A DNA stretch of 44,521 nt from a virus, in the IMG/VR virus record IMGVR_UViG_3300021356_000039, positions 1 through 44,521 of that record. One strand, written 5' to 3'. The notes beneath the pieces are model-generated. The model did no database searches, had not been told where the DNA came from, and worked only from the letters and a program-made list of their open reading frames with translations. Below, piece by piece: positions 1-44,521 of the stretch (position 1 is its first letter; each line of letters opens with the position of its first letter). A program made the translations under genes and the position numbers.

Positions 1-252
1 AAATACGCCAAAACCACAAACATGAACAACACTAGATGATACAAATGCAGATATTACAATCTTACTGTCAGATCTCCTTGGAGTAAAATCAACTGATAAT
101 CCAGTTATTACTGTTGGACTTGCTGAAGCAATTGTTTGTCGTGCAGGACCTGATGAGGCACTTGCCATTTGAATAATAGTTCCAGCAGGAGCATCGGTCC
201 AATTTCCCCCACTTGCTGATAATGTAGCACCACCTAAATTAAGAGTTCCCAT
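1..252 (-). CDS. Fibre-like virion structural protein, N-terminal part (runs off left edge)
   Basis: The reading frame stays open for all 84 codons visible and leaves the window at base 1, so only the N-terminus is present. It begins MGTLNLGGATLSASGG and continues through a stretch resembling beta-rich modules seen in marine phage fibre and virion proteins (an IIQ segment, then a SVDFTPRRSDSKIVI segment). A strong ribosome binding site, GGAGG, lies 5 bases before the ATG, and the stop of the upstream gene is 9 bases away, so it is probably co-transcribed with that gene. Function is inferred from its place at the end of the fibre cassette. The family assignment is from memory and tentative. 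Confidence 0.6.
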   Translation of the reverse strand, partial: MGTLNLGGATLSASGGNWTDAPAGTIIQMASASSGPARQTIASASPTVITGLSVDFTPRRSDSKIVISAFVSSSVVHVCGFGVF

Positions 253-261
253 ATTACCTCC

Positions 262-879
262 TTATACGATTACCCAAGTTCCATCAATCGTCATCGTTGA
301 ACCAAGAGTAACTGGTCCAGCATTGAGTGCGTTGATACTGGTTGAAATATAATAACCATCAGATCTACTTAAAGACGTGCTGAATGCCAAGAAACCATCA
401 CCAATATACATTCCAACAAAAGAGTTTCCTGCTCCTACAAGATCACCGCGAGTTATGTTGTCAGTTTGAATGCCAACATTGTTACTAAATGCAGCACTAC
501 CAGCAACTTCTAATTTCAGAGAAGGATTATTAGTTCCAATACCAAGGTTGCCGCTGGAGTCGATGCGCATTTTTTCATTTGCTCCACCAACCCTAAACCT
601 AATTGCACCAGAACCTACATTACTATAGTCGGCGTCTAAGTATAGAGAAGAACCACTCTGTAGGATTCTGCCAGCGTATCCATGATCGGTATCTTCAAAT
701 CGAATTGTAGGAACCGTTGCAGCAATATGTAGTTCTTCAGTAGGATTATCCGTACCAATACCAAGGTTGCCAGTTATATTGCCACTAGCTGCAGTAATGA
801 TTCCAACATTAAGGTCCGGTATATTAACAGGACCAGAGATAGCAGAAGCAAATCCTGCAAGACCACGATTTCTTGTCAT
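262..879 (-). CDS. Short tail-fibre-like protein, paralogue of the neighbouring 688-residue fibre
   Basis: A 205-residue protein with no catalytic motif. Its N-terminus (GLAGFASAISGP..., then LNVGIITA) closely parallels that of the adjacent 688-residue protein. It contains two copies of the GIGTxNPTxxL motif that is frequent in phage and bacterial fibre proteins, at about residues 41 and 114. It lacks the repeat modules and C-terminal domain of its larger neighbour and ends in a short beta-rich segment (TMTIDGTWVIV). Promoter and leader are also nearly identical to those of the 688-residue gene, which points to local duplication. The likely role is a small fibre or fibre-tip component. The function is inferred from composition and position only. 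Confidence 0.7.
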   Translation of the reverse strand: MTRNRGLAGFASAISGPVNIPDLNVGIITAASGNITGNLGIGTDNPTEELHIAATVPTIRFEDTDHGYAGRILQSGSSLYLDADYSNVGSGAIRFRVGGANEKMRIDSSGNLGIGTNNPSLKLEVAGSAAFSNNVGIQTDNITRGDLVGAGNSFVGMYIGDGFLAFSTSLSRSDGYYISTSINALNAGPVTLGSTMTIDGTWVIV

Positions 880-896
880 TTCATCTACTTTTTAGT

Positions 897-904
897 TATT
901 TATT
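897..904 (-). promoter_or_regulatory. T4-like late promoter for the 205-residue fibre gene
   Basis: The minus strand reads AATAAATA here, matching the NATAAATA late promoter of T4-like cyanophages, followed by the A-rich stretch ACTAAAAAGTAG and the ATG at 879. The core is about 18 bases from the start codon. Confidence 0.65.
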
Positions 905-928
905 TAGAATCAACAAGTTTAGACGTAT

Positions 929-936
929 TATTTATT
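929..936 (-). promoter_or_regulatory. Second late-promoter-like core upstream of the 205-residue gene
   Basis: A second AATAAATA on the minus strand lies 32 bases upstream of the first, inside the gap that follows the 688-residue gene. It lacks the A-rich TAAAAA extension seen at the stronger sites, so it may be a weak tandem promoter or simply AT-rich background. Confidence 0.35.
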
Positions 937-968
937 ATGCGACAATGAGTAAATCGATTACCCTTATA

Positions 969-3035
969 TCACTGAGCTAGACGAATACCCCAGTGGAAAC
1001 CATATCCAGGTTGAGATCCAGTAGCATTTTTCCCCATTGCTACTCTTGTTCCTGCGGTAAAGTACCAGTCCTCATAATAACTATAGTTCATATAATCATC
1101 TAACACTACGTCTATGACTTCAACATAATTTGCTAATGGAAAATTACCACCGCCGAGAGTGTATGCCATTGACCAAATAGTTCTGACATTTTCACTGATG
1201 TTGCCCAAAGATACGTGAGCATGAACTGCATAAATTCCAGTTACAGGACATACAAAAGAATATGCATTAGTGCCAGAAGTTGTCCAACCTGTATCGCCTA
1301 TATTAATATCCGTACCTGCCTGTAAAACTGATACAGCAGGTGATGTGTGTAAATTGGCAGTAGAAGCATATGTATCGCCACTCAATGTTTTGAGGCATGG
1401 ATTAGTAGGTTTTGTAACACATCCATCAGAATTAATACGAAGTCTTTCAACACCAGCAGTCTCTACTGTAAAGGTATCAGCAGCAGGGAATCTAATAGCA
1501 GTATTGGTATCACCAGTGTGAATAATCTTATCTGCAACAGAAACATCATCATCAAATGTGATTACACCAGAAGCAGTATCTGCAGCGTCAGATCTTAAGA
1601 AACTTGATGCTTCAATGCCATCAACCGTGTCGGCGTCTAGACCACCAGTTCCTTCATCAGCAACTGTAAGAATTCTATTTCCATTAACTTTGGCGCTGCC
1701 ACTAGATCCTGGAAGCAGGTTGATACCGCCAATAAGAGATGTGCCACTTTGGCCAATTTCAATGTCAGAGGCAGCGTTCCACTCAAACAAAGTTCGGATA
1801 TATCCGTTGTTCCATCCAGCAATTCTGTGACCACTTTCAAATGCTATTGCAACATCTGTAGCAGTATCAGTTCCACCTCCACCTCCTGGAGGATCAAAAG
1901 TTGCAAGCGTTCCATTAAACGCAATATTTCCTGTAGATACATCAGCAGCATCAGATCTTAAGAAACTTGATGCTTCAATACCATCAACAGTGTCGGCGTC
2001 TAGACCATTACCACTTCCGGCTCCAATAAATTCTTGAATAGCAGCCTGGGTGCCGTGACGGATAAATCCATCATTGCCGGTTTCGACACAGACTTTAGTT
2101 ACTCCACTTGTAACGTCGTTAGGAGTTGTGTTGAAATAGTTGGCGTAGATGTAGCCGCTGGAGTGACGCTGAACGATACTGTTACCTACAACAGTCACGC
2201 TGGGTTGTTGTCCATCAAGAGTATCAGCATCCAACCCGCTCCCAGCCCCGTCGTTGCCTGAGTGCCAGTTAGTGCTACCAGCAATAGATGGATTGCTATA
2301 AAAATACAATTCATCAGCATTGTATTTAAATCTAATTGCAGAAAATGGGGGAATACCTGTTGATGGAATTGCTCCCATACCGATATATCCATATCCATTC
2401 CCGACGTATGTCAAATGAAGAGCAGCAGAACCGCCGTCACCAGATTCACCAAGACTTATTTGAGCACCTTGATCGGTCCAATTGTCTCCAGTGTTTGGAC
2501 TATCTAAAATTAACTTTGGAAGAGATTTTGAGATCGTAATATTACCAGTCGTGGTGTCAGCAGCATCAGACCTTAAGAAACTTGATGCTTCAATGCCATC
2601 AACAGTGTCGGCATCTAGACCAGAACCTGTTCCAGCGTTACCTGAGTGCCATATATCCCGATAACTTCCACCACTTCTAACCTGAAATACATTTACGTCT
2701 GTAGCATTATATCCTGTGAAACGAATATCACCGCTACTTGTTGCAGGTCCACTCCCAGCAGCACCTGCCTGAACATACAAATCACCACTAGAAACTATAA
2801 GTTTTGCAGTTGTATTGGTGTCTGTTTCGTCAAAGTATAATGCGGGTGCTGTATCCCTAATCGCAACATCGCCAATAATATCAAGTTTCTCTGTAGGATT
2901 ATCCGTACCAATACCAACGTTACCATCTACAGTAAATGCGGTTGCAGTAACAACTCCAACATTAAGATTAGCTACATTATCGGGCCCAGGGAGAGCGGTA
3001 GCAAATCCTGCAAGACTAAGAGTTCTTGTCGTCAT
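969..3035 (-). CDS. Tail-fibre-like protein with DADTVDG repeats and C1q-like C-terminus
   Basis: A 688-residue probable fibre. The N-terminus (LSLAGFATALPGP, then LNVGVVTAT) matches the 205-residue neighbour and likely serves as a shared attachment or trimerisation segment, followed by a GIGTDNPTEKLDI motif. The body carries three nearly identical copies of LDADTVDGIEASSFLRSDA and one degenerate copy (LDADTLDGQ), separated by unrelated beta-rich stretches. The last 140 residues or so resemble the trimeric C1q/TNF fold: the segment FVCPVTGIYAVHAHVSL is typical of its core strands, and the protein ends GFHWGIRLAQ. Such C-termini often cap fibres and bind ligands. The C1q assignment is by eye; the fibre assignment is more secure. 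Confidence 0.75.
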   Translation of the reverse strand: MTTRTLSLAGFATALPGPDNVANLNVGVVTATAFTVDGNVGIGTDNPTEKLDIIGDVAIRDTAPALYFDETDTNTTAKLIVSSGDLYVQAGAAGSGPATSSGDIRFTGYNATDVNVFQVRSGGSYRDIWHSGNAGTGSGLDADTVDGIEASSFLRSDAADTTTGNITISKSLPKLILDSPNTGDNWTDQGAQISLGESGDGGSAALHLTYVGNGYGYIGMGAIPSTGIPPFSAIRFKYNADELYFYSNPSIAGSTNWHSGNDGAGSGLDADTLDGQQPSVTVVGNSIVQRHSSGYIYANYFNTTPNDVTSGVTKVCVETGNDGFIRHGTQAAIQEFIGAGSGNGLDADTVDGIEASSFLRSDAADVSTGNIAFNGTLATFDPPGGGGGTDTATDVAIAFESGHRIAGWNNGYIRTLFEWNAASDIEIGQSGTSLIGGINLLPGSSGSAKVNGNRILTVADEGTGGLDADTVDGIEASSFLRSDAADTASGVITFDDDVSVADKIIHTGDTNTAIRFPAADTFTVETAGVERLRINSDGCVTKPTNPCLKTLSGDTYASTANLHTSPAVSVLQAGTDINIGDTGWTTSGTNAYSFVCPVTGIYAVHAHVSLGNISENVRTIWSMAYTLGGGNFPLANYVEVIDVVLDDYMNYSYYEDWYFTAGTRVAMGKNATGSQPGYGFHWGIRLAQ
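1582..2620 (-). repeat. Three near-identical ~60 bp repeats inside the 688-residue fibre gene
   Basis: Copies lie at about 1582-1643, 1943-2006 and 2558-2620, each encoding the DADTVDGIEASSFLRSDAAD module with only a few base differences. High DNA-level identity suggests recent duplication or gene conversion, and allows recombination within the gene. Confidence 0.8.
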
Positions 3036-3052
3036 TTCATCTACTTTTTAAT

Positions 3053-3060
3053 TATTTATT
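3053..3060 (-). promoter_or_regulatory. T4-like late promoter for the 688-residue fibre gene
   Basis: The minus strand reads AATAAATA followed by ATTAAAAAGTAG and the ATG at 3035. The sequence from core to start codon differs by about one base from that upstream of the 205-residue paralogue. Confidence 0.65.
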
Positions 3061-3090
3061 GTAAATTGTCATTTTTAAATATGATACTTA

Positions 3091-6000
3091 TTATGATATT
3101 CCAGAATCATCCAAACGCTTCTTCAATTTATCATTCTCTCTCTTCAGTTCTTTGACTGATTCTACTAATAAAGGAACTAGTTTGTCATATTGGACAGTTA
3201 AATAATCTTCTCCAGTTTTTGAAACATCCATCTTCAAATCATCATTCCATTTGAAATCAAATGGTGCTGGAGCAACTGCTTGAGGAATAACATCTCGAAC
3301 TTCTTGAGCAATCAAACCAATATCATTCTTAAACAAAGTGGGGTTGAAACCAAGATCTTTTACCATATCCTTCCAGTCAAAAACATAACCATTTAATCTA
3401 GAAACTTTTTGTAATGGTGATTCGATATTCTTGAAGTTTTCTTTCAATCTTCTATCGGAAGAATAGGCAGTAACGTTACCTGTGAATGTTGCGTTTCCAC
3501 TACCATCAACGCGACCTATCTGTGATGCGCCACCGTCTCCAAAATAAGTACCGTTTGTTCCTCCATTCCAATTAGAATAAACGCCATAACTTCCATCAGC
3601 AGAATCAACATAAAGGTTACCATCCGTAGTAAGTATATGTGATTGAGTACTACTACCTGCGTAACTATTACCACCTATTAATAAAGTGTTGCTATTGCTG
3701 TTTGGTCCATAAGTCGTTGTATAATCAAAAGTAACTGTTGTACTAAAACCAACAGATCCAGAGAAAGTGGATTCACTGGAGCTCAATTGAAGAATTTGAG
3801 TGACATCCGCTGCGACTCCAGATGAAGCACTACCAAGTCCAAAAGTCATTAGTGCATCACCACTAGTCGAGTCAGTGTTAACTTCGATTCTTCCCGCTTT
3901 ACCATTCTGTTCTGGAGTTCCATCTTGGTGATTAAATGTCACGTTTGCATCTCCATATCCATCATTAACGGTAAGAGCAACACCACCAGACCCTCTACCA
4001 GCTACCAGATCGCCCGAAGTTGAATAATCTCCAGTTCCAGATGTTTTTGCTGATAAACTATCAAAAGTAGAAGTTGGTCCTGTGGCTCCTTGAGTACCTT
4101 GTGCGGCAAGGTCAGACGCATCAGTACCTTGAATGCCCTGAGTACCTTGAGTGCCCTGAGTACCTTGAGGTCCAGCAGAAGTGAATGCGGTTATTGATAA
4201 CGTATCTCCAGTTGCAGCACCAGAATCAAGAACTATAGAAGTTCCATTTGTAGCCGTATAGTCAGAAGGATCTAAGAAAACACCATTAAGATATACATCT
4301 AAGTTATTTTGTGTATATGCTAAAGTATTCGAATCATTATCAGATCCGGTAAAAGTTGTTTGATTTGAAGTTGCCGTGTATGTAAAGGAAGATCTGTTAA
4401 TATTAGAAAGTCCTTGAATACCCTGAATTCCCTGGATACCCTGAGTACCTGTAGTGCCCTGAATTCCCTGGATACCCTGAGTGCCTTGGGTTCCTGTTGT
4501 ACCTTGTGGACCTGCTGATTCAAACGCAACTACAGTTAAAACATCTCCAACTGAAGCACCAGAACCCAGAACTATAGAAGTTCCATTTGTAGCAGTAAAG
4601 TCAGAAGGATCTAAGTGAATACCATTAAGGAATACGTCAAGACCAGACACTGCATATGCCAGAGTATCGCCATTATCATCAGAACCACTAAAAGTTGTTT
4701 GACCTTCAGTTGCTGTATATGTGAATGAATTCCTACTGACATTAGCGCCCTGGACACCTTGAATACCTTGTCTACCTTGAATACCCTGGGTTCCGTTAGT
4801 TCCTTGAGTTCCGTTAGTTCCTTGGGTTCCATCGGTACCCTGAGTTCCTGCACCCGTAGTTCCTTGGGTTCCATCGGTTCCTTGAGTTCCATTAGCACCT
4901 TGAATACCTTGGATACCTTGGGTTCCATCAGTACCTTGAGTTCCTGTTGCACCTTGAATGCCTTGAGTTCCTTGAGTACCTTGAGTACCTTGGGGCCCCG
5001 CTGATTCAAATGCAGTTATCGTTACAATATCTCCGGCAGTTCTACCAGAACTCAGAACTACAGAAGTTCCATTTGTAGCAGTAAAGTCCTGAGGGTCTAA
5101 GTGTACGCCATTAAGAAATACATCTAAGTTATTTTGTGTATATGCTAAGGTATTTCCATTGTCATCAGAACCGCTAAAGGTTGTTTGATTAGCAGTTGCG
5201 GTATATGTAAAAGAAGTTCTGGTAAAACTAGAACCCTGGACACCTTGTACGCCTTGTGTGCCTTGCGTTCCATCAGTGCCTTGGGTTCCTGTTAAACCTT
5301 GAATACCTTGTGTGCCTTGCGTTCCATCAGTGCCTTGGGTTCCTGTTAAACCTTGAATACCTTGCGTACCTTGAGTTCCATCAGTACCTTGAGTTCCTGT
5401 TAAACCTTGAATACCTTGTGTTCCCTGAATACCTTGAGCACCCGTGTCTCCTTTAGTTCCAGTCCTTGCAAAAGTGACAATGATATCTTCTGCGTTGCTG
5501 AATGCAGTTGCTCCGGACAGATATGATACGGTTACTTTATGATAGGTATCTACTTCTGAGTTTGTTCCACTAATCGTAAAGATAGCGAAATCGTCTGCAT
5601 TAGTTCTATTGGATATTCTTACATGACCTTTGATAGTAGAAGTGCTATCATCAATCGTTCTTAAGAATGCTTGAATATCCGTTCCATTGTCGTCAGTATC
5701 GTCGATATACATCAACGTTGCCGAAGACAAATCTGCGTTGTTAAATCTTAACTTACCTTGACCAGGGTCAGCATCAGTTGTTGCTGTATCAAAAGTATAA
5801 TCAAATGTAGCGCCACCAAAGTTACCATCAACACCTTGAGTGCCTGTTACGCCTTGGGTTCCCGTTTCACCTTGAATACCTTGGGTTCCTTGGGTTCCAT
5901 CAGTACCTTGGGTTCCATCTGTTCCTTGAATACCAGTATTCCCTTGAATACCTTGAGTTCCTTGGGTTCCATCAGTACCTTGGGTTCCATCTGTTCCTTG

Positions 6001-8625
6001 AGTACCAGTATCCCCTTGAATACCTTGAGTTCCTTGCGCAGCAATGTCAGAAGCATCAGTACCTTGAATACCTTGAGTTCCATCAGTACCTTGAGTACCT
6101 GTTAAACCTTGAATACCTTGTGTACCTTGAGTACCGTCAGTACCTTGAGTTCCTGTTGCACCCTGAATACCTTGAACGCCTTGAGATCCAGTAGTTCCCT
6201 GTGTATAAGCGACAGAGGTCACACTAATCCTCAAGTCATTGGCACCTAGACCTGTTGAACTGAAAGATCCAGCAGTTTGAGTTGATACACCAACCAAGAC
6301 AAACTTGTCTTCAGAATCGTAGTGGTATCCATCGTGAACATTAAAGGCAAAGAATCTATTACTAGATCCCTCAATGTACATTACATTTGGATTAACTCTA
6401 TCTGCGCCATCAACAAACGCTGATAAAATGCCTACCTGATTATTACCAAGTGATGAAGTCTCATTGATAATATAATATTGGTTCTGACCAGATGGAGTTG
6501 AGAAGTAATTGTTAGTATAATATTCTCCAGCAACTGGTTGCTCTTCCCAGTCAGTATCGGCATTCGCTGTCCACCTTTGAGTACTATAAGTGGTGTTGTC
6601 AGTTGAAATTGCAACATACTGACCAAAACCAACACTAATAGCACTGGTATCAGAACCAACAGCAGCACCATCTGAGAGGAAGAAATGATAGATCTTTGTA
6701 GAGGTGCTTCCAACCATCATTTGGTTGGATCTTGCACGAACTGTATATCTGTATGTTCTGTTAGTATTTGCTGTAGGACGAATATAGATATAGTCGCCAG
6801 ACTCAAATGCCTCAAGTGTAGTTGATGCTAAACCTGCAGTTGTATGGTTCTCTGGTTGGTTACCAATCTGGAAGTAGTTAATATCCTGATTGAATGCCGT
6901 AGTCGAAGTGTTGTAACCAACGTAGATAAAACCATCACTAGTGGGTGGAGTATTAGTCTCACCAAGATCCCAATTATCAGTCCCACTACCAGTAGCACCA
7001 GTGATACCTTGAGTACCTTGAGCACCAATACCAGCGAAGGCACCGTCAAGACCCTGAATACCTTGGGTTCCCTGAGTACCTTGGGTTCCATCAGTACCTT
7101 GAGTTCCTGTTGCACCTTGAATGCCTTGAGTTCCTTGAGTACCTTGGGGCCCCGCTGATTCAAATGCAGATACTGTTAATACATCACCTGCGGCCGCACC
7201 AGTATCTAATACAACTGAAGTGCCATTAGATGCAGTAAAATCGTCTGGATCAAGGTGAGAACCATTCAAATATACGTCAATATCACCTGTAGTATATGCC
7301 AGAGTGTTGCTGTTATCATCAGAACCACTAAAAGTTGTTTGATCAGCAGTCGCTGTATATGTAAATGAAGACCTGGTAAAACTAGAACCCTGGACACCTT
7401 GAGTACCTTGGGTTCCTTGAATGCCCTGTCTTCCTTGAATTCCTTGTACTCCGAAAGTGCCTTGGGTGCCTTGAGAACCAAGAATTCCCTGTCTACCCTG
7501 AATACCTTGTCTACCTTGAATACCTTGCGTACCTTGAGTACCTTGTGCGGCAAGGTCAGACGCATCAGTACCTTGAATACCCTGAGTTCCATCAGTACCT
7601 TGAGTACCTGTTAAACCTTGAATACCCTGTGTGCCTTGAGTACCTTTATCTCCAGTTCTTGCGAAAGTTACAATTATATCTTCGTTTGCGCTGAATGGGG
7701 AAGCAGCAGATGAATCTACAGGACTTACCGTAATGTCAAAGTAACCAGTATTATCTACCAGACTTGAAATTGTGAATAAGATAAATTGACTTGGATCTGT
7801 CTTATTAGAGATTTTGACGTGACCCTTAATAGTGCTTGTAGAGTCGTCAATGGTTTGTAGGTAAGATGATATATTATTGCCATTTTCATCAACATCATCA
7901 ATGTAGATACCTGTTGATGCATTTTGAGTAGAGTTATCTAATCTTAAATCTCCTGCACCTGGTTGAGCATCTGTAGTATTCGCTTCAAAGGTATAGTAGA
8001 AAGTGGCACCACCAAAGTTGCCTTCAATACCTTGAATACCTTGAGTTCCTGTTGCACCTTGAGTGCCATCAGTACCTTGGGTTCCATCAGTACCTTGGGT
8101 TCCATCGGTGCCTTGAGTTCCTGTCGCACCTTGAGTGCCATCAGTACCCTGAGTTCCTGCTCCTGTGAGACCCTGGACACCTTGGATACCTTGAAGGCCT
8201 TGAGTACCTACGTTTCCAGCATCGGGGGGTCTCCACTCAACTCCACTACCAGTTGATGCTAGGACAGATCCACCAGCACCGACTCTTCCATAGTCGTCAG
8301 TGATCGTGCTGTCAAATTTTACATTACCTTGGAATGTAGTAATTCCAGTAACAAGAACATTTCCAGAGACATGAAGCCTCTCTGTTGGCGTGGTCAGACC
8401 AAGGCCAACATTTCCTTGAGTAAAATAAGTATTATATGCATCTGTTCCAGTGCCGACCCTAAATGGGTTAATCGCAATAACAGTCGTACCAATACCTACG
8501 TTTTTGGAAGCGTAGAGATATCCATCGTAGGTATTAAGAGCTACTTCGCCCAGTGGTAGTTGATCTGCTGTAGGGATTTTCCCATAAACAGCCGACCTTT
8601 TTAACTTAATTATTGGATCTGCCAT
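3091..8625 (-). CDS. Giant collagen-like tail fibre with S74 intramolecular chaperone
   Basis: An 1844-residue fibre built from modules. Residues 1-60 form an N-terminal segment (KRSAVYGKIP, then LPLGEVALNT) similar to that of the 690-residue fibre and resembling Mtd-type attachment domains. Eight collagen-like blocks of Gly-X-Gln and Gly-Thr-Asp triplets lie at roughly 137-200, 323-415, 488-541, 808-931, 1057-1130, 1208-1293, 1370-1405 and 1485-1515, almost without proline. Between them are four copies of a SFTYTAT...DVxLNGxxLDP module, two copies of a GGATFxYTF...IIVTFARTG module and one unique ~260-residue domain. The C-terminus from about residue 1720 is a Peptidase S74 chaperone: SSDRRLKEN marks the expected self-cleavage serine, LIAQEV the core, and a coiled-coil tail follows. 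These chaperones trimerise fibres and then release themselves. Confidence 0.9.
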   Translation of the reverse strand: MADPIIKLKRSAVYGKIPTADQLPLGEVALNTYDGYLYASKNVGIGTTVIAINPFRVGTGTDAYNTYFTQGNVGLGLTTPTERLHVSGNVLVTGITTFQGNVKFDSTITDDYGRVGAGGSVLASTGSGVEWRPPDAGNVGTQGLQGIQGVQGLTGAGTQGTDGTQGATGTQGTDGTQGTDGTQGTDGTQGATGTQGIQGIEGNFGGATFYYTFEANTTDAQPGAGDLRLDNSTQNASTGIYIDDVDENGNNISSYLQTIDDSTSTIKGHVKISNKTDPSQFILFTISSLVDNTGYFDITVSPVDSSAASPFSANEDIIVTFARTGDKGTQGTQGIQGLTGTQGTDGTQGIQGTDASDLAAQGTQGTQGIQGRQGIQGRQGILGSQGTQGTFGVQGIQGRQGIQGTQGTQGVQGSSFTRSSFTYTATADQTTFSGSDDNSNTLAYTTGDIDVYLNGSHLDPDDFTASNGTSVVLDTGAAAGDVLTVSAFESAGPQGTQGTQGIQGATGTQGTDGTQGTQGTQGIQGLDGAFAGIGAQGTQGITGATGSGTDNWDLGETNTPPTSDGFIYVGYNTSTTAFNQDINYFQIGNQPENHTTAGLASTTLEAFESGDYIYIRPTANTNRTYRYTVRARSNQMMVGSTSTKIYHFFLSDGAAVGSDTSAISVGFGQYVAISTDNTTYSTQRWTANADTDWEEQPVAGEYYTNNYFSTPSGQNQYYIINETSSLGNNQVGILSAFVDGADRVNPNVMYIEGSSNRFFAFNVHDGYHYDSEDKFVLVGVSTQTAGSFSSTGLGANDLRISVTSVAYTQGTTGSQGVQGIQGATGTQGTDGTQGTQGIQGLTGTQGTDGTQGIQGTDASDIAAQGTQGIQGDTGTQGTDGTQGTDGTQGTQGIQGNTGIQGTDGTQGTDGTQGTQGIQGETGTQGVTGTQGVDGNFGGATFDYTFDTATTDADPGQGKLRFNNADLSSATLMYIDDTDDNGTDIQAFLRTIDDSTSTIKGHVRISNRTNADDFAIFTISGTNSEVDTYHKVTVSYLSGATAFSNAEDIIVTFARTGTKGDTGAQGIQGTQGIQGLTGTQGTDGTQGTQGIQGLTGTQGTDGTQGTQGIQGLTGTQGTDGTQGTQGVQGVQGSSFTRTSFTYTATANQTTFSGSDDNGNTLAYTQNNLDVFLNGVHLDPQDFTATNGTSVVLSSGRTAGDIVTITAFESAGPQGTQGTQGTQGIQGATGTQGTDGTQGIQGIQGANGTQGTDGTQGTTGAGTQGTDGTQGTNGTQGTNGTQGIQGRQGIQGVQGANVSRNSFTYTATEGQTTFSGSDDNGDTLAYAVSGLDVFLNGIHLDPSDFTATNGTSIVLGSGASVGDVLTVVAFESAGPQGTTGTQGTQGIQGIQGTTGTQGIQGIQGIQGLSNINRSSFTYTATSNQTTFTGSDNDSNTLAYTQNNLDVYLNGVFLDPSDYTATNGTSIVLDSGAATGDTLSITAFTSAGPQGTQGTQGTQGIQGTDASDLAAQGTQGATGPTSTFDSLSAKTSGTGDYSTSGDLVAGRGSGGVALTVNDGYGDANVTFNHQDGTPEQNGKAGRIEVNTDSTSGDALMTFGLGSASSGVAADVTQILQLSSSESTFSGSVGFSTTVTFDYTTTYGPNSNSNTLLIGGNSYAGSSTQSHILTTDGNLYVDSADGSYGVYSNWNGGTNGTYFGDGGASQIGRVDGSGNATFTGNVTAYSSDRRLKENFKNIESPLQKVSRLNGYVFDWKDMVKDLGFNPTLFKNDIGLIAQEVRDVIPQAVAPAPFDFKWNDDLKMDVSKTGEDYLTVQYDKLVPLLVESVKELKRENDKLKKRLDDSGIS
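5256..5417 (-). repeat. 54 bp tandem repeat, three units, in a collagen-like block
   Basis: Three consecutive 54 bp units (5256-5309, 5310-5363, 5364-5417) encode 18 residues, six collagen triplets, each. The first two units are identical base for base; the third differs at five positions. Repeat units of whole triplets keep the frame, so copy number could vary without breaking the fibre. Confidence 0.85.
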
Positions 8626-8649
8626 CTAAGTGCCTATGAAGTCAGTCTA

Positions 8650-8663
8650 CCAGTATATACTGG
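8650..8663. repeat. Perfect 14 bp palindrome in leader of the collagen-like fibre gene
   Basis: CCAGTATATACTGG is its own reverse complement. It lies between the late promoter core (8673-8680) and the start codon (8625), so the late transcript would begin with a hairpin. On the plus strand it is followed by CGTTTTT and could also stop transcription coming from the other side. Confidence 0.7.
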
Positions 8664-8672
8664 CGTTTTTAA

Positions 8673-8680
8673 TATTTATG
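8673..8680 (-). promoter_or_regulatory. T4-like late promoter for the collagen-like fibre gene
   Basis: The minus strand reads CATAAATA, then TTAAAAACG and the palindrome at 8650-8663. The core overlaps the stop codon of the 66-residue gene and sits about 50 bases before the start at 8625. Confidence 0.7.
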
Positions 8681-8876
8681 CAAACTCTCCTGCGTCTTTA
8701 GATGTCCTTTTTGGTTTGGGAACTTTTTTTTCTAACGCTGTGATTTGTTGATTGAGTGTTTCAATAGTTTGTCTATATTTTAATTCTCTTGCCTCAAGAG
8801 CAATATTCTGATTGATAGCATCAAAATATTTGTTTTGATATACAGATATCAAATTCTTATAATCTTGTTCATCCAT
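8676..8876 (-). CDS. Small coiled-coil protein, function unknown
   Basis: A 66-residue protein with a heptad-like, Gln/Glu/Lys-rich central helix (about residues 20-50) and a basic tail KVPKPKRTSKDAG. I do not recognise a family with confidence; comparable small coiled-coil proteins occur in cyanophage fibre regions. Its ATG directly follows the U-tract of an intrinsic terminator and no ribosome binding site lies at the usual distance, because the only GGAG is inside the terminator stem about 20 bases upstream. It would therefore depend on read-through from the 690-residue fibre gene or be poorly expressed. It lies between two fibre genes and could assist fibre assembly, but that is a guess from position. 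Confidence 0.6.
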   Translation of the reverse strand: MDEQDYKNLISVYQNKYFDAINQNIALEARELKYRQTIETLNQQITALEKKVPKPKRTSKDAGEFA

Positions 8877-8903
8877 AAAAAAAGAGGGAGATTAACTCCC
8901 TCT
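8877..8903 (-). terminator. Intrinsic terminator after the 690-residue fibre gene
   Basis: On the minus strand AGAGGGAG, loop TTAAT, CTCCCTCT is followed by a run of T. The stem is a perfect 8 bp. It lies 21 bases beyond the stop of the 690-residue gene and ends exactly at the start codon of the 66-residue gene. Confidence 0.85.
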
Positions 8904-8924
8904 ATTTAGAGTATGTTATGGAGA

Positions 8925-10997
8925 TCAGAATGATCCGCCATCGATTGTTGCATTCGTGATTACAATTGTGTTTCCATCACAACCAATTACCTCATCCGTA
9001 GTTCCACTACATCCGTTGACATACAGAGAAGCAACTTCCAGTGCGCCACCAGTGTTATTGGTCAGAACACCCGAAGATTCGGACACATCTTGCGAAACAA
9101 CAACTCTTGAAGTGCTGTCGTCCCAATAGACTGCTGCCTTCTTAGCAGAACCAGAATAGTAGTTAAGGAGAACACCAATATCTTTGTTCAGGTCAGAAGA
9201 TGGTGCAGAACCATCAACCATTCCCAGTTCCAGGAGTTGGTCTTCAATGGTTGTCTGAGAGGTATTAACCTGCGTGGTAGAACCGTTGACGTACAGGTTA
9301 CCAGTAACCGTCAGGTTGTTGGAGACAGTAACGTCATTAGGAAGACCAATCGTAACGGTCTGGTTTGATGCAACAGTTTCAATCTCGTTAGCAGTACCAG
9401 CAATCGTCAGTGACTGGGAATCGAGATCAATAGCACCAGTTCCAGAATCACCAGCAAGGTCAAGATCCTGTGCAGTTACCTGAGAATCAACATATGCCTT
9501 AATCGACTGCTGAGTTGCCAGTGACGTTGCACTGTTGCTAGTCATGTCATCCTCATCGAGGACAGCGTTGACTGCAGTGCTGGTTCCTAAGGTTAAGTTG
9601 CCTCTCAGAGTAGCATCATAGTTGGTGTTAACAACATTGCTCTGGAAGACTGCCGCGTTACCCATCAGGGAGTGAGCGGAACACTGATAGTGGAGAACAG
9701 GGGGAGTCTCATCACCGACGACAACCTGAGTATAAGCACCAGCACTACCAGGAGTGCCGTTGGTGGTTATGTTGGTTGTATATTGTGTGGTCTTATCAGA
9801 CTCAAGATAGAACAGAAGTGGGTGACCACTGTTGGTGCTATCTGCCTGATCGAAGCGATAGGTCTTACCAGGAACCAGGGTAATGATTGGTGATTCCTGA
9901 CCGTCAATGAAGTAACCTGAAGAAGAACCAGAACCGTTATATCTGTGATCGGAAGTCTTGGAAGCAACGGTGACAACGAAAGTGGTTGTTGCTGCTGCTT
10001 TTGTACCAAACAGTGCATTATAACCACGAACACTGGTCGTAGTTGTAATACCAGAGGTATTAACGTTATCCAGAGCAATGGTTCCAGCGATGTCGTGACC
10101 GTCGCCATTAGCATCGATAGCACCCGTAACAGTTGCAATACCAGCAATCGTTACATTATCAAGTGCAATGGTTCCAGCGATATCGTGACCATCGCCGTTA
10201 ACATCCAAAGCAGCACCAAGTGCCAGAGTGGATCCATCGAAAGTCAGATTTGCATCATCTTCCAGAGCACCTGAAGTACCAGCAATAACAACACGGTTAT
10301 CGGTGAGGTCACTAACAGTTGCAGAAGAAAGAGTGGTTTCTCCACCAGAAATGTCTGCTCCACCATTACCGTCAATTTGACCAGTGACAGTAGTGATACC
10401 AGATACGGTTACGTGATCCAGTGCAACGGCACCAGCGATATCATGATCTGTACCGTTGACATCTAGAGTGGAGGTTACTGTAAGATTTCCACCAACAGTA
10501 ACGTTATCGGGGAGACCAATTTGAATCTGGTCGTCGGATACTGTGGTCTCAATTTCATTTGCAGTACCAGCAAACGTTAAAGTGCTACCAGTGCTGAAGG
10601 TGTCGTCAGAACCAGAGTCAGCAGCAAGAGTGAAGTTGGAAGCAGCAGGTGCAGAGAACGACAGGTTACCAGAACCGTCACTGGTAAGAATATCACCATT
10701 ATTACCGTCGTCCGCAGGCATGGTCAGCGTATAACTTGCTGCCAGGGAGTTAGGTGACTTAATGGTAACGGCATTCGTACCGTTATCTGTACCTTCTACG
10801 AGTTTGACACCACTACCAACGCTGTTGGTATTGACTGACCAATATCTACCAGAACCTACGAATTGGTTGTTATTAGTGGTAGAGTCGATGCCGACGTAAA
10901 GATCATAAGCATCTGTAGTAAAGCCTGGTTCACCTGCCCTCAATCCAGGGAGATTTGCAAGGAGGCCTCTCTTAAACTGAATTACGGGAGCCGCCAT
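8925..10997 (-). CDS. Fibre-like structural protein with cupredoxin-like copper-site domain
   Basis: A 690-residue virion protein. Residues 1-45 (IQFKRGLLANLPGLRAGEPGF) resemble the N-terminal attachment segment of the collagen-like fibre and Mtd-type proteins. Residues about 178-330 carry repeated DVNG-x-x-HDIAG modules. Residues about 335-455 form a cupredoxin-like domain. The candidate type 1 copper ligands are all present: His392 (in SGHPLLFY), Cys439, His442 and Met445 (in YQCSAHSLMG), a Cys-x2-His-x2-Met spacing near the Cys-x2-His-x4-Met of plastocyanin. The C-terminal third is beta-rich and ends TIDGGSF, like the two small proteins encoded upstream. It has its own late promoter and is followed by a terminator, so it forms a single-gene unit. 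Copper binding is inference from the motif. Confidence 0.75.
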   Translation of the reverse strand: MAAPVIQFKRGLLANLPGLRAGEPGFTTDAYDLYVGIDSTTNNNQFVGSGRYWSVNTNSVGSGVKLVEGTDNGTNAVTIKSPNSLAASYTLTMPADDGNNGDILTSDGSGNLSFSAPAASNFTLAADSGSDDTFSTGSTLTFAGTANEIETTVSDDQIQIGLPDNVTVGGNLTVTSTLDVNGTDHDIAGAVALDHVTVSGITTVTGQIDGNGGADISGGETTLSSATVSDLTDNRVVIAGTSGALEDDANLTFDGSTLALGAALDVNGDGHDIAGTIALDNVTIAGIATVTGAIDANGDGHDIAGTIALDNVNTSGITTTTSVRGYNALFGTKAAATTTFVVTVASKTSDHRYNGSGSSSGYFIDGQESPIITLVPGKTYRFDQADSTNSGHPLLFYLESDKTTQYTTNITTNGTPGSAGAYTQVVVGDETPPVLHYQCSAHSLMGNAAVFQSNVVNTNYDATLRGNLTLGTSTAVNAVLDEDDMTSNSATSLATQQSIKAYVDSQVTAQDLDLAGDSGTGAIDLDSQSLTIAGTANEIETVASNQTVTIGLPNDVTVSNNLTVTGNLYVNGSTTQVNTSQTTIEDQLLELGMVDGSAPSSDLNKDIGVLLNYYSGSAKKAAVYWDDSTSRVVVSQDVSESSGVLTNNTGGALEVASLYVNGCSGTTDEVIGCDGNTIVITNATIDGGSF

Positions 10998-11005
10998 CTG
11001 TATTA

Positions 11006-11019
11006 AACACTAGTGTTTT
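11006..11019. repeat. Perfect 14 bp palindrome in leader of the 690-residue fibre gene
   Basis: AAACACTAGTGTTT is its own reverse complement and lies between the late promoter core (11023-11030) and the start codon at 10997. It is placed like the 8650-8663 palindrome but has a different sequence. Confidence 0.65.
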
Positions 11020-11022
11020 TAG

Positions 11023-11030
11023 TATTTATA
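11023..11030 (-). promoter_or_regulatory. T4-like late promoter for the 690-residue fibre gene
   Basis: The minus strand reads TATAAATA, a perfect late core, followed by CTAAAAACA leading into the palindrome at 11006-11019. The start codon is 26 bases downstream of the core. A 12 bp palindrome TATCATATGATA (11029-11040) overlaps its upstream edge. Confidence 0.8.
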
Positions 11031-11041
11031 TCATATGATAC

Positions 11042-11281
11042 TTAGAAACTACCACCGTCTACCGAAGACAAATCCATATTAGCAGGATCAATCTCCGATT
11101 CAATCTGAGTAACAAAATCGTCTGGTAAATCTCCATCAAGAACTTGATCGGATGAAAAAACATCGTCCATAGATTTCACTACAAATTTATTTTGTGATGC
11201 ATCGTATGCAACTAAATGTTTGTTTTTAGAATTACCAAGAGTACCAAAATTAGTATCTCCCATATCTCTAAAAGACGCCAT
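11042..11281 (-). CDS. Small acidic virion-associated protein ending DGGSF
   Basis: A 79-residue acidic protein of unknown function. Its C-terminal half (DGDLPDDFVTQIESEID, then SVDGGSF) is clearly paralogous to that of the 113-residue protein encoded just upstream, and the last five residues also match the C-terminus of the 690-residue fibre. Its ATG shares one base with the TGA of the 113-residue gene, so the two are translationally coupled. The paralogy and position between small terminase and fibre genes suggest a small structural or fibre-connecting protein. No known domain is recognised. Confidence 0.7.
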   Translation of the reverse strand: MASFRDMGDTNFGTLGNSKNKHLVAYDASQNKFVVKSMDDVFSSDQVLDGDLPDDFVTQIESEIDPANMDLSSVDGGSF

Positions 11282-11622
11282 CAGACGAATCCTCCACCGT
11301 CAATTTCATCGAGTTGAACATTTCCAAGATCAATTTCATCTTCAAGTTGTGTGATGAAGTCATCAGGAAGATCGTTATCATCTACAGATGCGCTCAGTAC
11401 AACATCCGGATCTACTAATATGAATTTATCTGATGCCGAATCATAAATCATGACAAATCCATCCTCAGCTTCTGTTGGATTTATATCAACATCACCAAGA
11501 TCCTGAACATCGACAGCGGTTCTTTGTAGTCTTACACTTCTACTACTTGAAGCAGATGATGTTCCTATTTCTTTTTTTAAAATGACTCTATTTGCGGTTG
11601 ATGCTTTTCTGACTACTGGCAT
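11281..11622 (-). CDS. Small acidic virion-associated protein ending DGGGFV
   Basis: A 113-residue protein with a basic, Ser-rich N-terminal 40 residues and an acidic C-terminal half. Shared with the 79-residue downstream protein are a segment DxxSDKFIxV/DxSQNKFVV, the block LPDDFITQLEDEID and the end DGGGF. The leader shows no promoter core, so it is probably co-transcribed with the 110-residue gene five bases upstream. Function is unknown; tail or fibre adaptor is only a positional guess. Confidence 0.7.
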   Translation of the reverse strand: MPVVRKASTANRVILKKEIGTSSASSSRSVRLQRTAVDVQDLGDVDINPTEAEDGFVMIYDSASDKFILVDPDVVLSASVDDNDLPDDFITQLEDEIDLGNVQLDEIDGGGFV

Positions 11623-11627
11623 AGTTT

Positions 11628-11960
11628 TTACGTGCTAATACCTGCGGTTACGAGTGCCATACCTTCTACTAGTCTAGTTTTAGTCCCAGTAGAAGATGTT
11701 AATCTAACATCATACAAATAACGACCTGGAGAAAGAGATCCTGTTACCCCACTAGTCATCGCGATTGCAACTTCTCCCGTTCCACCAGTAATATTAACTG
11801 TAAATGAAGTTGATTCAGTTGCAGCGGGATGTTTCTTTACCTTTGCTTCTCCACTATACCCAGAAAGATTGGACGCAGATCCATCTGTCTCAGTAGACTG
11901 GAAAGTCTCCTCAAAGTTCGCACCCTGAGGGATAGTAATGTTAATAACAGGATTCGCCAT
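11628..11960 (-). CDS. Small beta-sandwich-like phage protein
   Basis: A 110-residue protein, predicted all-beta. It begins with INITIPQGANFEETFQ, followed by a Leu-Ser-Gly-Tyr strand (NLSGYSGEAKVKKHP) and SPGRYLYDVRL. This pattern resembles small immunoglobulin-like or upper-baseplate N-terminal domains of phages, recalled from general familiarity and not verified. A good ribosome binding site (AAGGA) precedes the ATG. It lies 13 bases after the small terminase stop, with a degenerate late-promoter-like CTAAATAGTTAAAAAAG between them. A role as a virion decoration or connector protein is inference. Confidence 0.65.
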   Translation of the reverse strand: MANPVINITIPQGANFEETFQSTETDGSASNLSGYSGEAKVKKHPAATESTSFTVNITGGTGEVAIAMTSGVTGSLSPGRYLYDVRLTSSTGTKTRLVEGMALVTAGIST

Positions 11961-11973
11961 GGTCCTTTTTTAA

Positions 11974-12417
11974 CTATTTAGATTGATCTTGCTCTTTACC
12001 TTGGTTCTTAAGTAACTTTGATAATTCTGCAGTAGATCCTACAAACAATGCATTAGTAACGTTCGTTGGACCTTTGGCAACTGATTCTTCTTCAACGTCT
12101 TTGAGTTTCTTCTGCAACTCCATTAACTTATCAGTTGCATCTGCAACGTTCTTAATTAACTGGCCTGCAACCTCATACGCTCTAGGCATCTCACTCTCTT
12201 GAGCAAGTTCAAGAATGCCGTTGATTGCTTCTTGTCCCTTTTCTATAATAGAATATAAATTGCCCCTGGTATATTCATAATCTTTCTTTATATCATCTGT
12301 AGAAGATGCCGATGTTGGGACAGGTTTCGGCGTGTCTTTTACTGGTTCTGGAGCAACAATGTCTGCGGCAACATCAAAAGTTTCATTGAGTTCATCAAAC
12401 TGTTTTGTCATTTTCAT
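11974..12417 (-). CDS. gp16: Terminase small subunit (T4 gp16-like)
   Basis: A 147-residue protein close in size to T4 gp16 (164 residues). It regulates packaging by binding DNA and stimulating the large terminase gp17 as a ring-forming subunit. Features shared with T4 gp16 are a variable acidic/Pro-rich N-terminus, a DDIKKDYEYTRGNLY segment matching LEDDYGVVRRNMH, the helical stretch EMPRAYEVAGQLIKNVADATDKLMELQKKLKDVE, and the end NALFVGSTAELSKLL matching NATVFMGSPTELMDEI. Two in-frame ATGs are possible (codons 1 and 3); AGGA lies close before the first. The gene follows gp15 as in T4. gp17, next in T4, is not in the window and presumably lies past the fibre cassette. Confidence 0.9.
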   Translation of the reverse strand: MKMTKQFDELNETFDVAADIVAPEPVKDTPKPVPTSASSTDDIKKDYEYTRGNLYSIIEKGQEAINGILELAQESEMPRAYEVAGQLIKNVADATDKLMELQKKLKDVEEESVAKGPTNVTNALFVGSTAELSKLLKNQGKEQDQSK

Positions 12418-12424
12418 TTTCCTA

Positions 12425-13426
12425 TCAATAGCTTACACTGAAACCAAAATCATCTCCATCTTGGATAAGGGCATCGTCCGAATCTGTAATAGACTTGATC
12501 GATTCTCCTTTGACATGTTTTGTTGGCGTCGTGCCATCTTGACCCCTCTTGACCTTGATACTGTCGGTAAGAACATCGAGAACATAAAGTTCTTCTCCAT
12601 CAAGTTCAACATATGTATTTTCTGTAATCGTAGAAGGATCTGCAACCTTAATGAGGACATCGCCAAGTTCAATGTCTTCATCGAGAGTTGTAAGGACTGT
12701 TCCTGTATAGTTTTTAATCGCTCTAGGTTCAATTGCATATGTAAGATCTCTTTGTGGAGTTCCTGTTCCAAGAGTTCCTGCAACATAACCAATAGATGCC
12801 TTTTTGATGATATCTGCACTTGCGGATGCAACTGGTCCGAACAGATATGTTTTTGCACTGAATCTTAGCGTATATACTAAAGCTCTTCTTGTAGTAAAGT
12901 CACCTTCATAATCATCATCCATATTGATGCTTTCAAGAGTAACTGGAATATCTCTCTTCTCTCCGATAGACTCAATCAAATTTACCGACATAGTATATGC
13001 TGGTTGGAAATATGGAAGAATCTGCTCAACGATTTGAAGCATATCATCATTCAACTTAGTCATAATTGCCAGTTCAAATTCCATATTGTATGGAACAGGC
13101 ATATATGCAGTTTGAATTGCTTTTTTATCTGATGTAAGTCCTTTTTTAAACTTTTGAGTTTGAGTTACCTTTCTTGCAGGATCATATGTCAACCCAACAA
13201 ACTCAAATGACATTCTAGGCAATGTCAAAGAAGTAGACTTATTTAAGTTTGGTTGCTGCTCCAATCTTGCTAAAAACTTTTGCGTAGGACCATACGCCAA
13301 AGGAACCCTAAAGTCGTTTACAGTATTGCCAGAAGAGTTCTCCTGTTTGATTGAAATTTCGTTAAACAAAGAACCAAATGATATAATGGTCCTTCTAAAA
13401 ATTTCGTTATAAAAATACTCAAACAT
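12425..13426 (-). CDS. gp15: Tail sheath terminator / proximal tail protein (T4 gp15-like)
   Basis: A 333-residue homologue of T4 gp15 (272 residues), which caps the contracted or extended tail tube and sheath and joins tail to neck. Diagnostic matches are the start MFEYFYNEIFRR (T4 MFGYFYNSSFRR) and DDMLQIVEQILPYFQP, nearly identical to T4 DDMFQIVEQILPYFQP, around residues 130-145. After the conserved first 200 residues the C-terminus differs from T4 and contains a beta-rich segment (TTLDEDIELGDVLIKV). It sits between gp14 and gp16, as in T4. Confidence 0.93.
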   Translation of the reverse strand: MFEYFYNEIFRRTIISFGSLFNEISIKQENSSGNTVNDFRVPLAYGPTQKFLARLEQQPNLNKSTSLTLPRMSFEFVGLTYDPARKVTQTQKFKKGLTSDKKAIQTAYMPVPYNMEFELAIMTKLNDDMLQIVEQILPYFQPAYTMSVNLIESIGEKRDIPVTLESINMDDDYEGDFTTRRALVYTLRFSAKTYLFGPVASASADIIKKASIGYVAGTLGTGTPQRDLTYAIEPRAIKNYTGTVLTTLDEDIELGDVLIKVADPSTITENTYVELDGEELYVLDVLTDSIKVKRGQDGTTPTKHVKGESIKSITDSDDALIQDGDDFGFSVSY

Positions 13427-13457
13427 CGTTTTGGTTCTTGTTTAACAATTATTTAGG

Positions 13458-14885
13458 TCAGGGCATACCAAATGGATTAGTTTCGCTGAAATCGACAATA
13501 TTATCTGCAGCATCTTCGATTTCCTGATTGGAAGTAAATCCACTTTCTGGGAAAGTTGTGGTGCCAAGTTTGTAACTTGCGGAGGAAGCCGATCCGACAA
13601 TATTCTCTCCTACTGTAAAGTCTCCAGTTGCTCTGAATACTTCCAGTTTACTTGTAGAAGCAGTCCAAGAGACAACGATTGCTGTAGTTCCTGAAGAAGA
13701 ACCTGTAACGGTTTCGTTCTTCTGATAGGTTCCGACACCAACCAAGTTTGGTGCTCCAACTGTGATTGTGGGTACAGCGGTGTATCCCAAACCAGAGTTT
13801 GTATAGTGGATAGCGGTAATCGTACCTGCAGCACTAACAACAGCAGTCGCAGCAGCAGATACACTAGAAACTCCACTAAAAGTAATTGTAGGTGGCAGTG
13901 TTGAAATATAACCAGAACCACCGTCAGTGATAGTAATAACACCACTAGCAACTCCATTACCAATTGCGGCAGTTGCTGCTGCTCCTACACCATCGCCAAC
14001 AAATCTAACTCCAGGTGCTTCGGTGTATCCACAACCAGGATTTACCAGATAAACTCTCTGAACTGATTGTGCTACTGGGTTGACATTTAATTCACAGGCA
14101 ACAATACCTGAGATTCTTGAAGCGGTTGCAATACCCGATGTTCCTCCAGATGGTGCAGAAGAGATAGCAACTCTTGGATTATATGTGTAACCACCACCTC
14201 TATTGGTTACGTTAATGAATCTAATACCACCATCGCAGATTTCAGCAACAGTAGCAGTTGCTGTGGTTCCTGATCCAATTAGATTCAGAGTTCTTGAGAA
14301 CACAGATCCTTCTACAATTCCATCACCATCCTCATCAATAAGATTGCTAGTAATGGTGTCATCAATTTCATCAATATCAGTATCGATAAGTTCATTGCCA
14401 TATCTGAACAGTTCACACTTCAGAGTGTAGACATATCCCTTCTGTAGTTGATAGAAAGGTTTTTCATGTTCTACAAACTTAATTTCAAAAAGTCTGTCTC
14501 CAAGAGGGAAGTAAACTAAATCCCCTTCCTTGGGTCTTGTGCTTAATTTAATGTCATCTTGACCTTTAATCAAAGGAGTGATGTATGATTCAAATCTCTC
14601 TTTAGAAATTGTAAGTGATATTTCCTGCGTAGATTGAATGCCAAACTTTGAAAGAATAGTCGTCTGATCACCATATCCTTCAAAATTTTCTACATATGCC
14701 TCAAGAGGATATGCATCTTTGAATTCAGATTCAATAACCTCTCTAATCACAGTCTTCTCTGTGACATATCTTCTAGGCATATAATGAACTTCAACTCCAT
14801 ACATTCGGAGTTGTTCGTTAATTAAGTCCTGAATCAGATTCTGTTCTGACGGAGCACCTTGTAAAAAGAATGGATTAAGTGCCAT
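13458..14885 (-). CDS. gp14: Neck protein (T4 gp14-like) with inserted GxGY repeats
   Basis: A 475-residue protein, almost twice the length of T4 gp14 (256), a head-completion protein that with gp13 closes the neck after packaging. The N-terminal 160 residues match T4: RMYGVEVHYMPRRYV, AYVENFEGYG, KFGIQ, and KEGDLVYFPLGDRLFEI followed by PFYQL. Residues about 200-460 are additional and consist of repeated beta units with the pattern G-x-GY-x(2-5)-P-x-(I/V)-x-(I/F), seen at least four times (GGGYTYNPRVAI, GCGYTEAPGVRF, GSGYISTLPPTITF, GLGYTAVPTITV). Similar units occur in the giant baseplate proteins of this window. The repeats may project from the neck as decoration; this is inference. Confidence 0.92.
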   Translation of the reverse strand: MALNPFFLQGAPSEQNLIQDLINEQLRMYGVEVHYMPRRYVTEKTVIREVIESEFKDAYPLEAYVENFEGYGDQTTILSKFGIQSTQEISLTISKERFESYITPLIKGQDDIKLSTRPKEGDLVYFPLGDRLFEIKFVEHEKPFYQLQKGYVYTLKCELFRYGNELIDTDIDEIDDTITSNLIDEDGDGIVEGSVFSRTLNLIGSGTTATATVAEICDGGIRFINVTNRGGGYTYNPRVAISSAPSGGTSGIATASRISGIVACELNVNPVAQSVQRVYLVNPGCGYTEAPGVRFVGDGVGAAATAAIGNGVASGVITITDGGSGYISTLPPTITFSGVSSVSAAATAVVSAAGTITAIHYTNSGLGYTAVPTITVGAPNLVGVGTYQKNETVTGSSSGTTAIVVSWTASTSKLEVFRATGDFTVGENIVGSASSASYKLGTTTFPESGFTSNQEIEDAADNIVDFSETNPFGMP

Positions 14886-14889
14886 AATA

Positions 14890-15735
14890 TCAACCGATCA
14901 TATCGAATGGAGGAAGTTCGTATGTGTTCGACATCTTCTCCATTATTTTTTCTAAATCTTTTTCTGCATCATCATACATTTGTCTACCATTCAGTTCAAC
15001 TCCACCTGGAAGTTTGACACCAGTAAACTTCATCATGTTCATACCCCACTGCCTCTTGATCAATGCAGTGAGATATGGTTTGAGGAATGAATCATTGTAA
15101 ACTCTTGCATAATCATTTGGATCTAATGTAGAGTGACATTGAATAATCAAATAGTCATCAACACTCACAGATCCCCAATCAAGATCCAAATACAATCTAT
15201 CTTGACGTTTATTAAATCTTATCTGTTTATCTGTGGTCAATAAGAAATTAATATCTTCCAAATATGTCTTCGTCATTGCATAGGTCAACATCTCTGTTGC
15301 CCCCCAGTAGTAGATATCGTTCAAGAACATCTGATATCTAACACTAAACATATTGTTAGTGACCGTGTTTGTTCCATCAAAGTGGAACAACTTAGTAACT
15401 CCAATTACGTTTGGAGGAACTTGTAAGTAGTTGCTATTTTCTTCGTATGTAAAGGTAGTGGCAGTTCCAACAATACTTGTAGTTGCTGTTGTAGTGGCGA
15501 TACCTACAGAGTTATTTCCGCCTCTAGTTCTACCCCTATCAATATCTGCTTGAGTAATTTTGTACTTATAATATGCTTCGTATACACCGTCAAAGTGTCT
15601 TTCCTGAAAATACTGAATGGCGTCATCTACCAGATCATCAATTTGCTCATCAGCAACATTGATTTCAAGAACAGGATATCCAAGTTGTCTTTTGCAGTAG
15701 TCTATCAGCTCCTGCCTAGTAGATGGTTGTGCCAT
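14890..15735 (-). CDS. gp13: Neck protein (T4 gp13-like)
   Basis: A 281-residue homologue of T4 gp13 (309 residues), a head-completion and connector protein that binds the portal side of the neck. Matches include ELIDYCKRQLGYPVLEINVADEQIDD (T4 [26 protein letters not shown]), YFQERHFDGVYEAYYKY, LPGGVELNGRQMYDDA (T4 LPGGVTIDGQRLIEEA) and the end PPFDMIG (T4 PPFGILVG). A Thr/Ala-rich loop at about residues 75-95 is not in T4. AAGGAG lies 10 bases before the ATG. The stop codon is followed four bases later by gp14, fitting a gp13-gp14 operon. Confidence 0.93.
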   Translation of the reverse strand: MAQPSTRQELIDYCKRQLGYPVLEINVADEQIDDLVDDAIQYFQERHFDGVYEAYYKYKITQADIDRGRTRGGNNSVGIATTTATTSIVGTATTFTYEENSNYLQVPPNVIGVTKLFHFDGTNTVTNNMFSVRYQMFLNDIYYWGATEMLTYAMTKTYLEDINFLLTTDKQIRFNKRQDRLYLDLDWGSVSVDDYLIIQCHSTLDPNDYARVYNDSFLKPYLTALIKRQWGMNMMKFTGVKLPGGVELNGRQMYDDAEKDLEKIMEKMSNTYELPPFDMIG

Positions 15736-15761
15736 TTACACATTACTCCTTATAATGCTAT

Positions 15762-15989
15762 TTAGTCTTGTTTCCTTGCCAAGTCCAATAGAAGAGATTT
15801 AATTTCACTTAAATCATTTTTAATCTCTTTTACTTCGGATTCAAGTTCTACAACTTTTTGTGATTGAGAGCGTCTTTTATTTCTTCTCTCAATATATTCA
15901 TTATATTCATTTTTATTTACGTTCAAAATCGCATTCGTCTCAGGATCCCTCTCTAAATTGAGGTGATCCTTTACTTTAATATTTTCCAT
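15762..15989 (-). CDS. Small coiled-coil protein between baseplate and neck genes
   Basis: A 75-residue, highly charged protein. Residues 1-30 are polar (VKDHLNLERDPETNAILN); residues 35-70 form a probable coiled coil (ELESEVKEIKNDLSEIKSLLLDL). It starts two bases after the stop of the 2509-residue gene and precedes gp13 by 26 bases. Similar short proteins recur at this place in cyanophage genomes as far as I recall. No function is known; a structural or scaffolding role is a guess from context. Confidence 0.7.
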   Translation of the reverse strand: MENIKVKDHLNLERDPETNAILNVNKNEYNEYIERRNKRRSQSQKVVELESEVKEIKNDLSEIKSLLLDLARKQD

Positions 15990-15991
15990 AA

Positions 15992-18900
15992 TTATGCAAG
16001 GGCAATTACTCTAAGATCTCTCAGTGCTGCAGGGTGTGCTTGACTTGTCGAGGTCATGACAAGTTTAACTCTAAAGTGCTTGAATGTTGGTAGGTTATCT
16101 CTGGTAAAAGTGAATTCTTGGAATGTATCAGGAGCTCTTTGACCTCTTGGTTTTTGGATGATTTCAACATACTTGTCAGATCTACCATCACTATCCTGCA
16201 GATTTATAATCTCACCCCTATCATTCAGATTAGTGTAACCTGGGAAAGGTGTGAAGATTGGTGCGAATCCACGATCATTTCCAATAGCAAAGAATGCTCT
16301 GATATCAGTGTATGGGTTCATGTGCGCAGAAGTAAGAATCTTCAGAGAAGTTGCTCCATTTTCAAGAGTCATTTCCTGAGAAACATATTGGAATGCCGAA
16401 GGATCATTATCCAAAGTTTTAACTCTTGGATCAAGTGCAAAATCTTCGACAACATTATTGATTCTATGAGAAGTGTAAATTGCACTTACTCTCTGAGCAT
16501 CAATTGATGGGCTGAGTCTACTATCTGTAGTAGACATCTGAACAGTAAGATTCAGTGATTTGCCACCTGGAATATCAGTGAGATTGTTTGTCGCATTAAC
16601 ATCTGATGCAATGAGTCTTGGAGCATTGAGATAGTTTGGTCTATTCAAAGCAACGGGTTCAAATCCACGATCAACAAATGGAACTTCAACACCACTCAGA
16701 CTTCTACCAGTAACTGTCCTCATAGTTGCAGTAATAGAGGTTCCTTGTGGAGTTACATTACTTACGTTTGGAGTAATAATTTCATATGGGATATTTTGAG
16801 TTGCTTTGATTAAGTTTCCACCCGTTGACTTAGTTGCATTCATAAACAGTTTTGGCCAACCAGAAGCAGCAGTTCTGTCAACTCCATCAAGAGACATATC
16901 AATTTTTACATTGTAGTAATCATATCCAATTGGTTCTGAAACAGTTGCCTCACTTAGATCATGTGCTTTGTTGATTCTTCTGAGAGAAACTCCACCAAGT
17001 TCATACTTGTAAACTGGAGTTCCAACTGGATAATCTTTTGGATCAGAACCTCTTGTAATCGTTCCGCCAATAGATCCGCCAGTTGCAGTTGTATAACCAA
17101 CAATTTCATCACCAATCAAGAGATAACCTGTATTAGTTACTGCGACACCAACGTTTTCAAAACTTTGGAAGTTGGTTCCACTTTCAACTGAAATTGTTCC
17201 AGTGTCTGTTGCAGAGTATGCAGCAGTCAATTTCGTTGGTTTGATATCAGGTCTAATTCCAGAAAGAACAACACTGTTACCAGCACCAACATACATTCCA
17301 TGGTTCTTGTGATTTACAACAATGTGAGTTCCGTCATTGATTGTTGTAATTTCAGTTGGACTTGGCCATGGACCAAGAGCAGAACCGCCATCATAGTTCA
17401 GGGTTGTAGTAACGCCAGAATTATTGATGAATTGAATAGTATTTGCTACGCCAATAACAAAGTCTCCCTGAACATTGCTCAAGAGAAGTTCTGAACTACG
17501 ACCAATTCCAGTTACGGAAAGTCTTGCTCCAGATCCTAAGTTATTTGTGCCAATAGTTGTTATGCCAAGAACATCTCCAGATTGATATCCATTTCCACCA
17601 GGTGTTCCACCACTAGTGTTGACTGTAGCAAAACCAATGGTTCCGTTGGAAGTAACTTGAATATCAGCAGTGAGGTCTCTACCGTTACCTGTAACCGCTG
17701 TCAGAGCGACTCCAGTGTATGTAAATGGACCAGTGTATCCAATACCAGCATTGACTACAGATAAGGTTCCAGTAGCGGTTCCTGCAGTTCCAACAACGTC
17801 TGCAGTTGCATTTGATCCGACTTGAAGAACGGTATTTCCAAAAGTAAGATCTGGGTCATTGAAGTCTGTAGAAAGTGCAACTCGAATTTGTTTAGAGTTG
17901 GTTTTGATTGCATCTGGGCGAAGAGAGGCAACCTGATTATTACCTTCTTTAAGTGAAGGGTTGTAGAATTCAACAGATCCTCCGTCAACAAAGTCTGCTC
18001 TATAGAGAGTGAACTTAAGATCTTCCCACTGACTTGGTTCCCAAGTAGAAGCGTTTTGAGACTTAAACAGAGAACCAAGATATGGTTGGTTAGAAATAAA
18101 GGTGTCTGTCAGCAGATCATTTTCACCAACTCTAGAAATATAAACACTATATTTGGTGGATTGTGATGCTACACAGATAGCATATTCAGTGCTTGCTTCT
18201 AAGAAGACTGGTGCATGGAATTCAAATGTAGTTGCAACAGTGCCATCAGCAGATACATTTACCTGGTCTGGATCAAGAACTACTTCGGAGAATGGAAGAA
18301 TCTTCTGGGTAGGAAGACCACCCTTCATAGTTCTGAGTTGCAGAGTTACTGGAACATCAGTATCATCCTTTGATCTAAAGAAGATATCACATTTTGTAAG
18401 GAAGACTCCTGTTTCGTCATCGACAAGGAAGGACTGAGCAAGAGGGTCATACCAGAGAGTTACTTTCTGTTGGACTTTAGTTGATGAAATAGTTTCGGTA
18501 CCAATTTTTTGAACTCCAGTCGTTCTTGATACTGCTCTTTCATCAAACTCTCTCTTATTTTCAATTTTTGCATTTCTTACAGAAATGATATTTTCCTGAA
18601 CAGTCTCAAGAGTACCAGAAGCAGTGTAACCTTCTTCGCAGATTGTTGATGCGTCGTCTTGATTGTTATTCTCGTCGTTCACAAATGTAAGAACTTTAGT
18701 TCCTGCTTCAAATCTTGGATTAGAAGTGTTATTTGGATCTGGGATAAAGAAACTGCCTTGGAGATTAGCAGCAATATCGGAAATCAATCTTACATTAGTA
18801 ATAGTTGCTTGAGCACCGCTAGTTTGACCAACTAAAGTCATACCAGTTGCAGCATAACCAAAGAAATCACCTTGTGGTTGGTTAGACAACGAGAAAGTGT

Positions 18901-21900
18901 CTACGTTGAGAACCGATGAGGTGGAAGAATAGTCCTGAGAAAGAGGTTGACTATTGTAAGGATTCTCTCTGTAAGTTCTTTCTGGAGAATCATATGCACC
19001 CTCTCTGTGATTTGCTTGAGCAACTCTGAAATTAATTGCTGGACCATCAAGAACAGTTCTTTGAATTCCAGTGCTAGCTGGTCTACCGACAACAGTTTCT
19101 CCGACTTGGAAAGTTCCAGATGTCATGGAGATTTCAATCAGTTTTGGTACACAGAACTTGGTAACATCTTGTCCATCAAAGAAAGCATAAAGTCTCGTAA
19201 GAGGTTTTAATTTCTTAGCATGGAAAGAAATATTTCTGCTTCTCATGTATGGAATCACATCACGACTTACAACTCTGTCGCCAACTGATTCCATATCAAA
19301 CTGTTCAGTGACAACAGTTCTAACGCCATCCCTGGTCATTACTCCTGTATCAACTACTTCTCTGAAAGTATCCTCAACTACTTTAGACGTAACAGTTCTA
19401 GTAAAGTCTCTACGACGTAATCTTCCACCCGCTCCTTGAACATCAACGTGTTTTGGAGGTGCAATTTTTCTACGTTTTGTAGTTTCAATTACTTCTTGAC
19501 CTGTCCAGTTGGTTTCCCAGGCATTCCAGATTACAGGACCAAATCCAGTTTGTGGATCAACTCCTTGCTCATCCTGCAGTCTATTCATAGTTTCTGCATA
19601 ATTTCCTTCTGTTTCAATAATCTTAGGTTCAAGTCTTACAGTATCGACCCAGGTATCTGTGGCTGGAGTTATTTCCAGAGTTCCCTGCCAGAAACTAACT
19701 AAGAAAGGTGTTACACTCTCAGATCTAGTTGCAAACGTTTGAGACAACCACTCAACATCAGCATAATCAAGAGTGATAATTTCGGTTTCAGACTTTCTTA
19801 CGTTTATTCCCTCTGGTTGGGCAAACTGAAGATCTGTAGATGGAGTAAATCCTACTGGACCTTGAATAAGATCTGTAGAAGTTGTGTAGTGTCTTGGTCT
19901 CAAAGTCTTGTTTGGCATATCAAGACTGTTATTAAATCCTACACTTCCTTCTTGAGGTTGGAGTGATGTAAAATTATCGACAAAGAAACCTGACTTAAAT
20001 CTATTCAATCCTTCTTCATCAGGAATAAAGAAGTTTGAAGTGTTAGTTTCAAGTAAGGACAGTGTAGTATAATATTCCAAATTCTTGATTCTTTGCTCAA
20101 GTTTGGCAATATCATCCATTCTAAATCTCTTATACTTTAAGAAGTCAAGAGATATTTCGTTGGTCGAATAAACGTATGGGGGAATTTCTGAAGATGCGAT
20201 TTCTAATGCATCATCAGATCCACCTGGTGGTTCTGGATTTTCAGAAGGTTCTCCATATTTAACTAAAAGTTGTCCGTCTTTGGTTATAAAAATTCTATCA
20301 ATTCTGCCAAGATAGAATGAATATGAAATGTCTAATGGATCATCAGAAACCAAGACATTTGAGAAATTACCTACTCTATTGAAAGTTCTTCCGTAGAATT
20401 CAAATGGAGATCTAGATCCTTCAGAAACTGAATATCCAGTAACAGATGGTCTTGAATCAAGAATATCAGTATTTCTATAACCATCAATTTGTCTGATTTC
20501 TTTTGTATAGTCAAAACCTTCGTATGAATTTGCGGTTACAACATCTCCACTATCACTTTCTTCAAAATATCCATTTATGAAGTAAATTTTTAATTGTTTA
20601 GATGGCGCATCAATACCAGATTTTCTCTTGATAGCTCCATGACCAAAGAATGAACTTCTTTGACCACTATCAAATTTAAAGTTTTCGGAAATGTCTACAC
20701 TTGGTTCATCTAGATTTACAATGACACCTTGAATTCCAGTTTCTTCAAATACTAATGTTTCTCCTTCTTCAAAGTTGAATTCATTCTTCCTGACAAAAGA
20801 GATCTTAGAATCTGAAATTTTTTCTGCAACAATTGCCTTTGCACCACTTGTAGCTCCAGTAAAAGATTCTCCAATCAGAAGATCTCCAGTCTTTCCAGTT
20901 GCTCCCGTAAGAAGTGTGAGAGTAGTAGTTGGAGCAGATGCTTCATCAGTATCTAAAGATTCATAAATTGCATGAATACCAATAATATCTGGAACATTCA
21001 GTGAGATTCTTTCATCTTCAACTCTTGTGCCGTATGGATAGTTTCCATAAGTCAATCCATTATTCAGAGTGGTTGCACCAACACCAGATCCGATGAGTTT
21101 TGAGTTATTTACAACAACACTATTGACTCTATTTTTTCTCTTTGCCTTTGATGTGGGTTTGACCTTCTTAACAGAATAAATTAACTGAGCACCAGTATCA
21201 GCACCACTCAGATTGCGAATCTGGAGAGTTGTGTTAGTGCTATTAAATTCAAGTTTATCTGCAGTAAGAACTTCTGCAGTTCCATCATCGTTTCTAATCA
21301 GAGCATATCTCTCTTCATCGAATGGAAGGAAAGTTTCATTATCATCCAGAGTTACATCTGCACTCAATTCACCGTCAGAGGTGATGTTTACCTTTGCATA
21401 CTTTCTGATGTTTATATGCGAATCATTTAAGAGAACTTCAGAAATATTAGTCTTTGGTAAAGGTGTATATAAAGTATTATCGCCAGATGTAGAAAGTTGT
21501 GTTTCAATACGCTTAAGATCTGATACACTAATTCCGCCAGCAGTTTCTGGAAGTCTTCCCTGACAAATTCCAGTTACAGTTGTAACACCAACAACCACAA
21601 CGTTAGAATCATTAACAGTTTTGACTCTAGCAAAAACTGGGTCTGTAAATGTTTGTGCTGTATCTGTGCTTGTATATGAAACAAGATCACCAACCTCAAG
21701 CAGAGCTGGGAATTTTGATGCAGTAGAAGTTATGGTGCTTTCACCTGAGGCGTTTACTGTGGTGATGTCTGCAACTCCAATAGGTGCAGTTGGTGTTTGG
21801 ATAACGTCAGCAGCAAAAGTTGTACCTACACCAACTTTACCATATACCGATTGAACGTCTGAGATTCCAAAAGCAGTAATTGCTGTAGCAACTCTACCAT

Positions 21901-23521
21901 TCTCAACTCCATTGAATTTAAATCCTTCAAATTTATTGAAAGATCCTGAAGTATCATACAGTTCAATTACATTGGTATCGGTAATTGAATTCTTCAAGAA
22001 TCCAGTTGCACCACTTGCAGTTCCCTCAACAAATACTGGAGTCGTTAAGGTTGTATTTTGATTTAATGTAATTTTAGTAACGGTTTGGACATCAAAAAGT
22101 GCCAAATTCCACTGATTGATGTCACTATTAGAAGCACTATACGAACCAGACTCTAATCTGAAGTCATAAACTCTAGCAACTCCGATTTCATCCCCAGCAG
22201 GTTCTGTTTGTGCTGCACCGACTGCACCGCCAACTGAACCAACCCTTTCACTTCTTAAACTCAGAGTTTGTGTGCTTCCAGCAGCTACGAGAGGTGAACC
22301 ATAAACTCTATTCAGTTCAAGAGTTGCACCAGTATTATAGAAAATAGATTCACTATCTATAGTCTTTGTAGTTCTGGTCTTAGGCATATCTAAAGTAGAA
22401 GTGCTTATAGTTTCTACTTCAAAACCTTCAATATACGCTTTGCCTGGAGATATTGTATAAAGAGCAAGATCGTCTGAAGGAATACTTCCACCTTGAGTCA
22501 ATTGACCAGCTTCAAGAACACCTCTATTACCTTCTCCATCATTAAGAGACTCTTTTACTCTTACATCAAATGGTTTTACATAATAGTTTCCAGACTCATC
22601 AAAGGTTCTTCTTGCTAATTCGTCTGAAATTATATTATATTCTGTCTTTGTTGTCTGGGATCTTAAAATTCCGTTTTCAACAACGGCAAGTTCCACAAAG
22701 TTCTCATCGTTGTAATCGGTGAGTGGTTTTTTGAACAGGGAAGTGGATACTTTAAGCCTATCAGCACCAGGTGCTGCATAATTGTTATAACCCTGGGAGT
22801 TATCTGTCAGAGTCTCATCTTGATCAGGAGTGATAATCTCCTCAGTGACGTAGAGACCAATTCTATATGATGGGGTGTTTGAATACTGATCAAGAATCAG
22901 TGTCTCATCATCAACATTTACAAACTGACCTCTAATAAAGTAGACTCCATTTATAATGGAGAAAGCAGATCCTGTTGAAGTTGCGTTTTCGGCAACAGTT
23001 GAACCAAATGGTTCTCCAGAAGCAATGATTTCATTTCCAAGAAGACCGCTGAGAATATTGCCGCTTGCAGCAATATTTTCTCCATCAAGAAATGCTTCAG
23101 TAGTATTATCCTGAACACTAGATGCGAGATAACTGACGTAAAGAGTTGGATTTCCTCTCTCAGAATCGCTTGAAGTCAATACACTGGAAACTGTCGCAGT
23201 GATTCCAGATCTTTGACCAGTGAGTTTAAGGCCAATCAGTTGATCAATATAAGCATCAACAGGAACACCTTGGAAGGTTGGATTTAACTCAACAGCAGAA
23301 TAAGTACGACTATATGCCGTGTTACCAGGAATTACCTTGGCACCTTCTTTAAAAAAGTGTTGGCCAAATCTCTCAATCTGATTCTGTAAGATTGATTGTA
23401 ACGCAGTTAATTCTCTAGCCTGAACTGGATACCCAGGTTTAAACAAGACCCTATGATAGTTGTCCGTTGGATCAAAATCGTCATAATAAGGGGCAACGTT
23501 GAGATTTGTGATTTGCGACAT
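15992..23521 (-). CDS. Very large DUF4815-type baseplate or fibre-associated structural protein
   Basis: A 2509-residue virion protein with no T4 equivalent of this size. The N-terminal several hundred residues (NVAPYYDDFDPTDNYHRVLF, PGYPVQARELTALQSILQNQ) match DUF4815, a domain typical of T4-like cyanophage structural proteins. The middle contains beta-rich modules, a charged segment with many Arg/Lys (RRRDFTRTVTSKVVEDTF), and G-x-GY type repeats (NAGIGYTGPFTYTG) with an NHKNHGMYVGAGNSV unit. The C-terminus (HFRVKLVMTSTSQAHPAALRDLRVIALA) is conserved-looking. It follows gp8 and precedes the neck genes, where T4 has genes 9-12 and wac, so it may replace gp9/gp10-type wedge and fibre-attachment functions. 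That replacement is inference. Confidence 0.85.
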   Translation of the reverse strand: MSQITNLNVAPYYDDFDPTDNYHRVLFKPGYPVQARELTALQSILQNQIERFGQHFFKEGAKVIPGNTAYSRTYSAVELNPTFQGVPVDAYIDQLIGLKLTGQRSGITATVSSVLTSSDSERGNPTLYVSYLASSVQDNTTEAFLDGENIAASGNILSGLLGNEIIASGEPFGSTVAENATSTGSAFSIINGVYFIRGQFVNVDDETLILDQYSNTPSYRIGLYVTEEIITPDQDETLTDNSQGYNNYAAPGADRLKVSTSLFKKPLTDYNDENFVELAVVENGILRSQTTKTEYNIISDELARRTFDESGNYYVKPFDVRVKESLNDGEGNRGVLEAGQLTQGGSIPSDDLALYTISPGKAYIEGFEVETISTSTLDMPKTRTTKTIDSESIFYNTGATLELNRVYGSPLVAAGSTQTLSLRSERVGSVGGAVGAAQTEPAGDEIGVARVYDFRLESGSYSASNSDINQWNLALFDVQTVTKITLNQNTTLTTPVFVEGTASGATGFLKNSITDTNVIELYDTSGSFNKFEGFKFNGVENGRVATAITAFGISDVQSVYGKVGVGTTFAADVIQTPTAPIGVADITTVNASGESTITSTASKFPALLEVGDLVSYTSTDTAQTFTDPVFARVKTVNDSNVVVVGVTTVTGICQGRLPETAGGISVSDLKRIETQLSTSGDNTLYTPLPKTNISEVLLNDSHINIRKYAKVNITSDGELSADVTLDDNETFLPFDEERYALIRNDDGTAEVLTADKLEFNSTNTTLQIRNLSGADTGAQLIYSVKKVKPTSKAKRKNRVNSVVVNNSKLIGSGVGATTLNNGLTYGNYPYGTRVEDERISLNVPDIIGIHAIYESLDTDEASAPTTTLTLLTGATGKTGDLLIGESFTGATSGAKAIVAEKISDSKISFVRKNEFNFEEGETLVFEETGIQGVIVNLDEPSVDISENFKFDSGQRSSFFGHGAIKRKSGIDAPSKQLKIYFINGYFEESDSGDVVTANSYEGFDYTKEIRQIDGYRNTDILDSRPSVTGYSVSEGSRSPFEFYGRTFNRVGNFSNVLVSDDPLDISYSFYLGRIDRIFITKDGQLLVKYGEPSENPEPPGGSDDALEIASSEIPPYVYSTNEISLDFLKYKRFRMDDIAKLEQRIKNLEYYTTLSLLETNTSNFFIPDEEGLNRFKSGFFVDNFTSLQPQEGSVGFNNSLDMPNKTLRPRHYTTSTDLIQGPVGFTPSTDLQFAQPEGINVRKSETEIITLDYADVEWLSQTFATRSESVTPFLVSFWQGTLEITPATDTWVDTVRLEPKIIETEGNYAETMNRLQDEQGVDPQTGFGPVIWNAWETNWTGQEVIETTKRRKIAPPKHVDVQGAGGRLRRRDFTRTVTSKVVEDTFREVVDTGVMTRDGVRTVVTEQFDMESVGDRVVSRDVIPYMRSRNISFHAKKLKPLTRLYAFFDGQDVTKFCVPKLIEISMTSGTFQVGETVVGRPASTGIQRTVLDGPAINFRVAQANHREGAYDSPERTYRENPYNSQPLSQDYSSTSSVLNVDTFSLSNQPQGDFFGYAATGMTLVGQTSGAQATITNVRLISDIAANLQGSFFIPDPNNTSNPRFEAGTKVLTFVNDENNNQDDASTICEEGYTASGTLETVQENIISVRNAKIENKREFDERAVSRTTGVQKIGTETISSTKVQQKVTLWYDPLAQSFLVDDETGVFLTKCDIFFRSKDDTDVPVTLQLRTMKGGLPTQKILPFSEVVLDPDQVNVSADGTVATTFEFHAPVFLEASTEYAICVASQSTKYSVYISRVGENDLLTDTFISNQPYLGSLFKSQNASTWEPSQWEDLKFTLYRADFVDGGSVEFYNPSLKEGNNQVASLRPDAIKTNSKQIRVALSTDFNDPDLTFGNTVLQVGSNATADVVGTAGTATGTLSVVNAGIGYTGPFTYTGVALTAVTGNGRDLTADIQVTSNGTIGFATVNTSGGTPGGNGYQSGDVLGITTIGTNNLGSGARLSVTGIGRSSELLLSNVQGDFVIGVANTIQFINNSGVTTTLNYDGGSALGPWPSPTEITTINDGTHIVVNHKNHGMYVGAGNSVVLSGIRPDIKPTKLTAAYSATDTGTISVESGTNFQSFENVGVAVTNTGYLLIGDEIVGYTTATGGSIGGTITRGSDPKDYPVGTPVYKYELGGVSLRRINKAHDLSEATVSEPIGYDYYNVKIDMSLDGVDRTAASGWPKLFMNATKSTGGNLIKATQNIPYEIITPNVSNVTPQGTSITATMRTVTGRSLSGVEVPFVDRGFEPVALNRPNYLNAPRLIASDVNATNNLTDIPGGKSLNLTVQMSTTDSRLSPSIDAQRVSAIYTSHRINNVVEDFALDPRVKTLDNDPSAFQYVSQEMTLENGATSLKILTSAHMNPYTDIRAFFAIGNDRGFAPIFTPFPGYTNLNDRGEIINLQDSDGRSDKYVEIIQKPRGQRAPDTFQEFTFTRDNLPTFKHFRVKLVMTSTSQAHPAALRDLRVIALA

Positions 23522-23527
23522 AATTCC

Positions 23528-25084
23528 TTAGAATTGTAATATAACCTTGATGTCTTCTTTTTGATTGGTTGATCTTGTCACAGATGGTCTATTGTCAACA
23601 TAGATTATGTTACCAGAGAATTTTGCAACCTCAGGGTTTGCAATACCATTAGTAAATGATTGACCAAGGTAGAATGTTCTATTATTTATTACGGTAGATA
23701 CACCCGTAAAAGTGCTATCAATCGTCAGACCACCCGACAAAGATCCACCAGTGATAGTCAGTGATCCTCCAGATCCAGGAGTTGCAGTAAAGTCAACTTG
23801 ATCATAACCAAATTGTGGATTAGTATTTGCTGCTCCAACTGTGGTAAATCCAGACTGAGTGCGATCTTGCCAGACTTTCAGAACTCCAGTCGATGGGTCG
23901 TAGTTGACAACTCTTGCAACAGCAGTCGATCCAGTAGACACTGTTTGGGTAACAAAAGAGTCTGCAGTGTATGTTGCAGAACTATAACCAGTTCCAGTCA
24001 ATCTCAAAGCAAGAACAGCACTTGCTTTATCCTGCTGAAGTGGAGAAGTAGTCCCAAAAGTATATGGTTGTTCAACAATACCAACTCTTGCAACTTGATT
24101 TCCTGTAACAAAATCAGGATTTTGAATGTCATTTTCAAATCTGGAGTACATCAGCACATTTTTAGTACCAAGTTCTCTATAAATGTCTGCTCCATGACCA
24201 CCCTTTGGCGTCATAATTACATCAAAAGTTGGTCTAGTTGTACCAGTTGGAACTCCACCACCTTCAATATCAACAGTTGCCCAAGTGTATCCAGATCCTT
24301 GATTTGAAACTACAACGCTGTTGACTTCCGAATCAGCATTCATTGTAATTGTACATTCCGCACCAGTTCCATTACCTCTGATTGGAACGTTATAATAAGT
24401 AGAACTAGCAGTTCCAAGACCAACACCTCTGTTAGTAATTACTACAGTCTTGATTGAACCATCAACAGCATTATCTCTTACTGCTGCATTAGTGGTAGAA
24501 TCAAACCAATCTCCTGGAACTGGAATATAATTTGTCGAATCAAACTTAATAATATCGGAAGGACTAATTGTATAAAGATATTTCCAAATATATCCATCAC
24601 CACTTGATCCAGCAGATCTTGGTTCAAGATCAGTAAAAGTTGGTTCGTCTAGAGATGGTGCTCCATTTGGATTGTCTGGAGTTGTTCCATTCTCAAGACA
24701 GATATAAACTCTATAATCACTATTCATTACATAGTAGAATGACCCATAAAGATTAGTTGATCCAGAAACCTTAGCGGCATTTGACGCTGTATAGTCGTGA
24801 CGATACATGTCATATGTATTACCCGATCTCCAAGTAATCTTTGGGACTACCAATTTAACATCACTACTGGTAATTTTTTTCAGACCAATTACAGTTTCCC
24901 AGACTTCATTTTGATAATCAAAATTATCAATAGGTGCTGGTGGTGCCTCATCCCAATCGGATTGAATATCGGTTGCATTAGGCAACCCGATAAAGGAATA
25001 GTATGAACTACCAGAAGTAGTTACGCCAGCAAGGAAACTTCTGGCATTCAATATTCTAAGTTGATCAGTTATAATTGCAGCCAT
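23528..25084 (-). CDS. gp8: Baseplate wedge protein (T4 gp8-like)
   Basis: A 518-residue protein versus 334 in T4. gp8 is a wedge component that dimerises and binds gp7 and gp10 in T4. Conserved landmarks are SGDGYIWKYLYTISP at residues 161-175 (T4 PGDGYVWEYLFEIPP), the following NYIPVPGDW, and the C-terminus NIIYVDNRPSVTRSTNQKEDI (T4 EMIYMENRPPIIMAMDQTEEI), ending VILQF where T4 ends ILFTF. Extra length lies mainly between residues 190 and 480 and includes GVGLGTASSTYYNVP and GSGYTWATVDIEG units like those in gp14 and the giant upstream protein. It has its own late promoter. Confidence 0.93.
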   Translation of the reverse strand: MAAIITDQLRILNARSFLAGVTTSGSSYYSFIGLPNATDIQSDWDEAPPAPIDNFDYQNEVWETVIGLKKITSSDVKLVVPKITWRSGNTYDMYRHDYTASNAAKVSGSTNLYGSFYYVMNSDYRVYICLENGTTPDNPNGAPSLDEPTFTDLEPRSAGSSGDGYIWKYLYTISPSDIIKFDSTNYIPVPGDWFDSTTNAAVRDNAVDGSIKTVVITNRGVGLGTASSTYYNVPIRGNGTGAECTITMNADSEVNSVVVSNQGSGYTWATVDIEGGGVPTGTTRPTFDVIMTPKGGHGADIYRELGTKNVLMYSRFENDIQNPDFVTGNQVARVGIVEQPYTFGTTSPLQQDKASAVLALRLTGTGYSSATYTADSFVTQTVSTGSTAVARVVNYDPSTGVLKVWQDRTQSGFTTVGAANTNPQFGYDQVDFTATPGSGGSLTITGGSLSGGLTIDSTFTGVSTVINNRTFYLGQSFTNGIANPEVAKFSGNIIYVDNRPSVTRSTNQKEDIKVILQF

Positions 25085-25101
25085 TTTGGTAGTTTTTTAC
25101 T

Positions 25102-25109
25102 TATTTATT
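25102..25109 (-). promoter_or_regulatory. T4-like late promoter for gp8
   Basis: The minus strand reads AATAAATA, then AGTAAAAAACTACC and the gp8 ATG at 25084. It lies in the 54 bp gap after the giant gene and has the extended A-rich form shared by other late sites here. Confidence 0.65.
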
Positions 25110-25138
25110 AGAGGTCGTTGAACTAAATTTTATTTAGG

Positions 25139-28100
25139 TCAACCATAGTCACTGATCTTCAGAGGAAGTCTTCTTATGACTTGAGATGAAGTTGATAGAC
25201 CAGTAATGCCATTATCCAAATATGAGTTAAACGAAGAAGTAGCAGTTCTTGCATCGGTTTCAATCTTACCGTAACTGTAGTTTCCGAAGTAAGTATTAAC
25301 TCCCAGAGTATTGAAGTCATAACCATTGTAACTCAGAACACTTACAGTGACGTTAACAACTGTTGTTTGGCCAACTCCAGCAACTTCTCTGTTTGCTGCT
25401 GCAACGGAAATTGCTTCGTATACGTTGTCGATACAAGAAGTTCCAACGCCTACAGCAACCGCTCCACCTGGTTTCAGTGAAGTTACGCCAAGACCAATAT
25501 TAGATCCGCTGACAACGAAGAAGTCACCTGCTTGAATAGAACTTACTGTCTTAGCAGTACCTACGAGTGTAGTGTCTCTAAATGGCGAATCCATTGGAAG
25601 GAATACCTGGAAGACAAGTCCAGTTGCAACACCAACAGTTGTGGTTGTAACTCCAACAATATTTCCAAAGTCACCTTCAAAATTAATACCCGAAGTAATT
25701 CTTTCGACTTGTGGGGTTGGTGGTTCAATCAAGACTACTGGTGGATTAGACTGAGAATAACTAGTCTTCGCTGTTCCAAGAGTAATTGAAGTAACAACTC
25801 CAGCAGTAATAGACGCCGTGGCAGTCTGTCTATGTGTAGAACCAAGGCTTACTGGATTTGCAATAGTAACTGCTGGAGCAGATGTATAACCAGAACCACC
25901 ATCTGTGATAGAGATTGATGTAATTGTTCCAGCAGATCCAACAACTGCCGTAGCAGATGCTCCAACCTTTGCATCTTGAGAAACTAAGAAGAGGTCTTTT
26001 TGGAAAGCGAGTGAGTTGTCATTTTCATTTTGTTGATCGAACAGTGGGCGAACATTTTCAACATAAATCGTTGTTGAACCAACCCCAACAGTTTGAATTA
26101 CACTTGAAGTTGGGAATATGTTTGCCTTATATTGTGGCCTATCTTTGGCAACTTTTTTGCCATTGACAATAATATCTTCAGTCTGTCTACACCAAATAAC
26201 AGGTCTTTCTAAAGCAATATCTTGAGTGTTACCTGGTCCATAATATGCATTAGTAGTAACTGTATCAGTAGAATCAATTTTGTAAACGAGTCTAGGATCT
26301 TCTTTGAAAAAGATTGATTGACCACGAGAATTATCATTGACAATTTGTAGAGTATCACCTTCTTTTACAGTTTCAATAATATCAATTGACTGAACATCGG
26401 TAGTGCCATTGCCTTTATAGAAGATAATACTACAAGAATCGCTAGCAATTGGAGCTTCTGGGAAAACAATTGTGCTTCCACCCGCAAACTGATATCCCTC
26501 TCCAGGAATTTGAAGAACACCGTTATAGACAACAATTAAAACATCTTGTATCGTAATTGGTGATCCTTTAGCAGCAATAATGGATGTAATATTTCCACCA
26601 ATTTTTATTTGGAACTCCCTAGTTACTCCATCAAATTCTCCAGAAATATCGTCTATGGTTTGAAGTTGTCCAACAGTCCAAGAACTAAACTTATCAGTGA
26701 ATACTTTTTCAATCTCAATTGAGAATCTCTCAAAATCACCACCAACAGTTGGATCTGTGGGGATTCCTGTAGGTCCACCAACGGGAACTGTCAAAGTTTG
26801 TCCTGGTTGATATCCAAATCCAGTATTTGAAATACTAAAATCTGTGACATCTGAGTCAAATCCAACAGTAAAGTCAACTTTAGCTTGGGTTCCAATGCCA
26901 GTTGATGCCTCTTCAAGACCATCAGTCTGATATATCAAAGGAATGTTAGTGTATGGAAGTGGTTCTTCAATAATAACTTCGGGAAGGAGTGTGCTCGTAT
27001 ATCCACTACCAACATTTGTAATATGTACTGTTTCAAGAAGATGACCCGCGCTAATTGTAGCGACACCAATGTGGGTTTCTGTTTTAATGCCAACAGAACT
27101 ACTTGCAACTCCAACTCTTACAATACCGACACTAGGATTAAAGATTCTAACAAAGACAGAAGTTCCTGCTGGAATCTCTTGAGACGATGTGCTTCCAATT
27201 CCAATATTGACTGAGGTTGTACCAACAGAAATAATTGGAGTAGGTCTTCCAAAGTTGAATGTTCCAACACCAATTGAAGATGCTGCTCCAGCATTAAATT
27301 CTAAGAACTTAAATACACTATTTTCATTATTAATTGTCATTACTGTGGAACCAGCAGCAACTGTTGTTGCAACGCTTGTTTGGATGTCATATACCTGAGC
27401 AGCTCTGTATCCAGAACCAGTATTTCCAATAGAAATTGAAGAAACTGTTCCTGCAGCAGAAACTGTTGCAGTTCCTCCAGCAAGCATCCGTGGTTGATAA
27501 CCAGATCCAGAAGAGTCTCCAACAGAAACAATAACTCCACCGACAGGTAGATTTACTGTGTTAATATCATATGTTGGAACCTGTCCATCTGAAACAAATA
27601 CTGCAGAGGTGATACCAGATTGCTCAGCAAGAGTGAAGTTTTCTGTCAATCCTGGAGTTTGAATGAGATCATTAAGTAAGAGGATCGCATTATCATTTTC
27701 AAATCCAGTTTTATCTACACCATCGACTTTAAGTGCAAATGTATCAGCCGTGCCTGTGAATTGATCAGATACGTCATCAAATACGTAGTTGTTAGAATAC
27801 GTATCAACAGTTGCACCTTGAGTTCCATTCTTGAGGAATACTCTTGCCTGGAATGTAGAACTTGTCGTGATACCAGTCCAATCCCTTTCATCTGGTGATG
27901 CAGTTGTGGTAGATAATGGATTGTTTCCATATGGTGCGTCAACGAAGTTGAGGGTATTGTTTGTGATATTATAATTACCTTCAATCTTTGTTGCGATAGT
28001 GCCCAAAGAATGAGTTACTCTAAGTGTTCCTAATTCTTCTCTTTGAACTCGAACAGCATTTGTGCTTCCAACACCAACAGATTTGACCTTCATAATCTCA

Positions 28101-31100
28101 TTGTCAACCTGGAAGAGATCTCCTCCTGTAATAGATGTGATGCCAGTCAAGAACAAATCATCAGAACTTGAAAGCATTTCCTGAGCAAGAGCGAATGTAA
28201 CTGCTGTAGAAACAATAGGAGATTGGACGTAGTTATCAATCGCAATTAAACATCTAGCATTTGGATTAGTTGCGGTAAACTTATGAGAGTTACCAATACC
28301 AACTCCATCAATATCAAAGTATTCAGGAACGAATTTAAGTGCCTTTTCTGCAGTATCGGTAAGTCTGATGTTGTTAGAATCAACGTTGATCGCATATACT
28401 GTAGAAGGTAGTTTGTCAGTAACACCGACACCACTTACATTTGTTGAAGCAATACTGATATTTTCTGTTGTGCCAGAACCTACTGTTGAATAAGAGAGTT
28501 TTTCGCCAGTCACAAAGAAGTGGTTTGGAATAAAGATTGCGTCTTCAACTGCAGAAGTGGCGGCCGCCCCAACAATAACAGCATCCTCTGCGTCAATATA
28601 TCTTTCAAATACATTGTATCCTTGATATGTTAAACCGAACGATCTCTTAACATCAGAACTCGTTGCAGAATATGTACCAAACTGACTGTTGATGAAAGTA
28701 TTCGTAAAGTCAAGTGTTTGATTGTCAGCTACTGGATTTTGATTCCTCAGGAAGTTATAATAACAACTGACTGTCACATTGATATTTTCATTTGGCGTAA
28801 ATACCAAATCAACATTACTTCCATTAACCTCTGTGCCAAATGTTCCAAGACCTGATTTTGGTGCTGCGTCACTTGTCAAGATGGCATATTCATTATTGAA
28901 TGTTTCATCGTCAAAGTCTGGACCTCTGTCTAAAACAATAACTTCGGAAACCTGGTGATGGTTATTGTCTGGATCAGATATTTGAACAATATAGTATGCA
29001 CTGTTAAAATCATCATTAGTGTATGAAGCAATTGTATTTGTAGTTGGACTTGAACTTGATGCAATTGAAACAGGAGATACTGCTCCAAGTGTTGCCCGAG
29101 TGAGACCTAATGATCCAGCACCAGATCCTTCCGAAGAAATTGCAACCGCGATTGTATTAACAGTTGACGCTACAGAAACATTTGGAATGAAGTCTACTTT
29201 CAGAGTAGATCCGTCAATATATGGATGATATGTTCCAAAACCAGAAGTTCCAGAATAATTAAAGTCTCCACCACCCGCACTACAAATTTGACCATATTCA
29301 AGTAAGTCGGCAGTGGTTCCATCATGAATTACAGTTAATTCTTCAAACTCATGATCACCATCAGCAGTGGATATTTCTAGCAAGATCTTTGCTGCTTGAT
29401 ATGTTGTTCCAATACTAACAATCGTAGTTGTAGTTCCAACATCAACAGTTTCACTAGTAGAGAATAGATTTACTGAACCACCAAAGTGCGTATTGCCGAT
29501 AGAAGTATCAACATCGCGGAATGCATATTGAAGTATGTAAACATTATAGTTGTTGTTTTCATACTTAGTTGGGAAGAAGCGGAGATTTCCTATTACCCCT
29601 GATGCTGAGACATCAAAATATCCAAGGTTAGTGTCTACAGTATCAATATCTCCATATTGAGTGATATAGGTAACATCATTATCATCAGTCAAGACATTTA
29701 CAAAACCAACTTGCTTTTCGCCAACATATTGGGCATCTTGAATATAAACAAGGAACTTGTTAGCCTTTACTTGAGTTATATCCCAACTTGCAACTTCACC
29801 ATATCGTGTTGGTCTTGGGTTACTATTAAACTCATCGGCAACATTGTCTACGTTCAGAACTCTGTTACCAGTAGATTGTTCATAGTCTGTTAGAATTTGA
29901 TTCTGGAAGAAGATTTTATCTGAGAATCCATCTTTATCATTTTCTGTTACATTGTCAAAATTATAGACACAATTCAGATCAATATTACCGATAAAGTCAA
30001 CAATTTTAGTAAAGTATGTTGTTGTGCCAAGACCAACAACTGCACCACCAAAATCATCAGATGTTTCTATGACAAGGTTGGAGAATCTCTTAAATCCAGA
30101 TGCATGGTTGAGAGAACCCACAAGTTCATCCCATTCATCCATATCAATTCTAGATTTGAGTGCATATGAGAAGTTTTGATAGTAGTCACTATCCTGAATA
30201 ACCTGTTGGGGGTTGTTCAGGAATCCACTAACATCATCCCATCCATTTTCGAATCTTGAAGTTGCTTCAATATCATAAGATGCGTCAAATTTCGTTGTAG
30301 AAACAACAGATCCTCTAGATCCAGAAGATTGACCCTCTACGATGTCATTTTTAGTAAATTCTTTGCTTGTTCTTACTTTCAGATAACCATTTGCACCATC
30401 CCATGTTTCAACAACACCAGAAACATCAGTATCTGTGAGATTCTTCAAATCTTCACCATCAATGAATCCTGATGATGTTAGTGAAACGTCAAATGTTGGG
30501 AAGTGTTTTTTAGGAATGATTCTTCCTGCTGACTTACTAAGATTAGCAGTTCCTGGAGTTGCACCATCAGCAATAATGCCGTCAAGGCTATATGCCATGG
30601 TTCCAATACCGCCAAGATTTGCATCAACTGCAGTGACAGTAAACAACTTGTATCCATAATCTTTGCTATTGAAGCCATCTCCACTTGGAACAAATACAGT
30701 TTGACCAGCAACAGTAGATGCAATGCCAACACTGACATTTTCTACCATAACTTCATCACCAACTTCAAATGGGAATGAATTTGCAGTTGTAAAACCAGTA
30801 TTCAGAGTGACATAAACTTCTTTAGTTGATGAATCATATACGATTTCATCAATACCAACACCATTTGTATTTTTAGTTGGCAATAATGTTGGTTGTACTG
30901 GATTTATTCCGAAAGTATTTCTAACAATAGTCAGTTGGTTTGTTCCGAAGATAAATTCAAGATCAACTTCAGTTTTTTCCTCTCCAGTTACACCATCAAA
31001 GAGAAGTACTTTTGGTGCAACAGAACCATATCCGAATCCATAAGAAGTAATTCCCACAGACTCCAAGATAGCAAATTTATCAATCTTGAGAATTTCTGGC

Positions 31101-34100
31101 AACTTAGCTTTTGGTCTCAGAGTTTGATCATATGGATAATCAAATCCAATATTTTTAAGTCTAGTTTTCTTAATTACACCAATTGTGTCGCTAGAAACTT
31201 CAAATGCTGCTTGTGAACCAATTCCACTTACAACTCCAGTAACAGCAGGGAGTTTTGAGTAATTTGCTCCACTATTAACTGTTCTAAGTGCAGCGATAGA
31301 ACCAATGCCTGCAGTAGAAGAAGTGTTATAGTTCAGTAAAGCATTTGTAGAAGTATATGAACTACTTTCTGGAATTGATGGGATAAAATATATAAATTCC
31401 GTTGGAGACGAAACAGTTACATCATATTTTCCAGAATATAAACTGTCACCAACAATCAATTGATTATAATTTACAACTTCTTTGTCAGAAATAATTTCCG
31501 ACTTACTAGATGGAATAGCAGTGTTATCAACTGGGACTAATTGATAATACAGAAGACTTGGAGTTTCTTCTCTGACTGTTAACGTAACCTTTCCATCTGT
31601 TCCAACTACTCCTGTTGAAGATACGTCAAAGTTTTCAGTGTTTCTTGGTTTATGATATTCATGGGTTAAAATATCGTCACCGTATAATACAAATTTAAAT
31701 GCAGGATAATTGATAGAATTTGCAGTGAATGTCAAAGATGAATCAGAAAGATCAAATTCTACAGATTGATTCTTATATATTTTAATTGGTGGATTTATAG
31801 GAGAGAATGTTGAATCCTGAGATTCGGTGATGTTTACAGATAATGGAACAATAGCAATTGAACCATTATAAGTTTCTGAAAGTTTTATAGTATCTTTATC
31901 ACTAACGATAACATAGTAAATTTTTTCATTGGTCAATCCACCGGCAGGGGTTGATGCAGAGTAAATTATTGGTTGACCAGAGGTATATCCATGATCCGCA
32001 ATAGTAATTTCATCGGTTATCGTGGAAATTCCTGATGCAAGAACATCCTTTTTGCCAATTACCAATCTCCTATTGTAATCATTATATGAAACAGAAATAG
32101 TGCTTGCTGCAGAAGGTTTAACGTCAATAAAAACTTCATCATTTGGAAGCAATCCATGAGTAGATGCTGTTGAGACAGTTACTATATTCTTAGCAGAAGT
32201 TACTGTGACTACATTTGGATAGATGGTTGTAAGACTGTGGTTGATTCCAGTACCAACGCCAGTAAAGAACACTGTACTCTGAGTTGCTGTTGTTGCTCCA
32301 ACTCCGATAAAAGTTCCAGTAGATCCAAGACCAACTTTTACTGTACTGATACCAATTAAGTCATCTGAGATTCTTGCAGCGAATACTCTCTGACCGTCAG
32401 CAAAGGTGGTTGCAACTCCAACGTTATTTGGTTCATTGTAGATAATACCATCACCACCGTTGGTGCTGTAGATCAATTCATCGCCAGTTTTTAATCCATG
32501 TCCTGGGATATACAAACTCTTAGATGGAGCAAAGGTATTGGTAGAACCTGATCCAGGATTTGTAAATGTAATTGTTGTTCCTATACCAACTGAAGTTCCA
32601 CGAGCAACTGTATCCGCAGGATTGAAGTAAAGTTGTCTATTGCGTTGGAAATCGAAGGAAGTCTTAAATCCAATTTTTGCAGAGAACTTTCTTGGATCTT
32701 CATAGGCAAAGGATGCTGCTGTGTGTGCAGAACCTGTAGTTCCTTCAACTTCTCTCAAAACTCTAACTCTGTTAGATACTTTATCTACATTCAGAATTTT
32801 TACTTTCTCATCACCAATCACGAAAATATCATTTTCATCAATAATATCAAAATTGGATGTATAAATTGGGAAATAAGTTACAATACCAGTTGTGCTAGAA
32901 GTTTCAATACCAGATCTGAGAGCAAAACTGACTGTAGAAATTCCTGCTCTATATTGACCAGAAAGATTAACTCTTGATGTGCTTACTCCACTGATAGCAA
33001 TCAATTCTGCATTCTTGTAACCATGTGGGGAATCCGCATATAATTTATATTCTCCAGGGTTTCCTGTAGGAATGACTTCTACAGAATTGGTAGAAGTTGT
33101 TGCACAACTTATTTGCGAAACTACTTTACCGCCAACTCTAGACACTCTGACATCAACACCATATCCACCAGATCCATTCTCATTAAAAATCAGAGAATCA
33201 TTGACTCTGTAATTCTGTCCTCCAGTGAGAATACCCACATAATCGACTCCACCAGGTGAAGCGTAAGTTACTTCAGAAATCTGATTGTTTGTGAGTTTAT
33301 ATGGTCTTTCAATATAAGCATAGTTGGAAACGTCATCATCAAGATTGTAATACTTAGTATTTCTAATCCATCCATGTGTTTCAATGGTAAAATCATCATG
33401 ATTAGTTGATTTTAGATAATTTAAATTATCTGGAGTAGAATGTAAAGACTCTCCAATTAAGTATGGGAATTGTGGTTCTTTAAATTTGGCAAAAAGACCT
33501 TGAGCAGCTATAGTTTCAGATAGAGTTGCAAAGTAAGCATAAGTTCCATTTGGATATTCTGGAGTTACGCAATATCTTCCATTATTTTTATCCAGAACTG
33601 TTTCATCTGCAGAAGCAACATAAGTATAATCTTCAACAAAGAATCCAGCTGGAAAAATTGAAAGTGGCGGTCTATTTGATTTTATTGATAATTCATATCC
33701 AGATTTCAATTGAGCAACACTGCCACCTGACTTTTTGTTGTAACCAAATGGCCCATAGATTGGATTTCCATCGTAGGCCCAACCAATTATTGCAGAATGG
33801 TTTACTGACGTTACTTTTTCTACGCCATTTTCTAGTGTAAGATCTGGATTGTTATATTGAAGTATCCCATCAGAAGTAGATGTGTATAATTTTTGTCTTA
33901 AGTCCCTAGGTGCATAAAGATATGCATATTGAATTCCAAACTCTTCATTGAGTGGTCTGGTTAAGATGCCATCATCACTCTGTATAGTCGATAATTTCTT
34001 TTGATATTCATTAACATTCCATGTCTGAATTACTGGAGTTAATTTCGCGCCAGATCCAGGATATTCAACGCTGATAGTAGTTTTTCCTGCAACATAACCA

Positions 34101-36334
34101 TATCCCTTGTTTAGAACCTCTACACTGGTTATACGGTTTCCAGAAATTACTGGAGATAACACACATCCCTTGCCAGTGTCAGAAACTGCTTTCAGTTTAG
34201 GAGCAGCATTAATGTTAGATCCTCCATTTTGAACAATTACTTGTATAATTTGACCATTTGCATCAACGATTGCTTGGAACTGTGCCTCAGAACCAACCTC
34301 TATTGTTACATCTGGAATACGAATGTAATTAATTACTTCTGAAGAACCATATCCAACACCATTATCTTGCATATTCGCAGCAAGAATTTCTCCCCTAACA
34401 ATTGGGGTGAATGATGCTCTAAAATTGTCCGTAGAGATTGTTCCACCAACACCAATTTGTCCACCAACAGTTACTGTAATATCTGGGTAATTGAAATTAT
34501 GAATTCCAGTTTGAGTTGAGGTTAAATTGACATACTGAGCGTCATTAATGTTTTTCTCTACATTTCCAGAAGGTCCTATTTCAGCGAGTTGAATAGTATC
34601 CTTATCAATAGAAACTGCATAATATTCAGTTCCCGATGTCAATCCACCAATTTCAGTTTCGGTTGTAGAATATACGATCTTTTCTCCAGTGGAGTATCCA
34701 TGATCAGCAATTGTGAGTCTATTGAGGGATGTAGACACACCAGAAACTGTTGTCTTATTAGTTTCATATCCATCACCAGCATCCACTACATTAATGGCAC
34801 TGATAACTCTCTTTGGAGTCTCTGCAAGAATAGTATGTCTACCAATACCAAAACCTGTGATAGAAATTGGATTAATTTCTGCTACAGCATCATCATAAGT
34901 CTTGTGAAACTTGACACTTGTAGAATTTTGAACAGAAACGTAATATGATGCGCCTGTTGTAAGGCCAGCAACTCCTGCTCCACCATTAGATTGGTAAATT
35001 ACCTTATCATAATCTCTAAACTTGTGATATGTGCTAAATGAGATGGTATCAGCAGATGTATCCACTAAACCAAATCTTGCTTCAGAGTTGAAATCTACTT
35101 TATGTTCAATTAGTTTTGTATTTACCTCAGCAACAGCATTCTTGCCATTACCACCACTAATCGTTACGGTAGGGATATCAACATAATCAAAACCACCATC
35201 AATTAAATCAAATCGCGAAAAAGATCCTCTAATTCTTGGATTTGCTGTAGCACCAATTCCAGTAGAGTCTGAAATAACAATATTTGGTGGATTAATTATA
35301 TCGTAACCTTCACCAGACTTTTCTGCTATAATCTTTTCAATTTTATTGTAGTAAATGAAATCGAAAGACTTGTAGTTTTGGATTTCAACTCCATTTGCTA
35401 AAATACCGTTTTTAGATCCTGGGAGAGTTTTTGATTCTGGTGCTTCGTTAGATGCATTATGCCTAGGAATCTCTCTGAATATCTTTTGATTTTCTAAGTC
35501 CTTATCATTAAACTCATAACGAGTTATGGTGTTGTCAGTTACAGTAATTGGTTCTGTTGTGACATAAATTTCACTGAAAAGTTCGCTTCTACTCTTAGCT
35601 AACTTTAGTTCGGTTGTATCGGAAAGTCTTTTTACAAAATAAATTCCTTCTTCTGCAATCCCAGTTTGGGTCGTGGTTTCAGTTACAGTATTTCCATCAA
35701 TATCGGTGCTAGTGGTAGTTACTACTTGTGGTTTGTAATATACAACATCCCCAGTATAAAATCCATGATCTCCACTTGCTATGACTTTGAAAGTATCTGT
35801 AGTATCACTTCCTGTTGGTGGGAAAGTTCCACTGAATTGTATAAATTCCTTATCAATAAAAATGTCAGTTTCAGATCCAGGAAGTGATGATGAAGCTACA
35901 AGAATTTTGTCACTTTTCTTGTATACATTCTGTACATCAGAAACTAAATTACCAACATCATGATTTTTAAATTTACACTTGGTTAAATTTCTTTTTATTG
36001 TAAGTGACTCTACACTTGCACTTGCAATATCTCCTTGATCGCCAAATGTAACTTGTCTCTTTCCAGTTACAGAATAGATCTTAGATTGAACATTTAACCC
36101 ACCACTACCAGTGATGGTCAATCTATCTCCAATTTTAAATACATGGTCAGATTTAAAAGTTGCTCTATATCTGTAATTCGCAGAGTTGATCAGTTCAAGT
36201 TTTTCTACTTTATATGATGTTGCATAGTTAAAAATCCAGTGATCGGCAGCAACATCTTCTGCAACCGTCCCAAGAGTTTGTATCAGGATGGTATCATCCT
36301 TTTCGTAATATTTGCTGTTCAACTGCTGCGACAT
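25139..36334 (-). CDS. Giant (3731-residue) baseplate-region protein with YHYH-like domain
   Basis: An 11 kb gene between the gp7 and gp8 counterparts, so very likely a baseplate component. Around residues 845-935 is a YHYH-like domain (GWAYDGNPIYGPFGY, then FFVEDYTYV, NGRYCVTPEYPNGTYAYF). Several units follow the pattern (A/P)(D/G)HGxxTGexIxYST with a following GLTxGTxYYxV...DTIxLAE stretch (near residues 220, 560, 1330 and 1460). A degenerate cupredoxin-like segment lies at about 1510-1610. Many G-x-GY-x-x-P repeats occur, notably in the C-terminal third (GGSGYTSAPAVTIANP). The protein ends LKISDYG. No enzymatic motif is evident. Long beta-repeat proteins of this kind are typical of cyanophage baseplates; host contact or baseplate decoration is inference. 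Confidence 0.88.
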   Translation of the reverse strand: MSQQLNSKYYEKDDTILIQTLGTVAEDVAADHWIFNYATSYKVEKLELINSANYRYRATFKSDHVFKIGDRLTITGSGGLNVQSKIYSVTGKRQVTFGDQGDIASASVESLTIKRNLTKCKFKNHDVGNLVSDVQNVYKKSDKILVASSSLPGSETDIFIDKEFIQFSGTFPPTGSDTTDTFKVIASGDHGFYTGDVVYYKPQVVTTTSTDIDGNTVTETTTQTGIAEEGIYFVKRLSDTTELKLAKSRSELFSEIYVTTEPITVTDNTITRYEFNDKDLENQKIFREIPRHNASNEAPESKTLPGSKNGILANGVEIQNYKSFDFIYYNKIEKIIAEKSGEGYDIINPPNIVISDSTGIGATANPRIRGSFSRFDLIDGGFDYVDIPTVTISGGNGKNAVAEVNTKLIEHKVDFNSEARFGLVDTSADTISFSTYHKFRDYDKVIYQSNGGAGVAGLTTGASYYVSVQNSTSVKFHKTYDDAVAEINPISITGFGIGRHTILAETPKRVISAINVVDAGDGYETNKTTVSGVSTSLNRLTIADHGYSTGEKIVYSTTETEIGGLTSGTEYYAVSIDKDTIQLAEIGPSGNVEKNINDAQYVNLTSTQTGIHNFNYPDITVTVGGQIGVGGTISTDNFRASFTPIVRGEILAANMQDNGVGYGSSEVINYIRIPDVTIEVGSEAQFQAIVDANGQIIQVIVQNGGSNINAAPKLKAVSDTGKGCVLSPVISGNRITSVEVLNKGYGYVAGKTTISVEYPGSGAKLTPVIQTWNVNEYQKKLSTIQSDDGILTRPLNEEFGIQYAYLYAPRDLRQKLYTSTSDGILQYNNPDLTLENGVEKVTSVNHSAIIGWAYDGNPIYGPFGYNKKSGGSVAQLKSGYELSIKSNRPPLSIFPAGFFVEDYTYVASADETVLDKNNGRYCVTPEYPNGTYAYFATLSETIAAQGLFAKFKEPQFPYLIGESLHSTPDNLNYLKSTNHDDFTIETHGWIRNTKYYNLDDDVSNYAYIERPYKLTNNQISEVTYASPGGVDYVGILTGGQNYRVNDSLIFNENGSGGYGVDVRVSRVGGKVVSQISCATTSTNSVEVIPTGNPGEYKLYADSPHGYKNAELIAISGVSTSRVNLSGQYRAGISTVSFALRSGIETSSTTGIVTYFPIYTSNFDIIDENDIFVIGDEKVKILNVDKVSNRVRVLREVEGTTGSAHTAASFAYEDPRKFSAKIGFKTSFDFQRNRQLYFNPADTVARGTSVGIGTTITFTNPGSGSTNTFAPSKSLYIPGHGLKTGDELIYSTNGGDGIIYNEPNNVGVATTFADGQRVFAARISDDLIGISTVKVGLGSTGTFIGVGATTATQSTVFFTGVGTGINHSLTTIYPNVVTVTSAKNIVTVSTASTHGLLPNDEVFIDVKPSAASTISVSYNDYNRRLVIGKKDVLASGISTITDEITIADHGYTSGQPIIYSASTPAGGLTNEKIYYVIVSDKDTIKLSETYNGSIAIVPLSVNITESQDSTFSPINPPIKIYKNQSVEFDLSDSSLTFTANSINYPAFKFVLYGDDILTHEYHKPRNTENFDVSSTGVVGTDGKVTLTVREETPSLLYYQLVPVDNTAIPSSKSEIISDKEVVNYNQLIVGDSLYSGKYDVTVSSPTEFIYFIPSIPESSSYTSTNALLNYNTSSTAGIGSIAALRTVNSGANYSKLPAVTGVVSGIGSQAAFEVSSDTIGVIKKTRLKNIGFDYPYDQTLRPKAKLPEILKIDKFAILESVGITSYGFGYGSVAPKVLLFDGVTGEEKTEVDLEFIFGTNQLTIVRNTFGINPVQPTLLPTKNTNGVGIDEIVYDSSTKEVYVTLNTGFTTANSFPFEVGDEVMVENVSVGIASTVAGQTVFVPSGDGFNSKDYGYKLFTVTAVDANLGGIGTMAYSLDGIIADGATPGTANLSKSAGRIIPKKHFPTFDVSLTSSGFIDGEDLKNLTDTDVSGVVETWDGANGYLKVRTSKEFTKNDIVEGQSSGSRGSVVSTTKFDASYDIEATSRFENGWDDVSGFLNNPQQVIQDSDYYQNFSYALKSRIDMDEWDELVGSLNHASGFKRFSNLVIETSDDFGGAVVGLGTTTYFTKIVDFIGNIDLNCVYNFDNVTENDKDGFSDKIFFQNQILTDYEQSTGNRVLNVDNVADEFNSNPRPTRYGEVASWDITQVKANKFLVYIQDAQYVGEKQVGFVNVLTDDNDVTYITQYGDIDTVDTNLGYFDVSASGVIGNLRFFPTKYENNNYNVYILQYAFRDVDTSIGNTHFGGSVNLFSTSETVDVGTTTTIVSIGTTYQAAKILLEISTADGDHEFEELTVIHDGTTADLLEYGQICSAGGGDFNYSGTSGFGTYHPYIDGSTLKVDFIPNVSVASTVNTIAVAISSEGSGAGSLGLTRATLGAVSPVSIASSSSPTTNTIASYTNDDFNSAYYIVQISDPDNNHHQVSEVIVLDRGPDFDDETFNNEYAILTSDAAPKSGLGTFGTEVNGSNVDLVFTPNENINVTVSCYYNFLRNQNPVADNQTLDFTNTFINSQFGTYSATSSDVKRSFGLTYQGYNVFERYIDAEDAVIVGAAATSAVEDAIFIPNHFFVTGEKLSYSTVGSGTTENISIASTNVSGVGVTDKLPSTVYAINVDSNNIRLTDTAEKALKFVPEYFDIDGVGIGNSHKFTATNPNARCLIAIDNYVQSPIVSTAVTFALAQEMLSSSDDLFLTGITSITGGDLFQVDNEIMKVKSVGVGSTNAVRVQREELGTLRVTHSLGTIATKIEGNYNITNNTLNFVDAPYGNNPLSTTTASPDERDWTGITTSSTFQARVFLKNGTQGATVDTYSNNYVFDDVSDQFTGTADTFALKVDGVDKTGFENDNAILLLNDLIQTPGLTENFTLAEQSGITSAVFVSDGQVPTYDINTVNLPVGGVIVSVGDSSGSGYQPRMLAGGTATVSAAGTVSSISIGNTGSGYRAAQVYDIQTSVATTVAAGSTVMTINNENSVFKFLEFNAGAASSIGVGTFNFGRPTPIISVGTTSVNIGIGSTSSQEIPAGTSVFVRIFNPSVGIVRVGVASSSVGIKTETHIGVATISAGHLLETVHITNVGSGYTSTLLPEVIIEEPLPYTNIPLIYQTDGLEEASTGIGTQAKVDFTVGFDSDVTDFSISNTGFGYQPGQTLTVPVGGPTGIPTDPTVGGDFERFSIEIEKVFTDKFSSWTVGQLQTIDDISGEFDGVTREFQIKIGGNITSIIAAKGSPITIQDVLIVVYNGVLQIPGEGYQFAGGSTIVFPEAPIASDSCSIIFYKGNGTTDVQSIDIIETVKEGDTLQIVNDNSRGQSIFFKEDPRLVYKIDSTDTVTTNAYYGPGNTQDIALERPVIWCRQTEDIIVNGKKVAKDRPQYKANIFPTSSVIQTVGVGSTTIYVENVRPLFDQQNENDNSLAFQKDLFLVSQDAKVGASATAVVGSAGTITSISITDGGSGYTSAPAVTIANPVSLGSTHRQTATASITAGVVTSITLGTAKTSYSQSNPPVVLIEPPTPQVERITSGINFEGDFGNIVGVTTTTVGVATGLVFQVFLPMDSPFRDTTLVGTAKTVSSIQAGDFFVVSGSNIGLGVTSLKPGGAVAVGVGTSCIDNVYEAISVAAANREVAGVGQTTVVNVTVSVLSYNGYDFNTLGVNTYFGNYSYGKIETDARTATSSFNSYLDNGITGLSTSSQVIRRLPLKISDYG

Positions 36335-36356
36335 ATCTGCCTAGAGACTTTTTTAC

Positions 36357-36364
36357 TTATTTAG
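36357..36364 (-). promoter_or_regulatory. Weak late-promoter-like site before the giant baseplate gene
   Basis: The minus strand reads CTAAATAAGTAAAAAAG just after the gp7 stop codon, in the 26 bp gap before the giant gene. The core is TAAATA where the other sites have ATAAATA, but the A-rich extension is the same as upstream of gp8. Confidence 0.4.
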
Positions 36365-37884
36365 TAGGAGTATCCGCCCCCTCCTCCTGAACTACCTCCA
36401 CTAGAACTAGATGATGGAGAAGTGTAAGAAGAGGATGAAGATGAACTTGAAGTGCTACTTACAACCGATGATATTGTAGACACCGTAGGTTGATTGATGG
36501 CATTAATGCCATCATTGGATGGGTTTTCTAAACTTGCTTCTTTCGTATCGTATATGTAAGCGTGTGGAGTGCTGACATGTACTCCCCCAACCATTTTTCT
36601 ACCATAATGAATATGAAATGGTCCATAGTATGGTTCACCATCAACCCAACCAACAAATTCACCAGTTCTAAGTTCTGAAAGAACATTTACAATTTTCATT
36701 TCAACAAGCGTTCCATCATTTAGAGTAACTGTAGCGGTAGTATTGATTCCAACAGTTGTATTATCAGACACATTGGCAGTTATACCACTAATCCCATAAA
36801 ACTGATTTAAAGATTTAGATGTATATGATACTATACCAATAGATCGATCATCGTAAGTTACATTCAGTTCTCCAGATTTAGGAAACCCAATAGTTGAATC
36901 TACATCGAGAGTAGTTGAACTAGTTGTGTAATCTCCAATCAGTTTTGTCTTTGGATATGATACAAAAGATCCATATTCTGCACCATCAACACTGACATCT
37001 CTATTATAGTTGGCATCAATACTAATTTTATAGTAGTCTGTAGATGCTCCACTAACTAAAACTCTTTCAACGTCAACAATAGGGGCATATGATTTGAAAA
37101 CTATGTCTTCATATGAATTTTGATATAAAGTATAACCTCTGATGTCCATAATGTTGCCTGCAACAGGTTCAACAATCATGTCCTTCGTAATGTTATACAA
37201 AGAATTTGAAGGTGTAAGAAGATTTTCTGCAGGTTTTATGATTTCAACATTCTCTCCATACAGCGCCTTGAAAAGAATTTTAAAAGATTCATCTGTTCCC
37301 TTTGAAGCATAAAAATCTTTAGACTGTTTGATAAAAAGATTCTTATTTAAGTCTTTGAACAGTGTTGTATCTTCCAATCCTGGAAGAAGTTGATATTTTG
37401 CTTTTCTTAAAAATCTAGTTAGAAAAACTGAACTTAAATTCTGAACAACAACGTCAGATTCATGTTCTGCAGATAAAGTATCTGAAAATACAAAGTTCTC
37501 TGTCGATTCATCGTTTACATATCCAGACCATCCACGAATGCAACCCGTGAACTCATTATCAGTTTTTCCTGTATATGTGATTATTTCATTGCCAATCTTT
37601 AACAATCCATATTCTTCTGGAAATCCAGAAGTAGAAAACACATCTAAAGTAGTATCAAACTCATCAATACTATTTCTTAAAGTCGTTGAACTAATAACAG
37701 TAGCATTGGTGTTTAACTTAATATATCTGTCAATATTCTGAATTAAATCAATAGGAGCTCCTTGAAATTCTTGAGAGATATAATACTGTGATAAAAATTC
37801 TCCCAAAAGAGGAAACTCATCCCTAACATAGTCGGGGAGTTGATTTTTAATTATCGTTTGAAACTTTACTCTGGTATCTGCCAT
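36361..37884 (-). CDS. gp7: Baseplate wedge protein, counterpart of the T4 gp7 C-terminal region
   Basis: A 507-residue protein directly after gp6, the place of gene 7 in T4. Residues 190-215 (DFYASKGTDESFKILFKALY, then GENVEI) match the T4 gp7 segment DFYSTKGIEASYKFLFKVLY followed by NEEVEI. gp7 is the largest wedge protein of T4 (1032 residues) and links gp6, gp8, gp10 and gp53. Only its C-terminal part has an evident counterpart here. A second conserved block lies at about 400-440 (EFVGWVDGEPYYGPFHIHYG, then VHVSTPHAYIYD). The last 45 residues are low-complexity Ser then Gly (GGGGGYSY). The missing N-terminal part may be absent or taken over by the giant next gene. Confidence 0.82.
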   Translation of the reverse strand: MADTRVKFQTIIKNQLPDYVRDEFPLLGEFLSQYYISQEFQGAPIDLIQNIDRYIKLNTNATVISSTTLRNSIDEFDTTLDVFSTSGFPEEYGLLKIGNEIITYTGKTDNEFTGCIRGWSGYVNDESTENFVFSDTLSAEHESDVVVQNLSSVFLTRFLRKAKYQLLPGLEDTTLFKDLNKNLFIKQSKDFYASKGTDESFKILFKALYGENVEIIKPAENLLTPSNSLYNITKDMIVEPVAGNIMDIRGYTLYQNSYEDIVFKSYAPIVDVERVLVSGASTDYYKISIDANYNRDVSVDGAEYGSFVSYPKTKLIGDYTTSSTTLDVDSTIGFPKSGELNVTYDDRSIGIVSYTSKSLNQFYGISGITANVSDNTTVGINTTATVTLNDGTLVEMKIVNVLSELRTGEFVGWVDGEPYYGPFHIHYGRKMVGGVHVSTPHAYIYDTKEASLENPSNDGINAINQPTVSTISSVVSSTSSSSSSSSYTSPSSSSSGGSSGGGGGYSY

Positions 37885-37885
37885 T

Positions 37886-39817
37886 TTATGACCTTACAAG
37901 TAATCCTCTATTGAAATCGTAACTTGAAGAAACTGTATATGAAGATGCTGATGGATCTAATCCAGAAGCAATCGTATCATTAACCATCTCAAATATGCTA
38001 TTATTTACGTCAAGTTGCAGATACAAGTCTTGGAGACCAACTACATCATTCGATTGTGGTGTTACTGATATTTGAATCGTTGATTGTCCATCAACAATCT
38101 TCTGAGTTGATTGAATATTGATTGGGAACAATCTTATGACACCATTTACATAGTCAATTACCCCAACATTTCTTCTAAGGATTGTTGGAATTTGCGAAGA
38201 TGGATTATCAAGACTAAACAAGAATAGAGAACCTGTAGTTCTGTTTGTATTTGGAATATCTCCAAGGTAAACATCTCTTGAAATACCAGCAACTTTGAAT
38301 GCACTGCTACGGATATTATAACCAGTGATCGATGCAATGTGGAATTGGTTACCAAACCCTATAGAGTACTCTGCGAGTTGGTTAAGGGCAGCCCTAACGT
38401 CTCTACGTATCGCTACAGAGGTAATATTGGATGTAACAGACTCGTGACTGTCATCAATCAGTTTCAGGAACTTACTATACTTGAACCTTGCACCATACTT
38501 ATTCATTTCACTTGAATCTGCATAGTCATTTGCATTATTCTGAATAATAGAAGAAACTTCAGCTGCAGATGGTGCTTGATTTTGGTTATAGTATACTTTT
38601 GAAGTTGTTTCCAAGTACAAATACTTCAAATCTAAGATTTCTGGAACAATTCCAGCAACAGCATACTTTTTAAGATCTCTTTTGATGTTCTGCTTGATCA
38701 AGTTTGGCAGAAATTCACCACTTCTTGGTTTGATACTGATAAAAACCTTTCCATATTGGGGAGGAATCAGTTCTTCACCACCAAAAACAGAAATTGACTC
38801 AGTTTCTGGGTAAATTTTGGCAGGAATCAGTGTTTCATAGTCATTTGCAGTCAATGCACGGTTCTGAGACGCATAAATTCGTGGTGCAAACTTCTTAATT
38901 GAGTCAACTTTCTCAATTACGTCTCCGCCATCGGATGCAATATCAGTTGTGAGCAATGAAATGCCTTGAGTTGCAGTATAAGTGACTCCATTTCTGGTAT
39001 AAGTCAGTCTTCCGTTAAATGCAAACGTATTTAAACCGTTTGAATCGCCTCCACTAGTAGTAAGATAGTCAATATCAATGACATTTCCTTCACTTAATGC
39101 TTTTCCGAAGATTCCATCACCAAAAATGATCTCATAACGCTCATCTTCAACCTCTTGAAGGAAGAATACTCTTGATTCTCCATCAATTTCAAACAAACTG
39201 TCTTGTTTTGTGTAAGTTTCTTTCTCAGTACTACTATTTGTTCTTACATTCACTCTGATTAGATCAGTATCAGCACCAACATTGTTAATCAAGAACCTTT
39301 GATTGGGATTTCTTGAGTTATATGTGTAAGATTCCGTCAGATATGTGCCTTCATACAGTGCAAGAAGGTCAAATGATGCAATTCCGTCAACAACTGGGAC
39401 AGTAACGTCGTCTAAAATTGAAAATACATAAGATTCGTTGCCAAAAGTTCCAGTGGATGTTGCTACAGGACCCTTATTAAGGGTAATCGACACTGGGGCA
39501 GGCGTAATTCCATCAGTATTGACGAAAAAACTTACATATGCAACAGATGCTTTTCTTGATCGAGGATTATAACCAATATTTCTTGCAAGTGCAACAACAT
39601 TTTCTCTCAATGTTGCACTATCAATGAAACATTCATTCGACACCATATTTGCATTATATGATGTGATGTAAGTATTGTATGCCAATACATCTAAAATTGT
39701 TGCCAGATTAGATCCTTCGAAGTCATAATCCGTAAAATTGGAATTATTCCTAAGATACTCTTTAAGAGTGGATTTAATCTGGTCAAAATCCAGATTTGCG
39801 AAATTTACTAGTGCCAT
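37886..39817 (-). CDS. gp6: Baseplate wedge protein (T4 gp6-like)
   Basis: A 643-residue protein, matching the 660 of T4 gp6, the wedge subunit whose dimers form the inner iris of the baseplate. The N-terminus (FANLDFDQIKSTLKEYLRNN, then DYDFEGSNLATILDVLAYNT) is the characteristic start of the gp6/J-like family, and the region ALTANDYETLIPAKIYPETESI is the conserved baseplate-J-type core. Its start follows the gp25 stop without a gap (TAAATG) and the gp7 counterpart follows by one base, so the three are one tightly coupled block. Confidence 0.93.
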   Translation of the reverse strand: MALVNFANLDFDQIKSTLKEYLRNNSNFTDYDFEGSNLATILDVLAYNTYITSYNANMVSNECFIDSATLRENVVALARNIGYNPRSRKASVAYVSFFVNTDGITPAPVSITLNKGPVATSTGTFGNESYVFSILDDVTVPVVDGIASFDLLALYEGTYLTESYTYNSRNPNQRFLINNVGADTDLIRVNVRTNSSTEKETYTKQDSLFEIDGESRVFFLQEVEDERYEIIFGDGIFGKALSEGNVIDIDYLTTSGGDSNGLNTFAFNGRLTYTRNGVTYTATQGISLLTTDIASDGGDVIEKVDSIKKFAPRIYASQNRALTANDYETLIPAKIYPETESISVFGGEELIPPQYGKVFISIKPRSGEFLPNLIKQNIKRDLKKYAVAGIVPEILDLKYLYLETTSKVYYNQNQAPSAAEVSSIIQNNANDYADSSEMNKYGARFKYSKFLKLIDDSHESVTSNITSVAIRRDVRAALNQLAEYSIGFGNQFHIASITGYNIRSSAFKVAGISRDVYLGDIPNTNRTTGSLFLFSLDNPSSQIPTILRRNVGVIDYVNGVIRLFPINIQSTQKIVDGQSTIQISVTPQSNDVVGLQDLYLQLDVNNSIFEMVNDTIASGLDPSASSYTVSSSYDFNRGLLVRS

Positions 39818-40219
39818 TTATCGAGTTGATTCTAATACAAACTCTAACTGTTGTTTTGGAATATCGATTCCAACGATTCTATACACAATTAATACATCAA
39901 ATGTATTATTATCAAAGTCTGGATTGACTTCAACATCATCCAATATAACTCTTGGTTCATATTCACGGATAGAATTTTCAATTTCATCCTTAATAGTTAA
40001 GGCTGAAACGTCATCCATGTTCTCAAATAACGAATCGCTGATACGAGAACCAAAATCAGGGTTAAAAAACTTTTCACCAGGGGAAGTCAAGACGATATTA
40101 CGGACAGATCTTGAAATTGCAGATGTATTTTTAGTGGCAATCAAATCATTTGTCAAAGGATGACTCTGAAATGATCCACTTATGTCCTTAAAACCTTGAC
40201 TTACCCTCTCTAAAGGCAT
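39818..40219 (-). CDS. gp25: Baseplate wedge protein (T4 gp25-like)
   Basis: A 133-residue protein, same size as T4 gp25 (132). gp25 is the small gp25/lysozyme-like-fold wedge protein that anchors sheath initiation at the baseplate; the fold has no enzyme activity. Motifs seen are SHPLTNDL, SVRNIVLTSPGEKFFNPDFG and the family's EPR motif in REYEPRVILDDVEV. It is the first gene of the late structural block, with a late promoter immediately upstream and gp6 directly downstream. Confidence 0.94.
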   Translation of the reverse strand: MPLERVSQGFKDISGSFQSHPLTNDLIATKNTSAISRSVRNIVLTSPGEKFFNPDFGSRISDSLFENMDDVSALTIKDEIENSIREYEPRVILDDVEVNPDFDNNTFDVLIVYRIVGIDIPKQQLEFVLESTR

Positions 40220-40248
40220 TATCTATGTTTGTATAGTATGTTCTTTCT

Positions 40249-40256
40249 TATTTATA
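40249..40256 (-). promoter_or_regulatory. T4-like late promoter for the gp25-gp6-gp7 operon
   Basis: The minus strand reads TATAAATA, preceded by C, an exact late-promoter core, 29 bases upstream of the gp25 start and just after the stop of the 60-residue gene. It divides the earlier-class genes from the structural block. Confidence 0.8.
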
Positions 40257-40259
40257 GGG

Positions 40260-40442
40260 TCAAAACTCATTTAAAATTCTTTTAGCTGCTGATGCAGGTG
40301 CTGCACCATCACCCTCTACTCTTTCCCAAAGTTCTTGTTCGACCTTTTTATCTTTCTTTTTGGGTGTTAAATCGTCTTCTGCGATTTCACGCAGCATTTT
40401 TTGGTGTTGATGATTTGCCATGTTGTCTAAAAAGTCATTCAT
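40260..40442 (-). CDS. Small charged phage protein, function unknown
   Basis: A 60-residue, charged protein (EDDLTPKKKDKKVEQELWERV) with an Ala-rich C-terminal helix (APASAAKRILNEF). Its ATG overlaps the end of the 39-residue gene by eight bases, suggesting translational coupling. It is the last gene before the gp25 late promoter. I recognise no domain. Confidence 0.6.
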   Translation of the reverse strand: MNDFLDNMANHQHQKMLREIAEDDLTPKKKDKKVEQELWERVEGDGAAPASAAKRILNEF

Positions 40443-40554
40443 TTTCTAAACTCCTTTGAAGTGCTTCGTTTTCTTCTGCTTTAATCTTTTCTTCATCTAC
40501 CTTTTTCCTGAGTTCTTTTTCAAACTCAATCAATTCTTCAGGTGTTCTCTTCAT
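40435..40554 (-). CDS. Very small acidic helical protein (39 residues)
   Basis: An open frame starting MKRTPEELIEFEKELRKKV and ending RSLENE, almost certainly one charged amphipathic helix. It overlaps the end of the 225-residue gene by 17 bases and the start of the 60-residue gene by eight, leaving no gap between the three; this tight packing supports it being coding. Function unknown. Confidence 0.5.
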   Translation of the reverse strand: MKRTPEELIEFEKELRKKVDEEKIKAEENEALQRSLENE

Positions 40555-41215
40555 TTTCCTCCTCTAAATTACGTTCTTTTGCTGTTTTCCAGAAGTATTC
40601 GTCTTCACGACCCATACCAAGTCGTTCAAAACCATTCTCAACACTATAGAATTGAGTTGATACCTTAAAATCAGGCATCTTTGGATCTTCTGGTGTCAAA
40701 CTATTATCAAAAATACGCATTCTATTGTTTGGATAGAGTGCATATTGTCCATTTTCAAGTTCAATGAGGTTATGAGACTTGTGTTCTGCTGGATTTTCAC
40801 TTGTAGCATAATCAATCATATCACAATCTTGGTGATAATTATCAATTGTGCAGATGTATTCCCCCTTAATGATACCATGATCCCGAGTATAGCATTCAAA
40901 ATCCATTGAACCAATGAATTGTTTATGAATTGATACTACACCATAGTCCATACAATTCCAGAATTGCAGATTAGGCAAGTTCATATCAGGTTTAGGAGTC
41001 ACTGGTTCACTTACAAAAGCACTAATCGGCAACTTATCATACATTGCCGCATATTCTGGTAAGTATGTCTCAAAATAAAAAGCACGTCCAGGAATCGATT
41101 TACACGATACCCAAACGCCCTTTACAAATTCACCATGACCAGATTGATGATCGGTGAGATATTCTTTTCTTACCCATACTTCAACAGAGGGTAAGTTACA
41201 AATTAATGCAGCCAT
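40538..41215 (-). CDS. Conserved cyanophage-type protein of unknown function (225 residues)
   Basis: A soluble, 225-residue protein with no signal peptide or membrane segment. The N-terminal 110 residues are rich in aromatic residues and read like a compact enzyme or binding domain (CNLPSVEVWVRKEYLTD, GVWVSCKSIPGRAFYFETYL, NLQFWNCMDYGVVSIHKQ). A pair of acidic/His clusters (DNYHQDCDMIDYA) could bind metal but no known site is recognised. The last 20 residues are acidic. I recall similar proteins in other T4-like cyanophages but cannot name a function. It belongs to the gene series running from the sigma70-type promoter at 42342-42370. Confidence 0.75.
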   Translation of the reverse strand: MAALICNLPSVEVWVRKEYLTDHQSGHGEFVKGVWVSCKSIPGRAFYFETYLPEYAAMYDKLPISAFVSEPVTPKPDMNLPNLQFWNCMDYGVVSIHKQFIGSMDFECYTRDHGIIKGEYICTIDNYHQDCDMIDYATSENPAEHKSHNLIELENGQYALYPNNRMRIFDNSLTPEDPKMPDFKVSTQFYSVENGFERLGMGREDEYFWKTAKERNLEEENEENT

Positions 41216-41236
41216 GAAGTAACATTATCGTTACAA

Positions 41237-41383
41237 CTATTTACCTTGTCCACGATAACGCTTCTTTTTACCATTACGTGATGATGCTGCTAATTTGGTA
41301 TGCTTACCCATACCTTGACGAGTCTTTTTAGGAGTGGATTCAATCATCTTTTCACCACTCAGACCAACTCTACCTCTTGCCAT
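41237..41383 (-). CDS. Small, very basic phage protein (48 residues)
   Basis: The frame begins MARGRVGLSGEKMIESTPKK and ends KKKRYRGQGK, with about 15 Lys/Arg and almost no acidic residues. A ribosome binding site GGAGA lies 8 bases before the ATG, and the ATG overlaps the TAA of the upstream gene (TAATG). Comparable basic peptides recur in cyanophage genomes from memory. Charge suggests nucleic acid or nucleoprotein binding; that is inference. Confidence 0.7.
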   Translation of the reverse strand: MARGRVGLSGEKMIESTPKKTRQGMGKHTKLAASSRNGKKKRYRGQGK

Positions 41384-41538
41384 TAATTAATCTCCTTTAG
41401 TTCAATTTTATTTGGATGGATAGTTTCTTCACCTGAAAAGTATTTTTCTGATAAGTCTTGCAAGACCTCTGTTGCATCTTCAAACGAGAGGTCGCTATGA
41501 AGTAACTTATCATCATAATATAAGTTAAAACGAGTCAC
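41383..41538 (-). CDS. Small phage protein, probable GTG start (51 residues)
   Basis: The protein would read MTRFNLYYDDKLLHSDLSFE and end HPNKIELKEIN. I chose the GTG at 41538, which lies two bases after the stop of the glycosyltransferase-like gene; a longer version from GTG 41589 would overlap that gene by 49 bases and add a Cys/Ser-rich stretch that looks like shadow translation. No strong ribosome binding site is visible for either. Its stop overlaps the start of the basic 48-residue gene. Function unknown. Confidence 0.6.
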   Translation of the reverse strand: MTRFNLYYDDKLLHSDLSFEDATEVLQDLSEKYFSGEETIHPNKIELKEIN

Positions 41539-41540
41539 GT

Positions 41541-42320
41541 TCAGATCACGCGAGTTTTTTCGTGCCCAACACGAATACGAGGATCGCACCAGATTTCATA
41601 ACCTGCATCAATTGCATCAAGACAGAATGAGACATCCTCACCACACATGTCTTGAACACTTCCAGATTCAAAGACTTGCATCTTAGGAGCAAACCAAGGA
41701 TACTTCATCTTCTTATCTTCAAAGACACCTTTCTGAATCATCACCCATCCAAAACCAGTGTAGTCAACAGTAAAAGGTTTGCGACGTTTCTGGATGGATT
41801 CGACAGTTTCGTGATTCATCACTCCACCATTCTTACGGAAATCATCCTCTTCTAACCAGTGTGCGACAGAAGTTGTGTGTCCATCTTCAGTAGCATACCA
41901 CCCTGCAGTAATTGCACGCTCTGTACCATCTTCTGAAAGAGAAAGATCACATAACTGCCAGAACTTGTTTGTGTCAAATACAATATCACTATCAATCCAC
42001 AATTGATAATCATATTCCAATTTACCATCCCAAGGAATTTGATCAGGTCCACGCAATACATTCGCACCTAATACCTTACAACGTGCAAAGTTAACCATAG
42101 ATGAATAGTCTTGACTGATCTGAATGGCCATACCATTCTGTACCATATCAAAACAAAGTTGAACAAAGTTCTTCAGAAAGATATATGATACTCCACGTCC
42201 AGGTAGACAGAAGACAATCGTCTTACCTCTCATTCGTTCTTTAATAGCAGCAATATCCCACTCCTCTTTTGCTTTCTTTTTTTCTGGAGTGTTTGCTTTA
42301 ACTGTAAATCCTTTTGCCAT
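41541..42320 (-). CDS. Glycosyltransferase-like protein (GT-A fold type)
   Basis: A 259-residue protein. A lysine-rich N-terminus is followed by a GT-A-like layout: KTIVFCLPGRGVSY (residues 33-46), and WIDSDIVF around 109-115 with a DxD motif (Asp110, Asp112) that in this fold binds metal and sugar nucleotide. An acidic GEDVSFCLDAIDAGYEIWCD lies near the C-terminus (227-246), resembling the catalytic ED motif, followed by His253 in RVGHEK. Size and motifs fit compact family 2-like transferases. Substrate is unknown; phage glycosyltransferases can modify DNA, virion proteins or host surface sugars. It is the first gene after a sigma70-type promoter, so probably made early. Confidence 0.75.
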   Translation of the reverse strand: MAKGFTVKANTPEKKKAKEEWDIAAIKERMRGKTIVFCLPGRGVSYIFLKNFVQLCFDMVQNGMAIQISQDYSSMVNFARCKVLGANVLRGPDQIPWDGKLEYDYQLWIDSDIVFDTNKFWQLCDLSLSEDGTERAITAGWYATEDGHTTSVAHWLEEDDFRKNGGVMNHETVESIQKRRKPFTVDYTGFGWVMIQKGVFEDKKMKYPWFAPKMQVFESGSVQDMCGEDVSFCLDAIDAGYEIWCDPRIRVGHEKTRVI

Positions 42321-42341
42321 AAGTTTAAGTAACTCAATTCA

Positions 42342-42370
42342 ATTATAGTCTGTGATATGTATAAAGTCAA
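42342..42370 (-). promoter_or_regulatory. Host sigma70-type promoter for the glycosyltransferase-like gene
   Basis: On the minus strand TTGACT (42365-42370), a 17 bp spacer, and TATAAT (42342-42347), a near-perfect sigma70 promoter. The -35 overlaps the last codons of the 82-residue gene. The predicted start site would leave a leader of only about 15 bases and no clear ribosome binding site before the ATG at 42320. Confidence 0.8.
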
Positions 42371-42615
42371 TAACTATCTTCACCAGGAGGTTCTGTCGTG
42401 ATACCCGCACCACCATAATATCTCTTACATTCCTCATAAGAAAAATCAGAGGGCGAATAATCAGTATGCAATAACCCTACCATTGCATTTAATTCAGTCC
42501 ACTTCTCACTAAACTCCTCCTCTGTTAGATTGTTGTATATACACTCTTCCTTAGCATATATGTGAAAAACTTTATCGGGACGTGTGTCCCTCTGATTGAC
42601 ATCTGTGGGTTGCAT
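42367..42615 (-). CDS. Small conserved phage protein, function unknown (82 residues)
   Basis: An acidic, 82-residue protein. The core KVFHIYAKEECIYNNLTEEE and FSEKWTELNAMVGLLHTDYS resembles small proteins I recall from several T4-like cyanophages. GGAGG sits 7 bases before the ATG, an unusually good ribosome binding site for this part of the window. A late promoter core is 31 bases upstream and an intrinsic terminator lies just beyond that, so it is probably transcribed alone or with the genes downstream. Confidence 0.75.
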   Translation of the reverse strand: MQPTDVNQRDTRPDKVFHIYAKEECIYNNLTEEEFSEKWTELNAMVGLLHTDYSPSDFSYEECKRYYGGAGITTEPPGEDSY

Positions 42616-42645
42616 TTTACCTCCGGGATTTTTTTACTCACAGTG

Positions 42646-42652
42646 ATTTATA
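42646..42652 (-). promoter_or_regulatory. Late-type promoter for the 82-residue gene
   Basis: The minus strand reads CTATAAATC. The core TATAAAT is 31 bases upstream of the ATG and lies just after the intrinsic terminator at 42690-42723, so the gene has its own late start. Confidence 0.6.
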
Positions 42653-42660
42653 GGGGCGAT

Positions 42661-42798
42661 TTAGGACAGGGCATTATAGATTAAAACAATAAAAAATCCA
42701 AGGGGTATTAACACCACCTTGGACATTGTTTTTGGATATCTAATCATCCACCCTGCTAATACAACTTTCCAGAAATTCCAATAGGGCGATCGTTTCAT
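42661..42798 (-). CDS. Possible small membrane protein (45 residues), terminator within
   Basis: The frame starts MKRSPYWNFWKVVLAGWMI and ends with a hydrophobic segment (VVLIPLGFFIVLIYNALS), which would be a membrane helix. A longer version begins at GTG 42846; I prefer ATG 42798 because residues 1-16 of the longer form look unlike protein. Neither start has a well placed ribosome binding site, and an intrinsic terminator covers codons in its last third. It may be a real gene whose mRNA mostly ends early, or a chance open frame. Confidence 0.4.
   Translation of the reverse strand: MKRSPYWNFWKVVLAGWMIRYPKTMSKVVLIPLGFFIVLIYNALS
42690..42723 (-). terminator. Intrinsic terminator, minus strand
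   Basis: On the minus strand TCCAAGG, 13-base loop containing an extra GGT/ACC pairing, CCTTGGA, then TTTTTTATT. It ends transcription from the promoter at 42938-42966 after about 240 bases and lies inside the 45-residue frame. Confidence 0.85.
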
Positions 42799-42864
42799 AT
42801 CCGGGAATTTTTTTATGAGAGTGAAATTGAGAGGTCGATTTGTCACCTCTGTAGGTTAGGGTAG

Positions 42865-42912
42865 TTAGGCGTTTTTATCACGCCGCCCCGAACGCGCATC
42901 AACAAACGCCAT
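42865..42912 (-). CDS. Possible 15-residue leader peptide
   Basis: An ATG about 19 bases after the predicted start site of the promoter at 42938-42966 opens a short frame, MAFVDARSGRRDKNA, stop TAA. A hairpin GGCGT-TTTTATC-ACGCC (42868-42884) overlaps its end. No ribosome binding site is evident and coding is uncertain. Confidence 0.2.
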   Translation of the reverse strand: MAFVDARSGRRDKNA

Positions 42913-42937
42913 AATAACTGGCTGTTGATATACGCAT

Positions 42938-42966
42938 AGTATAACAGATCTGGGGGAGACTGTCAA
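42938..42966 (-). promoter_or_regulatory. Host sigma70-type promoter
   Basis: On the minus strand TTGACA (42961-42966), 17 bp spacer GTCTCCCCCAGATCTGT, TATACT (42938-42943). The -35 is perfect and the -10 differs in one base. The spacer starts with the same GTCTCCC as the promoter at 43503-43531. Confidence 0.85.
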
Positions 42967-42976
42967 GAACTCCCCC
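42952..42976. repeat. Inverted repeat enclosing the -35 box
   Basis: GGGGGAG (42952-42958) and CTCCCCC (42970-42976) are perfect 7 bp arms with an 11 base loop that contains the -35 TTGACA. It could be an operator, or a hairpin after the 142-residue gene; no U-run follows, so it is not an intrinsic terminator. Confidence 0.7.
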
Positions 42977-42991
42977 GCTACTAAGTATCAA

Positions 42992-43420
42992 TCAGCGGTT
43001 AGACTTAAAGCGATTCGGTGTGATTGCATTAAGTGCATTCAGCAGACCGTCAGCATAATCAGTCATACCAGTTTGTGGATAGTTTGTGTCAAGCGCCTTG
43101 CAAGATTGTGCGGCGATATCAACAGCACTGGCAGAATGACGTTCAGAGAATGTCATGAATGCTGCTACGATTGCGGGGCGATTACCTTCATGCTGATGGT
43201 AAGCTTCTGCCATAGCGTCATACTCTTCTGCAGTCCACTTAACATGACCCTTAGCATTTTTGCCCTTAAGTGTCAATGCAGATTCCATGAGTTTTTTACC
43301 CTTACGGAACAGCAGTCGATCTTCACGTTCAGGAAGAATCGTCAGTCCGAAGTACTTAACCTGCTGTTCCCAGACTGCAAAGAAGTCGAGAGCGATTTGC
43401 TGGTCTTGAGTGACAGTCAT
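42992..43420 (-). CDS. Phage protein of unknown function (142 residues)
   Basis: A soluble, mostly helical protein. Residues 1-30 (QQIALDFFAVWEQQVKYFGL) and 65-100 (WTAEEYDAMAEAYHQHEGNR, then FMTFSERHSASAV) are predicted helical; the last 20 residues are Asn/Ala-rich (LLNALNAITPNRFKS). I recognise no family. It is preceded by the best sigma70-type promoter of the window and an untranslated leader of about 75 bases carrying the 23 bp element shared with the 116-residue gene, and lacks a Shine-Dalgarno sequence. These point to early expression. Confidence 0.7.
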   Translation of the reverse strand: MTVTQDQQIALDFFAVWEQQVKYFGLTILPEREDRLLFRKGKKLMESALTLKGKNAKGHVKWTAEEYDAMAEAYHQHEGNRPAIVAAFMTFSERHSASAVDIAAQSCKALDTNYPQTGMTDYADGLLNALNAITPNRFKSNR

Positions 43421-43446
43421 TTGTGTGCGCTGTGTGCTTACAATAC

Positions 43447-43469
43447 TAGGACACTTTACAGGCTACAGT
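43447..43469 (-). repeat. Leader element, copy 1 (before the 142-residue gene)
   Basis: A 23 bp element matching 44361-44383 at 21 of 23 positions. On the minus strand its core is ACTGTAGCC, two variable bases, TAAAGTGTCCTA. It lies about 27 bases upstream of the start codon, within the mRNA leader. Confidence 0.8.
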
Positions 43470-43502
43470 AGTGCTTACTCTCCCTCTGTAAGTTACTCTG
43501 AA

Positions 43503-43531
43503 ATTATAACATCTGTGCGGGAGACTGTCAA
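43503..43531 (-). promoter_or_regulatory. Consensus sigma70 promoter for the 142-residue gene
   Basis: On the minus strand TTGACA (43526-43531), 17 bp spacer GTCTCCCGCACAGATGT, TATAAT (43503-43508): both hexamers are exact consensus with ideal spacing. A host sigma70 would use it without any phage factor. Confidence 0.9.
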
Positions 43532-43653
43532 TAATGTCACGGAGATTTATGAGCGTTTCTTATAGTGTGCTGATGTCAAGTCCCGGAGAAACTTATATCG
43601 CCCCTCTTGACATTTCTGGCGATCGTTGCTAAGCTAGTCGCCTTAGATCACAA

Positions 43654-43720
43654 CCCCTGAGCACATTTTAGAGAGTAACTTAGGAGTATCTTCAGAGATA
43701 CTTTACAGCGTATTCAGGGG
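43654..43720. repeat. Nested inverted repeats
   Basis: Outer arms CCCCTGA (43654-43660) and TCAGGGG (43714-43720) enclose a perfect 7 bp hairpin, AGTATCT-TCAG-AGATACT (43685-43702). The structure could form in DNA or in an RNA from either strand. Confidence 0.7.
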
Positions 43721-43723
43721 GTA

Positions 43724-43756
43724 TTATCCACATCTTTTTCCACAAGCTGTGGATAA
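43724..43756. promoter_or_regulatory. Cluster of three DnaA-box-like 9-mers
   Basis: TTATCCACA at 43724-43732 is the classical bacterial DnaA box; TTTTCCACA at 43736-43744 is the form reported as typical for cyanobacteria; TTATCCACA recurs in inverse orientation at 43748-43756. The first and third boxes form a 9 bp inverted repeat; the second and third form a tight 6 bp hairpin. Confidence 0.6.
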
Positions 43757-43829
43757 CAACAAAAAACACAAAGCTATTAAAAAAAGGCTTTATTAAACGT
43801 TTTTAAGCATAATCCTTATATATTCAATG

Positions 43830-43864
43830 AAAAAAGGGGTCATTTCTGTTAAAAACGCCCCTTT
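43830..43864 (-). terminator. Intrinsic terminator after the 116-residue gene
   Basis: On the minus strand AAAGGGGC, an 18-base loop, then CCCCTTTTTT: a 7 bp stem followed by T residues, about 95 bases past the stop of the 116-residue gene. Confidence 0.65.
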
Positions 43865-43929
43865 GAGTAAGTGACGCGATCCTATGGATTGCTTTACTTT
43901 CAGTATCAGATAAGAGAGAGAATTGTCGA

Positions 43930-43954
43930 TGTCTTGTTGTAAACAAGCAAGACA
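43930..43954. repeat. Stem-loop directly after the 116-residue gene
   Basis: TGTCTTG (43930-43936) and CAAGACA (43948-43954) are perfect arms; an alternative inner stem CTTGTT/AACAAG is also possible. It starts six bases beyond the stop codon, without a U-run, so it may protect the mRNA end. Confidence 0.6.
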
Positions 43955-43959
43955 ACTAT

Positions 43960-44310
43960 TCAAGCGAAAGTGAATTCTCCGTTGAATTCTTCTACGTTGA
44001 AGACCTTACCCGTGATGGAAGATTCTGCAATCATCTTTCTTACATACCATTGAAAGTTCTTTTGAAAGATACCTTCCCCAGCAATACAGAAAGCATCACA
44101 TAGTGCATTGATTCTGCTCTTAGTTGTTTTAGATTGGACACCACCATCAAAGATAGTCATGTCTGTATCTGTCACAGTAGCAATCAAATTACCATGCAAA
44201 TAAACATTGGAATTGTTTGTTTCAGAGTCGAAGATTACAGAGGTGTTAGCATTAGTCCAGTTCTTATTTGCCTGGACTGCTTCACACATTTGCTTTTCGA
44301 TCTTACGCAT
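43960..44310 (-). CDS. Small conserved marine-phage protein, function unknown (116 residues)
   Basis: A 116-residue soluble protein of a kind I recall from many marine phages without a known role. Landmarks are KNWTNANTSVIFD (residues 16-28), VYLHGNLIATV (36-46), a TIFDGG turn (52-57), KTTKSRINALCDAFCI (60-75) and FQKNFQWYVRKM (82-93). Its leader of about 75 bases carries the second copy of the 23 bp leader element and a GGGG/CCCC hairpin (44340-44353); there is no Shine-Dalgarno sequence. Expression is probably early, like its neighbour. Confidence 0.75.
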   Translation of the reverse strand: MRKIEKQMCEAVQANKNWTNANTSVIFDSETNNSNVYLHGNLIATVTDTDMTIFDGGVQSKTTKSRINALCDAFCIAGEGIFQKNFQWYVRKMIAESSITGKVFNVEEFNGEFTFA

Positions 44311-44360
44311 GTTTGTTGTGAGTTTAGGAAAGGATTTGTGGGGTTGTGTCCCCTTACTGT

Positions 44361-44383
44361 TAGGACACTTTAGGGGCTACAGT
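44361..44383 (-). repeat. Leader element, copy 2 (before the 116-residue gene)
   Basis: The 23 bp counterpart of 43447-43469. It starts at the stop codon of the partial gene and lies about 50 bases upstream of the 116-residue start. Confidence 0.8.
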
Positions 44384-44521
44384 TAGGATACCTCTCCTCT
44401 GAGTTGTGCTACCTTTGCGGCGCTATATGCCTCAATGATAGTATAAACCATCTCTCCACTTAATCTATTCTCATCACAATAATATTCAACCGTATCTTCT
44501 AACAATTCAATCAGTTGTGAG
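44383..44521 (-). CDS. C-terminal part of a small phage protein (runs off right edge)
   Basis: The last 45 codons are present, reading SQLIELLEDTVEYYCDENRL, then SGEMVYTIIEAYSAAKVAQL, ending RGEVS, stop TAA. The pattern LLxxTVEYYCDExxxSGE is familiar to me from small cyanophage and cyanobacterial proteins of unknown function. The N-terminus and any promoter lie outside the window. Confidence 0.65.
   Translation of the reverse strand, partial: SQLIELLEDTVEYYCDENRLSGEMVYTIIEAYSAAKVAQLRGEVS

Follow-up and report, generated by a model that had tools for sequence, protein, structure and literature searches.

The stretch of DNA analysed here (the window) comprises the 44,521 bases of an IMG/VR virus record. 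Its leftward genes are T4-type genes for tail and baseplate, a phage ferredoxin gene and one specific to Kyanoviridae; the window is therefore a fragment of a T4-like cyanophage. Its homologue of baseplate wedge gene 25 shares 35% identity with T4 gp25 (E = 7e-18). The intergenic region that holds the DnaA boxes is 539 bp long, with the Kyano_Gp96 gene on one side and a gene of 142 amino acids on the other, and the features in and around it are the following:

39818..40219, minus strand: homologue of baseplate wedge gene 25 (phrog_261), the synteny anchor
42992..43420, minus strand: flanking gene of 142 aa, without a family match; neighbours the same in loci L004 and L028
43503..43531, minus strand: P2, a sigma-70-type consensus promoter, TTGACA-17-TATAAT (12/12 consensus match)
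43605..43677, plus strand: P1 element, which reads toward the boxes (profile match, E = 2.9e-6)
43642..43723, plus strand: leader from P1 to the boxes, with degenerate strand-specific AGNNACNTTA-type repeats (by motif density)
43724..43732, plus strand: DnaA box 1, TTATCCACA (exact match)
43736..43744, plus strand: DnaA box 2, TTTTCCACA, the cyanobacterial consensus (exact match)
43748..43756, minus strand: DnaA box 3, TTATCCACA inverted (exact match)
43757..43829, no strand: AT-rich tract, candidate DNA unwinding element (77% A+T; counterpart in relatives)
43833..43864, no strand: AAAGGGG...CCCCTTT hairpin closing the AT-rich tract (sequence and RNA fold)
43960..44310, minus strand: flanking gene Kyano_Gp96 / phrog_554 / T4-GC_637 (family match)

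P2 diverges from P1 and sits upstream of the leftward gene. Just upstream of both leftward genes, the sequence GGACACTTTANRGGCTACAGT is present twice in exact form (43449-43469 and 44363-44383; 0.01 expected, allowing up to three mismatches), and is probably a common 5'-leader or early-gene element of the two.

A sequence-only reading of this DNA had pointed out three DnaA-box-like 9-mers, and these are indeed exact and lie at 43724-43756. Beyond them, TTWTCCACA does not occur elsewhere in the 44.5 kb window, for a window-wide expectation of 1.6, and for a triplet of such tightness the expectation per window is about 6e-7. The same reading had taken TTTTCCACA for the cyanobacterial form of the box, in agreement with the published DnaA box of cyanobacteria (PMC4674748); in vitro, domain IV of Cyanothece DnaA bound paired boxes of Cyanothece oriC and did not clearly bind a single box (PMC4674748). 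By sequence matches, the window and many of its relatives have a cluster of host-consensus DnaA boxes, as DnaA-dependent origins of the oriC type do. Inspection by eye for a DnaA-trio motif adjoining the boxes gave nothing convincing. The window's own triplet found no match in an exact search of viral contigs, and the box arrangement differs among relatives.

IMG/VR contigs were gathered by way of relatives of the two flanking genes, without use of the boxes, and many had nearby box clusters, with varying spacing and orientation. Among 23 complete cyanophage records picked for diversity, 17 have 2-3 exact boxes within about 60 bp and six have no cluster (Bellamy, S-CAM9, P-SSM2, P-SSM4, S-SSM7 and S-TIM4), counts which are not independent events, since the cyanophages examined are related. 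In these records the clustered boxes occupy one locus per genome (two neighbouring loci in two records), and the scattered single box sites outside the clusters occur in about the number given by chance. A prior-free test, in which all 9-mers were ranked for tight pairing in eight complete genomes, returned TTTTCCACA as the top 9-mer, with tight pairs in 6/8 genomes (runner-up 4/8); tight pairs of TTWTCCACA were found in 7/8, and 270 of 300 permuted motifs scored zero. Conservation of the boxes in relatives, which had been proposed as a check, is thus far beyond chance.

Start-to-start spacing of direct boxes is 12, 20-22 or 42-44 bp (52 twice), and that of inverted boxes is mostly 23-25 or 31 bp. 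Two clusters are seen in ACG-2014d (locus L101, 768-798 and 1685-1704) and in S-RIM14 (locus L109, 1311-1342 and 1568-1592); the paired clusters are about 0.3-0.9 kb apart in the same genome, and only one of each pair adjoins a P1 match. Arrays of 5-8 exact DnaA boxes, spanning about 60-120 bp and without a P1 match, were also seen in three viral loci (L274 6064-6171, L277 1765-1878, L262 6127-6198). A bacterial scan for the 12-bp-phased box pair gave many phyla among the matches listed, and is thus uninformative as to hosts.

Phage copy number rises during infection, and with boxes in the host consensus form the phage copies could soak up host DnaA in a datA-like manner, leading to titration or shut-off of host replication. 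The complete records, however, hold only 2-3 boxes in a single place per genome plus near-chance scattered singles, neither many dispersed boxes nor a large array as datA-like capacity would need, and the constant linkage of the boxes to P1 and the AT-rich tract (see below) is left unexplained, so we consider titration very improbable.

The general form of P1 is TTGACA, 17 nt and TA; CTWAGAYNACWA and GAGMACATTTA are located either on the -10 or behind it. In the window, TTGACA (43607-43612) is followed after 17 nt by TAAGCT (43630-43635), CTTAGATCAC at 43642 and GAGCACATTT at 43659, and the element shares 77% identity with intergenic sequence of phage Bellamy. The P1 profile has a single match in each of eight complete genomes, which coincides with the cluster, except that in Bellamy it falls on the boxless counterpart. 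Distinct P1 modules number 65, with at least two exact boxes in 40, one in 3 and none in 22. In all 40 boxed modules the distance from P1 downstream to the start of the first box is 67-169 bp, and this box reads away from P1, an arrangement found in none of the mononucleotide shuffles. The TTGACA -35 is present in most members and absent in some (Syn9, S-MS29), and the -10, weak in many of the aligned modules, matches the consensus at 3/6 positions in the window and in the modules of subtype A (defined below), so that we only infer a promoter function for P1. In a mixed viral set, exact TTGACA-17-TA promoters faced the clusters in 59 cases and faced away in 62, an uninformative result; the P1 profile was used instead.

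The leaders of P1 modules carry AGNNACNTTA-type motifs at 6.8 per kb on the P1 strand versus 0.3 per kb on the opposite one. In the boxless S-CAM9 (locus L081, about 1700-1870) the P1 leader contains four copies of GAGCACTTTAC, some of them followed by ACAAGACCCT, an array that extends the conserved GAGNACATTTA leader motif. In S-SKS1 (locus L110, about 5800-5914), an iteron-like unit of 22 bp, GGTTTATAAGAGTATTAGAGAA, is repeated head to tail about four times between P1 and three DnaA boxes, which are spaced by exactly 21 bp.

The nested inverted repeats noticed earlier at 43574-43720 exist (ATGTCAAG/CTTGACAT, GGCGA/TCGCC and CCCCTGA/TCAGGGG), and the region folds as single-stranded DNA with a z-score of -2.3. 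Their reading as structured DNA did not hold in relatives, where no base pair is conserved and it is instead the P1 sequence (43605-43677) that is kept. An RNA family was considered and rejected, with no Rfam match near the gathering threshold and covariation absent. That the inverted boxes form the hairpin of a small RNA would agree with the inferred P1 transcript of the window folding better than shuffles (z = -2.9) and with a simple plus-minus box pair in 19/40 modules; against it, compensatory change occurs at no pair and the boxes are in direct order only in 13/40. As covariation is absent and the boxes are direct as well as inverted, the site is to be read as a DNA-protein site, and an RNA element is scarcely credible. 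The hairpin at 43833..43864, possibly the end of a P1 transcript, was not called by a simple terminator scan.

The AT-rich tract beside the boxes, also part of the earlier description, is borne out: only 0.4% of 73-bp windows match its 77% A+T, the window overall having 61%. No 50-bp stretch near the cluster is less stable than one within the tract (0.22% of positions in the window are as unstable), and in 5/7 boxed genomes tested, as well as in the window, the AT tract by the boxes belongs to the least stable 0.03-0.6% of the DNA; exceptional helical instability was not seen in the other two of the seven, Syn1 and S-SM1, and a stretch of equal instability is found in 1-16% of the 360-bp intervals of the other boxed genomes, which is not rare. 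In subtype A (e.g., S-RIM8) the tract separates P1 from the boxes, and in subtype B (the window, S-BM3, S-SKS1) it comes after them, thus the geometry of the module is not fixed; in the aligned modules P1 reads toward the tract. In nine subtype-A modules the boxes are invariant, compared with a mean identity of 82% in the other columns. P1, the AT tract and the boxes recur together, thus forming one module that is able to lose its boxes.

Since boxless members such as Bellamy retain P1 and the AT tract, the core might be a T4-type promoter/DUE origin whose boxes bind a phage protein or are auxiliary, without a part for host DnaA. We regard this as quite improbable, because the 9-mer agrees at every position with the DnaA box of cyanobacteria, down to the A/T choice at position 3, and because orientation and spacing vary in the manner of DnaA sites.

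The module could also serve DnaA-responsive transcription control, in which host DnaA would block or tune transcription from P1 or of the divergent P2 operon with no role in the initiation of replication. The promoter-like P1, the consensus P2 of the window, the position of the boxes inside the inferred P1 transcript and the frequent outward-facing promoter-like sites near clusters in the wider set all agree with such control. Nevertheless, the boxes are off the promoter hexamers, at 67-169 bp downstream of the P1 start, the box-bearing transcript would run away from the P2 genes, the AT tract by the boxes would be superfluous, and the position of the module is that of T4 oriF, which together make transcription control rather unlikely.

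Regarding this position, all 17 of 17 clusters lie between the SF2 helicase gene (phrog_16) and baseplate gene 25, an interval of roughly 6-29 kb, in which Bellamy, S-CAM9 and S-TIM4 have their P1 elements without boxes. In the same interval P-SSM4 has a weak P1 match (E = 0.007), and the profile found none in P-SSM2 and S-SSM7. The T4 record annotates oriF in the equivalent interval, from uvsW to gene 25; T4 UvsW and the cyanophage helicase show weak similarity in direct pairwise comparison and the gene 25 homology is clear, so the positional parallel with T4 rests mainly on gene 25. An earlier suggestion that the interval is a copied host regulatory region was dropped, as the P1 profile matched in 0/120 bacterial loci and the module is syntenic among phages. 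The proposed check of GC skew showed no inflection at the module in eight genomes, most of each having skew of a single sign; it says little, because nearly all coding in these genomes is on the same strand.

T4 oriF requires about 100 bp, consisting of a promoter and an A+T-rich DUE, and an R-loop of its transcript primes replication (PMC3016281); neither DnaA nor cyanophages are named in that review. Like oriF/ori(uvsY) (and oriG), the cyanophage module is a small promoter-like element with an AT-rich stretch in the helicase-gene 25 interval. Unlike it, the T4 origin uses a MotA middle promoter, whereas the -35 of P1 is sigma-70-like, and it is without a DnaA-box cluster (the 5-kb uvsW-25 interval has one TTWTNCACA, with 0.86 expected by chance); furthermore, the T4 primer RNA is the uvsY transcript, while P1 of cyanophages is antisense to the neighbouring genes. 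With cyanobacterial oriC the module shares the TTTTCCACA box sequence, several close boxes and an AT-rich neighbour, but it has no dnaN neighbour, only 2-3 boxes, T4-type genes around it and a linked promoter-like element. The oriR of bacteriophage P1 and the origin of pSC101 use DnaA together with a dedicated initiator protein and its iterons; they resemble the module in having few host DnaA boxes adjoining an AT-rich stretch, and differ in that the module has iteron-like repeats only in some members (S-SKS1, S-CAM9).

The boxes, their recurrence and spacing, a P1 that reads toward them with an AT tract, the single copy and the location between helicase and gene 25 are what is observed, and taking them together we think that the interval is probably a composite origin of replication in a T4-type cyanophage, similar to oriF with host-DnaA boxes added. 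A host-DnaA-dependent origin had been suggested from the sequence alone, and it is the best-supported reading, with the boxes conserved in relatives and the skew inflection absent; the DnaA binding and the origin activity themselves are what we infer. From P1, as a sigma-70-type promoter-like element, a short untranslated RNA would be transcribed across the DnaA boxes and the AT-rich tract, host DnaA would bind the 2-3 closely spaced boxes and help to open the tract, and the RNA would serve as primer for the leading strand, like the R-loop of T4 oriF; the phage replisome would take over from there. The boxes are not universally needed, because 6/23 genomes have no cluster and 22/65 P1 modules have no exact box.

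To extend this to the family, chances are about even that in a large family of T4-type cyanophages the first replication round begins at a single hybrid origin, where host DnaA on closely spaced boxes and a promoter transcript together open a T4-style DUE. Such cooperation between DnaA and a promoter transcript is a mode not described for T4 relatives, and in the open-access literature we provisionally find no report of DnaA boxes or of a mapped origin in T4-like marine cyanophages.

The module offers a precise, single-copy target. If our reading is true, these cyanophages would combine a T4-type replisome with the initiator of their host, and the position of the origin would have been kept between T4 and cyanophages despite the changed sequence. 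The start of phage replication would then be linked with host DnaA and, through it, possibly with the host cell cycle, and the findings suggest that these T4 relatives infecting ocean cyanobacteria recruit the replication starter of their host.
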